This document shows, piece by piece, positions 1-64,000 of a DNA stretch of 64,000 nt. The stretch's first letter is position 1. Each line of letters begins with the position of its first letter. Location: assembly GCA_947488655.1 (NCBI GenBank), contig CANKZZ010000005.1, positions 1-64,000 on the forward strand, read 5' to 3'. Both the position numbers and the translations under genes were made by a program. The notes below the pieces were generated by a model. It worked only from the letters and a program-made list of their open reading frames with translations. It was not told the origin of the DNA and searched no databases. This stretch comes from an uncultured Psychroserpens sp. GTDB taxonomy: Bacteria; Bacteroidota; Bacteroidia; Flavobacteriales; Flavobacteriaceae.

Positions 1-528
1 TTTGCCTGAGCATCTGCTGCTTCTTTTGCTTTTTGTTCTGCTAATAATTTTGCTTGAGCATCTGCTGCTTCTTTTGCCTTTTGTTCTGCTAATAGTTTTG
101 CCTGAGCATCTGCTGCTTCTTTTGCTTTTTGTTCTGCTAATAATTTTGCTTGAGCATCTGCTGCTTCTTTTGCTTTCTGTTCTGCCAATAGTTTTGCTTG
201 AGCATCTGCTACTTCTTTAGCTTTTTGTTCTGCCAATAGTTTTGCTTGAGCATCTGCTGCTTCTTTTGCTTTTTGTTTTGCCAATAGTTTTGCCTGAGCA
301 TCTGCTGCTGCTTTAGCTTTTTGTTCTGCTAATACTTTTGCCTGAGCATCTGCTGATGCTTTAGCTTTTTGATCTGCTAATAGTTTTGCCTGAGCATCTG
401 CTGCTGCTTTAGCTTTTTGTTCTGCCAATAGTTTTGCTTGAGCATCTGCTACTTCTTTAGCTCTTTGTTCAGCTAATAGTTTTGCCTGAGCATCTGCTAC
501 TTCTTTAGCTCTTTGTTCTTTAACAGCT
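1..528 (-). repeat. Tandem 48-bp coding repeat (11 copies visible)
   Basis: Eleven units of exactly 48 bp start at 1, 49, 97 and so on to 481. Each encodes 16 residues of the PorP/SprF-like tail (AKLLAEQKAKEAADAQ with small changes such as EVADAQ or ASADAQ). Units nearest the window edge are almost identical while those toward 528 differ more, as expected if the array grows by slippage or unequal recombination at one end. The array continues past the window edge. Confidence 0.95.
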
Positions 529-1586
529 AAACTTGCAGCATTATCATTTTCCGAAGCATTATTAGTAGGTGCCACTTTTTTAGGCGTCGTTATCTTAGCT
601 ATTTTTGGTTTTTTCTTATTATTAGAACTTAATAAACCGCTCACCTCGTCACCACTACTATAATCGTATCGTTCATTATTTTTAAATCTATAAGCCAACG
701 TAAACTCATGTGAAGAACCAAAGGTGGATAGGTCTCCAATGGCTTTTTCATAATTGTACTCTAATGCAATTTGCGATGTAATATTAATACCTAGTCCGCC
801 AGATACTCCATATCGTGTATTATAACCAACTTGTGCCCAAATACCTTTTGGAACAGTTAACATAGCTATTGCAGACAATATAGTTTCATCTTTTTGAAAC
901 TCAGATCTTAGTAAACCCGAAAATTTACTTTCATCAAAAAAGCCACGACTAGTCATCATATAACCTGTGTACATAACATGAGCTTGTATACTTTGCTTTG
1001 GGTTATCTTCAATAAGAGTAGAGGTTTGAAAATTGTATAAGGCAAGGTTGTTTATCGATATACCAAAGTCTAAAAAGCCTGTACCATAATTGATTCCTGG
1101 ATTTATTGTTAACAAAAAGTTTTCTGGTACGTTTTGTAAAGAAGGATCATCAAAATTGGTAATAACATTACCTGTATTTACTCCACTTTTATAAGCACCA
1201 ATATTAAGCCCAAAAGTTAAATTGCTGTCTCTTTGTAACTGTGCGTTATATGCAAAATTTAAAATACCACCAAACGTAGTTAAAACACCATAGTTTTGTT
1301 GAAACACACCAATACCTGCACCAATATTTTCTCCAAATCTTCCAGAATAACTTCCTAAATAGGTGAGAGGTGCATTCTCAAAATCTACCCACTCTCGTTT
1401 ATTAGAAAAGCTAATAAATTTTGATTGTTCTCTAACAAAACTAAAAGTAGGGTTAATAGCAAAACGATTAAATGTTAATGAGTTTCTAACTGGCAGATCA
1501 AGAGAAACCACTCCATCATCTTCTTGAGAATAGAATAACTGTATAGTACAGAGAGATAATATTAAAACAAAAAGATGTGTTTTCAT
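1..1586 (-). CDS. PorP/SprF family type IX secretion system membrane protein with 16-residue repeats (partial)
   Basis: The gene starts at the ATG read leftward from 1586 and runs off the left edge, so its C-terminus is missing. The protein opens with a signal peptide (MKTHLFVLILSLCTIQLFYSQ). About 300 residues rich in alternating beta strands follow and end in a typical outer-membrane strand (FTLAYRFKNN); this is the PorP/SprF beta-barrel type that helps export or anchor partner adhesins at the type IX secretion system. From about residue 353 it becomes a highly charged tandem repeat of 16 residues with consensus AKLLAEQKAKEAADAQ, probably a long helix in the periplasm. Such tails often lead to another domain, which is outside the window. 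The stop codon of the upstream adhesin-like gene lies one base before this start, so the two are an operon. The family call is firm; the fate of the C-terminus is unknown. Confidence 0.85.
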   Translation of the reverse strand, partial: MKTHLFVLILSLCTIQLFYSQEDDGVVSLDLPVRNSLTFNRFAINPTFSFVREQSKFISFSNKREWVDFENAPLTYLGSYSGRFGENIGAGIGVFQQNYGVLTTFGGILNFAYNAQLQRDSNLTFGLNIGAYKSGVNTGNVITNFDDPSLQNVPENFLLTINPGINYGTGFLDFGISINNLALYNFQTSTLIEDNPKQSIQAHVMYTGYMMTSRGFFDESKFSGLLRSEFQKDETILSAIAMLTVPKGIWAQVGYNTRYGVSGGLGINITSQIALEYNYEKAIGDLSTFGSSHEFTLAYRFKNNERYDYSSGDEVSGLLSSNNKKKPKIAKITTPKKVAPTNNASENDNAASLAVKEQRAKEVADAQAKLLAEQRAKEVADAQAKLLAEQKAKAAADAQAKLLADQKAKASADAQAKVLAEQKAKAAADAQAKLLAKQKAKEAADAQAKLLAEQKAKEVADAQAKLLAEQKAKEAADAQAKLLAEQKAKEAADAQAKLLAEQKAKEAADAQAKLLAEQKAKEAADAQA

Positions 1587-1587
1587 A

Positions 1588-3051
1588 TTATTTAATTACT
1601 GTTATTGACCCTTTTTTGGTGTCGTTATTGCTTGTTGTTATCACGTAATAATATACTTGATTCACACTGTTTATATTTAAATCATTTTCTGGCCAGTTAT
1701 TGCCATAATTATCTGTTTGCAAGACTACTTTACCAGTATTATTCATTATTAAAACATTAGTGTTAGTACCTTGTGTGTATAATACTGGTATCATCCAAGT
1801 ATCATTTACGCCATCTCCATTTGGGCTAATAACGTTTGGTATTTGTTCTACATCTGGAAAAGGATCAAAAGCCTCTTCTATTTCAAACTCAAATTCTCGA
1901 GAACCTGTACAACCAGAAGTTTCTGTGACTATAACTTTATAAACCCCAAATTGTGTTGCTTCGTAATTATCTTCGGAAACATTAGCAATTACATTATTAT
2001 CTAAATACCATTCAAATACGGGACCAACAGCATTTGTAGTAACCGTTACTGAAAGAGATTCTCCTTCTTCTATAGTTTCAATATCTGAAACATTTAAATT
2101 TGCATCAAACAACTCACTTAAAAGTTCTATCTCACCAGCAGCCATACAGTCTCCTAAATCTACTTGAACTGCATAAGTACCAGACTCGGTAGTTTGTAAC
2201 ATTTGTGAGGTTTCATCTGCTATAATATTACCATCCTTAAACCATTGATAAGAATTACCAGAAATAGTACTCAAAGTGGTAGCTCCATTTGCTGGACAAA
2301 AAGGATTTCCTAAACTAGATGAAATGCCTGCATTGGCATCTCCAGATATAACTTCGCTAATGGTAACACGATTAGAAAAAGAATTTGAGGTACAAGTACC
2401 ATAATTTGTTTCTACAAAATAAGTGCCTTCTTCATTAACAGTTAGTGATGCGCCATCTGCTACAAAAACCGAAGTAGTTGGTCCTGTTTCCTTATACCAT
2501 TTATAGGTTAGAGTAGGGTAGTTTAATGGAGAATCATTTGTTCCTGTTCCAGGATTATCTATTGTAAGTAAATAATTACCTCCAGAGCAATATGCACCAT
2601 TAGAAACTAAATTATTTATAGAAAATGGTGAGTCTTGTATTTTATAATATGCTGCAAAATTAGATGAACCAGAGCTTGTTGCTGCTGGAGCACTACTTTT
2701 TATTCTAATTCTATAGTTTTCTCCAGCAGTTGTAGTTGGTAAAGAAAAATTAAGTGTGGCTGGCGATGTGGTTACTTCGCCAGGATTTGATGTAAAAATT
2801 ACAGTTGCTGTAGAGAAATCTCCATCTGCATCTGACAATTCTATAGAAAACTGATTTGAGGCATTTAAGCCACTCTCTGGAGAAAAAACAAAAGTTGTAC
2901 TATAGCTATTAAATGTATTGCTCGCACATGCCTGACTAAATCCTAAATTGGGCGAGCCAATAACGATTTGTGCATTTAATTTTTCCGAAGAAAAAAATAG
3001 GAAAACACAGAGTCCTAAGATGAGTCTTGTGAGGAGATTAGAGTTATACAT
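1588..3051 (-). CDS. Secreted Ig-like-domain protein with type-B (gliding motility-associated) C-terminal sorting domain
   Basis: 487 residues with a signal peptide ending at LNAQ (about residue 28). The middle contains repeated Ig/PKD-like units of the form YKWYK...GTYFVET, YQWFKDGN...GTYAVQV and FEWYLDNN...GVYKVIV. The last ~80 residues begin with NVISPNGDGVND and end with a strand rich in Tyr and Thr followed by KGSITVIK, the hallmark of the type-B CTD (CHU_C family) that directs cargo through the type IX secretion system. Cargo with this tail is typically encoded next to a PorP/SprF partner, exactly as here (next gene one base away). Likely role: surface adhesin or cell-surface fibre; the ligand is unknown. 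Confidence 0.85.
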   Translation of the reverse strand: MYNSNLLTRLILGLCVFLFFSSEKLNAQIVIGSPNLGFSQACASNTFNSYSTTFVFSPESGLNASNQFSIELSDADGDFSTATVIFTSNPGEVTTSPATLNFSLPTTTAGENYRIRIKSSAPAATSSGSSNFAAYYKIQDSPFSINNLVSNGAYCSGGNYLLTIDNPGTGTNDSPLNYPTLTYKWYKETGPTTSVFVADGASLTVNEEGTYFVETNYGTCTSNSFSNRVTISEVISGDANAGISSSLGNPFCPANGATTLSTISGNSYQWFKDGNIIADETSQMLQTTESGTYAVQVDLGDCMAAGEIELLSELFDANLNVSDIETIEEGESLSVTVTTNAVGPVFEWYLDNNVIANVSEDNYEATQFGVYKVIVTETSGCTGSREFEFEIEEAFDPFPDVEQIPNVISPNGDGVNDTWMIPVLYTQGTNTNVLIMNNTGKVVLQTDNYGNNWPENDLNINSVNQVYYYVITTSNNDTKKGSITVIK

Positions 3052-3102
3052 TAGTTTAGGGCGTAATTTTGTATTCTATAAGCAGTTTGTTATTATATTA
3101 AA

Positions 3103-4425
3103 TTAATCTTCATCATCTTCATCATCAATTAAGTCATTTGAAGCAAAAATTCTATTTATTCTTAGTCTAAAATCTGGTCTAGATTTATCGTTTGCAGCAA
3201 TAAAGGTTTCAGAGTCTGGACCTTTAGAGTACACATTATCAAAAGCTCTACTACCATACCAGTTTTCTAAATCTGCGTTGTTAGAAAATCCATTTCTAAA
3301 GATGTTTCCTTTACAATTATTAAAGTAGGTTCTTGTAAATTTTAGCTTTGTTAAATTTTCTTGATTAATATTTATGTTTTCATCTAATATTACAGCTGGA
3401 TTAAATCCTGAAATTACACTAGTATCTAAAGAAAACGAGGTGTCTGCACCAATGTAAATAGCCTCGCTTACTAAGCCCATTTTAATATCATTATTTAAAT
3501 CTGAACTTAGATTGATGAGTGTTAAATTTGCAGCTGCAATAAAGGTTTGCTCTTTATTAAAATCTGTATCATCTTTTACATCATAACCTGCAACATAAAT
3601 AGATCTAGAAACATCTGAACCAGATACGTAAGGAGATCTGATTGCTAAAGAGTTGGCAATCCAAACTTGTGCTCCATTATTAAATTTATAATCGTTACCA
3701 GCAGATTTGTACGAAACCATTTGGTCTAAAATGAGTTTTCCTCCCATAATATGAAATGAATCGCCTTCACAGTAACTTACCATTATATTTTCTATAATTG
3801 TTTGTTGGCCAACGCCTGCAAGAGTTAATGCATTGAAATAACCAAAATCTTTTGTTCGTTTACCTGCAAATTCAATTCTTACAAATTTTAATACACCAGA
3901 GCTACTATCTGGATTATTTCCTCCATAGCTTAATGTTTGGGCTGCCGATGGTTTTAAACCATAGTTTAGAGCAACTTCATTACCAAAATTGTTTGTTGGC
4001 GCATCACCAAGTATAAATAATCCTCCCCAATCTCCTGGTTTTTTTACACTTCGGCTAGAAGTAAAAATGATAGGATCTGTTGAGGTACCTTCGGCAATGA
4101 TTGAAGCACCACGACTAATAGTAAGTGATCCTTTAGTTTTAAAGTCTCCAATAATTACAGTTCCAGGTTCTATAGTAAGTGTTACACTATCTGTAACAAA
4201 AACATCTCCTAATAGAAGATATATATCTCGTTTAAGTAATTTGGTGTTTTTAGTAATATTGCCAGAGAGTATTTGTGTAGGCTTACCGTATTCAATTTTA
4301 TTTGGTTTAAACTCAGTCCATGGATTTAGCCAATTATTATAGCCTATAATTCCTTTTTCTTGCTGAGCAACCACGTTGCCAGACACTAACAATATCATTA
4401 GTGCGATAAGAGTATTTTTTTTCAT
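3103..4425 (-). CDS. Secreted beta-helix-like protein of unknown function
   Basis: 440 residues starting with a signal peptide (MKKNTLIALMILLVSGNVVAQ). The body contains hydrophobic beta-strand rungs such as LTIEPGTVIIGDF, LTISRGASIIAEG and IIFTSSRSVKKPGDWGGLFI, resembling the right-handed beta-helix-like secreted proteins common in Bacteroidota. The C-terminus is strikingly acidic (DDEDDED), with no sorting tail that I recognise. It lies 51 bp upstream of the type-B adhesin-like gene on the same strand, so it is probably co-transcribed and may be part of the same surface system. Homologues are often loosely named in databases; I would not assign an enzymatic function. Confidence 0.6.
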   Translation of the reverse strand: MKKNTLIALMILLVSGNVVAQQEKGIIGYNNWLNPWTEFKPNKIEYGKPTQILSGNITKNTKLLKRDIYLLLGDVFVTDSVTLTIEPGTVIIGDFKTKGSLTISRGASIIAEGTSTDPIIFTSSRSVKKPGDWGGLFILGDAPTNNFGNEVALNYGLKPSAAQTLSYGGNNPDSSSGVLKFVRIEFAGKRTKDFGYFNALTLAGVGQQTIIENIMVSYCEGDSFHIMGGKLILDQMVSYKSAGNDYKFNNGAQVWIANSLAIRSPYVSGSDVSRSIYVAGYDVKDDTDFNKEQTFIAAANLTLINLSSDLNNDIKMGLVSEAIYIGADTSFSLDTSVISGFNPAVILDENININQENLTKLKFTRTYFNNCKGNIFRNGFSNNADLENWYGSRAFDNVYSKGPDSETFIAANDKSRPDFRLRINRIFASNDLIDDEDDED

Positions 4426-4637
4426 AATAGGTTAATTATTTAAGATTAGTGGGCTCTAATATTATATAACCAAAAATAGCTTATATCCTTATGAAACGCA
4501 AATAATATCGACGAAATACATCAATATATATGATATTGAAGTTTATTCTTACAAATAAATATAGTTTAATTCATATATTTATACTGAATTTGAACATTTT
4601 ACTCCTTTTATGAGAAATAATTATTTCAAATCATAAT

Positions 4638-4671
4638 AAAAAAAAGCCTTGGTATTTCTACCAAAGCTTTA
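4638..4671 (-). terminator. Rho-independent terminator
   Basis: Read on the minus strand: a stem of AAAGCTTTGGTA pairing with TACCAAGGCTT around a short loop, followed by a run of eight T. It lies about 30 bp after the small exported-protein gene that ends at 4700 and separates it from the surface operon. Confidence 0.85.
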
Positions 4672-4699
4672 AATAAAATATAACTAAACAAATAATAAA

Positions 4700-5152
4700 T
4701 TAGTCGGTTTTGAAATCGTTATAAGTGTGCAACGATTTTAATGTTTCTTCATAAAATAATATGGCAGCGATTAAGTCTCTCGTATCAGAATATGGTAATA
4801 TTTTTTTCTGGAACTCAATAGTACTATCAAAATACTCAACAGAGGCATCTCTATTAACTTCTAATGCCTTTTTATTCTCTTTAGTTTCAGGTATCCCAAG
4901 AGATCCCATAGTAACACCAGGTTTTGTTGCAAATGCTATATTTGGCAAAATGTTTACAATAACTTGTATACGCTCACCATATAACTTAAGTAGTTCTCCT
5001 TTAGACATTTTGTCTAATTGATCAAAATTATGGTATTTAGATATATTTACTTTACCACTTATAATAGTAATTTCTTTATCCTTTTTTTGAGCGAAAGTTA
5101 AGCTTACCATTAGAAAAAAAATGGCAATACATAATGTAGATTTTGTTTTCAT
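4700..5152 (-). CDS. Small exported protein of unknown function
   Basis: 150 residues with a clear signal peptide (MKTKSTLCIAIFFLMVSLTFAQ). The mature part is mostly helical and charged (KISKYHNFDQLDKMSKGELLKLYGERIQ...). It has no cysteines after the signal and no motif that I recognise. It is monocistronic: its own terminator follows and a long non-coding stretch precedes it. Probably periplasmic. Confidence 0.55.
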   Translation of the reverse strand: MKTKSTLCIAIFFLMVSLTFAQKKDKEITIISGKVNISKYHNFDQLDKMSKGELLKLYGERIQVIVNILPNIAFATKPGVTMGSLGIPETKENKKALEVNRDASVEYFDSTIEFQKKILPYSDTRDLIAAILFYEETLKSLHTYNDFKTD

Positions 5153-5550
5153 TTTAAAGTTTTTTTAGATCTGGGTTAAACAAATCTATACAATTAATTA
5201 AAAAAAACAATTAAATTCTGGCTTTTTTTACAAATTATTTTACTCTATGAAATACAAATTTCATAGTTTAAAGGCTTATTTAGTGGATTAAATGCATTTT
5301 TATTCGACGAAATACTTTTTGATTTTCTTTTGGTTTCATTTAAAATAGAGGTGTAAATTTTCACAAAAAATGACTTAAAAATTTTTAGAGTTTGACATTA
5401 TATTAAAAAATTTTATGAACTACTCGTGGTTATTTCATCGTTATTAATTGCACACTTTTTCTGTTTATCGCAAAAAATAGTGCATTGGTATGATTTTTAA
5501 GGGTTTGAGTTATAAATCATTCATTTTTGATAGAATTTATACTTAACCTC
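5153..5550. other. Non-coding gap between divergent genes
   Basis: About 400 bp, very AT-rich, between the divergent starts at 5152 and 5551, so it must hold both promoters. The only structure I see is a weak inverted repeat, ATTGCACACTTTTT at 5447-5460 against AAAAAATAGTGCAT at 5472-5485. No convincing small ORF or RNA gene was found. Confidence 0.5.
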
Positions 5551-6180
5551 ATGAAAAAATTAATAGCCCTAACAACTTTTTTCTGTGTCATTGGATTTAC
5601 TTTAAATGTCACAGCACAAGAAACTTCGAACATTTCCGAATTAAACAAACAGGATTACATAGAACGTCATCCCATCTATGACTATAATGCTCAAACCATA
5701 AGTGCTGTAGATAGTATAGCAGATTTTAGAGCCAAAAAGAAACCTCTTATATTAACAGGTATTATTTATCAAAAAGACGGTGTAACTCCTGCCAAAGATG
5801 TCATACTATATATTGAACAAGCTGATGAGAATGGAGATTTTGATTTAAGAAATCATAATGACAAACGTTATACTCACCATAGAGGTTGGGTAAAAACAGA
5901 TGCTAATGGTCGATATACGTTTTATACATTTGTTCCAGGTAATGATAGACGTTATAACCAATTGTCTCAATTATTTCCAACTATTAAAGAACCTTCAAAA
6001 CCTGCATATAATTTAGAGTCGTTTTTATTTGATGAAGATCCACTACTCACAAGACTATGTCGCAAGAAAATTGCTAAAAAAGGAGATCCGACTCGTATTT
6101 TAAAACCTGTAGAAAAAGATAATCTATTATTGGTCGAAAAGAATATTGTACTTTCTAACAATACAGTTGTATCTAACTAA
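5551..6180 (+). CDS. Secreted intradiol dioxygenase-like protein (short)
   Basis: 209 residues from the ATG at 5551, chosen because it gives a clean signal peptide (MKKLIALTTFFCVIGFTLNVTAQ); an in-frame TTG at 5527 would add eight unlikely residues. The centre matches the intradiol ring-cleavage dioxygenase fold: LTGIIYQKDGVTPAKDVILYIEQAD followed by HHRGWVKTDANGRYTFYTFVPG, a jelly-roll of the protocatechuate 3,4-dioxygenase beta type. The usual downstream metal-ligand segment (R-x-H-I-H-F type) is absent, so aromatic ring cleavage is doubtful. It may be a transthyretin/CnaB-like structural relative. It converges with the peptidase gene that ends 11 bp away. Confidence 0.6.
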   Translation: MKKLIALTTFFCVIGFTLNVTAQETSNISELNKQDYIERHPIYDYNAQTISAVDSIADFRAKKKPLILTGIIYQKDGVTPAKDVILYIEQADENGDFDLRNHNDKRYTHHRGWVKTDANGRYTFYTFVPGNDRRYNQLSQLFPTIKEPSKPAYNLESFLFDEDPLLTRLCRKKIAKKGDPTRILKPVEKDNLLLVEKNIVLSNNTVVSN

Positions 6181-6190
6181 TACATTACTC

Positions 6191-7108
6191 TTATTTTTCT
6201 ATCACTAATTTTTGACCAATTTTTAATACCGAATTACGCTTTATTGTGTTTGTATTGCAAATTGATGTAATAGAAACGTTATTTCGTTTTGAGATACGAG
6301 ATAATGTATCACCAGATTTAACTACGTAAATAGATTTCTGTTTTACAAGACTTGCTAATGCTTCTTCTTCGGTAAGAAGTGGTTTTATGAGACTTTCTTT
6401 TTTGGAGTTATGATAAATAGGCCTTGTCCATTTTTTGGTAATCCAAAGTTCGTTTGCTCTTATTTTATTGTCATCATTAAACTCAAATAAATATTCTGGA
6501 TTTATTGACACTCCATTGTAATTTATTACCAAATGTAGGTGGCTACCTCTGGCATTGCCCGACACTCCACCTTTACCAATATATTGGCCTTTAGTGAGTG
6601 TGTCGTTTTCTTTTACCCCATATTCAGATAAGTGCGCATAGACGGTTTCTAATCCGTTAAAATGTCTAACAACCACAGTTTTACCATGACCTCTACTATA
6701 ACGAGACATTCTAACAATACCGTCAAACATGGTATAAAGACTATCTCCTGTAACTAAATCTATATCAATTCCTTTATGTGCTCGTCCTCTTCGCCAACCG
6801 TATCGTGAGGTCACCACTTTATTTTTATCAATTGGTGAGTGGTATGTAGAGTCTCTAAATTGAATTTGCAACGGAAACTCTAAAGTTACATCATTATAAG
6901 GATTGTAAACTGTATGATCCCAATAATTAGCTTTTATATCTATAGGCTCAATATTATATTCTTGGACAACTATTTCAGATTTTACTGAGTCTTCAATAAC
7001 ACTTTTTAACTTTAATTCTGAAAAATCAATTGCAGGTAGGTTTGGCTTTTTTTGCGCATAAACACTAAGAGAGAGTGCAAACGCAAACAGTAAAATAATA
7101 GATCTCAT
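6191..7108 (-). CDS. M23 family peptidoglycan endopeptidase with C-terminal LysM domain
   Basis: 305 residues with a signal peptide (MRSIILLFAFALSLSVYAQ). The M23 lysostaphin-type domain spans about residues 85-215: SRYGWRRGRAHKGIDID supplies the zinc ligands H111 and D115, YAHL supplies H159, and GSHLHL supplies the H190-x-H192 pair. A single LysM peptidoglycan-binding domain (YVVKSGDTLSRISKRNNVS... to the end) follows at about 262-305. It should cleave peptidoglycan cross-bridges in the periplasm or regulate envelope growth. All metal ligands are present, so it is probably active rather than an EnvC-like activator. Confidence 0.9.
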   Translation of the reverse strand: MRSIILLFAFALSLSVYAQKKPNLPAIDFSELKLKSVIEDSVKSEIVVQEYNIEPIDIKANYWDHTVYNPYNDVTLEFPLQIQFRDSTYHSPIDKNKVVTSRYGWRRGRAHKGIDIDLVTGDSLYTMFDGIVRMSRYSRGHGKTVVVRHFNGLETVYAHLSEYGVKENDTLTKGQYIGKGGVSGNARGSHLHLVINYNGVSINPEYLFEFNDDNKIRANELWITKKWTRPIYHNSKKESLIKPLLTEEEALASLVKQKSIYVVKSGDTLSRISKRNNVSITSICNTNTIKRNSVLKIGQKLVIEK

Positions 7109-7488
7109 AACTTTTGATAGTACTTTAAATTTTCAGTTTCCGAAGATATAAAAATTATAAACGTTATAAAATACCAATGTATTGTTGGTAGAGAATCAAA
7201 GATTTTTGGTTGTTTTTATTGAGTGGGAATATATGTGCCCAAAAACTGTGAGAGATAAATTTTAATACTGTACCAGAATCTAACTTTTAGATCTTTAATT
7301 AATGGTTATTAAAGGAAATACCTCTAACAAAAAGAATGTTGTTAAGTCACAAATAAAACTATTGTGATTAATTTAAGCATAAAAAAATACAGATTTAACA
7401 GTGTATTAGTGAGGTTGCAACCTGAGTTTAACTTAATAACTGGCTTGTATTTAATGTAGAATGTAAAAGATCAAAACCCTTGAACAGA
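7109..7488. other. Non-coding gap, nothing recognised
   Basis: About 380 bp between two minus-strand genes. The right part should contain the 3' end region of the desaturase transcript and the left part the promoter of the peptidase. Near 7138 the minus strand reads TATATCTTCGGAAAC, which carries the CTTCGGAA core seen elsewhere in the window and also resembles a TAnnTTTG -7 box with one mismatch. No terminator hairpin or small gene is evident. Confidence 0.4.
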
Positions 7489-8268
7489 TTATTTTTTAAT
7501 GCGTATAGGTTTTAAATGAATTAATCCTAAAAAATCTAATACTTTAATAATAACATAAGTTACATCAATCTCGTACCATTTGTAACCAAAATTAGCTCTA
7601 CTAGCATGTCTGTGATGATTATTATGATAACCTTCTCCCATCATTAAAAAATCAAACCTAAATAGATTTTTACTCGTATTTTTCATTTTAAAATTGACAT
7701 AACCATAAATGTGACCAAACCAATTAATAATAACACCGTGTATTGGAGCCATTAAAAATGTTATTGGTAATAACAACCATTGCCACCAAGCAGTAGCAAA
7801 AATCGCAAAAAACAGTACATAAAGAGACATCCATAGTAAACGAGAAAAACGAGAGCTAGCAAAGGCGTCAAAAGCCTTCCACTGTGGTACATTTTTAGTA
7901 AAACGCTCATCTATTGCAATACGTTGTTTATTGATATCCTGGTAAACTGTTTTAGTTTTCCACATCATAGCAAACACATTAGCGTCATGAGATGGTGAGT
8001 GTGGATCTTTTTCTGTATCTGTATAAGCGTGGTGCATACGATGCATTATTCCATATCCATAAGCGCTCAAATAACTTGAGCCTTGAAAAATCCATGTAAG
8101 TATAAATGTAAGTCGCTCCATTGGTTTAGACATCGTAAAAACTTGATGTGCTGCATAACGGTGTAAAAAGAACGACTGAAAAAATAAGCCTCCATACCAA
8201 AGCACTAAGACAAAAATAACAATAACCATAACCTTTTTTTGCAAAGATAAATGCACAATACGTGCCAA
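7489..8268 (-). CDS. Membrane fatty acid desaturase (acyl-CoA / acyl-lipid Delta9 type)
   Basis: 259 residues. The three histidine boxes of the membrane desaturase family are present: HRYAAH (H-x4-H) after the first hydrophobic segment, HRMHH (H-x2-HH) followed by AYTDTEKDPHSP, and HNNHH near the C-terminus (GEGYHNNHHRHASRANFG). These bind the di-iron centre that introduces a double bond into saturated acyl chains, tuning membrane fluidity. Four hydrophobic segments are visible. It is slightly shorter than many stearoyl-CoA desaturases but complete. Confidence 0.85.
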   Translation of the reverse strand: MARIVHLSLQKKVMVIVIFVLVLWYGGLFFQSFFLHRYAAHQVFTMSKPMERLTFILTWIFQGSSYLSAYGYGIMHRMHHAYTDTEKDPHSPSHDANVFAMMWKTKTVYQDINKQRIAIDERFTKNVPQWKAFDAFASSRFSRLLWMSLYVLFFAIFATAWWQWLLLPITFLMAPIHGVIINWFGHIYGYVNFKMKNTSKNLFRFDFLMMGEGYHNNHHRHASRANFGYKWYEIDVTYVIIKVLDFLGLIHLKPIRIKK

Positions 8269-8369
8269 ACAATGAACCTAAATCAATTAAAAGCCTAAGG
8301 TTTTCTTAAATAAATAAAATAATGGTTTAAATCAATAATATAAAAAAGAGTAGTAGCCTGATGAATAGG

Positions 8370-8939
8370 TTATATGCGCTTTCTAATTCGGCTTAAAGCC
8401 TGAGCTGTTATACCAATATATGAACTAATATATTTTAACGGTATATCTTTTAACAACTCTGGTCGTTCTTTAAAAAGTTTAAGATAACGTTCTTCTGCAG
8501 TTAGATTTAGTAAATTTTGCTCGCGTTTAGATTTGATTAAAAATAAACGCTCTGCTGTTAATCTACCAATAAGATTACCAATTTGAGTATGGTTATAGAC
8601 ATCTTGCAAATCCTTATAAGTAATACTTAGAATAGTTGTATTTGTTAATGCTTGTAGTTGATAAGCAGATGGAGTTTGTGTTAAAAAAGAATCGTAAGCA
8701 CTAATAAATTGATCTTTAAAACTAAAACCGAATGTAATTTCTTTATCTGGATTTTCTTTAGGTATAAATAAGCGTACAACACCAGACTCTATAAACGAAA
8801 TATGATTTTCTACCTCATTAAGTTTTAAAAAAACCGTTTTTTTGGCAATAACACGTCTCTGTAACTTAGACATAAAAAATTTCCAGTCTGAGTCAGATAT
8901 ATTAGCAATTTGATCTAAGTAAGCTTTAATTTGCTGCAC
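8370..8939 (-). CDS. Crp/Fnr family transcriptional regulator
   Basis: 189 residues. Residues ~20-110 form a cyclic-nucleotide-binding-type jelly roll (VFLKLNEVENHISFIESGVVRLFIPKENPDKEITFGFSFKDQFISAYDSFLTQTPS). The C-terminus is a helix-turn-helix (LLKDIPLKYISSYIGITAQALSRIRKRI). The cAMP-phosphate contact residues of classical CRP are not evident, so the ligand is unknown. This short type is abundant in Bacteroidota. It is encoded about 100 bp before the desaturase on the same strand, so it may regulate it, but no operator can be named. Confidence 0.8.
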   Translation of the reverse strand: MQQIKAYLDQIANISDSDWKFFMSKLQRRVIAKKTVFLKLNEVENHISFIESGVVRLFIPKENPDKEITFGFSFKDQFISAYDSFLTQTPSAYQLQALTNTTILSITYKDLQDVYNHTQIGNLIGRLTAERLFLIKSKREQNLLNLTAEERYLKLFKERPELLKDIPLKYISSYIGITAQALSRIRKRI

Positions 8940-8984
8940 GTTATAAGCTATAGTTTTAAAGGGCGAAGATATACATTTGTTAGA

Positions 8985-10322
8985 TTAGATTCCTACCAAT
9001 TTGTGTTTCAAAATTTTTTGAATATCTATATTATTTTTCTGCGGAATGAGAAATGCATTTAAATCATCTAAGTGTGTTATTTGTTCACTTTTATCAATAA
9101 AACCATAGCCTAAATATTCATTATCTTTTATTAAAACAAATGCTTCTTCATTGCTATGTCTACCTTTTTCTTTTAAAACAAACTCTTGCTTAGCACCTGT
9201 TATAAACTCTATTGCTTGCTGCACACGCTCGTTATAATCTTCACTTAATTCTTCACCTTTACAAATACCTTTACAATTTGTAATGTTATAATGAGAGCAT
9301 TCCCATACAGATTCTTGCAAATGACAATATTTAGGACAAAGATTATATTGAGCACAAATTTTCTCCATATATAACCTCACATCTCTGGTATTGTAAAATG
9401 TTATTAACGGGTTTGGAGTTAATTTCCCTTTATTCATAGCAAGATGTAAAACACCATTTCTATCCTCATAAGAAAAAATAGAGAAAGACTGTATTGTTCT
9501 TTTGGCCACTTTATTATACACAGGAAAATTATGTTTTATTGCAGCATCTTCCATCAATAAAGCAATAAGTTCGCTTCCAGACAATTTAAAATCGATATCT
9601 CCAGTTTCTCTAACCATATTAAGTGATTTTTTTGTCTTACTATAAAAATGACTTAATACTCTTTTTTTTATATCCTTTGCTTTACCAACATATATAATCT
9701 TACCTTTTTTATCTTTAAAAAAATAAATACCAGGAGCATTTGGTAAGGCTTCAAAAGTTTCTTTTGGTAAATTAGGTGGTAAGGTTGCTTCTCTAGAATT
9801 TTTCTTCATAAACGCATTAAAAACGTCTAATGCTTCAGGTTGTTTTAGTAATAACTCAAATAAAATTACAGTAGCTTCTGCATCGCCTCGAGCTCTATGT
9901 CTATCTACTAAATCTATATTTAACGCCTTACATAATTTACCCAAACTGTAAGATTTATGTCCAGGTAATAACTTGCGAGATAATCTAACAGTGCATAATT
10001 TTTTTCTTCGGAAATCAATTCCCAATCGTTTAAATTCTCCAGCAATGATATTATAATCAAAATTTACGTTGTGAGCTACAAAAACAGAATCTACTGTTAT
10101 ATCAAGAACCTCTTGAGCAATATCTGCAAAAACCGGAGCATCGCATACCAATTGATTATCAATACCTGTTAGAGCAGTAATGTGCATAGGTATATCGCTC
10201 TCTGGATTAACAAGTGATGTAAATTCATCTATTACTGTAGTACCATCGTATTTAAAAATCGATATCTCTGTCATACGATTTCCCCTTCCAGTAGTTTCTA
10301 CATCAATAACGGTGTATATCAT
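8985..10322 (-). CDS. DEDDh 3'-5' exonuclease fused to GIY-YIG (UvrC N-terminal-like) nuclease domain
   Basis: 445 residues. The N-terminal ~165 residues are a DnaQ-type exonuclease: IDVETTG (ExoI, D and E), AHNVNFDYNI (ExoII) and HRARGDAEAT (ExoIII, with the DEDDh histidine). Residues ~195-280 carry a GIY-YIG domain (APGIYFFKDKKGKIIYVGKAKDIKKRVLSHF...). The C-terminal half has several cysteines (CAQYNLCPKYC, NCKGICKG). It resembles the PolC-exonuclease/Cho-like fusions, which are thought to act in DNA repair. There is no UvrC C-terminal endonuclease. It is a known but interesting arrangement for this phylum. Confidence 0.85.
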   Translation of the reverse strand: MIYTVIDVETTGRGNRMTEISIFKYDGTTVIDEFTSLVNPESDIPMHITALTGIDNQLVCDAPVFADIAQEVLDITVDSVFVAHNVNFDYNIIAGEFKRLGIDFRRKKLCTVRLSRKLLPGHKSYSLGKLCKALNIDLVDRHRARGDAEATVILFELLLKQPEALDVFNAFMKKNSREATLPPNLPKETFEALPNAPGIYFFKDKKGKIIYVGKAKDIKKRVLSHFYSKTKKSLNMVRETGDIDFKLSGSELIALLMEDAAIKHNFPVYNKVAKRTIQSFSIFSYEDRNGVLHLAMNKGKLTPNPLITFYNTRDVRLYMEKICAQYNLCPKYCHLQESVWECSHYNITNCKGICKGEELSEDYNERVQQAIEFITGAKQEFVLKEKGRHSNEEAFVLIKDNEYLGYGFIDKSEQITHLDDLNAFLIPQKNNIDIQKILKHKLVGI

Positions 10323-10513
10323 AATACTTTAAAGTATGTGATTTTTAGTCTAAAATTAATGAGTGGTTTGATAGTAAGTGGTTAGGTGTGTAAGATAAAT
10401 ATTTATATTTAAAATAAATGTGCTTTTTATCAATTATAATTGACGTTTTTAGCTTTTTTAATTCAATTAACTATATTACTTTAAAATCTACACGTGTTGC
10501 AATAAAAGACGTT

Positions 10514-10521
10514 TATCTTTG
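10514..10521 (+). promoter_or_regulatory. Probable -7 promoter element
   Basis: TATCTTTG matches the Bacteroidota -7 consensus TAnnTTTG and lies 14 bp before the ATG of the first DEAD-box helicase. A -33 TTG at the usual ~20-bp spacing is not evident (the nearest TTG is 14 bp upstream). Confidence 0.55.
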
Positions 10522-10535
10522 CCAAAAAATATATC

Positions 10536-11876
10536 ATGTCTACATCCTTTTCTAATTTAGGTATTAATCAAGAAATACAAGATAGTCTAATTAAATTGCA
10601 AATTTCTACGCCTACAGATATTCAGAAAAAAACAATACCTGTTATTCTTAAACAAAAAGAAGATTTAGTTGTTTTAGCAAAAACTGGTACAGGAAAAACT
10701 GCTGCTTTTGGCTTACCATTACTGCAGTTAGTAGATTTAGACAATGATAGTGTACAAGCTCTTATATTAGCGCCAACACGAGAATTAGGTCAACAGATTT
10801 ACAGCAATTTAATAGATTTTTCTTCGGAAAGTCCAAACATTTCTATCACGTCTGTATGTGGAGGAATTCCTATAAAACCACAAATTGAACGTTTAAAAAC
10901 CACAACACATATCGTTGTAGCAACTCCTGGACGTTTGGTTGATTTGGTAGAACGAGGTGCTATAGATATCAAAAGTATAAAGTACTTAGTGCTTGATGAA
11001 GCTGATGAAATGATTACCGCTTTAAAAACTGAAGTGGATACGATTATAAAAGGCATTCCAAAAGCTCGGCGAACATTATTGTTTACAGCAACGATGTCTG
11101 GAGCTATAAAACAACTGGTTCAAAATTACATGTCAAAACATGTCATCCAATTGGAGGCTGATATGGTAACTCTTGGTCATCAAGGTATAGATCATCAATA
11201 TGTCGTTGTAGAACCTATAGAAAAATTAGAAGTGTTGCTACATTTTTTAAATTCGAGAAATGGAGAACGCGGTATTATATTTTGCAAGACCAAAGCAGCA
11301 GTAAATAAATTAGCAAAAAAATTAGCCATCAATAAATTTTCATCTGGAGCCATTCATGGAAGTTTAACGCAAGGGATTCGTGATCGTATCATGGGACAAT
11401 TTAGAGAAGGCTATATTGATATTTTAGTTGCTACAGATTTGGCAGCTCGTGGGATTGACGTAAAAGATGTTGCATATGTTGTTAATTATCATCTACCAGA
11501 TACTTACGATGCTTATGTTCATAGAAGCGGACGTACAGCACGAGCAGGAGCAAAGGGCTTGTCATTAAGTGTGATTCAAAAAGAGGAAGTAGAAGACATT
11601 CCAGAATTTGAAGCCGAATTAGGTTTGGTGTTTACTGAATTTAAAAAAGCAGATGCTCAAAGTATCGAAGAAAACAATGGTTTGTTATGGGCTAGAAAAA
11701 TTTTTAAAACGAAGCCTAATCGTGACATTTCCGAAGATTTTAAATCTCAAATTAAAACGATTTTTCATCATTTAACAAAAGAGGAATTGGTAGATAAAAT
11801 CCTTGCGAATTATTTGGCACAAAACAGTACTGATAATTCAAAACTGGAAACACCTAAAAAGGCTAAAAAGAAATAA
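10536..11876 (+). CDS. DEAD-box ATP-dependent RNA helicase
   Basis: 446 residues with all core motifs: Q motif (TPTDIQKKTIP), I AKTGTGKT (48-55), Ia PTRELGQQ, Ib TPGRL, II DEAD (155-158), III TAT in LFTATMSG, IV IIFCKTKAAV, V ATDLAARGIDV and VI HRSGRTARAG. The C-terminus is a basic extension ending in KKAKKK. It should unwind short RNA duplexes in ribosome assembly, mRNA decay or cold adaptation. It is followed after 3 bp by a second helicase gene, indicating translational coupling. Confidence 0.92.
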   Translation: MSTSFSNLGINQEIQDSLIKLQISTPTDIQKKTIPVILKQKEDLVVLAKTGTGKTAAFGLPLLQLVDLDNDSVQALILAPTRELGQQIYSNLIDFSSESPNISITSVCGGIPIKPQIERLKTTTHIVVATPGRLVDLVERGAIDIKSIKYLVLDEADEMITALKTEVDTIIKGIPKARRTLLFTATMSGAIKQLVQNYMSKHVIQLEADMVTLGHQGIDHQYVVVEPIEKLEVLLHFLNSRNGERGIIFCKTKAAVNKLAKKLAINKFSSGAIHGSLTQGIRDRIMGQFREGYIDILVATDLAARGIDVKDVAYVVNYHLPDTYDAYVHRSGRTARAGAKGLSLSVIQKEEVEDIPEFEAELGLVFTEFKKADAQSIEENNGLLWARKIFKTKPNRDISEDFKSQIKTIFHHLTKEELVDKILANYLAQNSTDNSKLETPKKAKKK

Positions 11877-11879
11877 GAT

Positions 11880-13193
11880 ATGGCAAATGATATAAAAAAT
11901 CAGCAGGATATTCTATCAAAGTTAAATATTGAAGCTTTGAATCCTATGCAAGTGGAAGCTGTTTCTATTATTGAAACATGTCCAAATACTATAATTTTAT
12001 CTCCAACAGGTACAGGGAAAACATTAGCTTTTGCATTACCATTATTGGATCTCTTAGATCCTGAATCTTCAGAAATTCAAGCTTTAATCATAGTGCCTTC
12101 TAGAGAATTAGCCATTCAAATTGAACAAGTCATTCGTTCTATGGGTTCTGGTTATAAAGTTAATGCGGTTTATGGAGGTAGACCAATGTCTAAAGATAAA
12201 ATTGAGCTTAAACATAACCCTGCAATTTTAGTAGGAACTCCAGGTAGAATTCTAGACCATTTTGATAATGATCGTTTTTCTAAAACTCATATTAAAACAC
12301 TCATATTAGACGAGTTTGATAAGTCTTTAGAGAATGGTTTTGAGGAAGAAATGAAAGCGATTCTCTATTATTTACCTAATTTAAGTAAACGTATTTTAAC
12401 ATCTGCCACTCAAGCAGTTGACGTTCCTAAATTTGTTGAATTAGAAAAGCCATTCATAATAGATTATTTGAGTGAAAAAGATGAATCTAGGTTAGCGCTT
12501 AAATTGGTTATTTCTCCAGATAAAAACAAACTATCAACCTTACTAGATTTAGTTTTGCATATTGGAAATCAACCAGGCATTATCTTTTGTAATTTTAGAG
12601 ATAGTATCAATCAAGTGAGTGATTTTTTGAATAAGAATCGTATTAGTCATGCCTGCTTTTCTGGAGGCATGGAGCAAAAAGATAGAGAGCGAGCACTCAT
12701 AAAATTTAGAAATGGCACTTGTCAATTATTAGTTGCTACAGATTTGGCTGCTAGAGGTATTGATATTCCAGAAATGAAATTTATTATTCATTATGAATTG
12801 CCAATCCATGAGGAAGAATTCATTCATAGAAACGGTAGAACTGCTAGAGTTGATGCAAAAGGGACGTCTTATATTCTGAAATGGAAAGATCAATTATTAC
12901 CGGACTTTATTAAAGAAACAGATCCAATAGATATTTCGAGTAAAGCACCTCATAAAAAGCAATATTGGGAAACTTTGTTCATTTCCGGAGGACGAAAAGA
13001 TAAAATATCAAAAGGAGATATTGCTGGTTTATTTTTTAAACAAGGCGGATTAAAAAAAGACCAATTAGGAACTATTGAACTCAAACCAGATTGTGCTTTT
13101 GTTGCTGTTCCTGTTGCGCTTGCAGATCAATTGGTAGGCACATTAAATAATAGTAGATTGAAAAAGAAGAAGGTGCGTATTACGGTTCTTTAA
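11880..13193 (+). CDS. DEAD-box-like RNA helicase with DEFD motif II and C-terminal DbpA-type RNA-binding domain
   Basis: 437 residues. Walker A is SPTGTGKT (41-48). Motif II reads DEFD (144-147) instead of DEAD. Motif III is SAT, V is ATDLAARGIDI and VI is HRNGRTARVD. The last ~75 residues (GDIAGLFFKQGGLKKDQLGTIELKPDCAFVAV...) look like the DbpA RNA-binding fold, which in Escherichia coli DbpA targets 23S rRNA hairpin 92. A role in large-subunit ribosome maturation is therefore likely. It is coupled to the preceding canonical helicase and shares its promoter. Confidence 0.88.
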   Translation: MANDIKNQQDILSKLNIEALNPMQVEAVSIIETCPNTIILSPTGTGKTLAFALPLLDLLDPESSEIQALIIVPSRELAIQIEQVIRSMGSGYKVNAVYGGRPMSKDKIELKHNPAILVGTPGRILDHFDNDRFSKTHIKTLILDEFDKSLENGFEEEMKAILYYLPNLSKRILTSATQAVDVPKFVELEKPFIIDYLSEKDESRLALKLVISPDKNKLSTLLDLVLHIGNQPGIIFCNFRDSINQVSDFLNKNRISHACFSGGMEQKDRERALIKFRNGTCQLLVATDLAARGIDIPEMKFIIHYELPIHEEEFIHRNGRTARVDAKGTSYILKWKDQLLPDFIKETDPIDISSKAPHKKQYWETLFISGGRKDKISKGDIAGLFFKQGGLKKDQLGTIELKPDCAFVAVPVALADQLVGTLNNSRLKKKKVRITVL

Positions 13194-13210
13194 ATCAATT
13201 GAATTACTTT

Positions 13211-13222
13211 TTTCTTCGGAAA
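13211..13222. repeat. TTTCTTCGGAAA motif copy (intergenic)
   Basis: Exact copy of a 12-bp imperfect palindrome found nine times in the window (stem TTTC/GAAA, loop TTCG). Here it lies between the convergent helicase and esterase genes, where a hairpin could act as part of a weak terminator, but it has no long T run. Confidence 0.7.
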
Positions 13223-13237
13223 TAATCTTACTTTAAT

Positions 13238-13990
13238 TTATAGAACTAAAGGCTCCAAAACCTCCCAAACTGTGTTGGCAACTATTTGATGACCTTTTTC
13301 AGTTGGATGAATGCCATCACTTTGGTTGAGTTCTGCAATACCACCAACATCTTTCAAAATAAAAGGAATAAACTCTAATTGATTTTGTTGTGCCAATTCT
13401 GCATACATCTTTCTAAATTCTTGAGTGTAATCTTGTCCCATATTAGGCGGTAATTCCATACCAGCAAGAATAATTGTCGTGTCTTCACTTTTTTGCTTTA
13501 CAACATCAATGATGGCTTGTAAATTAGAACGCGTTTCAGATAAAGCGACACCACGCAATCCATCATTAGCACCAAGCTCTAATATAAAAATAGCGATGTC
13601 TTGTTTTAAAATCCAATCAATTCTACCTTTACCACCTGCTGTTGTTTCGCCACTTAATCCAGAATTAACGACTGTATAATTAGCACCTAAAGAATCGATT
13701 TTTTGCTGAAGTAATGCAGGAAAAGCATCATTGGTGTCATCTAAACCATAGCCTGCAGTAATACTATCTCCAAAACATAAAATGGTTTTGGTTTTGTTGG
13801 CAGCAACTTCTGTTGACTGTGTTGTGATGGTGTCTGCAGAATCTTGATTTTTAGTATCTGTTTTTTCCGTTGTCCCATTTCCGCAGGAAAACATTAAAAA
13901 ACCTAATATAAAATAACAAAACTTTAAGTATTTATGTACCACTGAAGTGGGTAACTTTGTAATCAATTTATTATTTTGAGCCATAGACAT
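13238..13990 (-). CDS. SGNH/GDSL-type esterase lipoprotein (TesA-like arylesterase)
   Basis: 250 residues. After a hydrophobic stretch with a lipobox (FLMFSC, Cys36) and a Ser/Thr linker comes an SGNH hydrolase: block I FGDSIT (catalytic Ser76), block II with NSGLSGETT, block III ELGANDGLRG and block V DGIHPTEKGH. This matches E. coli TesA/arylesterase. It should be an outer- or inner-membrane-anchored esterase or lysophospholipase. The N-terminus before the signal is long, so a GTG start nearer VHKYLKFCYF is possible. It is divergent from the YbbA-like ABC gene with 20 bp between starts, the same order as tesA-ybbA-ybbP in enterobacteria. Confidence 0.85.
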   Translation of the reverse strand: MSMAQNNKLITKLPTSVVHKYLKFCYFILGFLMFSCGNGTTEKTDTKNQDSADTITTQSTEVAANKTKTILCFGDSITAGYGLDDTNDAFPALLQQKIDSLGANYTVVNSGLSGETTAGGKGRIDWILKQDIAIFILELGANDGLRGVALSETRSNLQAIIDVVKQKSEDTTIILAGMELPPNMGQDYTQEFRKMYAELAQQNQLEFIPFILKDVGGIAELNQSDGIHPTEKGHQIVANTVWEVLEPLVL

Positions 13991-14010
13991 ACGTTGTCAA
14001 TTATATTAGA

Positions 14011-14706
14011 ATGAATACACCAAAGATATTAAAGATTACTGGGTTAGAAAAGACATATTCTAGCGGTAACAAAGAATTAACGGTTTTGCACGACATCTCT
14101 TTTGATGTAGATCGCGGACAAACATTTTCAATCGTAGGTCCATCAGGAAGCGGAAAAACAACTTTACTTGGTTTATGTGCTGGTTTAGACGAGCCAAATG
14201 CTGGTAGCGTTGAACTATGCGGACAAGATTTAAGTAAATTAAACGAGGACCAACGTGCACAATTACGAAATAAAGAAGTTGGTTTTATATTTCAAAATTT
14301 TCAATTACTACCAACGCTTACAGCATTAGAAAATGTTAGTGTACCTTTAGAATTACAAGGTGCAAAAGATGCTAAAGAACGTAGTTTGGTACTTTTAGAA
14401 AAAGTAGGATTGGCAGATCGCGTGCATCATTATCCGTCGCAACTCTCAGGAGGTGAGCAACAACGTGTGGCTTTGGCAAGAGCTTTTGCAAACCAACCAT
14501 CTATTTTATTTGCAGATGAACCTACAGGTAATTTAGATGAAGATACTGGAGAAAAAGTGATTAAACTCTTATTTGACCTTAACAAAGAAGCAGGTACAAC
14601 CTTAGTTATTATATCACACGATTTAGACCTTGCAAACCGTACACAACAAATCTTACGTTTAAAAGGCGGACAAATTTTAACTAACCAACGTACTGCTGTA
14701 CTTTAA
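14011..14706 (+). CDS. YbbA/LolD-type ABC transporter ATP-binding protein
   Basis: 231 residues with Walker A GPSGSGKTT, Q-loop FQNFQLLPTLTALENV, signature LSGGEQQRVALARA, Walker B ILFADEPTGNLD and H-loop IISHD. The GNLD after Walker B is typical of the MacB/LolD/FtsE clade that pairs with FtsX-like permeases. It lies 18 bp before the permease gene and is divergent from the TesA-like esterase. In the homologous E. coli locus, YbbAP with TesA has been linked to release of hydrophobic compounds; that role here is inference. Confidence 0.9.
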   Translation: MNTPKILKITGLEKTYSSGNKELTVLHDISFDVDRGQTFSIVGPSGSGKTTLLGLCAGLDEPNAGSVELCGQDLSKLNEDQRAQLRNKEVGFIFQNFQLLPTLTALENVSVPLELQGAKDAKERSLVLLEKVGLADRVHHYPSQLSGGEQQRVALARAFANQPSILFADEPTGNLDEDTGEKVIKLLFDLNKEAGTTLVIISHDLDLANRTQQILRLKGGQILTNQRTAVL

Positions 14707-14724
14707 TTTAGAGCTCTAAAGATT

Positions 14725-17250
14725 ATGAATCCAAGTACAAAATGGCTCTTTAAAATGGCATGGCGAGATGCCAAAGCAAGTAAAGTCAGGCTACTATTAT
14801 TTATGAGTTCTATTGTTTTAGGGATTGCTGCTGTGGTTTCTATTCAATTATTTAGTACAAATCTTAAGGATAATATTCAGCGTCAATCTAAAGTATTGAT
14901 GGGTGCAGATTATACCATTGATACTAGACAAGAACCCACTGAGCGTGCTCAAGCTATTATAGATTCTCTTAAGCCTGATGCTCACGAAGTCAACTTTGTG
15001 TCTATGATTGCGTTTCCTAAAAATGGAGGTGCAAAACTGGTTAAAGTGCGAGGAATTGAAGGTGCTTTTCCATTTTATGGTCAAATGAATACCGAACCAA
15101 AATCAGCAGCAACTAATTATCAAGATTTAGGTGGTGCTTTGGTAGATGCAACCTTATTACTACAATTTGATAATCAAGTAGGTGATTCTATAAAAATTGG
15201 AGAACTCACATTGCCTATTGTTGGTGCTTTAAAGTCTATACCTGGAAGTAATGCCATTTCAAGTTCTGTGGCGCCACCTATTGTGATTCCTAATCGTTTT
15301 ATAGACGAAACAGAGTTATTACAATTTGGGAGCAGAAAAGAATATCAGTTTTTTTATAAAACCACTAATGATTTTGATCTCGATGCATTTGATGATAAAA
15401 TTGATCCGATGTTGGATTTTGAAAATGCAGATTTAGACACACATACAAGTACAAGTAAACGTTTAGGAAATAGATATGATAATGTCGGTAAGTTTTTAAA
15501 TTTAGCTGCATTTATTGCCTTATTGTTGGGTTGTATTGGGATTGCAAGTTCTGTGCATATTTATATCAAGGAAAAATTAAAGTCGATTGCTATTTTAAAA
15601 TGTATGGGAGCAACGAGACGACAAAGTTTCTTGATTTTCCTCATTCAAATTGCAGGTATTGGAATTATTGGAGGTTTAATAGGCTCTTTATTAGGGATTG
15701 CGCTACAAGAGTTATTTCCATATATCTTAAAATCATTTTTACCATTTACGGTTGAGATTAGTATTTCATTTCTACCGGTTCTAATAGGTGTACTTTTAGG
15801 ATTATTCATGTCTGTTTTATTTGCTTTATTACCACTCATTAACACATGGTATGTCTCACCATTAGAAGTTTTAAGAGTTGGTGAAAGTTCGTCAAAAAGC
15901 TCAAAAAGAGCACAACTCATTGTTGGTAGTGCTATAATCATTTTCTTACTACTATTCTCTTATATCTTATTGGGTAATATTGTATATGCACTTGGATTTG
16001 TTTTAGGAACCCTTTTAACCTTCGCTATTTTAGCAGGAATTGCTTTGTTAAGCATGAAAGGTATTAGAACATTTTTTCCAAAGCGATTTGGGTTTGCAGC
16101 ACGTCAAAGTTTATTAAATTTATTTAGACCTAACAATCAAACTGTAGTGTTAGTTGTTGCTATTGGTTTAGGTACTTTTTTAATAAGTACTTTATATTTC
16201 ACCAAGGATATTTTACTATCAAAAACCGAAGTTGCAGAAACTGCAGATGCTGCCAACATCATCATTTTAGATGTGCAAACAAAGCAAAAAGATGCTGTTG
16301 AAAAACGCATACAAAGTTTAAAGTTACCTATTCTAGATAATATTCCTATTGTGACCATGCGTATGCACAGCATAAAAGACCAATTGGTAAATACACTGCG
16401 TGTAGACTCAACGCGACAAGTTAGAGGTTGGGTTTTGAGTCATGAATTTAGAGCTACCTATCGAGACTCACTCACGACTTCAGAAGAGATTATAGAAGGT
16501 GAATGGACTCCAGAAATACAAGGTGATGCTCCAATTCTTATCTCCTTATCCGATAATTTAGCATCAGATGCTAAAGTAAACGTTGGTGATGATATTGTAT
16601 TTAATGTGCAAGGTGTACTCATGTATACTAAAGTTGGGAGCATAAGGCAAGTAGATTGGACTCAATTAAAACCCAACTTTACGATACTTTTCCCTAAAGG
16701 CGTTTTAGAGCAAGCACCACAATTTAATGTGATTACTACTGCAGTACCAAATGAAGAAACATCTGCAACATTACAGCGAGAATTGGTTTCTGATTTTCCA
16801 AATGTTTCTGTGATTGACTTGCGACAAGTTTATACTGTCATTGAAGATATTTTGGATAAAGTATCTTGGATTATCAATTTTATGGCATTTTTTAGTATTC
16901 TCACAGGAATTATAGTTTTAATTGGATCTGTTAGAACAAGTAAATATCAACGTATTAAAGAAAGTGTATTGTTAAGAACGCTTGGTGCACAAAACAAACA
17001 AATTTTAAAAATCTCTGCCTTAGAATATCTCTTTTTAGGTGTTCTTGGTAGTTTGGTTGGTATTTTATTGGCTTTAGTTGGCAGTTTATGTTTAGCATTA
17101 TTAGTGTTCAAGGAACCTTTTGTGCCATCATTGATTCCGTTTTTAGTGTTTTTACCAGGAATCAGTTTATTGGTGGTTATCATTGGGTTGAGCAACATCC
17201 AAACGGTTTTGCGAAGTTCTCCATTGGAGGTTTTGAGACGAGAAGGCTAG
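14725..17250 (+). CDS. FtsX-like ABC transporter permease (YbbP-like)
   Basis: 841 residues. There is an N-terminal membrane segment (VRLLLFMSSIVLGIAAVVSIQLFS), a periplasmic MacB-PCD-like domain, then a first FtsX domain (LAAFIALLLGCIGIASSVHIYIKEKLKSIAILKCMGATRRQ...). A central pair of segments and a second periplasmic domain follow, then a C-terminal FtsX domain (FFSILTGIIVLIGSVRTSKYQR...LRTLGAQNKQI), ending SSPLEVLRREG. The duplicated FtsX architecture and length match YbbP. It works with the ATPase encoded just upstream, probably moving lipid-like molecules from the inner membrane rather than across it. Confidence 0.88.
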   Translation: MNPSTKWLFKMAWRDAKASKVRLLLFMSSIVLGIAAVVSIQLFSTNLKDNIQRQSKVLMGADYTIDTRQEPTERAQAIIDSLKPDAHEVNFVSMIAFPKNGGAKLVKVRGIEGAFPFYGQMNTEPKSAATNYQDLGGALVDATLLLQFDNQVGDSIKIGELTLPIVGALKSIPGSNAISSSVAPPIVIPNRFIDETELLQFGSRKEYQFFYKTTNDFDLDAFDDKIDPMLDFENADLDTHTSTSKRLGNRYDNVGKFLNLAAFIALLLGCIGIASSVHIYIKEKLKSIAILKCMGATRRQSFLIFLIQIAGIGIIGGLIGSLLGIALQELFPYILKSFLPFTVEISISFLPVLIGVLLGLFMSVLFALLPLINTWYVSPLEVLRVGESSSKSSKRAQLIVGSAIIIFLLLFSYILLGNIVYALGFVLGTLLTFAILAGIALLSMKGIRTFFPKRFGFAARQSLLNLFRPNNQTVVLVVAIGLGTFLISTLYFTKDILLSKTEVAETADAANIIILDVQTKQKDAVEKRIQSLKLPILDNIPIVTMRMHSIKDQLVNTLRVDSTRQVRGWVLSHEFRATYRDSLTTSEEIIEGEWTPEIQGDAPILISLSDNLASDAKVNVGDDIVFNVQGVLMYTKVGSIRQVDWTQLKPNFTILFPKGVLEQAPQFNVITTAVPNEETSATLQRELVSDFPNVSVIDLRQVYTVIEDILDKVSWIINFMAFFSILTGIIVLIGSVRTSKYQRIKESVLLRTLGAQNKQILKISALEYLFLGVLGSLVGILLALVGSLCLALLVFKEPFVPSLIPFLVFLPGISLLVVIIGLSNIQTVLRSSPLEVLRREG

Positions 17251-17352
17251 GAGTTCAAGTTATATTTTAATGGTTATAATTTCTGAAATGTGCCATCTCT
17301 AAAATCTGTTAGCAACAATTTAATTTAGCAAATATATTTTGACGGTTTAAAA

Positions 17353-17364
17353 TTTCCGAAGAAA
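17353..17364. repeat. TTTCTTCGGAAA motif copy (intergenic, reverse orientation)
   Basis: Reads TTTCCGAAGAAA on the plus strand, an exact reverse-complement copy of the 12-bp motif, about 70 bp before the zinc-ribbon SDR gene. Confidence 0.7.
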
Positions 17365-17431
17365 AAAAGGGATACAAATTAAAACAGCTTATGTATCTTG
17401 CGCTCGACTTAAAAATGAGGATTTAATTGAC

Positions 17432-18967
17432 ATGAGTGAGACTAATTTAAATGATGACATAGAATTTTGCATTTCAACTTTACAGAAGATTTTAGCAGAT
17501 TCTAATCAGCTTTATGAACTCCCAGAAGACCAGAGAGTAGCGCTTATTAAAGTGGCTGGTCAATTGTCTAGACCAAGTCGTGAGGAACATAAGCGTCGTA
17601 AAAAAGACGCAAAAAAAGCGATAAAACGCAAGATGATTGCTCGAGATAAGCATGCTAGAAAAACAACTGGTATTAGATCTGCTAGAGAAGCCAGTATTTT
17701 TACTGCTCCAAAATTATTGGCTCCAGCTCAAACTCCAAAAGACACTCCAGAGTTAGAATCGCCAAGAAATTGCTACGTGTGCAAGACCGTATACACCAAA
17801 TTGCATCATTTTTATGATACGATGTGTACAGATTGTGGAGATTTAAATTATGCTAAACGTTTTCAAACCACAGATTTGACAGACCAAGTTGCTGTGATTA
17901 CAGGATCAAGATTAAAAATTGGGTATCATATTACGTTGATGTTATTGCGATCTGGAGCTACAGTTATTGCGACGACACGATTTCCTGCAGATTCTGCAAT
18001 TAGGTTTTCTAAAGAAGATGATTATAGTAAATGGAGTGACCGTTTGCATATACATGGGTTAGATTTACGTCATATCCCAAGTGTAGAGATTTTTTGTAAT
18101 TATATAGAGCAGCAATACGATAGATTAGACATTTTAATCAATAATGCAGCTCAAACGGTTAGAAGACCTTCTGGATTTTATTTTCACTTAATGGAGAATG
18201 AGAAAAGGCCAATTTCAGAATTACCACAAAGAGCTCAAACCTTATTGAAAAGTCATGTGAGTTGCTTGCAGGAATTGACAGATTTGAGCATACCAACTTC
18301 AAAAACTGCTAAAAACGATATGTTGCCAGTGACGTGGCATGGTCCAGAGCCAGGAATTGGTTTGCGTTCTTCTGCGGAATTGTCTCAAATTCCATACAGT
18401 TTTGATAATGCTTTACAAGCTAAAGAAGTATTTCCTGAAGGCGAATTAGATGCAGATTTACAACAAGTAGATTTAAGAAAAACAAACAGTTGGCGTTTAA
18501 CCTTAGGTGAAATTGAAACGACTGAAATGGTTGAAGTTCAGCTAGTAAATGCTGTTGCACCTTTTGTATTGTGTAACCGTTTATCAAATTTGATGAAGAA
18601 AGAAAATACAGGCAAAAAACATATTATTAATGTGTCTGCGATGGAAGGGAAGTTTCACAGATTTAAAAAGGAAGATCGTCATCCACATACCAATATGGCA
18701 AAGGCAGCTCTAAATATGTTAACGCATACATCTGCAGCAACATTTGCTAAATCTGGTATTTACATGAATGCTGTTGATACAGGTTGGGTAACCGATGAAG
18801 ATCCAGCAGAACTATCTAAAAAGAAAATTGAAGTGCATGATTTCCAGCCACCATTAGATATTGTTGATGGTGCAGCTCGTGTAATGGATCCTTTAATTGA
18901 TGGCATAAATACAGGTAAACATTGGTGTGGCAAGTTCTTGAAGGATTACTTTCCTATTGATTGGTAG
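17432..18967 (+). CDS. SDR-like protein with N-terminal basic region and zinc ribbon, catalytic Tyr missing
   Basis: 511 residues, twice the usual SDR length. The N-terminal ~100 residues are strongly basic ([19 protein letters not shown]). A CYVC...CTDC pair at about residues 113-137 forms a probable zinc ribbon. The Rossmann part starts with [14 protein letters not shown] and [14 protein letters not shown]. In the active-site region the usual Ser is present (INVSAMEG) but the Y-x3-K motif reads T-x3-K (HTNMAKAAL), so the catalytic Tyr seems lost. It may bind NAD(P) without classical reductase activity, with a nucleic-acid- or protein-binding N-terminus. It stands alone. The function is unknown to me. 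Confidence 0.7.
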
Positions 18968-19101
18968 TGATTATAAGCCTAGTTTAGTCCTCAGTATGCA
19001 CTACTTACTCAATACTAACGACTCTCTATAAATTTTTAAGTGATTGATGGTAATTCATTTAAAAATAGGACGTACTTTCGCGCGCTCAAACACAAGTTGA
19101 A

Positions 19102-19551
19102 ATGAAACGCATAAAACAATACAAGAAACTTTTTGGAATAGAAAACGAGATTGATTTAAAAGCATTAAAAAAATCGTATCGTAATTTAGTAAAGGAGTGG
19201 CATCCTGATAAATTTCAAGATGGTCATGAATTACAGGAAGAAGCAGAAATTCAAAGTAGAAGTATTATTGATGGTTACCACTTTTTAGTAAGCATGGCTC
19301 CAGAAACTAAAGCTGCAAACTTAGAAGCTTATACAGAAACAATTACTAATGTAGGTATTGATGATTATCAACATAAAGGGATGTTATTAGAAATCACTTT
19401 TCTTGATGGATCAACCTATGAATATTTTGGTGTTACTAAACAAGTTTATATCAAAATGGTCAATAGTGGTAAAATCAATCGTTTTGCAAAACGCTCTATT
19501 TACCCAAAGTATAACTATAGACAGTCTAAACGTACTGTTGAAACTGCTTAA
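19102..19551 (+). CDS. J-domain / KTSC-domain fusion protein
   Basis: 149 residues. Residues ~1-65 form a J domain with the HPD tripeptide (LKKSYRNLVKEWHPDKFQDG), which would stimulate DnaK ATPase. Residues ~92-145 form a KTSC domain (MLLEITFLDGSTYEYFGVTKQVYIKMVNSGKINRFAKRSIYPKYNYRQ), a small beta-rich domain known from phage, RNA-polymerase-associated and lysyl-tRNA-synthetase-linked proteins. A chaperone adaptor role is inferred. Monocistronic with a good terminator. A TACTTTCG box ~25 bp upstream is close to the -7 consensus. Confidence 0.75.
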   Translation: MKRIKQYKKLFGIENEIDLKALKKSYRNLVKEWHPDKFQDGHELQEEAEIQSRSIIDGYHFLVSMAPETKAANLEAYTETITNVGIDDYQHKGMLLEITFLDGSTYEYFGVTKQVYIKMVNSGKINRFAKRSIYPKYNYRQSKRTVETA

Positions 19552-19578
19552 TCATAGAAGCCCTATAGTATTAATTAA

Positions 19579-19609
19579 AAAGGTTGTCCAATAAGGACGA
19601 CCTTTTTTT
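19579..19609 (+). terminator. Rho-independent terminator
   Basis: AAGGTTGTCC pairs with GGACGACCTT around AATAA, followed by a run of seven T; it lies ~28 bp after the J-domain/KTSC gene. Confidence 0.9.
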
Positions 19610-19807
19610 ATTTGCATGAACGACATTAACTTTCTTCGCAGATTTTTAATATTAGAATCATATAAAATGCCCTATTCTTTTTATAGAAAACAATTATTAA
19701 CGTAATAAATATTTTGTTTACCTCGTATGGTTTAAAGTTCTATTTGGTATTCGTTTTTAATTAAATTTAAAGAGGCACTAAAATTTAATTTTAAAAACTA
19801 TAATATT

Positions 19808-21949
19808 ATGGCGAAAAAATCTAAAGATAAAAACCCTGAAACTCAAAAAATAAAAGATCTTGAAATCAATCGAGTAAACTACGATGATCAATCAATGACT
19901 ACTAATCAAGGGTTAAAAGTTAATGACACAAATAATTCTTTAAAGTCTGGAGAACGTGGTGCAACGTTGTTAGAAGATTTTTTATTAAGAGAAAAAATTA
20001 CCCATTTTGATCACGAACGTATACCTGAGCGTATTGTTCACGCAAGAGGTAGTGGTGCTCATGGCTATTTTGAATTAACAAAAAAAATCAAAAAATACAG
20101 TAAAGCAGGAATTTTTAATGATACTGAGCGTAGAACTCCTGTCTTTGTAAGATTCTCAACAGTTGCAGGTTCTAAAGGCTCTCCAGATTTGGCGAGAGAC
20201 GTTAGAGGCTTTGCAGTAAAATTCTATACTCAAGAAGGTACTTGGGATTTAGTAGGTAATAATATGCCTATCTTCTTTATTCAAGATGCCATGAAATTTC
20301 CCGATTTAATTCATTCGGTAAAACCAGAGCCTAATAATGAAATTCCTCAGGCAGCATCTGCTCATGATACGTTTTATGATTTTGTATCGCATACGACCGA
20401 AACACTTCATAATCACATATGGGCAATGAGTGATAGAGCAATACCTAGAAGTTTAAGAATGATGGAAGGTTTTGGAATTCATACATTTAGATTAATTAAT
20501 GACAAGAATGAATCTCATTTTGTAAAATTTCATTGGAAACCAAAATTAGGTGTTCACTCGGTTACTTGGGATGAAGCAGTTAAAATAAACGGAGCAGATG
20601 CAGATTTTCATAGACGAGATTTATGGGAAGCTATTGAGGCTGGCCATTTTCCTGAATGGGAATTAGGAATACAGGTTGTACCAGAAAAAGATGAACACAA
20701 ATTTGATTTTGATTTACTAGACCCAACAAAGCTCATTCCTGAAGAAATGGTACCTGTTGAAATTATTGGTAAAATGGTATTAAATAGAAATCCTGATAAC
20801 TTCTTTGCAGAGACAGAGCAAGTAGCATTCTTGCCAGGACATATTGTACCTGGTATAGATTTTACTAACGATCCCTTATTGCAAGGTAGATTATTCTCAT
20901 ATCGAGATACTCAATTATCTAGATTGGGTACACCTAACTTTCATCAAATCCCAATAAATAAACCTATTACAGATGTTCATAACAATCAGCGTGATGGACA
21001 AATGCAAATGGATATTCCAAAAGGGAGAGGAGCATATTTCCCAAATTCACTTATGGGAGGATGTCCTCATCTTAATAAAATGGCAAATGGAGGTTTTACT
21101 CATTTTGAGGAGCGTATTGATGCCAAAAAAATTAGAGGTAGAAGTGAAAGCTTTAGCGATCATTTCTCTCAACCAGCATTATTTTATAGAAGTTTAGCAG
21201 ATTGGGAAAAGGAACATGTTGCAGATGCTTATTCTTTTGAATTAGGAAAATGTACACAGAAGTATTTAAAAGAACGTATGCTTTGGTTGATTAATAAAAT
21301 TGATAAAGACTTAGCTAAAACTGTTGCTAAAAACTTAGGTTTAAGTATACCAAAAACAATAGAAGAACCAATTAATCAAGCAATTGGTGCAGATGCAGAT
21401 GTTAAGAAACATCAACCAACTAAAGTTAAAAATTATTTAGATAAGGATGATGCCTTAAGTCAAGCAAACACAAAATTTAATAGTGTTGAAACACGACAAA
21501 TTGCAGCTTTAGTATCTGATGGTTTTGATATGAAAGCGTTTAAGAAAATGAAAACACTTTTAGAGAAAGAAGGTGCTATGGTTAAATTAATTGCACCTCA
21601 TGGCGGAACAATAACTTGCAGCGAAGATATGGAACATGAAGTTGACGCAGCAATTTCAACAACAGAGAGTGTATTATTTGATGCTGTTTATATTCCTGGA
21701 GGAAAGAAATCTGTTAAAAAACTAATCGATACACCTAAGTATACTAAGTTTATTAATGAGGCTTTTAAACATTGTAAAGCTATTGCAGCAGATGATGAAG
21801 CTGAAGATTTAATAGATAACACCTTCGTAAAAGATTACAAAGATGATGGTGCAGTCTTTATTAATGATAAGCCTAAAGCATTTAGAGATGCTATTGCTAA
21901 TCACAGATATTGGGAAAGACGCGAGGTTGCAGCTAAAGTTCCTGCATAA
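19808..21949 (+). CDS. katE: Large-subunit (clade 2) catalase with C-terminal DJ-1/PfpI-like domain
   Basis: 713 residues, the length of HPII-type catalases. The catalytic His is H78 in PERIVHARGSGAHG, the active-site Asn lies in DLVGNNMPIFFIQDA, and the haem-ligand Tyr in RLFSYRDTQLSRLG. The C-terminal ~150 residues (QIAALVSDGFDMKAFKKMKTLLEKEG...VYIPGGKKSVKKL) form the flavodoxin-like DJ-1 domain typical of clade 2. It decomposes hydrogen peroxide in the cytoplasm. It lies at the start of the stress-gene region and shares a bidirectional terminator with the converging DJ-1-like gene. Confidence 0.93.
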   Translation: MAKKSKDKNPETQKIKDLEINRVNYDDQSMTTNQGLKVNDTNNSLKSGERGATLLEDFLLREKITHFDHERIPERIVHARGSGAHGYFELTKKIKKYSKAGIFNDTERRTPVFVRFSTVAGSKGSPDLARDVRGFAVKFYTQEGTWDLVGNNMPIFFIQDAMKFPDLIHSVKPEPNNEIPQAASAHDTFYDFVSHTTETLHNHIWAMSDRAIPRSLRMMEGFGIHTFRLINDKNESHFVKFHWKPKLGVHSVTWDEAVKINGADADFHRRDLWEAIEAGHFPEWELGIQVVPEKDEHKFDFDLLDPTKLIPEEMVPVEIIGKMVLNRNPDNFFAETEQVAFLPGHIVPGIDFTNDPLLQGRLFSYRDTQLSRLGTPNFHQIPINKPITDVHNNQRDGQMQMDIPKGRGAYFPNSLMGGCPHLNKMANGGFTHFEERIDAKKIRGRSESFSDHFSQPALFYRSLADWEKEHVADAYSFELGKCTQKYLKERMLWLINKIDKDLAKTVAKNLGLSIPKTIEEPINQAIGADADVKKHQPTKVKNYLDKDDALSQANTKFNSVETRQIAALVSDGFDMKAFKKMKTLLEKEGAMVKLIAPHGGTITCSEDMEHEVDAAISTTESVLFDAVYIPGGKKSVKKLIDTPKYTKFINEAFKHCKAIAADDEAEDLIDNTFVKDYKDDGAVFINDKPKAFRDAIANHRYWERREVAAKVPA

Positions 21950-21962
21950 CGCTAAATAGATT

Positions 21963-22000
21963 AAAAAAAAAAAGGCTACTTGTTTAAGTAGCCTTTTTTA
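21963..22000. terminator. Bidirectional rho-independent terminator
   Basis: GGCTACTT pairs with AAGTAGCC around GTTT, with an A run before and a T run after, so it can stop both the catalase transcript and the converging six-gene operon that ends at 22023. Confidence 0.92.
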
Positions 22001-22022
22001 GTTTATAAAAATGCTTAAAAAT

Positions 22023-22829
22023 TTATTTTAAACTTTCTAATAATTTTTCTGCAACTAACTCAGACGATGCAGGATTTTGACCAGTAATTAAATTACCATC
22101 TTTGATAGCGTAAGCTGCCCAATCTTCTTTTTTAGAATAGATTCCTCCATTTTCGTTTAGCATATCTTCCACTAAAAATGGTACAACGTCTGTTAAACCT
22201 ACAGCATCTTCCTCAGAGTTTGTAAATCCTGTAACTTTTTTACCTTTTACTAATGGCTCTCCATCTGTTCCTTTAACGCCTTTTAAAGCAGCAGGAGCGT
22301 GGCATACAAATGCTACAGGTTTATCTTGACTGTTAAATTTCTCGATTAATGCAATTGATATTTCATCGTTTGCTAAATCCCATAATGGTCCATGACCACC
22401 TGGATAAAACACAGCATCAAAATCGTCTGCATTCATATTTGATAACTTATGAGTATTAGCAATTAATGCTTTTGTCTCTTCATCATTATCATAACGCTTT
22501 GTCGCATCTGTTGCAGCATCTGGTGAATCACTTCTTGGATCTATTGGTGCAGCACCTCCATTTGGCGTTGCAATAGTAATTTTTACGCCCTTATCTAATA
22601 ATGTATAATACGGATTTGCAAATTCTTCAACCCAAAATCCTGTTTTTTCTCCTGTATCTCCTAATTTGTCGTGAGATGTTAATACAAATAATACGTTCAT
22701 ATCTTTTTCTTTTTTAATTTCTATTTTTTCTTCTGAAACGCTTTCAGAAGTTTTATTGTTCGTTTTGTCTTTACAACTTGAAGCTGTAATAATGGTTAGC
22801 GCTAAGGCTATAGTTTTAATTGATTTCAT
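22023..22829 (-). CDS. DJ-1/PfpI family protein (Hsp31/glyoxalase III-like), lipoprotein-type signal
   Basis: 268 residues. The N-terminus is a lipoprotein signal (MKSIKTIALALTIITASSC). The body matches the Hsp31-like type: nucleophile Cys in FVCHAPAAL, GGHGPLWDL, and an Asp/Glu-bearing active site. Members act as glutathione-independent glyoxalase III, protein deglycase or chaperone. An envelope location for this class is less usual. It is the last gene of a six-gene minus-strand operon (15 bp after the alcohol dehydrogenase), consistent with clearance of methylglyoxal-like aldehydes. Confidence 0.85.
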   Translation of the reverse strand: MKSIKTIALALTIITASSCKDKTNNKTSESVSEEKIEIKKEKDMNVLFVLTSHDKLGDTGEKTGFWVEEFANPYYTLLDKGVKITIATPNGGAAPIDPRSDSPDAATDATKRYDNDEETKALIANTHKLSNMNADDFDAVFYPGGHGPLWDLANDEISIALIEKFNSQDKPVAFVCHAPAALKGVKGTDGEPLVKGKKVTGFTNSEEDAVGLTDVVPFLVEDMLNENGGIYSKKEDWAAYAIKDGNLITGQNPASSELVAEKLLESLK

Positions 22830-22844
22830 CTAAATACTTATATT

Positions 22845-24005
22845 TTAGTAAGCCATTTTTACAATTTTCTCTACTTTGTCTGGAGATAAGCTTTGGTGTT
22901 CTCCTAACTTTGTCCAACCACGTTTGGTAAAACGTTCAGAGATTTTTTCTGCTGTTCCTTCGTAATCCTCAGTGTAATCTGATAACTTAGTATCAATTCC
23001 TAATTCATGGAAAAAAGCAACAGTTTTTTCAATTGCAGCGTAGGCTTTATCATCTGTACTACCTTCAGTTATATTCCAAACACGTTCAGCATATTGTGCT
23101 AACTTTTCCTTTTTAGATTCAAAATTAAACTTGTAGTGACTTGGCGCAATTACTGCTAAAGTTCGTGCGTGATCTATTCCAAATAAGGCAGTCAACTCAT
23201 GACCCATTGCGTGTACAGCCCAATCGGTTGGCACTCCTTTTTGTATTAAACCGTTTAATGCCATTGTGCAACTCCACATAAAGTTAGATGCAGCTTTAAA
23301 ATCTGTAGGATCTTTTAAAACCGTTGGTGCAACTTCAATTAAAGTTTGCATAATACTTTCTGCAAAACGGTCTTGTAATAAAGCTCCAATTGGATACGTC
23401 ATGTATTGCTCTAAAACGTGCGTAAAAGCATCGGTTAAACCATTTGCTAATTGACGTTCTGGAATAGAAGTAATTACTTGCGGATCTAAGATTGAAAACT
23501 CAGGAAATAAGCCTGGTCCACCCATTGCCAATTTTTCCTTTGTTTCTTCTCGTGTAATAACTGCACCAGAATTCATTTCAGAACCTGTTGCAGGTAACGT
23601 TAATACGGTACCAAAAGGCATTCCTTTTTCGGTTCTAATATTCTCGGTTAAAATATCCCAAGGTGTATCGCCTTCGTAAACTGCTGCTGCAGATAAAAAC
23701 TTAGTTCCGTCAATTACAGATCCACCACCAACTGCTAATAAATACGTAATGTTTTCGTCTTTAATTACTTTTAAAGCCTCCATTAGCGTTGCATATTCAG
23801 GATTTGCAGGAATACCTCCAAACTCAGTAACATCAACATCTGTTAAAGCGGTTTTTACCTGGTCGTAAATTCCGTTTTTCTTTATACTTCCTCCACCATA
23901 AAGCAATAATACTTTAGCATCTGCAGGAATTTCTTCTTTTACTTTTTTTATAGTATCCTTTCCAAAAATAATTTTTGTAGGATTTTTAAAATCAAAATTG
24001 TTCAT
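22845..24005 (-). CDS. Iron-containing alcohol dehydrogenase, YqhD-like (aldehyde reductase)
   Basis: 386 residues. There is a nucleotide-binding GGGSVIDGTKFLSAAA (the GGGS loop), LPATGSEMNSGAVIT, and metal-site histidines in HVLEQYMTYP and AVHAMGHELTALFGIDHARTLAV. The overall pattern is that of E. coli YqhD, an NADPH-dependent reductase of reactive aldehydes. It lies 21 bp after the MDR oxidoreductase and 15 bp before the DJ-1-like gene. In this TetR-controlled operon it most likely reduces toxic aldehydes to alcohols. Confidence 0.9.
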   Translation of the reverse strand: MNNFDFKNPTKIIFGKDTIKKVKEEIPADAKVLLLYGGGSIKKNGIYDQVKTALTDVDVTEFGGIPANPEYATLMEALKVIKDENITYLLAVGGGSVIDGTKFLSAAAVYEGDTPWDILTENIRTEKGMPFGTVLTLPATGSEMNSGAVITREETKEKLAMGGPGLFPEFSILDPQVITSIPERQLANGLTDAFTHVLEQYMTYPIGALLQDRFAESIMQTLIEVAPTVLKDPTDFKAASNFMWSCTMALNGLIQKGVPTDWAVHAMGHELTALFGIDHARTLAVIAPSHYKFNFESKKEKLAQYAERVWNITEGSTDDKAYAAIEKTVAFFHELGIDTKLSDYTEDYEGTAEKISERFTKRGWTKLGEHQSLSPDKVEKIVKMAY

Positions 24006-24026
24006 CTTCTTTTTCTTTCTAAGTTG

Positions 24027-25025
24027 TTATATTTTTACTACCATTTTTCCCTTGTTTTTACCATCGAATAAATCGATAAAAGCTTGAGGAATATTATCAA
24101 AACCATCAACGATAGTTTCGGTGTATGTTAATTTATCTTCTGCTAACCAACCAGCTAATTTTTGAATGGTTTCAGGGAATTTTTCAGCATAATTACTTAC
24201 AATAAAACCTTGCATTAATGCGCTGTTTTTTACTAAAAATGGCTGAACGCTTAAACTCTTAGGTAATTCGGTCTTATTGTAAACCGAAATAGCACCACAA
24301 ATTATAATTCTTGCAAATTTGTTTATACTAAATAATACAGCATCAGAAATTGGTCCTCCAACATTATCAAAATACACATCCACACCATTTGGCGCAGCTT
24401 CTGCAATTGCAGCTTTCATGTCTTTTGTTGTATTGTAATTGATACCTTCATCAAAATCAAATTTACTTTTTAGCATATCGATTTTTGCGTCTGTACCAGC
24501 AATACCAATAACACGCAAGCCTAAATTTTTAGCGATTTGTCCAACTACACTTCCAACAGCTCCAGCAGCGCCAGAGATTACAATAGTTTCTCCATCTTTA
24601 GGTTTTCCTATTTCGGTTAAACCTAAATACGCAGTTAAACCTGTCATTCCTAAAACACCTAAATATGTACTTAAAGGTGCTTTTTCTTGATCTACTTTAT
24701 TTAGACCTTCACCATCAGACACCTGTTGTGTAGACCAATTTAGCATACCCGAAACGTGATCTCCAACTTTGAAATTTTCGTTTTTAGATTCTAAAACTTT
24801 AGCTACTACACCAGAATGTACAGGTTCATCTAATTTAAAAGGCGGTACGTAAGATTTTGCATCGCTCATTCTTCCTCTTAAATAAGGATCTACAGAAACG
24901 TAAACGGTTTCTAATAAAATTTCTCCTTCGGAAATTGTAAGTGGTGCATCATTAGTCACAAATTCAAAATTTGATACACTCGGTTTTCCTTCTGGTCTGT
25001 TTTTTAATAAAATTGTCTTTGTCAT
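24027..25025 (-). CDS. Zinc-independent MDR family NADP-dependent oxidoreductase (CurA / alkenal reductase-like)
   Basis: 332 residues with the PTGR/CurA pattern: MSDAKSYVPPFKLDEPVHSGVVAKVLESK, ISGAAGAVGSVVGQIAKNLG (Rossmann AAGAVGS) and DVYFDNVGGPISDAVLFSINKFARIIICGAIS. There are no zinc ligands. Relatives reduce the C=C bond of alpha,beta-unsaturated aldehydes and ketones with NADPH. It lies in the electrophile operon, 11 bp after the nitroreductase gene. Confidence 0.88.
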   Translation of the reverse strand: MTKTILLKNRPEGKPSVSNFEFVTNDAPLTISEGEILLETVYVSVDPYLRGRMSDAKSYVPPFKLDEPVHSGVVAKVLESKNENFKVGDHVSGMLNWSTQQVSDGEGLNKVDQEKAPLSTYLGVLGMTGLTAYLGLTEIGKPKDGETIVISGAAGAVGSVVGQIAKNLGLRVIGIAGTDAKIDMLKSKFDFDEGINYNTTKDMKAAIAEAAPNGVDVYFDNVGGPISDAVLFSINKFARIIICGAISVYNKTELPKSLSVQPFLVKNSALMQGFIVSNYAEKFPETIQKLAGWLAEDKLTYTETIVDGFDNIPQAFIDLFDGKNKGKMVVKI

Positions 25026-25036
25026 AATTGTTTGTT

Positions 25037-25669
25037 TTACTCTATTACAGTTACTAAATCTTTCATAGGTTTTCTAACCTTTACAAGACCTGATAACCAA
25101 TCTTCATCTTCTTTTCTGTAGCCTAATGTTAAAAACATGGTACTACGTAATCCTTTTTCTCGTAAACCTAAAATCTCATCTACAGCATCTGCACTAAAAC
25201 CTTCCATTGGTGTACTATCTACTTTTTCATTTGCAGCTGCAACCATTGCCATACCTAATGCTATATAAGCCTGTTTGGCAGCATGATTGAAATTTTCTTC
25301 GGCATCTTTTTGCGGATATGAATTAAGTAGTTGTTGTCTGTAATTTTCCCATCCTTCGTTTTTAAAACCACGAATGTCATTGGTTAAATCAAACATATAA
25401 TTTATTCTATCTGCAGTGTATGTATCCCAAGCAGCAAAAACAAGTAGGTGAGAACACTCTGTAATAACAGATTGATTCCAAGCTACAGGCTTAATTTTTT
25501 CTTTTAGCTCTTGATTTTTTATTACAAAAATTTCGAAAGGTTGTAAACCACTAGACGTTGGTGCAAGTCTTGCAGCTTCTAAAATGCGTTGTACTTTTTC
25601 TTCGGCTACTTTTTCGCCATTCATTGCTTTTGTAGCGTATCTCCAATTTAATTTATCTAATAATTCCAT
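25037..25669 (-). CDS. Nitroreductase family NAD(P)H-dependent oxidoreductase (NfsB-like)
   Basis: 210 residues. The N-terminal RYATKAMNGEKVAEEKVQRILEAARLAPTSSGLQPFEIFVI is the FMN-binding signature of NfsB-like nitro/quinone reductases; GLREKGLRSTMFLTLGYR closes the fold. It is probably a dimeric flavoprotein reducing quinones or nitro-aromatics. A paralogue is encoded at 27720 under a different regulator. Third gene of the TetR operon; 15 bp after the NAD(P)-binding gene. Confidence 0.88.
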   Translation of the reverse strand: MELLDKLNWRYATKAMNGEKVAEEKVQRILEAARLAPTSSGLQPFEIFVIKNQELKEKIKPVAWNQSVITECSHLLVFAAWDTYTADRINYMFDLTNDIRGFKNEGWENYRQQLLNSYPQKDAEENFNHAAKQAYIALGMAMVAAANEKVDSTPMEGFSADAVDEILGLREKGLRSTMFLTLGYRKEDEDWLSGLVKVRKPMKDLVTVIE

Positions 25670-25684
25670 ATTTAATGATCTTGT

Positions 25685-26359
25685 TTAAGTGGTTTTTGTG
25701 ATTCTTTTAATGTCGTTAGAAGTAATTATCACTTCTTTATAATTTGTAGTATTAGCCAAATTAATCATAGCCTGTGCTAGATCATTAGCTTGAGTAATTT
25801 TATATTTTTTTAATTTTCCTATAAATAGTGGTTCAATAATTTTTAAAATAGTTAGCCCTATTTTTTCCAACGTACGTTGTTCTTCTCGGTCACCTCCAAT
25901 TAATGATGGTCTAAAGATGAAAGTATTTTTAATACTCTGTTGCAAAACATCACGTTCCATTTCGCCTTTAGTTTTATTGTAAAATACGCTACTATTGGCA
26001 TTGGCTCCTAATGCTGAAACCACCAGAAAAGTGTCGATATTATTAGCATTGGCTAATTTTGCTGCTGCAACAGGAATCCCATAATCTATCTTCTTATATA
26101 GTTCTTTATCGGGAGTTTTAGACTTGGTAGTACCAATACAGCAGTACACTTCGTCTGCTGTGAAGTTTGATTTAAAATTTTCTAATTCTAATAAATCGCA
26201 AATGTATTGGGTGACTCTATTAGATAATCCTTCTATTTTTGATCGCGAAAATAATTTGATACTTCCATAACGATCATCATTAAGTAATTTTTGAAGTACC
26301 AAACCTCCAGTTAAACCAGAGGCACCTAATATAATTGCTGTTTTTTTCATATTATTCAC
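25685..26359 (-). CDS. NAD(P)H-binding atypical SDR-like oxidoreductase
   Basis: 224 residues. An N-terminal AIILGASGLTGGLVLQKLL gives the GxxGxxG dinucleotide motif. CCIGTTKSK, FLVVSALGANANS and YNKTKGEMERDV are typical of the HTATIP2/NAD(P)-binding family (Y-x3-K present). The start overlaps the end of the TetR gene by 8 bp; an ATG three codons later would remove the overlap. Exact substrate unknown; the operon suggests a quinone or carbonyl. Confidence 0.8.
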   Translation of the reverse strand: MNNMKKTAIILGASGLTGGLVLQKLLNDDRYGSIKLFSRSKIEGLSNRVTQYICDLLELENFKSNFTADEVYCCIGTTKSKTPDKELYKKIDYGIPVAAAKLANANNIDTFLVVSALGANANSSVFYNKTKGEMERDVLQQSIKNTFIFRPSLIGGDREEQRTLEKIGLTILKIIEPLFIGKLKKYKITQANDLAQAMINLANTTNYKEVIITSNDIKRITKTT

Positions 26360-26936
26360 ATACTTTTATGCTACTCCAAGCAGATTGATAAGCTTCTTCT
26401 AAATGTGTTTTGTCTAGTTTAAAAGCACCACGTTTTTGAGTTATCATTAAAAATGATAATGGATTAATAGCATAGGCATACAACAAATAATCTGATAATG
26501 GTTTTATAATTCCTTCTGCTTTTCCTCTTGCCCAAAGGTCGAGTAGTGGCTGTAAGTGTTTTATGCCTTCATTTCTACTATCTTCATCTATCATTGGTGA
26601 ATTATCACATTGAGCTAAAAACATGGCATGCTCGCATTCCTTTAATTTAAAATCTGCTATACGATTCCATATTAATTTAAAACCAGCCTCCACACTCATG
26701 CTTTGCTCATAAGTGGCAAATGCATATTTTGTATATTCTGTTTTTACTTCTATATATGTTTGATTAACTAAGTCCTGCTTATTCTCAAAGTAAAGGTAAA
26801 TAGTAGCAGGTGAGACATTAGCCATTTTAGCTATTTTACTCATTGGTGTTGCATGAAATCCATTATTATTAACCAACTCTATCGTTGCTTTAATTAATGC
26901 ATTTCTCTTATCTATACTTTTTTGAAGTTTTGCCAT
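26352..26936 (-). CDS. TetR/AcrR family transcriptional regulator
   Basis: 194 residues from the ATG at 26936 (an ATG four codons upstream at 26948 lies almost on the predicted transcription start). The N-terminal HTH reads ALIKATIELVNNNGFHATPMSKIAKMANVSPATIYLYFENKQDL, a canonical TetR DNA-binding domain. The ligand domain has two cysteines ten residues apart (KECEHAMFLAQCD), similar in place to the redox Cys of NemR, so electrophile sensing is plausible but inferred. It is first in a six-gene operon and faces a perfect palindrome TGAACGTTCA in its own promoter, so it is probably autoregulated. Confidence 0.85.
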   Translation of the reverse strand: MAKLQKSIDKRNALIKATIELVNNNGFHATPMSKIAKMANVSPATIYLYFENKQDLVNQTYIEVKTEYTKYAFATYEQSMSVEAGFKLIWNRIADFKLKECEHAMFLAQCDNSPMIDEDSRNEGIKHLQPLLDLWARGKAEGIIKPLSDYLLYAYAINPLSFLMITQKRGAFKLDKTHLEEAYQSAWSSIKVCE

Positions 26937-26955
26937 TTTTATACTCATTCTTATA

Positions 26956-26981
26956 CAAAGATATATAAAAGTGAACGTTCA
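26956..26981 (-). promoter_or_regulatory. Promoter -7 box and TetR operator
   Basis: On the minus strand TATCTTTG (26963-26956) is a perfect TAnnTTTG -7 element. Just upstream is the perfect 10-bp palindrome TGAACGTTCA (26972-26981), within AATGAACGTTCACT. It sits between the -33 and -7 positions, where a bound TetR dimer would block the polymerase. No clear -33 TTG is seen. Confidence 0.65.
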
Positions 26982-27116
26982 TTCTTTTTTTTAACAAAGG
27001 TTTATAATATGCATAGTTATTTACATGATTAGGAGTGTTTGTATCCTTAATAGTTAAATAAAATTAGGGAATAGAGGGAATAGGAATCAATATGGTATTT
27101 AATAGAATATCAATTC

Positions 27117-27485
27117 TTAATCAATAATTTCACCCTTTTCCTCTGCAACGGTAGTTCCCCAATTAGCAATAGAAAGTAATACAGGTCTTAAGGTTTCTCC
27201 AAAAGGAGTAAGTTGATATTCTACTTTTAAAGGTGGTTTCTTGGTATATACTTTTCGTGTTATCAAACCATCCTTTTCTAGCTGTTTCAACTGTAAACTT
27301 AACGTTCGTTCTGTAATGGTCGAAATTAGTTTATAAAGTTCATTATAGCGTTTTTTTCCATTTAGAAGATATATGAGAATCACGCTTTTCCATTTACCAC
27401 CTATTAATTCCATAGCAACACTTGTAGAGCAAGAAAATTCTTTATCGTTAAATCGTATTACTCTTTTTTTATACTCTACATCCAT
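27117..27485 (-). CDS. HxlR family (DUF24) winged-helix transcriptional regulator
   Basis: 122 residues. SVAMELIGGKWKSVILIYLLNGKKRYNELYKLISTITERTLSLQLKQLEKDGLITRKVY is the diagnostic HxlR core. A Cys at position 19 (FSCSTSV) sits where family members such as YodB, HypR and QorR carry a redox- or electrophile-sensing Cys. It is divergent from a nitroreductase gene, and the intergenic region holds two copies of a 17-bp palindrome. It probably represses itself and the nitroreductase until modified by quinones or similar compounds. Confidence 0.88.
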   Translation of the reverse strand: MDVEYKKRVIRFNDKEFSCSTSVAMELIGGKWKSVILIYLLNGKKRYNELYKLISTITERTLSLQLKQLEKDGLITRKVYTKKPPLKVEYQLTPFGETLRPVLLSIANWGTTVAEEKGEIID

Positions 27486-27505
27486 AAACTTTATCCTTTA
27501 TTTTA

Positions 27506-27536
27506 CAAAGATATTATACTAACATTAATAATACAA
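27506..27536 (-). promoter_or_regulatory. Promoter of the HxlR gene
   Basis: Minus strand TTG (27536-27534), spacer of 20, then TATCTTTG (27513-27506): a full match to the Bacteroidota TTG-N19/20-TAnnTTTG promoter. Predicted start about 15-20 bp before the ATG at 27485. Confidence 0.75.
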
Positions 27537-27552
27537 CTATACTTTTTATAGT
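27536..27552. promoter_or_regulatory. HxlR operator copy 1
   Basis: ACTATACTTTTTATAGT, an imperfect palindrome with 5-bp arms ACTAT/ATAGT; it abuts the -33 TTG of the hxlR-type gene's promoter. A near-identical copy lies at 27674. Confidence 0.7.
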
Positions 27553-27640
27553 TTATTTAACAAATGCTAGTAATACGCATAAATACTACGATTATTCAAA
27601 ATTTATGCATCAAAATATATACTATCATTTTTGACCGTTA

Positions 27641-27671
27641 TTGCATATAATTAAAACTACCAATACTTTTG
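27641..27671 (+). promoter_or_regulatory. Promoter of the nitroreductase gene
   Basis: TTG (27641-27643), spacer of 20, then TACTTTTG (27664-27671): a full Bacteroidota-type promoter. The second operator starts three bases after the -7 box, over the expected transcription start. A second TACTTTTG occurs inside the operator. Confidence 0.7.
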
Positions 27672-27673
27672 CC

Positions 27674-27690
27674 ACTATACTTTTGATAGT
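27674..27690. promoter_or_regulatory. HxlR operator copy 2
   Basis: ACTATACTTTTGATAGT, identical to copy 1 except for one central base. It covers the predicted start site of the nitroreductase transcript, a position fit for repression. Confidence 0.7.
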
Positions 27691-27719
27691 ATAATTATTT
27701 TAATCTCAAAACGTTAACA

Positions 27720-28394
27720 ATGAAAACACCAAACATTGCAAGAGAAGATATATTAAACGCTTTTAACTACAGACATGCCACCAAAGAATTTGATGCTTCA
27801 AAAACATTAACAGATGATCAAATTCACTTCATTTTAAAAACAGCTAATTTATCACCAAGTTCTTTTGGTTTTGAACCTTGGCATTTTGTTGTTGTACAAG
27901 ACAAAGAATTACGCGAGCTTTTAAAACCTGTAGCTTGGGGAGCGCCTTTAAAGTTAGATACTGCGAGCCATTTTATATTAGGCTTAAGCATGAAAGCTCC
28001 AATGGTAAAGCACGATGCAGCATATATAGAACATATGCTTAAAGATGTGAAGCAAATGCCAGAAGATGTTATTGAAATGTATTCTAAATTTTATAGAGAA
28101 TTTCAAGAACGTGATTTCGATTTAGATACCGATAAAAAATTGTTCGACTGGTCATCTAAGCAAACATATATTGCATTAGGAAATATGATGACTGCTGCTG
28201 CATTAACAGGAATTGATTCTTGTCCGATTGAAGGTTTCCACCAAGAACAAGCAGAAGCTTTGCTTAGAGATAAATTTGGAATAGATACAGATAAATACGG
28301 TTTATCATTTATGGCTGCATTTGGTTATAGAAAAGCAGATCCTGAATTTCCAAAATCGAGACGTGCTTTTGATGATATCGTAACTTGGAAATAA
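27720..28394 (+). CDS. Nitroreductase family NAD(P)H-dependent oxidoreductase
   Basis: 224 residues. [58 protein letters not shown] gives the FMN-binding signature, and [13 protein letters not shown] ends the fold. It is paralogous to the nitroreductase at 25037 but under HxlR-type control. The next gene starts 7 bp later, so the two are co-transcribed. Likely role: reduction of quinones or nitro compounds. Confidence 0.9.
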
Positions 28395-28401
28395 TAAAAA
28401 A

Positions 28402-29184
28402 ATGAAAACATTTTATATACTTATAATTGGATTGGTAGTTTGTGCCAACACAGTTGCACAAACTCCAAAAACCGATTCTATTAAGACTAAAAACGAAGTA
28501 GTCACTACACAAAGTATAAAATGGGGTTGGTTAAACCCATTACGTGGCGACAAAAGTCCAGCAGCTGGACGACTTTGGGGTGACCGAACAGATACGTTAG
28601 CGTCAGGATTCTTAGTGAAATTTAATAAAGGGTTTTCTTCACCACCACACATTCATAATGTAACATATCGTGGTGTCGTAATTAAAGGTTTATTGCATAA
28701 TGATGATGAAAATGCCGAAAAACAATGGTTGCCTGCAGGCTCTTTTTGGGTTCAACCAGCTGGCGAAGCTCATATTACAGCTGCAGATGCTGAAGATAAT
28801 TTGGCATACATAGAAATCCAAGAAGGTCCATATTTGGTTAAACCAACTGAAGAAGCTTTTGATAATGGCGAACGACCAGTTAATGTAGATAAAAACAATC
28901 TCGTTTGGTTAAATGCTAATGATATTACTTGGGTTACTGATGAAAGTAATGTGGAAACCGCGTTTTTATGGGGAAATCATAAGGATGAAGAATTACGCGC
29001 AACACTTGTTAAATTACCAGCTGGCTATAAAGGTGAAATTAAAAACCTTAGTGATAATTTTAGAGCTATCGTTATTAAAGGCACTATAACGCATCAAGTG
29101 AAGGATAATAAGCACATAAATTTACTAGAAGCAGGAAGTTATTTTGGAGCCAAAAAAGATGCTACACACACACAATTACTGTAA
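28402..29184 (+). CDS. DUF4437-like double-cupin exported protein, frameshifted near the C-terminus
   Basis: 260 residues as it stands. A signal peptide ([20 protein letters not shown]) precedes two cupin-like halves: one with [19 protein letters not shown], the other with [23 protein letters not shown]. The frame ends abruptly after an ACACACACAC tract at 29164-29173. Removing one AC unit restores [21 protein letters not shown] with a stop at 29250-29252, mirroring the end of the first half ([30 protein letters not shown]). So the native product is probably ~283 residues, and this copy is either phase-variable, newly mutated or miscalled. Co-transcribed with the nitroreductase. Substrate unknown. 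Confidence 0.75.
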
Positions 29185-29294
29185 AAGATGATAAGGAAGT
29201 TGCTATTTATATGAGGACTAATGGTGATTTCGAAGTGACTAAAACAGAATAAACAATGTTAATCAATAGCCCTAAATAATGATTAATAGCAAGG

Positions 29295-29330
29295 AGAAGC
29301 TACGACATACTGTGGCTTCTTCTATTTTAA
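29295..29330 (+). terminator. Probable rho-independent terminator
   Basis: AGAAGCTAC pairs with GTGGCTTCT (one U-G pair) around GACATACT, followed by TCTATTTT. The T run is short, so efficiency is uncertain. It follows the double-cupin gene and precedes the AraC-type gene. Confidence 0.65.
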
Positions 29331-29352
29331 ATTCACTATTTTAGTAATAATA

Positions 29353-30213
29353 ATGGCAAGAACCATTCTCGAAAATATCGTAATTCAGAAATATAAAGAC
29401 GAAACATTTTTCACGTTTTGTCAATACACAACGATACGTTTTTTCGAAATTGTTTATATCGAAAAAGGCGATGGTACCATAAAAATCAACGGTAAAACGG
29501 TACGGTATTCCGACAATAGTATTTTCGTGTTTATTCCTGATGATGTTTATATTATACAAGCTGAAACACCCACAACTGTAGCAGCTATTAAATTTTTAAA
29601 GAGCTTTTTTAGAAATACATCTTCACAAAATGCAACGCTTCCTGTTAATGATTGGTTTCGAAAAATCGAAGAAATTTTAAATAGCGAAAGTCATCAACTT
29701 CGTGAAATGCATTTTGAAACTGCTTCAGACAGAACACATTTGGTGACTTTAGTAAATATGGTAACTACTGAATATCTACATAAACCATCCAATGATATTT
29801 TCATCATTCAAAATTCTTTATCTGTAATTCTTCATTTAATAGCCAGAAATATTCAGTACATAAATGCTGAAACTATCAAAGAGGTAAAGTCTTCAAAAAT
29901 TCAGCAAATCATAAACTTTATTCACTCTAATATCTACAATCCTGAAGTATTAAGCACCAAAAGCCTAGCTGATGAATTTCATATGGCAGACAATTATATT
30001 AGTGAGTATTTTAAAAAACATACAGACGTGTCTTTAAAAAAATACATTATAAATTATAAATTAAAGTTGGTAGAAACACGATTAAAGTACACAGATGCAC
30101 AAGATTCTGAAATAGCTTTAGAGCTTGGTTTTACAGATTCTAGCCACTTAAATAAAACATTTAAAACCTATAAAGGCATCAGTTTAAGTGCCTTTAAAGC
30201 CAATTTAACTTAG
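29353..30213 (+). CDS. AraC family transcriptional regulator
   Basis: 286 residues. The N-terminal ~100 residues are cupin-like (IVYIEKGDGTIKINGKTVRYSDNSIFVFIPDDVY). The C-terminal ~100 carry the double HTH: LSTKSLADEFHMADNYISEYFKKHTDVSLKKYI and DAQDSEIALELGFTDSSHLNKTFKTYKGISLSAFK. The target promoters are probably the two with the shared 20-bp element at 30224 and 32787; the first starts 10 bp after this gene's stop. The ligand is unknown. Confidence 0.88.
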   Translation: MARTILENIVIQKYKDETFFTFCQYTTIRFFEIVYIEKGDGTIKINGKTVRYSDNSIFVFIPDDVYIIQAETPTTVAAIKFLKSFFRNTSSQNATLPVNDWFRKIEEILNSESHQLREMHFETASDRTHLVTLVNMVTTEYLHKPSNDIFIIQNSLSVILHLIARNIQYINAETIKEVKSSKIQQIINFIHSNIYNPEVLSTKSLADEFHMADNYISEYFKKHTDVSLKKYIINYKLKLVETRLKYTDAQDSEIALELGFTDSSHLNKTFKTYKGISLSAFKANLT

Positions 30214-30223
30214 ATTTTTTCTA

Positions 30224-30293
30224 CAAACCTTGTTTTTTACTAATAACACATTGTTTTCTACCAAAAAAAGCCTTGATGTCTAAAGTAAGTTTG
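30224..30293 (+). promoter_or_regulatory. Putative AraC-activated promoter A (upstream of the crotonase gene)
   Basis: CAAACCTTGTTTTTTACTAA (30224-30243), then 16 bp, then ACCAAAAA (30260-30267), then a -7 box TAAGTTTG (30286-30293). The same three blocks with the same spacings recur at 32787. No -33 TTG lies at the normal distance, which fits a promoter that needs an activator. Confidence 0.65.
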
Positions 30294-30348
30294 TACTGTA
30301 ATTATAACACAACAATATAAAACAGTATTAATTAAAACATTAGAAATC

Positions 30349-31197
30349 ATGGATTACAAAAATTTTCAAACATTTACAGCAAAACAAAACGGAGCAATTT
30401 TAACGGTTGATATCAACTTTGGACCAGTAAACGTACAAGGACAAGAAATGTTAGCAGACTTAAGTAGTTTGTGTTTACGTTTAGAGCGAGATAGAAGTGT
30501 AAATGTGGTCGTTTTTCAATCATCAAATCCTGGCTATTGGGTTTGTCATTACGATACTAATTTACTTAGAGACATGTCTACAGAAGCTGTACCAAGAAAC
30601 GAAGTACAATTGTTAGACTTACAATCGGTTTTAGAACGATTAAGCAATGTGCCACAAGCAACCATCGCAAAAATTGAAGGTTTTGCACGAGGTGGAGGAC
30701 ACGAAATGGCATTAGCATTAGACATGCGATTTGCAGCAAGAGGCAAAGCCAAATTTATGCAAATGGAAGTTGGTATGGGTATTTTACCTTGTGGAGGAGG
30801 AGCATCTCGTATGGCAAGACAAACAGGACTTGGCAAAGCATTAGAAATTATTTTGGGAGCAAGAGATTGGGATGCAGACGAAGCTGAAAAATTCGGAACC
30901 ATCAATAAAGCTTTAGATGCTGATGAGATTGGACCTTATGTAGATGCGTTAGCAGAACGTATCTCTAAATTCCCAGCAGAGTCTATTGAAGCATGTAAAC
31001 GTGCAGTTTATGCCTCTATCGATTTACCAATTAAAGAGGCTTTAAAAGAAGAAGCTTACCAGTTATTTCAAGCAACCAGTAAAACACCAGCAATTAAGCG
31101 TTTTACAATTGCTGATGAAAATGGAGCTCAATTTGACCATGACAATCAAAAGAATTGGGAGTCTATGTTAATAGATCTACAGGAAATTCAATTATAA
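30349..31197 (+). CDS. Enoyl-CoA hydratase/isomerase (crotonase) family protein
   Basis: 282 residues. IAKIEGFARGGGHEMALALDMRFAARGKAKFMQMEVGMGILPCGGGASRMARQTG is the crotonase core with the oxyanion-hole glycines. The usual enoyl-CoA hydratase active-site Glu pair is only partly preserved (EVGMG present), so the reaction cannot be named. There are no other beta-oxidation genes nearby; the neighbours are an AraC regulator, a SnoaL-like protein and a bestrophin, suggesting a stress-linked rather than catabolic role. Confidence 0.8.
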   Translation: MDYKNFQTFTAKQNGAILTVDINFGPVNVQGQEMLADLSSLCLRLERDRSVNVVVFQSSNPGYWVCHYDTNLLRDMSTEAVPRNEVQLLDLQSVLERLSNVPQATIAKIEGFARGGGHEMALALDMRFAARGKAKFMQMEVGMGILPCGGGASRMARQTGLGKALEIILGARDWDADEAEKFGTINKALDADEIGPYVDALAERISKFPAESIEACKRAVYASIDLPIKEALKEEAYQLFQATSKTPAIKRFTIADENGAQFDHDNQKNWESMLIDLQEIQL

Positions 31198-31212
31198 AAA
31201 GACATTATAATT

Positions 31213-31614
31213 ATGAATACGAAACAACATAAACAGACCATTCTCAATTTCTTTGAGCAATTCTCAAAAGCCAATGTTACAGAAGCCTTAACATATTTAG
31301 ATGATGGCATAGTTTGGCAAGCCATGGGAATTAAAGGAGAGTTGCCAATGTCTGGTACAATGGACAAAAAAGCTATTGGCGAGTTAATGACAACCGTAAA
31401 GGCAATGATGCCAAAAGGTTTAAAATTAAAGCCCGTAGGTTGGACTGCTGAAGAGGATAGAGTCGCTGCTGAGTTCATATCCTATGGAACTTTGACCAAT
31501 GGTAAAGTGTATAATAATCCGTATCATTTTTTGTTCCAATTTTTGGATGGAAAAATCATAAAAATTAAAGAGTATATGGACACGTTACACGCAAAATCCA
31601 TATTCATTGATTGA
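31213..31614 (+). CDS. SnoaL/NTF2-like family protein
   Basis: 133 residues with the small alpha+beta cone fold pattern: ILNFFEQFSKANVTEALTYLDDGIVWQAMG at the N-terminus and YHFLFQFLDGKIIKIKEYMDTLHAKSIF at the C-terminus, as in ketosteroid-isomerase-related proteins. It starts 15 bp after the crotonase gene and ends at a strong terminator, so the two form the operon driven by promoter A. No substrate can be assigned. Confidence 0.8.
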   Translation: MNTKQHKQTILNFFEQFSKANVTEALTYLDDGIVWQAMGIKGELPMSGTMDKKAIGELMTTVKAMMPKGLKLKPVGWTAEEDRVAAEFISYGTLTNGKVYNNPYHFLFQFLDGKIIKIKEYMDTLHAKSIFID

Positions 31615-31627
31615 TAGCAATTAATTG

Positions 31628-31653
31628 AAATGCCTCTTCACTGAGGCATTTTT
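31628..31653 (+). terminator. Rho-independent terminator
   Basis: AAATGCCTC pairs with GAGGCATTT around TTCACT, followed by a short T run. It closes the crotonase/SnoaL-like operon. Confidence 0.88.
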
Positions 31654-31686
31654 AGAATAATTCATTTACTAAATTATACTATAAAA

Positions 31687-32766
31687 ATGTACACAAAACC
31701 AAGATATCCAATTTCAGTAGTGTTCAAATGGACCAGAAGATACATTTATGTATTTTTTATAACTGCATTAATCCCTGTTTTACTTTATGAAGTCGCTGGT
31801 TTTAAATGGCTCACTTTACCATGGCAACCTATTGGTTTAATAGGTACAGCACTGGCATTTATTACCGGATTTAAGAACAATGCATCTTATGACCGACAGT
31901 GGGAAGCCAGAAAAATTTATGGAGGTATTGTAAATGCATCAAGATGGTTTACAACAATGGTCAATGATTTTATTTCCAATACAAATACAGATGACCCGAA
32001 AACTGAAACCGAACTTTTTAAAATTAGAAAAGCAATGGTTTTACGTCATGTCGCCTGGATGAGTGCCTTAAGGCATGCGCTACGACAAAAGAAAACGTGG
32101 GAAACAGCTAAAACAAATAAATCTGATCAAGAGCATATGAAACAAATTAAGGTGCCAGAATTCGAAAATTCGCTATCAGATGAGTTAGAAGGCTATTTAC
32201 CTGTAGATGAGAAGACGAAGATACTTTCAAAAACAAATAAACAAACTGCTGTATTAAATTTTCAGTCTAAGCACATTGCACAATTAGCTTCAGCAGAATT
32301 GATTGATAACTTTAGGCATGTAGAATTTCAAAATGTGATAGGTGAATTATTTACTTTACAAGGAAAAGCAGAACGCATTAAAAACTTTCCTTATCCCAGA
32401 CAATTTGCCACTTTAAATACTTATTTCATATGGATTTTTATTCTGATTATGCCTTTCGGATTTATGCGTCAGTTTGATTTAACTGCTCAATCATTAATAG
32501 CTTCAGGAGTGTCAAATCTGTATTTTGGGTTTCTTGTTGAGCATTTTGTGTGGTTATCCATTCCGTTTAGTGTTATTATATCGTGGATATTTTTTGCGAT
32601 GGAACGAGTAGGCGACACTTCGGAAAATCCGTTTGAAGGTATGGGTAACGATGTGCCAATTTCTACCATATCTAGAGCTATAGAAATTGATATAAGAGAG
32701 ATGATTGATGATGACTTAACGCTCATTCCGATGCCACTTCCAGAGTATCAAAATACGCAGATGTAA
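31687..32766 (+). CDS. Bestrophin family ion channel (UPF0187)
   Basis: 359 residues. There are membrane segments near 22-45 (YVFFITALIPVLLYEVAGF), 48-65 and two after residue 235 (YFIWIFILIMPFGFMRQFDL; FVWLSIPFSVIISWIFFAME). The bestrophin landmarks are SYDRQWEARKIYGGIVNASR and the C-terminal MERVGDTSENPFEGMGNDVPISTISRAIEIDIREM. Bacterial members form pentameric cation- or anion-conducting channels. It may be transcribed from its own weak promoter, since a terminator precedes it. Confidence 0.88.
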   Translation: MYTKPRYPISVVFKWTRRYIYVFFITALIPVLLYEVAGFKWLTLPWQPIGLIGTALAFITGFKNNASYDRQWEARKIYGGIVNASRWFTTMVNDFISNTNTDDPKTETELFKIRKAMVLRHVAWMSALRHALRQKKTWETAKTNKSDQEHMKQIKVPEFENSLSDELEGYLPVDEKTKILSKTNKQTAVLNFQSKHIAQLASAELIDNFRHVEFQNVIGELFTLQGKAERIKNFPYPRQFATLNTYFIWIFILIMPFGFMRQFDLTAQSLIASGVSNLYFGFLVEHFVWLSIPFSVIISWIFFAMERVGDTSENPFEGMGNDVPISTISRAIEIDIREMIDDDLTLIPMPLPEYQNTQM

Positions 32767-32786
32767 ATTTTTAACACTCAATTTTT

Positions 32787-32856
32787 CAAACCTTGTTTTT
32801 TACTAAAACTACCCTTTTTAATACCAAAAACTAGCTTCTGTTTAGCTTTAAATTTG
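32787..32856 (+). promoter_or_regulatory. Putative AraC-activated promoter B (upstream of the 2OG oxygenase gene)
   Basis: CAAACCTTGTTTTTTACTAA (32787-32806), 16 bp, ACCAAAAA (32823-32830) and a -7 box TAAATTTG (32849-32856). The 20-bp block is identical to promoter A, and both internal distances (36 and 62 bp from block start) are the same. Confidence 0.65.
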
Positions 32857-32890
32857 TATTAAATAATCATAAAATTTTAAAAAAAATATC

Positions 32891-33856
32891 ATGAAAACAA
32901 TAACAAATACAAATGCACTTGCAGAAGCTCGTGCTCTAGAAGTACCATCAAGAGAATTATCATTAAGACGCGACCCATCAGTTTCAAAATTTTGGAACGA
33001 TAATCGTAAATTATTAGAAGCTGCTTGGGCTGAGTGGGAACTAGAAAACAAAGACCATTTATTACTACCAGATGAAAGTTTACTTGATCCTAAATTACGA
33101 AAAGCGATTAACGACGCTTGGGAAAACCCAGAAAACGAAACTGCTGTTGCCGATTTATGGGAAGAAATTATTCCTGGTGTTTATGAAACACAGTTTTTTG
33201 ATTTAGAACGTTTAGCCGATTTTCGTAAGTATCTAGAAGATGCTGTAAATTCAGAAATTCCAAAACGTGCACCTTACGGAATTCAATTAAATCGTTATGG
33301 AATGATGTTAGATCCACGCTCAGAAGGACATTTGGCTGCACCAAGTTTTCAAGCATTTTATGATGCTATTATGGACAGATATATGCGTCCGATTGCACGA
33401 TTATTATTAGGAACTTATGGTTACGATAATCAGACTTTTGGATTTTCAATACAATATAATCCTGATAAAGACAAAGATCTGCATGCACATACAGATGCTT
33501 CATCAGCTACCTTAAATATAAACATTAACTTACCAGATGAAGCATTTACAGGTTCCATTGTAGATTTCTATGATAAAGCTTCAGGTAAAACGGTACAAAC
33601 TAAGTTCGAACCTGGTAAAGCCATCATTCACAGAGGTAATGTACCACACGCAACACACCCAATTATCAGTGGACAACGTAGTAATTTAGTCGTTTGGTTA
33701 TATGGAGACCAGATGCAAATACCACGAGGAAACCAAAGCAGCTATGGTAATATAGGCAGTGATAGTACCATCAAAGATATTGCATTAGCAAATGTCACAG
33801 CTCGTCAACGATGGAGTCTACCAGATAGTCCAAAAGATACCGTTGCACCATTTTAA
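32891..33856 (+). CDS. 2-oxoglutarate/Fe(II)-dependent dioxygenase (prolyl 4-hydroxylase-like)
   Basis: 321 residues. The metal triad is visible as H-x-D in DLHAHTDASSATLNININL and the distal His in GKAIIHRGNVPHATHPIISGQRSNLVVWLYGD, with the 2-oxoglutarate-binding Arg in GQRSN. It should hydroxylate a protein or small molecule using oxygen and 2-oxoglutarate. It is preceded by the second copy of the putative AraC site, so it is likely co-regulated with the crotonase/SnoaL-like operon. Confidence 0.82.
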   Translation: MKTITNTNALAEARALEVPSRELSLRRDPSVSKFWNDNRKLLEAAWAEWELENKDHLLLPDESLLDPKLRKAINDAWENPENETAVADLWEEIIPGVYETQFFDLERLADFRKYLEDAVNSEIPKRAPYGIQLNRYGMMLDPRSEGHLAAPSFQAFYDAIMDRYMRPIARLLLGTYGYDNQTFGFSIQYNPDKDKDLHAHTDASSATLNININLPDEAFTGSIVDFYDKASGKTVQTKFEPGKAIIHRGNVPHATHPIISGQRSNLVVWLYGDQMQIPRGNQSSYGNIGSDSTIKDIALANVTARQRWSLPDSPKDTVAPF

Positions 33857-33884
33857 AATAAAGAATACATTACAAATGAATTAG

Positions 33885-33966
33885 GAACGTCAGTTCAAGT
33901 GATTTTTCTTCAGAAGATATTTTTAAGAAAAATAGTGTTTAGAACTTTTTTTCGAACTGACATTTC
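33885..33966. repeat. Intergenic palindromic element (REP-like)
   Basis: Inverted arms GTCAGTTC (33889-33896) and GAACTGAC (33954-33961), within longer imperfect arms, enclose ~60 bp that contain TTTCTTCAGAAG, a one-mismatch relative of the window-wide CTTCGGAA motif. I recall similar palindromes scattered between genes of flavobacterial genomes, but only one full copy is in this window. The apparent coding extension of the SDR gene over this element is spurious. Confidence 0.6.
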
Positions 33967-33982
33967 AAAAAAAAATAAAAAA

Positions 33983-34780
33983 ATGATAACCATATTAATA
34001 ACAGGAAGTACGGACGGAATCGGAAAACTTACTGCTTTAAAATTAGCCAAAGAAGGTCACAAAGTTTATATTCACGGTCGAAGTGAAGCTAAAGTAAATT
34101 CAGTCATCAATGAATTAAAAGACGCTTCAAACAATAAGAACATAAAAGGTTTTGTTGCTGATTTTTCAGATATCAATGCTGTAAAAAAAATGGCTAAACA
34201 AATTAAAAATGACGTTGAAAAACTCGATATTCTCATAAATAATGCTGGTATTTACAAAACCACATCAAGCAAAACTAAAGATGGATTAGATATAAGAATG
34301 GCAGTGAATTACTTGGCGCCTTTTGTTTTAACAGAGAAAATTATTTCTGTGTTGGAATTAGGTTCAGAAGCCAGAATTATCAATTTAAGTTCGGCAGCAC
34401 AATCTACGGTTCAAAAAAGTGTTTTAACTGGAGATGCTACTGTAAATGATAGCGAAAGCTATGCACAGAGTAAATTGGCATTAACTATGTGGTCGTTCAA
34501 CTTTGCTAAAAATCATCCAAATTTAGTAACGATAGCTGTAAATCCTGGTTCTTTGTTGAATACAAAAATGGCCAAAGAAGCGTATGGGCAACATTGGTCA
34601 CCTGCAGAAAAGGGTGTGGACATTCTTTATGACTTGGCAGTGTCAGAACGTCACAAAAACCAATCAGGCACATATTTTGACAACGATAGAGGAAGTTACA
34701 ACAATGCACATCCAGATGCATATAATGACGATAAAATTAAATTATTACTAACTTTAACAGAATCCATCATTAACAACTAG
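33983..34780 (+). CDS. SDR family NAD(P)-dependent oxidoreductase
   Basis: 265 residues from the ATG at 33983; a longer in-frame start at 33899 would translate the palindromic repeat and is rejected. TILITGSTDGIGKLTALKLA is the TGxxxGIG motif, [11 protein letters not shown] the NNAG motif, INLSSAAQS the Ser and ESYAQSKLAL the Y-x3-K. It is a complete classical SDR resembling retinol-dehydrogenase/WW-oxidoreductase types. It lies between the 2OG oxygenase and the KefF-like gene. Confidence 0.88.
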   Translation: MITILITGSTDGIGKLTALKLAKEGHKVYIHGRSEAKVNSVINELKDASNNKNIKGFVADFSDINAVKKMAKQIKNDVEKLDILINNAGIYKTTSSKTKDGLDIRMAVNYLAPFVLTEKIISVLELGSEARIINLSSAAQSTVQKSVLTGDATVNDSESYAQSKLALTMWSFNFAKNHPNLVTIAVNPGSLLNTKMAKEAYGQHWSPAEKGVDILYDLAVSERHKNQSGTYFDNDRGSYNNAHPDAYNDDKIKLLLTLTESIINN

Positions 34781-34807
34781 CGCTTTTAATACCAATCAAA
34801 ATAGCCA

Positions 34808-35401
34808 ATGAAAAAAGTACTTATCCTTTTTGCACATCCTAAGTTCGAAAAATCTAAGGTAAATGCAGCTTTAATAGAAAGATTAAAAGATAAGGCTCAT
34901 GTGACATTTCATGACTTATATGAGCATTACCCCAACTTTCATATTGATGTGCAACACGAACAAGAATTGTTAATGCAGCATGATATAATCATTTGGCATC
35001 ATCCTCTTTACTGGTATAGTAGTCCTGCAATTTTAAAACAATGGAAAGATTTGGTTTTAGAATTTAATTGGGCTTATGGACCAAACGGAAAAGTATTACA
35101 TGAAAAAACTATTTTTAACGTTATTACAACTGGTGGTTCGAGAGAAGTGTACTGTAGTGAAGGCTATAACACTTTTACTATTAATGAGTTTTTGAGACCT
35201 TTTGAGCAAACAGCAAAACTTTGTGGTATGAACTATTTACCACCATTTGCAGTAATGGGAACATATCAATTAACAAATGAAGACCTTCTTAATTACGCTA
35301 ATCAATACGAAAGGCTTATAGATTTACTTCAGGGCGATTTTAACGCAACGCAGCTATCTAGTTGTTTTTTTCTTAACGATTTAGAAATTTTATCTGTTTA
35401 A
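34808..35401 (+). CDS. KefF-like NAD(P)H-dependent quinone oxidoreductase
   Basis: 197 residues with a flavodoxin-like fold: KVLILFAHPKFEKSKVNAALIERL, DIIIWHHPLYWYSSPAILKQWKDLVLEFNWAYG and TTGGSREVYC, as in KefF/KefG/NQO-type enzymes. Its stop lies 2 bp before the start of the antiporter gene, exactly as kefF precedes kefC. It should activate the antiporter and reduce quinones. Confidence 0.88.
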   Translation: MKKVLILFAHPKFEKSKVNAALIERLKDKAHVTFHDLYEHYPNFHIDVQHEQELLMQHDIIIWHHPLYWYSSPAILKQWKDLVLEFNWAYGPNGKVLHEKTIFNVITTGGSREVYCSEGYNTFTINEFLRPFEQTAKLCGMNYLPPFAVMGTYQLTNEDLLNYANQYERLIDLLQGDFNATQLSSCFFLNDLEILSV

Positions 35402-35403
35402 TT

Positions 35404-37293
35404 ATGACTGGAAGTATACTTTTTGAGGCTATTGTTTTTCTCGTTGGTGCCATTTTTTGTGTGTCTATAGCTAAGCGACTCGGTTTAAGTTCTGTCATAG
35501 GTTACTTGTTAGCAGGAGTTCTAATTGGACCTTATGTTTTAGGATTTATTGGTAATGAAGGTGAAGATATTTTGCATTTTGCAGAGTTTGGTGTTGTTAT
35601 GATGTTATTCCTAATTGGTTTAGAAATTGAACCAAAAAACTTTTGGAATATGCGTAAAGCTATATTTGGTATGGGAGGAATACAAGTTGGTGCCACCATG
35701 CTATTATCATATTTACTTTTTGTTTTAATAGGTTTTGAGTGGAAAGTAGCTTTAGTTATTTCTATGGCAGTGGCTTTATCATCTACAGCAATTGCCATGC
35801 AAACAATTAAAGAAAAAGGATTAATGACGACAACCTTTGGCACATCATCATTTGCCATATTATTATTTCAAGATATTATTGTCATATTTATGCTCGGTTT
35901 TATTCCTTTACTAGCTAATCCTAACGAGGCTATAACGTCTGGCAATATTGACGAACAAACAAATTTATTAGAGAGCTTACCAATTGGTTTTCAAACCTTA
36001 GCCATATTATTTTCGGTTGGTTTAGTTATAGTCGCTGGTCGCTATTTAATAGTACCAATGTTAAGAAAAGTGGCTAAAACAGACGTTAGAGAGCTATTAA
36101 TTGCAGCAGCTTTTTTAATCGTTTGCGGAATTTCATTTATTATGGAGTATGTAGGTATAAGTCCAGCTTTAGGAGCATTTTTGGGTGGAGTCGTGCTCTC
36201 AAATAGCGAATTTAAGCACGAATTAGAAAGCACACTAGAACCTTTTAAAAATTTACTTTTAGGTTTATTTTTTATGGCAGTTGGCGCTTCCATAAATTTT
36301 ATTGTAATTGCTAAAAGTCCGTTTACTATTATAGGTGTTTTAATTGCAATAATTGCATTAAAAGGAATTGTCCTATTTATAACAGGTCATATATTTAAAT
36401 TAAAATTAGACCAAAAATTACTGCTCACTTTTAGTTTAGCACAAATTGGAGAGTTTGCTTTTGTTTTATTATCATTTGCCTTTGGATTAAATATATTAGA
36501 ACAAGACCAAATGGATATGCTGTTAGTAATTACTGCACTAAGCATGTCGATAACACCTATAATTAGTATTATAAATGAGCGATTTATTTTGCCTAAAATA
36601 GGCACAAAAGAATCGATAAAACGCCCAATGGATCATATTGCAAAATCGCAAAAAGTAATTCTCGTTGGTTTTGGTCACTTTGGGAGTACAATTGGTCGTT
36701 TCTTACGATCTCATGGTGTTGAAGCTACAATATTAGACTTTGATTCTAATCGTGTAGATTTTCTTCGGAAAATGGGATTTGAAGTCTACTATGGAGATGC
36801 CACACGTCTCGATCTTTTAGAAGCTGCAGGCATTGCAGAAGCCAAAATAATTATTTGTGCCACAAATAGGTTATCTGTATCAAAGGCCATAAATAAAATA
36901 GTAAAAGAAAAATATCCTCATGTAGAATTAATGATACGCACTAAAAATCGTTACGACGCTTATGAACTGCTTAATCTAGGTAACGAAAACATTTATCGCG
37001 AATCTTTAGAAACGTCATTAAAACTTGCTAAAGATGTATTGAGCAAGATGGGTTTTAGAAAATATACATTAAATAGGCAAGTTGAAAATTTCATTAAATA
37101 TGATGAGGATAGTTTAAGGCGATTAGCCTCAGAACCTAAAAGAGAAGAAGATTATATTTTTAAGGCTAAACAAGAATTAGAGCAACAAGAAAAGTATTTA
37201 GACGAAGACTTTAAAAGAGGTGTTGTAGAATTTGATAATCATTGGGATAGTGAGCACATTAAAAAGGTTCTAGAGAAAACTAAAAACCAATAA
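35404..37293 (+). CDS. CPA2 monovalent cation:proton antiporter with RCK domain (KefB/KefC-like)
   Basis: 629 residues. About 12 membrane segments fill residues 1-390 (starting LFEAIVFLVGAIFCVSIAKRLGLSSVIGYLLAGVLIGPYVLG). An RCK_N/TrkA domain follows at ~415-540: VILVGFGHFGSTIGRFLRSHGVEATILDFDSNRVDFLRKMGFEVYYGDATRLDLLEAAG. In Kef systems, binding of glutathione adducts opens potassium efflux and acidifies the cytoplasm to protect against electrophiles. Translationally coupled to the KefF-like gene. It carries an internal TTTCTTCGGAAA motif at 36760. Confidence 0.9.
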   Translation: MTGSILFEAIVFLVGAIFCVSIAKRLGLSSVIGYLLAGVLIGPYVLGFIGNEGEDILHFAEFGVVMMLFLIGLEIEPKNFWNMRKAIFGMGGIQVGATMLLSYLLFVLIGFEWKVALVISMAVALSSTAIAMQTIKEKGLMTTTFGTSSFAILLFQDIIVIFMLGFIPLLANPNEAITSGNIDEQTNLLESLPIGFQTLAILFSVGLVIVAGRYLIVPMLRKVAKTDVRELLIAAAFLIVCGISFIMEYVGISPALGAFLGGVVLSNSEFKHELESTLEPFKNLLLGLFFMAVGASINFIVIAKSPFTIIGVLIAIIALKGIVLFITGHIFKLKLDQKLLLTFSLAQIGEFAFVLLSFAFGLNILEQDQMDMLLVITALSMSITPIISIINERFILPKIGTKESIKRPMDHIAKSQKVILVGFGHFGSTIGRFLRSHGVEATILDFDSNRVDFLRKMGFEVYYGDATRLDLLEAAGIAEAKIIICATNRLSVSKAINKIVKEKYPHVELMIRTKNRYDAYELLNLGNENIYRESLETSLKLAKDVLSKMGFRKYTLNRQVENFIKYDEDSLRRLASEPKREEDYIFKAKQELEQQEKYLDEDFKRGVVEFDNHWDSEHIKKVLEKTKNQ

Positions 37294-37480
37294 ATTTATA
37301 TTCGATTACACACACATAATCATTAAGATAATAATGGTAATGTTAGTTTATATCCAACGCGCGAGTTTAATTTCAGTTAAATAATTCTTAAAATCAATCA
37401 TAAAATCTATTTGAGTCAAGATTTTATTGGTCTCAATTAAAGAGTGCTCTAGATATTATCCATCTTGTAAAAAAAACAAC

Positions 37481-38110
37481 ATGGAAAAAATATTAGTAGC
37501 AGGTGCCACAGGTACCACAGGAAAAAAAATAGTACAATTATTAAAATCTTCACAATATTTCGAGCCTGTAGCCATGGTAAGAAATGAAAAGCAACAAGCT
37601 GAGTTTTTAGCGCACGATGTTAAAACCGTAATGGGAGATTTAGAGCAAGATGTATCTCATACTACCAAGGATATTGACAAAGTAATTTTTGCTGCAGGAT
37701 CTGGTGGTAAAAAAGTAGAAGCTGTAGACCAGGATGGTGCAATAAAAATGGTAGATGCCTCAAGTAAATGGAATATCAAAAAATTTGTAATGCTTAGCTC
37801 AATGGGAGCAGACCAACCAGAAAAAAGTGATGAGCTTAAAGATTATTTAAAAGCAAAGCATAATGCAGATGAGTATTTAAAGGCATCTAATTTAAATTAT
37901 GCTATTGTGAGGCCAGGAAGTTTAACTAACAACCCAGGAGAAGGCAAAATTAAATTAGCTAAATCTCTTAATGAGCAAGGAGAAATTACAAGAGAAGATG
38001 TTGCGCAAACTTTAGTGAGATCATTGCATGATGACGCAGCCAATAAAGAAACCTTTGAAATTATTAAAGGAGACACTTTAATTGGTAAAGCATTAGAGAC
38101 CATAGCGTAG
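37481..38110 (+). CDS. NAD(P)H-binding atypical SDR (YwnB/NmrA-like)
   Basis: 209 residues from the ATG at 37481, which starts directly at the Rossmann strand (MEKILVAGATGTTGKKIVQLL); an upstream in-frame start adds an unlikely 18 residues. KFVMLSSMGADQPEK and LNYAIVRPGSLTNNPGEGKI are typical of this group. The active-site Tyr-Lys is partly altered, so it may be a redox sensor or a flavin/quinone reductase. Probably part of the stress group. Confidence 0.82.
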   Translation: MEKILVAGATGTTGKKIVQLLKSSQYFEPVAMVRNEKQQAEFLAHDVKTVMGDLEQDVSHTTKDIDKVIFAAGSGGKKVEAVDQDGAIKMVDASSKWNIKKFVMLSSMGADQPEKSDELKDYLKAKHNADEYLKASNLNYAIVRPGSLTNNPGEGKIKLAKSLNEQGEITREDVAQTLVRSLHDDAANKETFEIIKGDTLIGKALETIA

Positions 38111-38161
38111 TGCCAATTGTATTATTAGTTAAATATTATTAATAACAAAAAAACACATATT

Positions 38162-38668
38162 ATGATTAAACCGAGAACAAAAACACCAGATATACATATA
38201 GACTTAGTTAATGGAGCAAAATGGAAATTAAGCGATCAAAATCCAGAGCATTTTACGATGGTCGTTTTCTATCGTGGTAAACACTGTCCTGTTTGTAAAA
38301 CATACTTAGAAACGTTACAAGAACATTTATCTGGTTATATAGATAAAGGTGTAAATGTAATTGCTATTAGTTCAGATAATGAAGATGTGGCTAAGGCAAC
38401 TTATGATGATTGGGATATAGATGATGTACCCTTAGGTTACAATTTTTCTATAGAAGAAGCTAGAAAATGGAGTCTTTACATTTCCGAAGGAATAAAAGAT
38501 GAACCAAAACATTTTATTGAGCCTGGAGTATTTATTATTAAACCAGATCAAACCTTATATGCATCGTCTATACAGACAATGCCTTTTGCAAGACCAAAAG
38601 TTGAAGATTTATTGAAATCATTAGATTTTGTAATTTCTAAAGATTATCCTGCAAGAGGAGAAGCATAG
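38162..38668 (+). CDS. Peroxiredoxin-like AhpC/TSA family protein
   Basis: 168 residues. FTMVVFYRGKHCPVCKTYLETLQEHLSGYIDKGVNVIAISSDNEDVAKATYDDW is a thioredoxin-fold redoxin with a CPVC motif in place of the usual single peroxidatic-Cys T-x3-C pattern, closer to the AhpC/TSA redoxin type with a CxxC disulphide. It may reduce peroxides or other proteins' disulphides in the cytoplasm. It is followed by a strong terminator. Confidence 0.85.
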   Translation: MIKPRTKTPDIHIDLVNGAKWKLSDQNPEHFTMVVFYRGKHCPVCKTYLETLQEHLSGYIDKGVNVIAISSDNEDVAKATYDDWDIDDVPLGYNFSIEEARKWSLYISEGIKDEPKHFIEPGVFIIKPDQTLYASSIQTMPFARPKVEDLLKSLDFVISKDYPARGEA

Positions 38669-38691
38669 ATCATACAGCTATCTATTTTAAA

Positions 38692-38720
38692 GGCATACTC
38701 ATTTGGGTATGCTTTTTTTT
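38692..38720 (+). terminator. Rho-independent terminator
   Basis: GCATACTC pairs with GGGTATGC (one U-G pair) and is followed by eight T; it closes the NAD(P)-binding/peroxiredoxin group. Confidence 0.88.
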
Positions 38721-38805
38721 ATTCTGAAATTTAATTTATTGAATGTCAATATTATAATTTTGTTTAATGTTTTGTTAATATTATTAAACAAAAGTTATTA
38801 TCGTG

Positions 38806-38813
38806 TATCTTTG
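38806..38813 (+). promoter_or_regulatory. Probable -7 promoter element
   Basis: TATCTTTG, a perfect TAnnTTTG box, 39 bp before the fasciclin lipoprotein start. A -33 TTG at standard spacing is not seen. Confidence 0.5.
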
Positions 38814-38852
38814 ATTTAAAATTAATTATTAATTAACTTAAATCATATACAA

Positions 38853-39449
38853 ATGAAAGTTTTAAAATCAATCACAGCCTTAGCAGTAGCAGGTTTATTA
38901 TTTGCATCTTGTGCAGAAACAAAAAAAGAAAACGTAGAAACTACTGTTGACACAGAAGTTAAAGAAACGTCTAAAGAAATGGCAATGTCAAATGAGCAAC
39001 AAACACCAACAATCGTAGGTGTAGCAGCTTCAAATGAGAGTTTTACTACATTGGTTGCAGCAGTTAAAGCTGCAGATCTAGTAGATGCTTTAAACGGAAA
39101 AGGACCTTTTACAGTTTTTGCTCCAACAAATGACGCTTTTGCAAAGTTACCAGACGGAACTGTTGAAACATTATTAAAACCAGAGAATAAAAGTACATTA
39201 GCTGGTATTTTAACGTACCACGTTGTTTCTGGAAAATTTGAGGCAGCAGCAGTTATTGAGGCTATCAAAAAAAATAATGGAAAATTTACTGTAGATACTT
39301 TAAACGGTGGACAGATTACATTAAGCTTAAAGGATGGCAAAGTACTATTAACAGATGCTAAAGGTGGTATGTCTACTGTAGTTATGGCAGACGTTGCAGC
39401 ATCTAATGGTGTAATACATGCTATAGATAGCGTTGTAATGCCTAAATAA
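38853..39449 (+). CDS. Fasciclin (FAS1) domain lipoprotein
   Basis: 198 residues. A lipoprotein signal (MKVLKSITALAVAGLLFASC) is followed by an acidic linker and one FAS1 domain. The conserved parts are FTTLVAAVKAADLVDALNGKGPFTVFAPTNDAFAKLP (H1 region), LTYHVVSGKF and a terminal NGVIHAIDSVVMPK (H2 region). FAS1 proteins mediate adhesion or cell-surface contacts. Monocistronic, between a promoter box and a terminator. Confidence 0.93.
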   Translation: MKVLKSITALAVAGLLFASCAETKKENVETTVDTEVKETSKEMAMSNEQQTPTIVGVAASNESFTTLVAAVKAADLVDALNGKGPFTVFAPTNDAFAKLPDGTVETLLKPENKSTLAGILTYHVVSGKFEAAAVIEAIKKNNGKFTVDTLNGGQITLSLKDGKVLLTDAKGGMSTVVMADVAASNGVIHAIDSVVMPK

Positions 39450-39477
39450 TTAAAAAACTCTAAATACTCAACGAAAA

Positions 39478-39506
39478 GAAAGTCGGCATTACGCTGACTT
39501 TTTTTT
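39478..39506 (+). terminator. Rho-independent terminator
   Basis: AAAGTCGGC pairs with GCTGACTTT (one G-U pair) around ATTAC, followed by a long T run; it follows the fasciclin gene. Confidence 0.85.
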
Positions 39507-39559
39507 AGTTTTAAGTATGAGCAAGAGTCTATTAAATAATCATTAAAAAAGATTAAAAC

Positions 39560-39592
39560 AAAAAAACACCCAAGATAAAATCTTGGGTGTTT
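39560..39592 (-). terminator. Rho-independent terminator
   Basis: On the minus strand AACACCCAAGAT pairs with ATCTTGGGTGTT, followed by a T run; it closes the minus-strand SDR / aldehyde dehydrogenase operon that ends at 39617. Confidence 0.92.
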
Positions 39593-39616
39593 ATTACTTT
39601 GTATTTAGAAAGATAC

Positions 39617-41014
39617 TTAATCTTTACTAATTAAAATAGCTTTAGTGTTTACAAACTCTTTCATTCCAAAACCACCATGTTCTCTTCCATATCCAGAGTC
39701 TTTTACACCTCCAAATGGCATTGAAGGTTCTGCCAGACCAAATGAATTGATAAAGACCATACCTGTATCAAAATGTTTTTCGGCTAATTCTGTAGCACGT
39801 TTTACATCTTTAGAAAAGATTCCACCACCTAATCCAAACTTACTATCGTTTGCAATTCTCATAGCATCTTCTTCATCTTCTGCTTTAATTAAGGATGCAA
39901 CAGGTCCAAAAAGCTCATCATCATAAGCTGGTTGTCCAGGTTTTACATTACCAAGAATAGTTGCAGGATAATAATAACCGTCGCCATCTTTCATTTTTCC
40001 TCCACATAATATTTCGGCACCTTTATCTACGCTCTCTGTGACTTGCTCATGCAATTCTTCTCTTAAATCTTTACGAGCCATAGGTCCTAAATCTGAATCT
40101 TCATCATTTGGATCACCTAATTTTAAATCGCTCATTGCTTTTACAAAGGCCTCTTTAAATTTGTCGTAAATAGGAGCAACTGCGATAAATCGTTTTGCAG
40201 CAATACACGTCTCTCCGTTATTATAAATTCGTCCTTGCACAGATTTTTTAACTGCAACATCAATATCTGCATCTTCAAGAATAAGATAAGCATCATTACT
40301 TCCTAATTCTAAAACTGTTTTTTTAAGTTCTTCTCCAGCTTTTTTACCAATAATTCTACCAGCTCCTGGGCTACCTGTTAATGTAACACCTCTAACAAGT
40401 TTATGCTCTATAATGGCATCTGACTGGTCGTGCTCAATCACTAAAACTGTAAATAAACCCTCTGGTAATCCAGCTGCTTTAAATATAGATTCTAACAATT
40501 TTGCGGTTCCTGTTACGTTACCTGCGTGTTTAAGTAACACACTGTTTCCTGCCATTAAATTTGTAATTGCATATCTAATTACTTGATATGACGGATAATT
40601 CCAAGGCTGAATCCCATAAATAATCCCAATAGGAGAGTAGGTTATAATTCCTTTTCCTCCATTTGAAAGTTCTCGAGTTTCGTTCTTTAAATTTTCGGCA
40701 GCATTTTCAGCACAATAATCACAAATTGCAGAGCATAAGTCTACTTCCTGATGACTTTGTTTGAGTAATTTACCCATTTCGTCTGTCATTATTTGCGACA
40801 GCTCAGCTTTATAATTTTGAAGTTCTTTACCTATTGATTTAATGATTTCTCCACGTTCATCAAAAGATTTAAACCTCCAATCTAAAAAAGCAGATTGTGA
40901 TTTTTGTATTGCAGATTCTACGTCATCATTGCTCATATATTTATAAGTCTCTAAAGACTTACCATTGGCAGGATTAGTAGTTTTAAATGTATCTTGTTTG
41001 GTTTGAGTTCCCAT
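39617..41014 (-). CDS. NAD(P)-dependent succinate-semialdehyde dehydrogenase-like aldehyde dehydrogenase
   Basis: 465 residues of the aldehyde dehydrogenase superfamily: PWNYPSYQVIRYAITNLMAGNSVLLKHA (substrate entry), TGSPGAGRIIGKKAGEELKKTVLELGSNDAYLI (general base Glu), and NNGETCIAAKRF with the catalytic Cys. The C-terminus PFGGVKDSGYGREHGGFGMKEF resembles the Sad/GabD-like group. The LELGSNDA sequence replaces the more usual LELGGSDP. It oxidises an aldehyde to an acid; succinate semialdehyde is the likely but unproven substrate. The upstream SDR gene is 24 bp away. Confidence 0.88.
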   Translation of the reverse strand: MGTQTKQDTFKTTNPANGKSLETYKYMSNDDVESAIQKSQSAFLDWRFKSFDERGEIIKSIGKELQNYKAELSQIMTDEMGKLLKQSHQEVDLCSAICDYCAENAAENLKNETRELSNGGKGIITYSPIGIIYGIQPWNYPSYQVIRYAITNLMAGNSVLLKHAGNVTGTAKLLESIFKAAGLPEGLFTVLVIEHDQSDAIIEHKLVRGVTLTGSPGAGRIIGKKAGEELKKTVLELGSNDAYLILEDADIDVAVKKSVQGRIYNNGETCIAAKRFIAVAPIYDKFKEAFVKAMSDLKLGDPNDEDSDLGPMARKDLREELHEQVTESVDKGAEILCGGKMKDGDGYYYPATILGNVKPGQPAYDDELFGPVASLIKAEDEEDAMRIANDSKFGLGGGIFSKDVKRATELAEKHFDTGMVFINSFGLAEPSMPFGGVKDSGYGREHGGFGMKEFVNTKAILISKD

Positions 41015-41038
41015 ATGTTTTATTTGTTTTTTAAATTC

Positions 41039-41788
41039 TTATTTCTGTTCACTAGGCACGATGTATACATCATTAATGTTTACTCGGTCTGGTTGAGATA
41101 ATGCATAATAAATAGCGTTAGCTATATCTTCACTTTCCAAAGTGGTCATTTTTTGCATTTCCTTTATTTCTTCTTTAATGTCGTCATCTGTAATTGTACT
41201 GGTAAGATTTGTATCTACAGCACCTGGCTCAATTGACGTCACGTTAATTCCATATTTTGGAGCTAACTCTTGTCTTAAACCTTCACTAAACATTTTTACT
41301 GCAGATTTTGTTGCACAGTATACTGCACCTCCTGGAAAATATCTATTGGCAGCCATAGATGAAATATTAATAATATCTCCTCCATTTTGCTTTTTTAATT
41401 GTGGTAATACCGCAGATACACCATTTAGCACACCTTTAATATTAACATCAACCATTTTATCCCATTCATCTGTTTTTAATTTCTCTACGTAAGATAATGG
41501 CATTAAACCAGCATTATTAATTAAGCCATCAACCTTACCATAGGTATCAACAGCTTTAGAAACAACTTGCTTAAAATCTTCGCTCTTTGTAACATCTCCT
41601 GTTGCCACCAATGCTTTACCACCTTCTTTTTCAATAGCCTCTTTAAGTGAAACAAGTTTATCTTCACTTCTTGCCATTAATACGACATTAGCACCATTTT
41701 GAGCTAATTTTTTTGCTGTAGATTCACCTATTCCGCTTGACGCACCAGTTATAATAATTGTTTTGTTTTCTAAATTCATATCTTTCAT
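41039..41788 (-). CDS. SDR family oxidoreductase (YdfG-like)
   Basis: 249 residues. IIITGASSGIGESTAKKLA (TGxxxGIG), LINNAGLMPLSY, INISSMAANRYFPGGAVYCATKSAV with Ser, Tyr and Lys in place. The sequence resembles 3-hydroxy acid / serine dehydrogenases of the YdfG type. An alternative ATG three codons later (MNLENK) is possible. First gene of an operon with the aldehyde dehydrogenase, so it may act on the same carbonyl compounds. Confidence 0.88.
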   Translation of the reverse strand: MKDMNLENKTIIITGASSGIGESTAKKLAQNGANVVLMARSEDKLVSLKEAIEKEGGKALVATGDVTKSEDFKQVVSKAVDTYGKVDGLINNAGLMPLSYVEKLKTDEWDKMVDVNIKGVLNGVSAVLPQLKKQNGGDIINISSMAANRYFPGGAVYCATKSAVKMFSEGLRQELAPKYGINVTSIEPGAVDTNLTSTITDDDIKEEIKEMQKMTTLESEDIANAIYYALSQPDRVNINDVYIVPSEQK

Positions 41789-41888
41789 TTTTTAATTGTT
41801 AGTTTAATAATGACTAAGATACAGTGGCTTAGAAGTTATAGTTTGCTTATATGTAAATGATGTTGACGCATATGCTGAAACGTGCTAT

Positions 41889-41900
41889 TTTCTTCGGAAA
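41889..41900. repeat. TTTCTTCGGAAA motif copy (intergenic)
   Basis: Exact copy of the 12-bp motif ~100 bp upstream of the SDR start. A related palindrome TTTCCGTAGGAAA lies at about 41970, so this 230-bp gap contains two family members. Confidence 0.7.
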
Positions 41901-42021
41901 TTGGAGCACTTCCTTCCTTGTAACTCTAAAATGACATTATAGCAGTTGATGTATTTGAATAATTAAAATTTCCGTAGGAAACATAATTATACATGATATG
42001 AAGCGGAAAATTAGAAGTGTT

Positions 42022-42945
42022 TTAGCTATGCTCTTTCGACATAGCTAAACGAATTTGTTTTATGGTAAGAGTACTACCATCATGGCTCCATCCAGGAGGT
42101 CCAAAAATATACATGAATTTATGAGACCATTGTTTTGACTTGGCAACATCTTGCCAAATGTTTTTGTACTCGTGTGTTAAAATAACATATAGATTATACG
42201 AGTTTGGTGGTTGAGAGACACCATACTTTATATTCACGGTATCGTCTAGTTCTTTCCAGGTACCAAAAACGCGATCAAACACATTTAAAATACCACCATG
42301 GTTTTTATCCATGTACTCAATATTACTTGCGTGATGTACCTGGTGCATGGTATGCGTATTTAGAAACCGCTCTAAAACGCCTAAACTTTTAATATATTTT
42401 GTGTGTAGTTGGAATTGCCATAATGCTTCAATACCTAAGCAAACGACCAACATTTCTGGCGGAAAGCCTATAATTACAATCCAAACGTAGAAAAAAGGTT
42501 TATAAAAAATTGTGAACCAACCATTGCGTACAGCTGTTCCTAAATTAAAATTATCTAAGGAGTGATGAACTATATGTGCTGCCCATAAAAATCTAATCAT
42601 ATGGTTTTGTCTATGAAACCAATAATAAGAATAATCGTCTAAAAGCATACAAATTACCCAAACATACCATGCATAACCAAAAGACTCCCAACCCATGATA
42701 TTTGTACGAACACCATTTACTAAAGGGTTAAAAAGCTCGTAAGCAAAAGTAAAAACCAATATCACTGTAGCAGTTTTTATTAATGCTCCAATAATTACAG
42801 AGCCTACGCCTAAAGATATGCTAGATATAAAATCTCGCCACTTATACAGCTGTTTATCATCTAGCGTTTTACTATAAGTTAGCTCTATTGCTATAAAACC
42901 CAAAAAACATGGAATACCGTAAACTAAGGGACTTGTAAAATCCAT
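42022..42945 (-). CDS. Sterol desaturase / fatty acid hydroxylase family membrane protein
   Basis: 307 residues. Histidine clusters typical of this di-iron family are HRQNH, HIVHH and HTMHQVHH, set between hydrophobic segments near 1-20, 40-75, 95-115 and 160-185. It inserts oxygen or a double bond into a lipid substrate in the membrane; bacterial members act on carotenoids, sphingolipids or sterol-like lipids. No lipid-pathway gene is adjacent, so the substrate is open. Confidence 0.85.
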   Translation of the reverse strand: MDFTSPLVYGIPCFLGFIAIELTYSKTLDDKQLYKWRDFISSISLGVGSVIIGALIKTATVILVFTFAYELFNPLVNGVRTNIMGWESFGYAWYVWVICMLLDDYSYYWFHRQNHMIRFLWAAHIVHHSLDNFNLGTAVRNGWFTIFYKPFFYVWIVIIGFPPEMLVVCLGIEALWQFQLHTKYIKSLGVLERFLNTHTMHQVHHASNIEYMDKNHGGILNVFDRVFGTWKELDDTVNIKYGVSQPPNSYNLYVILTHEYKNIWQDVAKSKQWSHKFMYIFGPPGWSHDGSTLTIKQIRLAMSKEHS

Positions 42946-43128
42946 GTAATGAAAAATTTATAATGATATGATTAGATAAGAATGGTATCTAAAGTTCGTT
43001 TTTGGCAAGGTACGTTTATTTTATGCCAACGCTGTATGGTTTGAAACTAATTACTAAAGGTGCTTACAATTACTATTTGTAACTAGGCGTAATAAGTAAT
43101 GATAAATTAGAAAATTAATATGAGATTA

Positions 43129-43770
43129 CTAGAAAGTATAACGTTGCTCTGCGGTTGAGGAGGCGTTTAGTAATTGATTAAAGGTTTTTATATAATCAAA
43201 ATTTTGAGTAATAGCCTCAGAAACTGCCAGTCCAGAAATACCAGTTTCTAAAATATGTTCAACATCTGAAGTTTTAATACCTCCAACACCAATAATAGGA
43301 GTAGGTGTTTTTAAAATATCTGTTATGGCTTTATAACCATTTATACCTAAAACAGTACCTGTATAAGTTTTAGTATTGGTTTCTCTAAATGGTCCTAAAC
43401 TAATATAATCAACATGTTTATCTAGTAATAACTCGCAATCTTGTAAAGTGTTAGCTGTACCTCCAATCATTTGCCAAGAATACAGATGTTTTCTGGCTAG
43501 AGTAGGGCACACATCATCCTTTCCCAAATGCACACCATCTGCTTTTACTGTTTTAGCAATTTTATAATAATCGTTTATTATTAATCGGGTTTGAAAATGA
43601 GAGGTTATTTCACGAGCTTCATTTGCAATTTTTAAAATCTTTTTTTCTGAAACAGATTTTAACCGTAATTGCACTAACTCTGCACCACTAGAGCATGCTT
43701 TTTGGATATGATCTAAATGTGCTTTGGTAGAGTTACCTTGAGATATGTAATGTAATTTTGGTATAATCAT
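43129..43770 (-). CDS. Thiamine phosphate synthase family protein (ThiE/TenI-like)
   Basis: 213 residues forming a TIM barrel of the ThiE/TenI type: AELVQLRLKSVSEKKILKIANEARE, LIINDYYKIAKTVKADGVHLGKDD, MIGGTANTLQDC, VDYISLGPFRETNTKT and PIIGVGGIKTSDVEHILETGISGLAVSEAI. The pyrophosphate-binding and GGI motifs are kept, so it could join the thiamine pyrimidine and thiazole phosphates. No other thi genes are in the window and no TPP riboswitch precedes it, so a TenI-like (thiazole tautomerase) role is an alternative. Confidence 0.82.
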   Translation of the reverse strand: MIIPKLHYISQGNSTKAHLDHIQKACSSGAELVQLRLKSVSEKKILKIANEAREITSHFQTRLIINDYYKIAKTVKADGVHLGKDDVCPTLARKHLYSWQMIGGTANTLQDCELLLDKHVDYISLGPFRETNTKTYTGTVLGINGYKAITDILKTPTPIIGVGGIKTSDVEHILETGISGLAVSEAITQNFDYIKTFNQLLNASSTAEQRYTF

Positions 43771-43969
43771 GACCTCGTACGTATTATGCTTTGAATACTA
43801 TAATTAAATGCAAAAATACGACTATTATAATGTCTTAACGAGGTATTGTAGTTGGCAAATTTAAAGTATTAATAATTGTTTTATATTTTAAGACTATAGC
43901 GTTTAGTGTAATTTTACGAACATAAATGCGACTATATACAATCAATTTTATAATGAATGATTGCACCAT

Positions 43970-44974
43970 ATGAAAATTAAAAAAACTTTATATTCTATTT
44001 TAGATTTAGCCTTGGTTTCTAAGAATCATACGCTAAAACAAACCTATAATAATGCCTTAGAATTAGCACAAAAAGCTGAAACTTTTGGATATACGCGTTA
44101 TTGGTTAGCAGAACATCATAACTCATCAAACATTGGTAGTACAGCTACATCTGTACTCATTGGTTATGTTGCGCAAGGCACGAGTACCATACGTATTGGC
44201 TCTGGCGGAATTATGTTACCCAATCACTCTCCGCTAATTATTGCCGAACAATTTGGTACTTTAGGGTCTTTATATCCTAATCGTATTGATTTAGGTTTAG
44301 GTAGAGCACCAGGAACAGATCGAGAAACTGCACAGGCTATCAGGTCTGACTTTATGCACGCTGCGCAACTGTTTCCTAGTGAGTTGGAAAAAATTCAGCA
44401 ATATTTCTCTGTTGATAATGCTACTTCAAAAGTGCGTGCAACAGTGGCAGAAGGCGTAGAGGTACCAATTTTTGTGTTAGGGTCAAGTACAGATAGTGCG
44501 CATTTAGCAGCAAAAAAAGGATTACCATATGCTTTTGCCAGTCATTTTGCGACTACCCATTTGCACGAAGCGTTAAGCATTTATCGTAGAGATTTTAAAC
44601 CATCAAAAGAGTTACAACAACCCTACACAATTGCAGGTGTTAATATCATTATTGCAGATACCGATGAAGAAGCTAGACGTTTATCTACGTCATTAATTCG
44701 TATGATAGTTGGGTTATTTACAGGCAAACGTGATGCAGTGCAACCACCAACCGAAATGACTACAGATTTGGAGCAGGTATTAAAAAACCCACAAGTGCAT
44801 CAAATGCTTAAATATTCATTTATTGGTAGTAAAGCTACTGTTAAAGCCCAAGTAAAAGCATTTATAGAACATACTCAAGTTGATGAACTTATTGCTGTCA
44901 CCAATATTTATGATATTAAAGATCGTGTGCACTCTTACAAGTTATTTGCCGAAATTATGGAGGAGTTAAATTAA
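43970..44974 (+). CDS. LLM class flavin-dependent oxidoreductase (luciferase-like)
   Basis: 334 residues from the ATG at 43970 (a TTG three codons upstream is rejected). YTRYWLAEHHNSSNIGSTATSVLIGYVAQGTSTIRIGSGGIMLPNHSPLIIAEQFGTLGSLYPNRIDLGLGRAPG is the bacterial-luciferase-type TIM barrel start, as in the MsnO8/YhbW subgroup. It uses FMNH2 supplied by a reductase to oxidise an unknown substrate. No partner gene is adjacent. Confidence 0.9.
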   Translation: MKIKKTLYSILDLALVSKNHTLKQTYNNALELAQKAETFGYTRYWLAEHHNSSNIGSTATSVLIGYVAQGTSTIRIGSGGIMLPNHSPLIIAEQFGTLGSLYPNRIDLGLGRAPGTDRETAQAIRSDFMHAAQLFPSELEKIQQYFSVDNATSKVRATVAEGVEVPIFVLGSSTDSAHLAAKKGLPYAFASHFATTHLHEALSIYRRDFKPSKELQQPYTIAGVNIIIADTDEEARRLSTSLIRMIVGLFTGKRDAVQPPTEMTTDLEQVLKNPQVHQMLKYSFIGSKATVKAQVKAFIEHTQVDELIAVTNIYDIKDRVHSYKLFAEIMEELN

Positions 44975-45011
44975 TTTGGGTTAGTTATGCTTGCCGAAAC
45001 TAAGTTTTAAC

Positions 45012-45911
45012 TCAAATTTTAAACAATGAATATCCAACTCCAATGCCTAACCACGGTTGTTTATTGTAATTCCATTTTTTAGATGCGTCACCAAGACTAT
45101 AATCCCAACCATAAAATACACCAAAATTTAGCTTGTTGAACGAATAAGTTGCTCCAAAACCAAAACTGAATAGCCCTTGGTTAATTGTGTTTCCGCTTTC
45201 AATAGGTATTTCGGCATTTGAAGTATTTGAATTATTTAATTCGACAGTTGAGGCGCCAAGAATTACACCACCAGATAGTTTCCAAGTATTAGATTTATTT
45301 CCAACTTTATCTCTATACATAAAGCTTGAATTTCCATATGAAAAACCTAATAAGAAATTTAGATTGATGGCAGTTGTGAATTCTTCTCCGATATCATTCG
45401 ACTTATCTTTAAATCTATATTTTAAAGGAATAGTAACAGATGAAACAGTAAATTCAGTAAATGGCAGCCATTCTTTATGCCTATTTTTTAATGATATAAA
45501 ATATGTCGAGTTAAGTGTATCCCTTTTACTAATAAAAGGATTAATTATTATTTTATTTTTATCATCTGGAAACTTTACAAAAGCTTTTATAACTTCATTT
45601 CTATCTGGATTTACAGTTATTAAAAATTTTTGTTTCTCAAAGAAACTATCATTGATGGTGTCTATTTTTTTTACTTCAACATTTTTTCCGTTAATAGTTT
45701 TTGAGACTGTATATTCAATAGTTTTAAATCCCTTAAATGTATCTCTAATTGAATCTTGTTGTTTTGGAGTCAGCTCTTTAAAAGACACTTTCTTTTCTGT
45801 TTTTAAAAGTTTTAATTTACTCTGTGGTATATAATAAGTTCTCTTATAGGTATCTTGAGAGTAAATAAGTGTAGTGCAGAATAAAAATCCGATAAAAAAT
45901 AAATATTTCAT
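45012..45911 (-). CDS. Exported beta-barrel-like protein of unknown function
   Basis: 299 residues with a signal peptide (MKYLFFIGFLFCTTLIYSQ). The first 150 residues are Lys/Asp/Thr-rich. The C-terminal half has alternating outer-membrane-style strands (INLNFLLGFSYGNSSF, LFSFGFGATYSFNKLNFGVFYGWDYS, WLGIGVGYSLFKI) ending in a hydrophobic residue pattern like that of outer-membrane barrels. It converges with the LLM gene. No named family is recognised. Confidence 0.55.
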   Translation of the reverse strand: MKYLFFIGFLFCTTLIYSQDTYKRTYYIPQSKLKLLKTEKKVSFKELTPKQQDSIRDTFKGFKTIEYTVSKTINGKNVEVKKIDTINDSFFEKQKFLITVNPDRNEVIKAFVKFPDDKNKIIINPFISKRDTLNSTYFISLKNRHKEWLPFTEFTVSSVTIPLKYRFKDKSNDIGEEFTTAINLNFLLGFSYGNSSFMYRDKVGNKSNTWKLSGGVILGASTVELNNSNTSNAEIPIESGNTINQGLFSFGFGATYSFNKLNFGVFYGWDYSLGDASKKWNYNKQPWLGIGVGYSLFKI

Positions 45912-45932
45912 AAGTAACTGGTTTTAGATAAT

Positions 45933-46075
45933 CAAGAAACATTAATTTTAAGAAGATTTCAATACCTAATATTAGGTATAATTTAATTGCTAACTGCAGA
46001 TTAAATTTAATGAGTGTATGGAATTTGGCTGAAAGAGAAATTTTTAGCTCTTATGGCAAGTCTCTGAGAAATGCG
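45933..46075. repeat. Left imperfect direct repeat flanking the SIR2-STAND island
   Basis: Resembles 49987-50095 in blocks: GAAACATT...TTCAAT, then AGATTAAATTTAATGAGTG (the right copy has AGATTAAATATAACAAGTG), TATGGAATTT, and GCTCTTATGGCAAGT (right GCTCTTGTGGCCAGT), then GAGAA and a GCG-rich end. The left copy has ~35 extra bases between blocks. Same orientation, so the 3.9 kb between them behaves like a cassette. Confidence 0.65.
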
Positions 46076-46173
46076 AAGCATACTTGAGGACAATAATTTA
46101 AAATAGAAATGCTCCGAAAAATCGCGTAGAAAAAAATATAACGCACAAATACTCAAATATGCTAAATATAGCT

Positions 46174-46360
46174 GTTACATAATTACTCATTCATTTCTAT
46201 TTGTATTTATAAGTTTTCGTGAATCTCATAAATTCGATTTGCCTATCGATATGAACGTAAAGGATCATAACTGAACTAAGTAAAATAAAATCCTAAAGTT
46301 TCTATTCGCTATTCTACTTGTATAAATACAAATGTACTATAATGTTCTGCGTTATGTAAC
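46174..46360. repeat. Large imperfect inverted repeat
   Basis: GTTACATAA (46174-46182) pairs with TTATGTAAC (46352-46360), and ATTTGTATTTATA (46199-46211) pairs perfectly with TATAAATACAAAT (46321-46333). An outer arm ATAACGCA (46138-46145) also pairs with TGCGTTAT (46348-46355) as an alternative. This gives a foldable structure of roughly 190 bp with an unpaired interior, reminiscent of recombination sites of cassette arrays, but without a canonical integron attC core. Confidence 0.55.
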
Positions 46361-46624
46361 TTGAGCTTTGGTTAAAAGCGAAAGTTTTACTACAGTTTCT
46401 TCAAAAAATTTCACTCCAAAAGTTTCTTTAAAAAGGTAATGGAACACTTTTTATGCGACGACGTAGGAGGGAAGCGTAATGTGTGTGAAATGGGAATGTA
46501 TGTTAAAAACTTTGTTTATTTTACGGTTTTCCCTCATAATAATTCCTACAATATTTTGTAGATTTAAACTCTCCCTTTTTACTAATTTCTAATTACTTGA
46601 ATATTAAAATTTACATAGGATTTC

Positions 46625-49600
46625 ATGAACGAAACTAAAATACCAAAAGCATTAATAGACCAGATAAAAGATGGTAACGTAATATTATTTTTAGGAGCAG
46701 GAGCAGCTTTTGATTCAAAGCATCCAAAAGGTGACAAACCACCAACAGGCAAACAATTAGCGAACTTAATTTCAGAAAAGTTCTTGGGTAAAGAATATTT
46801 AGATTCTGATTTGCAATATGTTTCCGAATTGGCAATTAGTGAACTTGATTTATTAACTGTTCAAAAATTCATTGCTGATATATTTAAAGAATTTAAACCA
46901 GGAGATCATCATTTGAGTATTCCATTATACCGATGGAATTCAATTTTTACAACAAATTACGATTTAATTATTGAAGACTCTTATGATAAAGTAAAAGAAA
47001 GACAGCAGATATTAGCCACCTTTATTAAAAATGGAGAACGTGTTAAAGACAAAATGAATTTGCCTAATTCAATAATGTATAATAAACTTCATGGTTCTAT
47101 AACCGATATAAGTGATGAGACATTACCTCTAATTTTAACACCTGATCAATATGTTGAACATCGTGAAAATAGAGATAGGTTATTTGATAGATTAAAAGAA
47201 CAATCTTATGAGTATCCGATACTATTTGTTGGGTTTAGTTTTGCTGATTTGGATATAAGACATACATTAAAAGAACTAGACAAACTTGGACATGCAAGAC
47301 CTAGATCATATATGGTTGGTCCAAGTATTACAGATGCAGAACAGAGATTATGGGATCAGAAAAAGATATCTTCAATTAAAATGACTTTTAAGGAGTTTAT
47401 GGATTCTTTAAGTAATGAAATAGATGAAAACGAAAGGAAATTAAGTGGTGTAATTAGAGACAAAGTGTCTCATCCAATTATGAAAAAATTCCAATCAGGA
47501 GCTAAAGAACCATCTGATCGATTAATGGAGTTTTTAGATAGAGATATTATATATATACATCCAAATCTAGCTGAAGAAAACACTGACCCTAAAGTCTTTT
47601 ACAAAGGTTATTTTGAAGGTTGGGACCCTATCATTAAAAATTATGATGTTCAAAGAGATGTAACTGATAAAATATTATCAGAAGTTTTTGTTATTGATGA
47701 AGAAGATAGATTAACTGATCAAGAATTATTTATTATTAATGGTAATGCTGGTTCAGGAAAGACAGTCTTGCTACACAGATTAGCTTGGGATGCTTCTGTT
47801 TCTTTTGAAAAATTATGTATTTATTATAAGTCAGATATTTTAATAGAATACAATAGAATATCAGAACTTTATCAGTTAGTAAAAGAAAGGATATATCTAT
47901 TCATAGATAATATTACTGAAAAAGTTGATGATGCAGAATATATATTATCCAAAGCAAAAAAAGACAAAATTCCATTGTCGATAATTGGAGCAGAACGAAC
48001 AAATGTTTGGAATATTGAAGGAGAAAGACTTTACCCATATCTTACTAGGTCATATAATTTAGGGTATTTAAAGGATAAAGAAATTAACGATTTAATTTCT
48101 TTATTGTCAAAATATAAATCTTTAGGCTACTTAACAGGAAAAAGCCTTGAAAAGCAAAAAGAAGCATTATCTGAAAAATCGGGTCGTGAGCTATTAGTAG
48201 CATTATATGAAGCAACTGCTGGAAAACCTTTTCCTGATATTGTTATGGATGAATACAAATCTATTCCAAGTGAAGAAGCACAAAGTTTATATTTAACAAT
48301 TTGTATGTTTCATAGAATTGGAGCATACACTCGAGCTGGTAATATATCAAGATTGCATAATATTAATTTTTCATATTTTAAAGAAAAATTATTTAAACCG
48401 TTAGAATCTGTTGTTTATCATCATCGTAATTATGTGATAAATGATTATGTCTTTACTACAAGACATCAGCATATTGCTGAATTAGTTTTTGAGCAAGCAT
48501 TAGTAGATCAGGAAGCGAGATATCAAAAATATATTAAAGTAATTTCTAAACTTGATGTTGACTACGATAGTGATCGACAAGTTTTTATTGCACTTACTAA
48601 CGCAAAGAAATTAATGGATTCCTTTAAAGATGTCAATAAAATTAGAGGTATATATAAAGCTGCTTTTGAAAACATAGGCGAAAATCCATCACTTATGCAA
48701 CAAGAATCAATATTCGAAATGAGAGCAGGAGGAGGGAATTTAGAAAAAGCTGATGAATTATTAATTAAGGCACATGAATTGGATCCTGATAATGTTTTTA
48801 TTGCCCATTCGAAAGCTGAATTCTTATTAAGGAAAGCCGAAAAATCATCTCATCCTCTTATTATTAAGAAAAATTTGACTTCAGCAAAAGATATTTGCAA
48901 TGATATTTTAGGGAATAAACGAAATAAAAATTTGATACACGCTTATCATACATTTTTAAAAATATTATTAGTTGAATTAAAAATTGCTCTCGAAGAAGAT
49001 AATAATGAATTGATAGAGCAAAAGATTCAAGAGTTTGAAAAAATGATAAGTAAAGTAATTCAAACCTATCCAAATGAAAGTTTTATTCTTGAATCTGAAT
49101 CTAATTTCAATCAGTTGATAGACAATACACCAAGAGCTTTAGAGTCATTAAAAGCAGCTTTTGATTTAAACAAAAAGAGTCCATATTTGGCTTCTAGACT
49201 AGCCAATTATTATCAAGAAAATGATAATTTAGATGATGCATTAACAGTGCTCCATGAGTCAGTTAATAATAACCTAAATGATAGAGACTTAAATTTTAAA
49301 TATGCGAAGTTATTAATGATTAAAACGCCAGAGAACTATGTTGATTTAAAACATTATTTAAGAAAGTCTTTTACAAAAAAAGATAAAAGATATGAAGCTC
49401 AATTTCTTTATGCTAGAATCCTATATCTTTTAGGTGAAGAAGAAAATAAAGAATATTTTGATTTTCTAAAAGGTGTTCCTCTAGATTATAGAATAAAAAA
49501 ACAAGTTCAAGGTACTGTAATTGAACATGGTAAGCCAAAAATATTTGAAGGTAGTGTTATGAAACTAGAAAGTTCATATGGCTTTATTAAACAAGATGTT

Positions 49601-49726
49601 ACTGGAGAAACTATATATTTTAATAGAGGTACAGATTTACAGGAATTAAGATTTAATTCTAGAATAAAATTCAAGAAAGCATTTAATTTTAATGGTCCAA
49701 TTGCAATAGAAATTTTATCGCAATAA
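46625..49726 (+). CDS. SIR2 - STAND-like NTPase - TPR - cold-shock-domain protein (putative antiphage effector)
   Basis: 1033 residues, no close neighbour. (1) Residues ~10-265: SIR2_2-type NAD-binding domain with LGAG (23-26), TTNYD (109-113), the catalytic-type His156 in KLHGS and FVGFSFADLDIR (201-212). (2) ~355-640: P-loop NTPase with Walker A GNAGSGKT (373-380), Walker B LFID (425-428) and a GAERTNVW sensor-like segment, as in STAND ATPases. (3) ~690-950: TPR-like helical repeats (LEKADELLIKAHELDPDN, LDDALTVLHESV). (4) ~974-1031: cold-shock/OB-like domain with YGFI and IYFN in the places of RNP1/RNP2. SIR2-STAND proteins (for example Avs5-type) deplete NAD when they sense phage; the CSD suggests nucleic-acid contact. 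Antiphage function is inferred. Confidence 0.8.
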   Translation: MNETKIPKALIDQIKDGNVILFLGAGAAFDSKHPKGDKPPTGKQLANLISEKFLGKEYLDSDLQYVSELAISELDLLTVQKFIADIFKEFKPGDHHLSIPLYRWNSIFTTNYDLIIEDSYDKVKERQQILATFIKNGERVKDKMNLPNSIMYNKLHGSITDISDETLPLILTPDQYVEHRENRDRLFDRLKEQSYEYPILFVGFSFADLDIRHTLKELDKLGHARPRSYMVGPSITDAEQRLWDQKKISSIKMTFKEFMDSLSNEIDENERKLSGVIRDKVSHPIMKKFQSGAKEPSDRLMEFLDRDIIYIHPNLAEENTDPKVFYKGYFEGWDPIIKNYDVQRDVTDKILSEVFVIDEEDRLTDQELFIINGNAGSGKTVLLHRLAWDASVSFEKLCIYYKSDILIEYNRISELYQLVKERIYLFIDNITEKVDDAEYILSKAKKDKIPLSIIGAERTNVWNIEGERLYPYLTRSYNLGYLKDKEINDLISLLSKYKSLGYLTGKSLEKQKEALSEKSGRELLVALYEATAGKPFPDIVMDEYKSIPSEEAQSLYLTICMFHRIGAYTRAGNISRLHNINFSYFKEKLFKPLESVVYHHRNYVINDYVFTTRHQHIAELVFEQALVDQEARYQKYIKVISKLDVDYDSDRQVFIALTNAKKLMDSFKDVNKIRGIYKAAFENIGENPSLMQQESIFEMRAGGGNLEKADELLIKAHELDPDNVFIAHSKAEFLLRKAEKSSHPLIIKKNLTSAKDICNDILGNKRNKNLIHAYHTFLKILLVELKIALEEDNNELIEQKIQEFEKMISKVIQTYPNESFILESESNFNQLIDNTPRALESLKAAFDLNKKSPYLASRLANYYQENDNLDDALTVLHESVNNNLNDRDLNFKYAKLLMIKTPENYVDLKHYLRKSFTKKDKRYEAQFLYARILYLLGEEENKEYFDFLKGVPLDYRIKKQVQGTVIEHGKPKIFEGSVMKLESSYGFIKQDVTGETIYFNRGTDLQELRFNSRIKFKKAFNFNGPIAIEILSQ

Positions 49727-49986
49727 TATCGGCCTCATAAAATTTTGGCTAAAACAATAGGAGAAATGAGCGTCCATATTTTAGGGGTTTAGTAATAGAG
49801 TTTCTTAAGAGTTTTATTTATACAAGAGATTTCAAAGCAATCTTGACGAGTTACAATGTTTCCTAAAATATAGCGAATGAACCGTTAATTGTTTCCAAAA
49901 TTATATGCAGCCTTGAATTTTTGTTTTAGGTATTAATTTTAAATATCTACAAGACATCTTAAATTAATAGTGTTTCAAGACAAAAG

Positions 49987-50095
49987 ACAATGAAACATTT
50001 AAAGAAAACTTCAATTAGTAGATTAAATATAACAAGTGCATGGAATTTTATTTTTTTTAAATTTTATGCTCTTGTGGCCAGTTGACGAGAATCGC
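49987..50095. repeat. Right imperfect direct repeat flanking the SIR2-STAND island
   Basis: Partner of 45933-46075; blocks GAAACATTTAAAGAAAACTT, AGATTAAATATAACAAGTG, CATGGAATTTT and GCTCTTGTGGCCAGT follow in the same order and orientation. By eye about three-quarters of bases in the aligned blocks are identical. Confidence 0.65.
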
Positions 50096-50540
50096 ATAAA
50101 ATTCTTTATTGCGTATATTTGTCGAATAAGCGATTTTTAAATCATAGCAAAAGGTTAGCTTTTATAATGCGCTGTCAAGTGAATGAAACCCAAAAGCTTT
50201 CGTTAAAGCGTTGGCAACGAATGTTGGTCTTTTTTATACGAATTATTCTATGGTATTTAACATTAGTATATAATTATAGCTTACGATTATTATCAAACAT
50301 CATACTTATAACTAAATGTTGTCTTCATATTGAATAATCCACAGGATTACCCACTATTAAAAATGTACTATAATTTATATTATGTAAAATAGAATTATTC
50401 AACACATGATTATATTACCTCTCTATAGTAATCAAACTCATATAATACAAATATATAGTGTCATTGAGATTACATAGTAAGTTATGACAAATATAGACCT
50501 TACATCATTTATAAATCACCTCGACTATAATTATAAAACA

Positions 50541-50575
50541 TAAAAAAAGCCCATCACAATGTGATAGGCTTTTAA
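50541..50575 (-). terminator. Rho-independent terminator
   Basis: Minus strand: AAAGCCTATCAC pairs with GTGATGGGCTTT around ATT, followed by a T run, 20 bp after the cold-shock gene's stop. Confidence 0.9.
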
Positions 50576-50594
50576 AATTTTGGTTAAGCGTATA

Positions 50595-50786
50595 TTAGAT
50601 AACTTTTACGTTAATTGCGTTTAATCCTTTTTTTCCTTCTGTAAGATCGAATTCTACTTCATCACCTTCGCGAATCTCATCGATTAATCCAGAAATGTGA
50701 ACAAAATGTTCGTTGTTTGAACCTTCTTCTGTTATAAATCCGAAACCTTTGGTATCGTTGAAGAATTTTACTGTTCCTTTACTCAT
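50595..50786 (-). CDS. Cold-shock protein (CspA family)
   Basis: 63 residues from the ATG at 50786 (MSKGTVKFFNDTKGFGFITEEG); an upstream in-frame extension to 50846 is rejected because it adds hydrophobic residues unlike any Csp. RNP1 KGFGFI and RNP2 HFVHI are intact, so it binds single-stranded RNA/DNA as an RNA chaperone. The gap of ~60 bp to lpxD leaves a 5' leader. It is the nearest intact gene to the SIR2 protein, which itself carries a CSD-like tail, though it belongs to the chromosome side of the repeat. Confidence 0.95.
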   Translation of the reverse strand: MSKGTVKFFNDTKGFGFITEEGSNNEHFVHISGLIDEIREGDEVEFDLTEGKKGLNAINVKVI

Positions 50787-50846
50787 AATTGTAATATAAT
50801 TTATTATTAATACTAAGTGTATTTCAACAATGATGCCAAGAATCAA

Positions 50847-51836
50847 TTAGCGTGCTAATTTTCTGAGTGCTACCCATTGTTTTAGCATTTCTCTGGAGTC
50901 TACTGCAGGATAACCTAACACAGTTTTTCCTGCTGGTACGTCATTCATCACACCAGATCCTGCACCAACTGTAGCACCAGAATGTATGGTTGTATGATCT
51001 TTTATGGATGCGCTTCCGCCAATAATTACACCATCGCCAAGTGTTACAGAGCCTGCTAATCCGCTACTTCCTGCCATAATACAAGAACGACCTAGTACAC
51101 AATTGTGAGCAATCTGTACCAAATTATCAATCTTACATCCATCGCCAATTATTGTAGAACTAAATTTTCCGCGGTCAACACAACTATTAGCACCAATCTC
51201 TACAGCGTTACCAATAACCACATTACCAATATGCGGAATTTTAACCAATCCTCTACCATCATCACTTGGTCTATACCCAAACCCATCGGCTCCAATACTC
51301 ACATTAGTATGAAAAATACAGTGACTACCAATTACAGAGCGTTCTCTTATCACAGTGCCAGACCACACCGTTGTATAATCGCCTATAGTTGTTTCGTCTA
51401 AAATAGTAACGTTAGGATATATAATAACACCTTTTCCCAAAACCACATCCTTACCAATATAACTGCCAGCTCCAACCCTACTTCCTTCTCCAATAACTGC
51501 AGTAATATCAATAGTTGCAGTAGGATGAATATCGGTTTCAAAATTTGGTGCTTTAGGAGCAAAAACATCTAATAATTTAGCCATAGCTAAATCGGCATTT
51601 TTAACCTTTATAATTACACGGTTTTCTCCTGGTTCTATATCTAGATTATCATTAACAATAGCGAGAGCAGCATTAGAGTCTGCCCACATTGCTGCAAATT
51701 TGCGGTTTCCTATAAAAGTGGCTTGGCTACTATTGGCATTTTTAATGGTTTCTAAACCCGTAATTTGCTGTGTAGTTTCGCCAAAAACTTCCCCTTCTAC
51801 AACACTATTAATCTCTTGTATCGTCAATGATTTCAT
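50847..51836 (-). CDS. lpxD: UDP-3-O-(3-hydroxyacyl)glucosamine N-acyltransferase
   Basis: 329 residues. An N-terminal uridine-binding domain (LETIKNANSSQATFIGNRKFAAMWADSNAALAIV) leads to a left-handed beta-helix of hexapeptide repeats (VIGEGSRVGAGSYIGKDVVLGKGVIIYPN...). The catalytic His is in QIAHNCVLGRSCIMAGSSGLAGSV. It adds the second acyl chain in lipid A synthesis. No other lpx gene is adjacent. The C-terminal helix ends LARKLAR-like (WVALRKLAR). Confidence 0.93.
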   Translation of the reverse strand: MKSLTIQEINSVVEGEVFGETTQQITGLETIKNANSSQATFIGNRKFAAMWADSNAALAIVNDNLDIEPGENRVIIKVKNADLAMAKLLDVFAPKAPNFETDIHPTATIDITAVIGEGSRVGAGSYIGKDVVLGKGVIIYPNVTILDETTIGDYTTVWSGTVIRERSVIGSHCIFHTNVSIGADGFGYRPSDDGRGLVKIPHIGNVVIGNAVEIGANSCVDRGKFSSTIIGDGCKIDNLVQIAHNCVLGRSCIMAGSSGLAGSVTLGDGVIIGGSASIKDHTTIHSGATVGAGSGVMNDVPAGKTVLGYPAVDSREMLKQWVALRKLAR

Positions 51837-51907
51837 TCCTTATAATTTTTCTTTTGGTTAATTGGCTACAATATACTTAAATCGGATGAAATGATTGAGA
51901 ATATGTT

Positions 51908-51919
51908 TTTCTTCGGAAA
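51908..51919. repeat. TTTCTTCGGAAA motif copy (intergenic)
   Basis: Exact copy of the 12-bp motif, 72 bp upstream of lpxD, just after the end of the reconstructed DUF6090 reading frame. Confidence 0.7.
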
Positions 51920-51967
51920 TTCTTTAGATAATAGAAAATGTAAGGTTGAGTTTAAATACATCCTATA

Positions 51968-52678
51968 TTACAAACGTTCTAATCGTGATTTGTAACCTAC
52001 TAAGTCGTTTTCAAATCCATAAACAATGTTTCCGTAGAGATTAACGTACAAAAACCGTAATGACGCTATTTTAGATTTAAATTTATCACTACTTAAATAA
52101 CGAATGCAATCATCTTTACATTTATAGTCTGTGATTAATTCAACGTACCAATTTTCGGTTTTTTAAATTTCAGATAAATTAGAAGTTAACTTTTCATAAA
52201 TTATATTTTCAATATCATTAATATTCTTTGCATATAATTTATACATACTACTCACTGCAATGAGTTCTTTAGATCGTGCACTGTTGTTTAGTGTTGCATT
52301 GTCTATTAAATTAATTGCGGTTTGATCTAAAGGCAAATCATAAACATCATATAACAAAGTGCTTACCATAGAATTACTTTTAACTTTTGACCTATCATAT
52401 TCGCGATCTAATCCTTTTAAATAGATGTTTTGAATAGTGTCTAAATCCTTTTGAAATGCTTGAGTTTTATAGATATCTTTTTCAATTTGTAAGATTACTT
52501 TTTGAGTAAGCTCATTATTGATGTTGACTAATTGCCTGTTATTTTTCCAATTATTGATACCCAATGCAATGAGAATCCCAATGATTACAAGTAGAATTTC
52601 TCCAAAAGCATAGGTTAAATATTTACTTAATCTTGTACCTCTTAATACTTGAAATCGTTTTTTATGAAATAATTTCAT
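51968..52678 (-). pseudogene. DUF6090-like membrane protein interrupted by an in-frame stop
   Basis: From the ATG at 52678 the frame encodes 171 residues and meets a TAA at 52165-52163. Read through it, the same frame continues for 64 codons to a TAA at 51970-51968: KTENWYVELITDYKCKDD, then CIRYLSSDKFKSKIASLRF. The region parallels the end of the adjacent paralogue (SWYSDYFVGGLCNEDCLDYF), including the C-x3-C pattern. Full length would be 236 residues against 239 for the paralogue. The N-terminus (RLSKYLTYAFGEILLVIIGILIALGINNWKNN) is a DUF6090-type membrane anchor. Either a recent nonsense mutation or a shortened product. The start overlaps the upstream gene by 4 bp. Confidence 0.7.
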
Positions 52679-53394
52679 GATTTTTTATCTTCTAATAGCT
52701 TAATTAATTTTTTAATTTCAGTTTGGTACTCTATAATAATAGTTAAGTAATTATCAAAATACAGTGCTTCATAGTAAGTCAAACGATTTCTATAAGCATT
52801 ACTATCAAAATAGTCTAGACAGTCTTCATTACATAAGCCACCAACAAAATAATCTGAGTACCAACTAAAATTATCTCTAAGGTATTTCATGTTATCTACA
52901 ATTTCAGAAAGTATGATACTATTTTGAAAAACAAATCCTTCTTTATCATATTTATTATAAAAACCAAGTATGGAATCTACTTTAGGGTTTAAATTCTTAG
53001 CTTCTTTATTAAAATTACTCAGCATATCATATCCTTGCCTACTAAAGTTAGAAATCGTACCTGAAGTCATTATATATCTACAATCTTGACAGCTTCTAAT
53101 GGAATCTTGAAATTTAGCACTATACAATATTTTGCTTATCAATTTATTTGTCGGTCTTGAGAATTCAATAATTTCTGTAGTTTCTGCTAGGTCATCTTTT
53201 AAATCATTTTGAACCACTTGGATGATTCTATTTAATTCATTTACTTCGGCTTTTCTCGCTTTCCAATTGTTAATTCCTAATGCAATGAGAATACCGATAA
53301 CAACCAAAATAATTTCTCCAATAGCATATATAATATATTTTTGTAATCGATTGCCCTTTAATAATTGTAATCGATTGGTGTTAAAAAACTTCAT
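52675..53394 (-). CDS. DUF6090 family membrane protein
   Basis: 239 residues. A basic start (RLQLLKGNRLQKYIIYAIGEIILVVIGILIALGINNWKARKAEV) anchors it in the inner membrane with one transmembrane helix; the rest is periplasmic and helical. A cysteine cluster (SCQDC, LCNEDC) may form disulphides. Family function is unknown; such genes commonly occur in tandem in Flavobacteriaceae. It overlaps the interrupted paralogue by 4 bp (ATGA). Confidence 0.85.
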   Translation of the reverse strand: MKFFNTNRLQLLKGNRLQKYIIYAIGEIILVVIGILIALGINNWKARKAEVNELNRIIQVVQNDLKDDLAETTEIIEFSRPTNKLISKILYSAKFQDSIRSCQDCRYIMTSGTISNFSRQGYDMLSNFNKEAKNLNPKVDSILGFYNKYDKEGFVFQNSIILSEIVDNMKYLRDNFSWYSDYFVGGLCNEDCLDYFDSNAYRNRLTYYEALYFDNYLTIIIEYQTEIKKLIKLLEDKKS

Positions 53395-53548
53395 TAATTA
53401 TGTTGTTGGTTAATTATAGAAAATTATTCGCGTGATTATATAACTAATTTAGTAAATATAAACAGAATAGAAAATTAGAGTCAATTTTCATAACTATAAA
53501 AAAAACATTCTAATATACAGAAAGAGTTAATTATGATTTTAAATTATT

Positions 53549-53884
53549 TTAGTGCGTTTGATGAGAAACTACCTTTAAACCCACTATAGAAATAATTAAA
53601 GTAGTTATAAAAAATAAACGCCAAAAGGTTGCAGGCTCTTTAAAAATAAAAATGCCAACTAAAACGGTTCCAACAGCGCCAATACCTGTCCAAACAGCAT
53701 AAGCTGTGCCAATTGGTAATTGTTGAGTAGCTTTTACGAGAAGAAGCATACTAATAGCTAAACACACCAAAAAGCCAATATACCAATACGTTGTAATGGT
53801 TCCTGTTGCCTCCTTAGCTTTTCCCAGACAAAATGCAAAAGCCACCTCAAAGAGTCCTGCAATAATTAGAAATATCCAATTCAT
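53549..53884 (-). CDS. SMR family exporter (SugE/Gdx-like)
   Basis: 111 residues with four membrane helices and the essential membrane Glu13 in IIAGLFEVAFAFCLGKA. LPIGTAYAVWTGIGAVGTVLVGI closely follows the SugE/Gdx pattern, so guanidinium or quaternary ammonium export is likely. No guanidine riboswitch is evident, as the ACT-domain gene ends only 17 bp upstream, suggesting co-transcription. Confidence 0.85.
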   Translation of the reverse strand: MNWIFLIIAGLFEVAFAFCLGKAKEATGTITTYWYIGFLVCLAISMLLLVKATQQLPIGTAYAVWTGIGAVGTVLVGIFIFKEPATFWRLFFITTLIISIVGLKVVSHQTH

Positions 53885-53901
53885 TTATTAATTATAAAAA
53901 T

Positions 53902-54294
53902 TTATTTCGAAAACTCATTTAAAACTTCCATAGCTCTTTCTGTATCTTTTTTATCGACAAAAATATGGTCGTGATAAAAAGCTGCAACCACATTACAGCT
54001 AATACCATGTTTTGATAATGCATTAGAAAAAGCAGCAGTAAGCCCAACTGCTTCCAGAGAAGAATGAACCGTTAAGGTAATCCATGAAGCAACGTAAGAG
54101 TAATCTAAATTGAGTTGATCTGCGATATGCTTTTCTGCAATAATAGTTAAACTCTCGTCTTCTTTAAAAGTCATTATGATATGACTCAAGTTAATTTTTT
54201 CCAAATTTTGAGTCTTACAAAAAACATAGTCACCCAAATTATGCTTAGGCTTCATTGACTTTAGTAATGTGTCTAAATCTTTTTCTCCACTCAT
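53902..54294 (-). CDS. ACT-domain protein of unknown ligand
   Basis: 130 residues. SLTIIAEKHIADQLNLDYSYVASWITLTVHSSLEAVGLTAAFSNALSKHGISCNVVAAFYHDHIFVDKKDTERAMEVL has the beta-alpha-beta ACT-like pattern with the GIS turn typical of amino-acid-binding domains, as in the small stand-alone ACT proteins. It may bind an amino acid. It precedes the SMR exporter gene. Confidence 0.8.
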   Translation of the reverse strand: MSGEKDLDTLLKSMKPKHNLGDYVFCKTQNLEKINLSHIIMTFKEDESLTIIAEKHIADQLNLDYSYVASWITLTVHSSLEAVGLTAAFSNALSKHGISCNVVAAFYHDHIFVDKKDTERAMEVLNEFSK

Positions 54295-54479
54295 AAATTT
54301 AAAATTTTAATCTATTTTAAAAACTGCTTGATATTTTATTCTGAAATGTGCTGTAATGTATGAGTTCTCATAATCGATTTGTCATTAAATAGAAATTGAA
54401 TAATAGCTTGTATGCTACTTATTATTAGTGCTTTCAAATTTTACCTTGTCATATTTCAATCGAAATTAAGTACGCTTAA

Positions 54480-55190
54480 TTATGGATTTGTAGACCATAA
54501 AGACGCACCTTTAAGCATTGCTCGTCTTGGTAACTTTAAACCAGCAACAATTAATTCTGCAAAATCTTCTGGTTGTAATACACTATCTTCAGATTCTTTT
54601 GAAGCAATACCTAAATCTACAGACATATCTGTTGCTATAGTACTTGGCGTTAATGTGCAAACTCTAATATTATTTTTACGTACTTCTTTCATTAGAGATT
54701 CAGACATACCAATTACAGCAAATTTTGATGCCGAATAAGCCGATGTGTTTGCATTTCCGTTTAAACCTGCTGTTGATGAGACATTAATTATATCGCCTTC
54801 ATTTTGATTTATTAAGTACGGTAAAACCTCTTTAGTGACATAGTACATACCCATAAGATTCGTTTGGATAATTGTACTCCATTGGTCAACTTCCATGTCA
54901 TTAAACGAACCAAAAGCTGCTATACCAGCATTATTTACTAATATATCAATAGAGCCAAATGTGTCTATAATATTTTTAATTCCTGTTTGAACTTCTTTAT
55001 AGTTACCTACATCAAAAGCCGAATAGGTTGCTTGTATACCAAAATTTTCTAATTCTAAAACTGTAGCTTTTAAGTCCTGCTCATTTCTACCTGTTATAGC
55101 CACGTCTATACCTTCCTTTGCAAAGGCAATTGCTGTAGCTTTTCCCAAGCCTCTACTTCCTCCTGTAATAATTGCTTTTTTATTTTTCAT
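54480..55190 (-). CDS. SDR family 3-oxoacyl-reductase-like oxidoreductase
   Basis: 236 residues. KAIITGGSRGLGKATAIAFAKEG (TGxxxGxG), DILVNNAGIAAFG (NNAG), INVSSTAGLNGNANTSAYSASKFAV (Ser, Tyr, Lys present). FabG-like in sequence, but the gene is not in a fatty-acid cluster, so it is probably a general ketone/aldehyde reductase. The C-terminus is shorter than that of FabG and ends in LKGASLWSTNP. Confidence 0.87.
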   Translation of the reverse strand: MKNKKAIITGGSRGLGKATAIAFAKEGIDVAITGRNEQDLKATVLELENFGIQATYSAFDVGNYKEVQTGIKNIIDTFGSIDILVNNAGIAAFGSFNDMEVDQWSTIIQTNLMGMYYVTKEVLPYLINQNEGDIINVSSTAGLNGNANTSAYSASKFAVIGMSESLMKEVRKNNIRVCTLTPSTIATDMSVDLGIASKESEDSVLQPEDFAELIVAGLKLPRRAMLKGASLWSTNP

Positions 55191-55412
55191 ATTAAATTAT
55201 AATCTGTTTTTATATTTATTTTACTGAATATCTTCATAATATAAAGTCACTCCTTTAAGACTTCTAACCATTTTCTATATAACTCCTTAAAATAATTATC
55301 GACGTTGTAATGCAATGTATAATGCTCTAAAAAGATTAACTCTAAAATCATAATTAGCTTCATAAAATCACACAAGTAAATATAATAATCAATGCCAATA
55401 GATGCTTCAATA

Positions 55413-55449
55413 AAAAACACCTTTTCAACATAAGGAAAAAAGGTGTTTA
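55413..55449 (-). terminator. Rho-independent terminator
   Basis: Minus strand: AAACACCTTTT pairs with AAAAGGTGTTT around a short loop, then a T run, ~25 bp after the metalloprotease gene. Confidence 0.8.
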
Positions 55450-55472
55450 GGTTATTATCTTACTTTAAATTT

Positions 55473-57959
55473 TTAATTATTTGGTTCTAAAATATTTTCA
55501 ATACGTTTCACTAAATCTTTATAATGGTACTTAGTAACTGTATTAACTTGTCTATTACCTGCTGCAGTAACTTGACGCTTTAAAACATTTAATTCGCCAC
55601 GAACTAATGCTCTAATATCAGATTGTGATACACTATAGTAATCGCCTCTTCTATTAGACTCTAAATCTGATGTCATTAAAAATGCCATACGATCTACATA
55701 AGCACGTTGCAAATTTCTACGATATACATCTACATTTTTGGTGCTTTTTGCTTCATCAAATAAACCCTTTCGTAAATCTTGCATCATTGATAATGCGCTA
55801 TAATTTGTTGCATCAATACTTTCGTGATCTATTAAACGACCTAATTTATCAAAACTCAAAAGTGCATTTAAATATCTACTCTGTAAACGTCTTAATCGCT
55901 CTGTGTACCCATTGTAATCTATATTTTGCAACATAGTTTTATCAACAAGCCAACGTGGCGTTTCAAAAGCATTATCATGTAACCACTGCATAGATTGTTG
56001 TTGCTTTAACTTAGGTACTGCTTGGTATGCAATACCTCCTTGACTTGGAGTTATTAAATTTTCTTCAACACCACCTACATTTCCTAATACATGACCAATA
56101 TACCTATTATAACAGCCTAGCATCTCGCCATATAATTCTTCTAAATCATTATAATCATTGGTTTGACTACTCGTCCATTGTGGTAAATTTTGAGCTACAT
56201 ATTTTAAATTCTTTAATGCATAATTAGACGCTTTAATGGCATCATTACCAATGTCTTCAGTTTGAGAAGTAGGGTCAAATCTACTGCTTTGCTTTCCGAA
56301 GATATATTTAGGATCACCTGCTTTCTCCATGATCCAATTATCTAGAGTTGTTCTTTCAGCATCTGCCGAAAACGCTCCAGGTATTGCTCTATAACCCCAA
56401 TTTATTGCATAATGATCATATGGTCCAATTTGACGAATAAATCTAATATTTTCATCTCCTGGTTGCGCAATGTAGTTGTAGCGTGCATAGTCCATAATAG
56501 TAGATGCGATACCGAACTCTTGAGTAAATGCACCATTTCTATAATTTTCTACATCATAGGCCTTACTCGCACTCATATTGTGAGGTAATCCTAAAGCATG
56601 ACCTACCTCGTGTGCAATTACCATTTTCATCATTTCTCCAATATCTTCGGCAGGAGTGTCTAGAGTTCTTGCATCTGGATTAGCTGCTCCAGTTTCTAAC
56701 AAATAACGATTTCTATATGAGCGTAGATGATTGTGATACCAAATAATATCACTCTCTATAATTTCGCCACTTCTAGGATCTGCAACACTAGGTCCCATTG
56801 CATTTCTTGTTTCGCTGGCAACATATCTCACTACAGAATATCTTACATCTTCTGGGCTAAAATCTGGATCTTCTTCTTTTGTTGGTGGATATTTAGCAAT
56901 TATGGCATTTTTAAATCCTGCACTTTCAAAAGGACCTTGCCAAAGCTCAATACCTTCTTTAATATATTTACGTAAACTCTCAGGTGTGGCTGGATCTAAA
57001 TAATAAACAATAGGTTTTACCGGTTCTACCAATTCTCCTCTAGCATAAGCTTCTGGATCCTTAGGTTCTAATTTCCACCTTTTTATGTAAGTTTTACGAT
57101 CTGCTTTTAACTTTTCGCTTCCATAATCTACCTGACTAAAAGAAAACCAACCTACTCGCTCATCTGCAAAACGAGGTTGCATAGGTTCTTCTGGCAATAA
57201 AATCATAGATTGATTCATTTGTAAACTTATAGTTTGAGCAGCTCTCGCAGATGGAGGTTGCGTTGCGTTATAAGTCATATCTTGCACAACTTCAATATTT
57301 TGAGGGAAACTTTTCATTTTATTAATAAAGCTTCTAGAGGGATCTAAGTTTCTCACCTTGTATGATGTTCTCAAACTGCTTTGCAAACCACTAATAGCCT
57401 TTACATCTGTACTATAAAATTTAGTCACATCTACAACAACTGCAGTAGAGTCTTTACTAAACGCTGCAATATCAAATGCAAATAAAGTTGGCTCGTAATT
57501 ATTAGATTTAACAGATATACTTATTGGCAACTCCTCATCTGCTACTGCATTGTATGAGCGCTCTTTAAGTAAAATCTTTGTATCAAAACGCTCCCAACTA
57601 ATAAGTCGTTCGCCAGTTTTTGTTCCTGCATTAATATAACCGCCTCCTAAATTGGCTGGTAATTTTGCAATTCTACTCACTAAGAGCATATCTTTTCCAA
57701 GATGTTCGTTAGGGATTTCAAAAAAGTACTTCTCTCCTACTTTATGAACTTTAAATAACCCATCATCTGTAACCGCATCTTTAGTGATAACCTGGTCATA
57801 TGCCTTAATTTTACCTTGATTCTTTTTAGATGCAGCTTTTGGCTGCACTGCCTCTGTTTTATTTTTCTTTTTACGTTTATTACTTTTAGATTGAGCCTGG
57901 TTTATCAGTGGTATCAAGGCTAAAGCAAGTGCCAAAACATATAGTAAATTTTTCTTCAT
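55473..57959 (-). CDS. Exported zinc metalloprotease with DUF5117/DUF5118 domains
   Basis: 828 residues. The signal peptide MKKNLLYVLALALALIPLINQAQ is followed by a Lys-rich linker (KSNKRKKKNKT). The N-terminal half (FFEIPNEHLGKDMLLVSRIAKLPANLGGGYINAGT...) is the DUF5118/5117 pattern. The zinc site is HEVGHALGLPH at about residues 445-455, with a downstream Met-turn (IMDYARYN). It is a metzincin-type protease of the outer envelope common in Bacteroidota; natural substrate unknown. Confidence 0.88.
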   Translation of the reverse strand: MKKNLLYVLALALALIPLINQAQSKSNKRKKKNKTEAVQPKAASKKNQGKIKAYDQVITKDAVTDDGLFKVHKVGEKYFFEIPNEHLGKDMLLVSRIAKLPANLGGGYINAGTKTGERLISWERFDTKILLKERSYNAVADEELPISISVKSNNYEPTLFAFDIAAFSKDSTAVVVDVTKFYSTDVKAISGLQSSLRTSYKVRNLDPSRSFINKMKSFPQNIEVVQDMTYNATQPPSARAAQTISLQMNQSMILLPEEPMQPRFADERVGWFSFSQVDYGSEKLKADRKTYIKRWKLEPKDPEAYARGELVEPVKPIVYYLDPATPESLRKYIKEGIELWQGPFESAGFKNAIIAKYPPTKEEDPDFSPEDVRYSVVRYVASETRNAMGPSVADPRSGEIIESDIIWYHNHLRSYRNRYLLETGAANPDARTLDTPAEDIGEMMKMVIAHEVGHALGLPHNMSASKAYDVENYRNGAFTQEFGIASTIMDYARYNYIAQPGDENIRFIRQIGPYDHYAINWGYRAIPGAFSADAERTTLDNWIMEKAGDPKYIFGKQSSRFDPTSQTEDIGNDAIKASNYALKNLKYVAQNLPQWTSSQTNDYNDLEELYGEMLGCYNRYIGHVLGNVGGVEENLITPSQGGIAYQAVPKLKQQQSMQWLHDNAFETPRWLVDKTMLQNIDYNGYTERLRRLQSRYLNALLSFDKLGRLIDHESIDATNYSALSMMQDLRKGLFDEAKSTKNVDVYRRNLQRAYVDRMAFLMTSDLESNRRGDYYSVSQSDIRALVRGELNVLKRQVTAAGNRQVNTVTKYHYKDLVKRIENILEPNN

Positions 57960-58100
57960 AAGATGGTTTTTATTAGTCTAAGTCCTAAAATTAATAAAAC
58001 GACTCTGTGTTTTTAAGACTTTCACAAAATTTTAATGCTTTTAACATCACATACTTTGCAATAAGTAAACAAATAGACGATATAATATTTATAAAATAGA

Positions 58101-58131
58101 AAAAACGACATCGTGAGATGTCGTTTTTATA
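58101..58131. terminator. Rho-independent terminator (bidirectional)
   Basis: AAAACGACATC pairs with GATGTCGTTTT around GTGA, with A and T runs on both sides. It lies after the mechanosensitive channel gene on the minus strand. Confidence 0.88.
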
Positions 58132-58182
58132 ATTAATAGGTTTCATAATTTCAATTGCTGAAATATTAAAACACAAAGTAAT

Positions 58183-59064
58183 TTAAGATTTAGTATTAAT
58201 ATTAACTGGTGTATCCATTTGTAAGGTTCTAATTGGAAACGGAATATTAATATTGTGTTCATCAAATAATTCTTTAATAAGCATTATAGCTTCACTCTGT
58301 TTATCAAACATTTGACTTTTTTTGGTATAATCTATATGAAAGCGTACCATAAAGTTAATAGAACTATCACCAAACTCGGTCCAATAAAATTGAAGATTCT
58401 CACCTTGTTGCTGCGGAAAATGTTCTTCAATTAATTTTTCTACCATAGCTTTGGTTTCTCTTAAATTGGTTTCGTAACCAACGCCACAGTTTACGGTAAT
58501 TCTACTTCTTTCGGTTAAAGAATAGTTCACAAAAGGCTCATCTATAATTAATGAGTTTGGCATAACTACAATATGATTATCTGGTCTTCTTAAAACAAAA
58601 TTCCGAAGAGAAATTTCTTCAACAAATCCGCTATGATCTGACGTTTCTATATAATCATTTATTCTAATTCTTGGTAAAAACGAAAGTAACACTCCCGAAA
58701 AAGTATTGTTTAAAGTACCTTGTAAAGCTAAACCAATAGCTAAGGCAACAACTCCTGCTCCAGCAAGTATTGAGGTTAACGCTTTATCTAAATCAAGAAC
58801 GCCTAAAGCAATAAAAAAGCCAATAAGCACAATTATTATAGACACCAATTTGACTATAATTTGTCTTACAGAGGCATTGCTCATTCGTTTTATTAAAATT
58901 TTTCGTAATAAGGATTTTACACCTCTAGAAATGAAGTAAAATAAAACAATAACTAAAATGGCGAGTACAAGATTTGGAAGCCTTAAAATAATAGCTTCGC
59001 TCCAACCTTCTAATTTTTCATAAAGTTTGTCTATATAAGACCCTATTTTCATTACATGTATCAT
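58183..59064 (-). CDS. MscS family small-conductance mechanosensitive channel
   Basis: 293 residues. Three membrane helices (NLVLAILVIVLFYFISRGV; RQIIVKLVSIIIVLIGFFIALGVLDL; the pore-lining ILAGAGVVALAIGLALQGTLNNTFSGVLLSF) are followed by a beta domain (IRINDYIETSDHSGFVEEISLRNFVLRRPDNHIVVMPNSLI). This is the core MscS architecture, which releases solutes on hypo-osmotic shock. An in-frame ATG four codons later is also possible. 7 bp after the SLC13-like gene, so co-transcribed. Confidence 0.9.
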   Translation of the reverse strand: MIHVMKIGSYIDKLYEKLEGWSEAIILRLPNLVLAILVIVLFYFISRGVKSLLRKILIKRMSNASVRQIIVKLVSIIIVLIGFFIALGVLDLDKALTSILAGAGVVALAIGLALQGTLNNTFSGVLLSFLPRIRINDYIETSDHSGFVEEISLRNFVLRRPDNHIVVMPNSLIIDEPFVNYSLTERSRITVNCGVGYETNLRETKAMVEKLIEEHFPQQQGENLQFYWTEFGDSSINFMVRFHIDYTKKSQMFDKQSEAIMLIKELFDEHNINIPFPIRTLQMDTPVNINTKS

Positions 59065-59071
59065 AATTAAT

Positions 59072-60874
59072 TTAAGTATTTAATTGTGTGGACAAAATTG
59101 TTGTTGCCACGATTAATAAAATAATTGAGAGCGTACCACCTATAATTAAAAAGTGTTTAAAGCGGTACACTCCAGTACCATAAATAAGCGCATTAGTTTG
59201 ATAACCCATTGGTGTAAAAAAGCTAAAATTTGCACCAAACATTACAGCTAAAATAAACGGTTTTACAGGTAAATTTAAACCTGCTGCTAACGAAATTGCA
59301 ATTGGTGTTACAATAACTGCTGTTGCATTGTTAGAAATAAAACCACTCATAATCATCGTTAAAGCAAATAAAACACCAAGCACAACTGTACCATTTTGAC
59401 CATACAGTAGACCTAACAGTTGTTTAGAAATCCAAACATCTGTACCTGTGTTACCCATTGCAATTCCCAGAGGAATCATACCTGCTAATAGGAAGAAAAT
59501 TTGCCAATTGACACGCTTATATATTTTTGTAAGATTTATACAATTAGCAAAAAGCATAGCTCCAACACCTACAATTGTACTTGCTAAAATAGATAAAACA
59601 TTTGTTGCTGCTAAAACGATTACACCAATTAAAACTGCAATACACCACAATTGCTTTGGTCTATTGATACTATAGTCGCTTTCATGCTGTCGCATGACGA
59701 CAACATTTTTAAACTGGTATATTTTTGTGAGATTGTCTTTATCTAATTTTAATAAAATACGATCTCCTGCTTTAATATTTAATTTCTTAATTGCTTTTGG
59801 TAACGCAATATGAGCATCTAGATTTAGCATCTTTTTTTTCTGTATACCTATTGGAGTGCCTATATTATTTAAAATAAATTTTACTTCTTGTAAGGTTTTA
59901 TCTATAATCTCAGAGCCTGGTAAGATAAGTAATTCTACAAAGGTATTCTTTACATCTTTATCTATAACTGTGTTGTTTTCTATCTCATCACTTTCTAAGG
60001 AGAGTGTAAAATCATCTTCTGAAATTAAATTAAAATCTTGTATATCACTCACTAACACTAATTCATCTCCAGCTCTTAACGTCGTGTTTTTACCAGGAGT
60101 CGTGTTTACATTACTATCTCTAATAAGCTTTAATACCGAAATATTAGGATTGTTATAAAAAGGAACTTGAGAAAAAGCTTCTCCAACATATTTAGAATCT
60201 GGTTTAACAGTGAGTGTAAATAAAAAATTTGAGCTCTCACTAAAAGTACTCAATTTGTCTCCTCCTCCCTTTGGCAACCATCTACTAGCAATAGTCATAA
60301 AAACAATACCAACTGCAAGCAAAATTAATCCATACATAGAAAATTCAAAAAAGCTAAATTTCTCTACACCATATTTTGAGGCGACCGAATTAACTAATAA
60401 ATTGGTTGAAGTTCCCATAAGAGTACAACTTCCACCCAAAATTCCTGCAAACGAAATGGGCATTAATAATTTTGGTGCTGAGAAATTGTATTTTTCAGAG
60501 AGTTGTGCAATTATTTTTAAGAAGATAATTACCACTGCTGTTGTACTAATAAAAGATGATATAGTTGCCGAAATTATCATGAATACAGGCACCATGGCTA
60601 TTAACGGTAAAAAACTTAAACGTTTTATAGAATTACTTAGTAAAGTAATAACACCATTATCTTCTAGACCAATAGCAATAATCATTAACATTAACACAGT
60701 TATGGTCGCTGGATTAGAAAATCCACTAGTAGCTTCTTCTGGAGTTGTTAAACCAAATGCTACTAATGCCACAATAATAAAAAATGCAATTTTATCAATA
60801 GGCATAAACTCAGTTATAAATAATAAAACTGAACACCCTATAATTGCAAATATTATAATTATTTGTAAGTCCAA
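59072..60874 (-). CDS. SLC13/DASS family permease with two RCK_C (TrkA-C) domains
   Basis: 600 residues. The N-terminal membrane block (LQIIIIFAIIGCSVLLFITEFMPIDKIAFFIIVALVAFGL) and the C-terminal block (FVPTPIAISLAAGLNL-like segments ending near 590) are interrupted by ~200 cytoplasmic residues with two RCK_C-like domains (LLILPGSEIIDKTLQEVKF; SVLKLIRDSNVNTTPGKNTTLRAGDELVLV). Such proteins import sulfate or dicarboxylates coupled to Na+ or H+. Substrate not determinable here. Confidence 0.86.
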   Translation of the reverse strand: MDLQIIIIFAIIGCSVLLFITEFMPIDKIAFFIIVALVAFGLTTPEEATSGFSNPATITVLMLMIIAIGLEDNGVITLLSNSIKRLSFLPLIAMVPVFMIISATISSFISTTAVVIIFLKIIAQLSEKYNFSAPKLLMPISFAGILGGSCTLMGTSTNLLVNSVASKYGVEKFSFFEFSMYGLILLAVGIVFMTIASRWLPKGGGDKLSTFSESSNFLFTLTVKPDSKYVGEAFSQVPFYNNPNISVLKLIRDSNVNTTPGKNTTLRAGDELVLVSDIQDFNLISEDDFTLSLESDEIENNTVIDKDVKNTFVELLILPGSEIIDKTLQEVKFILNNIGTPIGIQKKKMLNLDAHIALPKAIKKLNIKAGDRILLKLDKDNLTKIYQFKNVVVMRQHESDYSINRPKQLWCIAVLIGVIVLAATNVLSILASTIVGVGAMLFANCINLTKIYKRVNWQIFFLLAGMIPLGIAMGNTGTDVWISKQLLGLLYGQNGTVVLGVLFALTMIMSGFISNNATAVIVTPIAISLAAGLNLPVKPFILAVMFGANFSFFTPMGYQTNALIYGTGVYRFKHFLIIGGTLSIILLIVATTILSTQLNT

Positions 60875-61154
60875 ATGATGAATTGATTAGATATTAGTTA
60901 TATAAATATAGTGGCTCTTTTATAAGAATGCAACAGTTTATTGATTAGAGTTAATCGTTTATTTATTTGGGACAATAAAAGATATGTAAGCTATAACTTT
61001 TAAGATTTCATTAGGCTTTCTCGCATATGCGTCAATAATTATAACAATACGGTTACACTAGAGATACTACAGTGATTAGCTTTACAATACTAAAATTGAG
61101 TTAGGATATTATAATATCAATTTACCTTAATTATTAATCTTAAAAAAAAATACT

Positions 61155-61457
61155 ATGACAATTAATTATGAATATAACGGAGTAACAGCAAGTGATAGTT
61201 TAGAGGCTTTTACCGAAGAAAAATTAACACCAATTTTTAAACGTTTTGATTTTGTGATACGAGCAGATGTGTTTTTTAAAACAGAAAACACGTCTAGTGA
61301 TGAAACAGGAATGATTTGCAGCATAAGATTAAGTGCTCCAGGACCACGTTTATTTGCAGAAGCTTCTCATGATAATTTTAGAGATGCTATCTCAGAAACC
61401 GTTAATGAGCTAACAAAACAACTCAAAAAACGAAAAGATAAAATGAAAACATTTTAA
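61155..61457 (+). CDS. hpf: Ribosome hibernation promoting factor (HPF/YfiA)
   Basis: 100 residues, the short form. MTINYEYNGVTASDSLEAFTEEKLTPIFKRFDFVIRADVFFKTENTS and ICSIRLSAPGPRLFAEASHDNFRDAISETVNELTKQLKKRKDK are diagnostic of the S30AE domain that binds the decoding centre and silences ribosomes in stationary phase. Monocistronic. A GCATATGCGTCAA block lies ~120 bp upstream and also occurs upstream of the SDR at 41788. Confidence 0.92.
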   Translation: MTINYEYNGVTASDSLEAFTEEKLTPIFKRFDFVIRADVFFKTENTSSDETGMICSIRLSAPGPRLFAEASHDNFRDAISETVNELTKQLKKRKDKMKTF

Positions 61458-61600
61458 ACGTTTAATTATTTGCTAATGTGGTATTTATATAAAATTATCG
61501 ATAAAATAATTTTCTTAAAATAATCACAAATTTAACAGTTGATAGTCCGTAAGACAATTAACACCGTAGATATAAACGTAAACCAATTTAAAAACTAAAT

Positions 61601-62434
61601 ATGAATATGAAACGAATTTCAGTAATAGTATTATCAGCTATATTTTTTACAGCTTGTGTCTCTAAAAAGAAATACATAGCATTAGAGCAAGACAATGGTG
61701 AATTAAAAAGTGAACTCACTAAAACAAAAGTTGAGAAAGAAGAACTAGAGTCTAAGTTTGAGAAAATACAACAACGAGTTGATAGCTATAATTCTAAAAT
61801 AAATGAATTAACAGATGATAATAACGCAAAGTTAGTATCTGTAGATGGTGTTGTTATTTCAGAAAATCAAAAAGCAGCAATGCGTGAGTCTTTAAAAAAT
61901 GTACCGCCAGCTTATATGGCTACAGCTAAGACTTTAAAAGATTCTATGAATTTAGCAATGCAGTTTAATTTAAAATCATCTATGGAAAACATTGATGAAG
62001 ATGAAGATATCGCAATTAATATAGAAGAAACAGTTGTGATGATCTCAATTTCAGATAAAATGTTATTTAACTCTGGAAGTTATAAGATAAGCAATAAAGC
62101 AAACGATATTTTGCAAAAAATTGCAAATGTTATCAATTCTGAAGAGAGCCTTGACGTAATGGTAGAAGGTCATACAGATAATAAATTAATGAAAAACAAT
62201 ACAGCTGTTAAAGACAACTGGGACTTAAGTGTTTTGAGAGCAACATCTGTGGTTAGAAAATTACAAGATGAGTATAATGTTGCACCAGAGCAATTAATTG
62301 CAGCTGGACGTAGTTTCTACAAACCTTTAACTACAAATGACACTAATGAAAACAGAGCAGCAAACCGTAGAACACGTATCGTGATTTTACCAAACATTGA
62401 CAAGTTTTTTGCAATGATGTCATCAAATAATTAA
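61601..62434 (+). CDS. OmpA family outer-membrane lipoprotein
   Basis: 277 residues with a lipobox (FFTAC) after the first ~20 residues, a coiled coil (KKKYIALEQDNGELKSELTKTKVEKEELESKFEKIQQRVD) and a C-terminal OmpA domain (MLFNSGSYKISNKANDILQKIANVINSEESLDVMVEGHTDN...LSVLRATSVVRKLQDEYN...NRAANRRTRIVIL). The GHTD and NRRTRI motifs bind peptidoglycan. It tethers the outer membrane. Starts at 61601 or at the ATG two codons later. Confidence 0.92.
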   Translation: MNMKRISVIVLSAIFFTACVSKKKYIALEQDNGELKSELTKTKVEKEELESKFEKIQQRVDSYNSKINELTDDNNAKLVSVDGVVISENQKAAMRESLKNVPPAYMATAKTLKDSMNLAMQFNLKSSMENIDEDEDIAINIEETVVMISISDKMLFNSGSYKISNKANDILQKIANVINSEESLDVMVEGHTDNKLMKNNTAVKDNWDLSVLRATSVVRKLQDEYNVAPEQLIAAGRSFYKPLTTNDTNENRAANRRTRIVILPNIDKFFAMMSSNN

Positions 62435-62473
62435 TTACTTAACCTATTTTAAACTTGGTTAATTAATCCATGA

Positions 62474-62502
62474 AAAGACCGTTGGAAACAACGGTCTTTT
62501 TT
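62474..62502 (+). terminator. Rho-independent terminator
   Basis: AAGACCGTTG pairs with CAACGGTCTT around GAAA (a GNRA loop), followed by a T run; it follows the OmpA lipoprotein gene. Confidence 0.93.
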
Positions 62503-62551
62503 AACGTTTATCAGTTAAATTCTATTTATTTTTGCATAAATTTTACACACT

Positions 62552-62842
62552 ATGCTTTCATTATTAAATAGCTTTAGAATTGTAGCTCTTTTAGAAGGAG
62601 TATCATACATTTTATTATTATTTATAGCAACACCAATAAAATATTTAGCAGACAACCCAATGTTTGTTAAGCTATTAGGTATGCCACACGGAGTTTTATT
62701 TTTAGTGTATATTGTATTAGCTATTATGGTTGGTCAACAATTAAAATGGAATACTAAAACACTTTTAATTGTTCTCGCAGCATCCTTAATTCCGTTTGGG
62801 ACATTTTATATTGAAAAGAAGTATTTAAAACCAAATAAGTAA
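62552..62842 (+). CDS. DUF3817 family small membrane protein
   Basis: 96 residues with three hydrophobic segments: SFRIVALLEGVSYILLLFIATPIKYL, GVLFLVYIVLAIMVGQQL and LLIVLAASLIPFGTFYIEKKYL. The EGVSY and GxHG-like (MPHGVLF) motifs are those of DUF3817, whose function is unknown. Its stop codon overlaps the next start by one base (TAATG), so it is translationally coupled to the channel gene. Confidence 0.88.
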   Translation: MLSLLNSFRIVALLEGVSYILLLFIATPIKYLADNPMFVKLLGMPHGVLFLVYIVLAIMVGQQLKWNTKTLLIVLAASLIPFGTFYIEKKYLKPNK

Positions 62843-64000
62843 TGGATAAAATCCAGTGTTTTTTTCACGATTACTTTGTATCTATTGGCATTTCAGAGAT
62901 ATCTGCCACTTATTTTAACATGCTCTCGTTATTAATTATACTGTTAATTATAATTTATATTGCAGATAAACTAACGAGGCGTTTATTAATTAATTTCTTC
63001 GGAAAATTCTCTGAGCAAACAAAAACCAACTTTGACGATTTATTAGTAAATCATAGAGCTCCAAGAAATATTGCCCATCTCGTACCTTTATTTTTAACAA
63101 TAAAGTTATTTCCTGTTGTTTTTTATGATTTTCCTCAGTTTGAGACCTATATCATTATGTTACTCAAGGTTGCTGCAATAGTTTTAACAATATGGATTAT
63201 ACGCAGTGTGTTAAAGACTTTTGAGTCTTACTTTAAAACCTTGCCAAGATTAAAAGATAAACCTATAGATAGTTACATACAAGTTGCAATGCTTTTTATA
63301 TGGATTGTAGGTATTGCATCTATTCTGGCTATTTTAATAAATCTTTCATTTTTAAAATTCTTCACAACTTTAGGAGCAGCATCTGCAATTCTTTTATTAA
63401 TCTTTAAGGATACTATATTAGGTTTTGTGGCAAGTATACAAGTGGCAATTAATGATAGTGTTCGTATTGGAGATTGGATAACAATGGAAAAGTATGGAGC
63501 CGATGGTGATGTAATAGAAATAAATTTATCTACCGTACAGGTGCAGAATTTTGATATGACCATTACCAATATTCCCACTTATGCACTAATTTCAGATTCA
63601 TTTAAAAACTGGAGAGGTATGACTTCTTCTGGTGGTAGACGTATCAAACGATCTATTATTTTAAAAGCCAAAAGCATAAAGTACCTGGCTAATGATGATA
63701 TTGAAAAACTTAAAAGAATTGAGTTAATTACAGCTTACCTTACGCAACGCGAAAAAGATATTACCAGCTATAACACAGATAAAAACATAGATAAATCTGT
63801 ATTAATAAATGGTCGTAACATGACCAATCTTGGTGTTTTTAGAAAATACTTACAAACTTACATAGAGCAGCATAGTGCAGTTAATAAAGATATGTTTATT
63901 ATGGTGAGACAATTAGCGCCAACACCTCAAGGGTTACCCTTAGAGATCTATTGCTTTAGTAGCGATAAGCGTTGGGAAAACTATGAATATATTATGAGTG
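62842..64000 (+). CDS. MscS family mechanosensitive channel, YbdG/MscM-like (partial)
   Basis: At least 386 residues, cut by the right window edge. Five hydrophobic segments (MLSLLIILLIIIYIADKL; LVPLFLTIKLFPVVFYDF; IIMLLKVAAIVLTIWIIRSVL; VAMLFIWIVGIASILAILINLSFL; LGAASAILLLIFKDTILGFVASIQVAIND) precede a MscS beta domain (VRIGDWITMEKYGADGDVIEINLSTVQVQNFDMTITNIPTYALISDSFKNW). The number of segments and the GADGDV loop match YbdG/MscM. It carries one TTTCTTCGGAAA motif at 62994. Confidence 0.9.
   Translation, partial: MDKIQCFFHDYFVSIGISEISATYFNMLSLLIILLIIIYIADKLTRRLLINFFGKFSEQTKTNFDDLLVNHRAPRNIAHLVPLFLTIKLFPVVFYDFPQFETYIIMLLKVAAIVLTIWIIRSVLKTFESYFKTLPRLKDKPIDSYIQVAMLFIWIVGIASILAILINLSFLKFFTTLGAASAILLLIFKDTILGFVASIQVAINDSVRIGDWITMEKYGADGDVIEINLSTVQVQNFDMTITNIPTYALISDSFKNWRGMTSSGGRRIKRSIILKAKSIKYLANDDIEKLKRIELITAYLTQREKDITSYNTDKNIDKSVLINGRNMTNLGVFRKYLQTYIEQHSAVNKDMFIMVRQLAPTPQGLPLEIYCFSSDKRWENYEYIMS

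Follow-up and report, generated by a model that had tools for sequence, protein, structure and literature searches.

Two promoters of this stretch of Psychroserpens DNA (the window, 64,000 nucleotides) share a two-part control element, and it is highly probable that the AraC-type regulator encoded just in front of the first would bind the tandem half-sites of both and, by a class II-like activation, co-induce two operons. This reading draws on the sequence architecture, the conservation of the element and its genomic tie to the AraC gene, from which binding, activation and transcription starts are predicted. The locus contains the following features.

29353 to 30213, + strand: AraC-type regulator gene, 286 aa; Pfam HTH_18 55.4 bits (cut-off 33.6)
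30227 to 30243, + strand: operator 1, distal half-site ACCTTGTTTTTTACTAA, about -71 to -55 from the predicted start
30248 to 30264, + strand: operator 1, proximal half-site ACATTGTTTTCTACCAA, about -50 to -34; spacing 21 bp, 14 of 17 positions like the distal one
30286 to 30293, + strand: promoter 1, -7 box TAAGTTTG; predicted transcription start near 30298
30349 to 31197, + strand: crotonase-superfamily gene, gene 1 of operon 1, 282 aa; Pfam ECH_1 101.8 bits
31213 to 31614, + strand: SnoaL-like gene, gene 2 of operon 1, 133 aa; Pfam SnoaL_2 34.4 bits (cut-off 27)
31627 to 31652, + strand: stem-loop with T run, probable end of operon 1, from the RNA fold of 31600-31690
31687 to 32766, + strand: bestrophin-like channel gene between the operators; Pfam Bestrophin_2 160.7 bits
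32790 to 32806, + strand: operator 2, distal half-site ACCTTGTTTTTTACTAA, by sequence match
32811 to 32827, + strand: operator 2, proximal half-site ACCCTTTTTAATACCAA, 12 of 17 positions like the distal one
32849 to 32856, + strand: promoter 2, -7 box TAAATTTG; predicted transcription start near 32861
32891 to 33856, + strand: 2-oxoglutarate/Fe(II) oxygenase-like (2OG) gene, gene 1 of operon 2, 321 aa
33983 to 34780, + strand: SDR oxidoreductase gene, probably of operon 2; Pfam adh_short 108.3 bits
34808 to 35401, + strand: KefF-like gene; Flavodoxin_2 167 bits, KefF model 203.8, just below its cut-off of 210
35404 to 37293, + strand: putative KefC/KefB-like gene, named from its reading frame

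The sequence-only reading had started from a 20-mer, CAAACCTTGTTTTTTACTAA, and both of its copies were borne out, at 30224-30243 and 32787-32806 on the + strand with 0 mismatches. The 20-mer was absent elsewhere in the window even when up to 3 mismatches were allowed; shuffled sequence gave a mean of 0.11 chance matches, with at least two matches in 2 of 100 shuffles. The arrangement described around the copies was likewise found: ACCAAAAA lies 36 bp after both block starts (30260 and 32823), the TAnnTTTG boxes lie 62 bp after them (30286 and 32849), and the AraC reading frame stops 10 bp before the first copy. The composite pattern, sought in the whole 3.6-Mb genome with as many as 3 mismatches allowed, turned up at exactly these two places, and the reversed-pattern control returned 0.

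The 20-mer holds one half of a two-part element, in which direct-repeat half-sites stand 21 bp apart, one with the consensus ACCTTnTTTTTTACnAA and the other a less strict partner, and 59 bp separate ACCT from the -7 box. It was found that 31 sites align without gaps over 79 columns. Columns 5-21 agree with the columns 21 further on at 74% identity; permutation of the proximal columns gives 34%, and none of 2000 permutations reached the observed value. A direct repeat of half-sites at roughly two helical turns is the mark of an AraC-type tandem operator. An offset of 18 also gives 60% identity, which was put down to T runs. If the -7 box is counted as -12 to -5, following PMC6847099, the start is predicted 12 bp after the T of TAnnTTTG and the proximal half-site would occupy -50 to -34. 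Both half-sites then lie before the -33 region and leave the -7 box free.

A profile scan was run on both strands of 49 sequences (48 loci and the window), with the threshold 1 bit above the best score of reversed sequence, 13.9. It gave 101 elements, all on the + strand in sense orientation. TAnnTTTG, the -7 box of Bacteroidota sigma-A promoters, follows at +59 in 98 of them. A TTG of the -33 type (TTTG/TTG) occurs 15-29 bp before the TA in 2 of the 101 and at neither promoter of the window, as had been noted before; its absence is weak evidence, because the -33 motif is generally weak, 'much less evident', at ordinary F. johnsoniae promoters (PMC6847099). A sigma-70 promoter scan, whose model is unsuited to the phylum Bacteroidota, gave 19 sites against a shuffle mean of 27.9.

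In the mechanism that we propose, the AraC protein would bind as two tandem monomers, one per 17-bp half-site, each reading ACC in one major groove and TAC about one turn further. The proximal monomer would abut the -33 region and recruit RNA polymerase to the TAnnTTTG -7 box without the help of a -33 element. Operon 1 (crotonase-SnoaL) and operon 2 (2OG oxygenase-SDR, and perhaps the KefF-like and KefC-like genes) would be co-induced by one signal, sensed by the N-terminal cupin-like domain of the regulator; the signal may be a reactive small molecule such as an electrophile, a quinone or a xenobiotic. The activator role is inferred from the position of the operators. That position alone is also compatible with an AraC protein that represses from these sites, or alternates between repression and activation. 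Such a role is nevertheless unlikely, since the half-sites are upstream of the -33 region and clear of the -7 box, TAnnTTTG keeps the same 59-bp distance in 98 of 101 elements, which fits a contact with RNA polymerase, and XylS (PMC5481539) and MtlR (PMC4514859) activate from comparable positions.

The known systems that resemble the present one most are XylS/Pm, MtlR/PmtlE and the sigma-A promoters of Bacteroidota. XylS, acting on Pm of the TOL plasmid, recognises two direct repeats, each made of two boxes read by two helix-turn-helix motifs (PMC5481539). The predicted activator-dependent promoters described here have direct-repeat half-sites too, but with ACC-N8-TAC in place of the TGCA-N6-GGTA of XylS, a member of the AraC/XylS family, with a Bacteroidota -7 box, and with two operons controlled side by side. 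At PmtlE of Pseudomonas fluorescens the two 15-bp blocks of MtlR span -72 to -58 and -50 to -36 (PMC4514859), close to the -71 to -55 and -50 to -34 counted here from the predicted start; that is, however, a mannitol promoter of another sequence in another phylum. Sigma-A promoters of F. johnsoniae and F. psychrophilum have TAnnTTTG at -12 to -5 (PMC6847099 and PMC9723704), as here, whereas AraC-type half-sites occupy the stretch upstream of -33 in the present promoters. The proposed switch is of an ordinary bacterial type and the paired sites are a fresh example of it; a paralog with a different half-site adds interest. The regulon was not described in the titles and abstract openings returned by a literature search, though a description elsewhere is possible. 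If the reading is true, a marine bacterial group would gain a specific regulator with its operator and target set, and a promoter class would come into view that seemingly needs only a -7 box and an activator.

The regulator itself has the double helix-turn-helix of the AraC/XylS family. HTH_AraC (31.7 bits, cut-off 26.6) exceeds its threshold along with HTH_18, and a profile comparison with the PDB pairs the regulator with SoxS and MarA. An N-terminal cupin-like ligand-binding domain is found at residues 24-90 (AraC_binding, 28.4 bits, cut-off 21.1). Cysteine C23 is invariant across 14 aligned orthologs and would suit a reactive signal without being proof of one. Structure predictions had low confidence (mean pLDDT 49.2 for AraC and 36.8 for the 2OG protein) and were too poor for fold searches.

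The element was predicted to define an AraC regulon of both promoters, and this gains strong support from its distribution. A search for the AraC locus gave 49 loci, 48 of which were taken as orthologs (58-95% identity); L051, a 26% match and not an ortholog, was left out of all counts. Of the 48 loci, 45 have the element no more than 250 bp 3' of the AraC stop, with one mismatch at most and the -7 box exactly 59 bp from ACCT; among them is L048, whose AraC frame is broken and where the distance was measured from the stop of that frame. In the three exceptions the element is further downstream (L030, at 7341), has both half-sites with a damaged -7 box (L027) or is present in a degraded form (L047). 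Paired control sites beside the AraC gene are, judged from these sequences, conserved in many marine flavobacteria.

Co-occurrence over genomes points in the same direction. In a draw of 249 family genomes, 16 have elements scoring 37.9 bits or more, and they coincide with the 16 whose AraC reaches 49% identity or more. These cut-offs were set after the lists had been seen, the strongest element below the limit scoring 36.0 bits; some of the sites used to train the model were AraC-adjacent, and genomes of relatives do not count as independent observations. Four of the 249 genomes without a close ortholog (G063, G069, G177 and G180) have weaker matches of 24.5-36.0 bits; three of the four have a distant AraC relative (34-38%), and in G069 no AraC relative was detected at E<=1e-20. 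Among 296 genomes drawn from the order, 9 had matches, and six of these were outside the family draw: G317 (49.2 bits), G441 (43.4) and G250 (37.4), all with an AraC at 48-57%, G516 (25.6 bits, only distant AraC relatives at 31-32%), and further weak matches in G427 (22.8 bits) and G353 (22.2 bits).

Nature has also separated the regulator from its targets, and AraC-distant target genes keep the element. In G317 and G441 the 2OG gene is on another contig than the AraC gene and its element is present, scoring 38.3 and 48.0 respectively by the profile, with TAACTTTA as the -7 box in G317. In G250, which belongs to another family, the AraC gene (53%) has an element directly behind it, and a SnoaL-like/crotonase locus 362 kb away has another. 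Conversely, G091 and G237 have the 2OG gene (85% and 72-74%), no AraC at E<=1e-20 and no element that was found; in G091 the gene is part of a nitroreductase-cupin-2OG-SDR series that has an HxlR homolog next to it. These genomes bear on the possibility that a neighbouring regulator binds the element, either the HxlR-type gene at 27117, about 2.7 kb from operator 1, or the TetR-type gene at 26352. An HxlR homolog does accompany 18 of the 48 loci. However, G237 as well as G091 has an HxlR homolog and the 2OG gene but no AraC, and no element was found there; 30 of the 48 AraC loci show no HxlR homolog while 45 of the 48 have the element, and direct repeats suit AraC monomers; a neighbouring regulator is therefore very improbable.

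Within its own genome the element is rare. Model R1, of 79 positions and built from 31 sites including the two of the window, was used to scan the 3.6-Mb genome, 150 of 7589 first-look candidates being scored. The window's copies reached 67.3 and 58.0 bits and the next of the 49 matches listed 15.7 bits, so that the regulon here would consist of these two promoters as far as the search reaches. Among 32 species with the AraC-crotonase layout, average identity to the window is 88% in the core and 63% in the non-core columns, and the core exceeds the non-core in all 32; fourfold third positions of the AraC gene have a mean identity of 39%. The comparison left out L030 and L048, and L044 was unlabelled. 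By this measure the element is under selection. The identical and T-rich 20-mer might suggest that a promoter fragment was duplicated recently, or that both copies are general promoter sequence to which no specific regulator belongs. This was rejected as scarcely credible, because the 16 bp that follow the 20-mer share only 8 positions, copy 2 is closer to the 2OG promoter of L043 (72 of 79 positions) than to copy 1 (51 of 79), the genome has only two strong matches, the element is kept over distances at which fourfold sites average 39%, and it tracks the AraC gene in presence and absence. An RNA leader element was considered separately and rejected for the core, which is placed upstream of the predicted start; the two predicted leaders of the window fold no better than shuffles.

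The element also stands where a set of operons would need it. The gene that follows is a crotonase in 35 of the 101 cases, 2OG in 35, nitroreductase in 20, a zinc-type quinone-oxidoreductase-like gene in 3, bestrophin in 3 and unlabelled in 5. When the 2OG gene is 20-36 bp behind the crotonase it has no second element (5 of 5), and when it is more than 600 bp behind it has its own (24 of 25), the exception being L029, where it lies 24 bp behind a bestrophin gene that bears the element. Eleven loci have 2OG without crotonase; ten have labelled 2OG elements and L025 has an unlabelled element just before 2OG. This placement fits operon logic. In the window the fold of 31600-31690 has a z of -4.28 (0 of 200 shuffles as good), and its stem-loop with T run, which was not among the 2 sites of a terminator scan, probably ends operon 1, so that the two elements would head two transcription units. 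The profile scan found no element of its own upstream of the window's bestrophin-like gene. The first reading had called the crotonase and 2OG functions not normally linked. This did not hold: both are within 6 kb downstream of AraC in 30 of the 48 loci, and they are habitual neighbours in this lineage.

Enoyl-CoA hydratase proper has two catalytic glutamates. Compared with 3 hydratases, the crotonase-superfamily protein keeps the Glu of the QxE motif, and its earlier region reads RGKA with one extra residue; it may have another activity. The hallmark of 2OG/Fe(II) dioxygenases is an HxD...H iron triad with a distal Arg. In the 2OG protein H200-T201-D202, H253 and R263 are invariant in 8 aligned orthologs, as are H247 and H256, and the protein is accordingly a predicted 2OG/Fe(II) dioxygenase; it matches the lysyl hydroxylase domain 6ax6 (E 1.3e-5) and scores 22.3 bits against Pfam OGFOD2-like, below the cut-off of 31. 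An SDR gene follows within 2.5 kb in 40 of the 41 loci with 2OG. If the regulon is real, these two unexplained enzymes, the crotonase and the 2OG oxygenase, would be tied to one signal. The surrounding nitroreductase, quinone-oxidoreductase-like, SDR, KefF-like and HxlR genes suggest defence against reactive small molecules, a role to which we give slightly less than an even chance; a catabolic pathway is the main alternative.

A second regulator could add another dimension to this control. G180 has only a paralogous AraC, 36% identical to the window's protein and 66-79% to 13 other paralogs, and its nitroreductase and 2OG promoters both have TTTGTAC, the paralog type, in the distal half-site. 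Directly ahead of TAC, 76 of 81 non-nitroreductase elements have T, and all 20 nitroreductase elements have G or A; the paralog gene was found in only 12 of the 20 loci where a nitroreductase bears the element. Tentatively, then, two paralogous AraC activators might share one architecture (21-bp repeat, 59-bp spacing) and read different bases (TTTTTTAC versus TTT(G/A)TAC), with a detoxification regulon split between them, targets swapped by point changes in the half-site, and residue 214 as the main determinant of specificity. Five 2OG elements at ortholog loci depart from the base code, with A in L034, L036, L037 and L039 and C in L026, and they lowered our estimate of this split a little further below even. 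If it is true, the kept, missing and re-aimed operators would form a natural series for testing how AraC proteins choose their DNA and how regulons turn over. Both helix-turn-helix motifs distinguish the paralogs (13 in the loci and that of G180) from the orthologs. Residue 214 of the first motif is N in 14 of 14 orthologs compared and T in 14 of 14 paralogs, and presumably touches DNA bases, by comparison with MarA; residues 212 and 263 vary among distant AraC orthologs as well.

In 20 loci a nitroreductase gene was found to be preceded by an element that has the same architecture as the predicted AraC operator but carries a differing half-site, TTT(G/A)TAC. Examples, given by locus of the AraC ortholog and position therein, are:

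L006:4295, element before a nitroreductase gene
L014:2666, element before a nitroreductase gene
L020:2141, element before a nitroreductase gene
L035:3222, element before a nitroreductase gene
L044:479, element before a nitroreductase gene

Twelve of the 20 also show a divergent AraC paralog, about 38% identical, and the window's own genome contains only one AraC gene at E<=1e-30. In L121, the locus of a genome (G091) in which the AraC is absent, the 2OG gene lies within the series nitroreductase-cupin-2OG-SDR-KefF, adjoined by a divergent HxlR homolog; a change of regulator for this series is possible.

In one of the AraC ortholog loci, at L027:6886-6964, the -7 box is damaged while both half-sites are intact, and the quinone-oxidoreductase-like ORF 3' of it is short (99 aa). 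This is perhaps a promoter in decay.

Hydratases possess two catalytic glutamates. The window crotonase (30349-31197) may be something other than an enoyl-CoA hydratase, because it departs from hydratases around one of these glutamates and is nearest to 3h0u and 3gkb.

Inspection by eye revealed repeats in both sets of leaders. 2OG 5' leaders such as those of L006, L015, L022 and L027 contain a stem, ATAGC-AGTA-GCTAT or ATAAC-AGTA-GTTAT, both sides of which are changed between the two forms; it was not present in the window's own 2OG leader. Many of the leaders 3' of the crotonase element in L003-L050 contain an inverted repeat close to the predicted start, which takes the form CTGT-N7-ACAG or GTGT-N7-ACAC depending on the species and has mismatches in the window and some relatives. 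Its arms look as if they have changed together, and the repeat may serve as a second operator.
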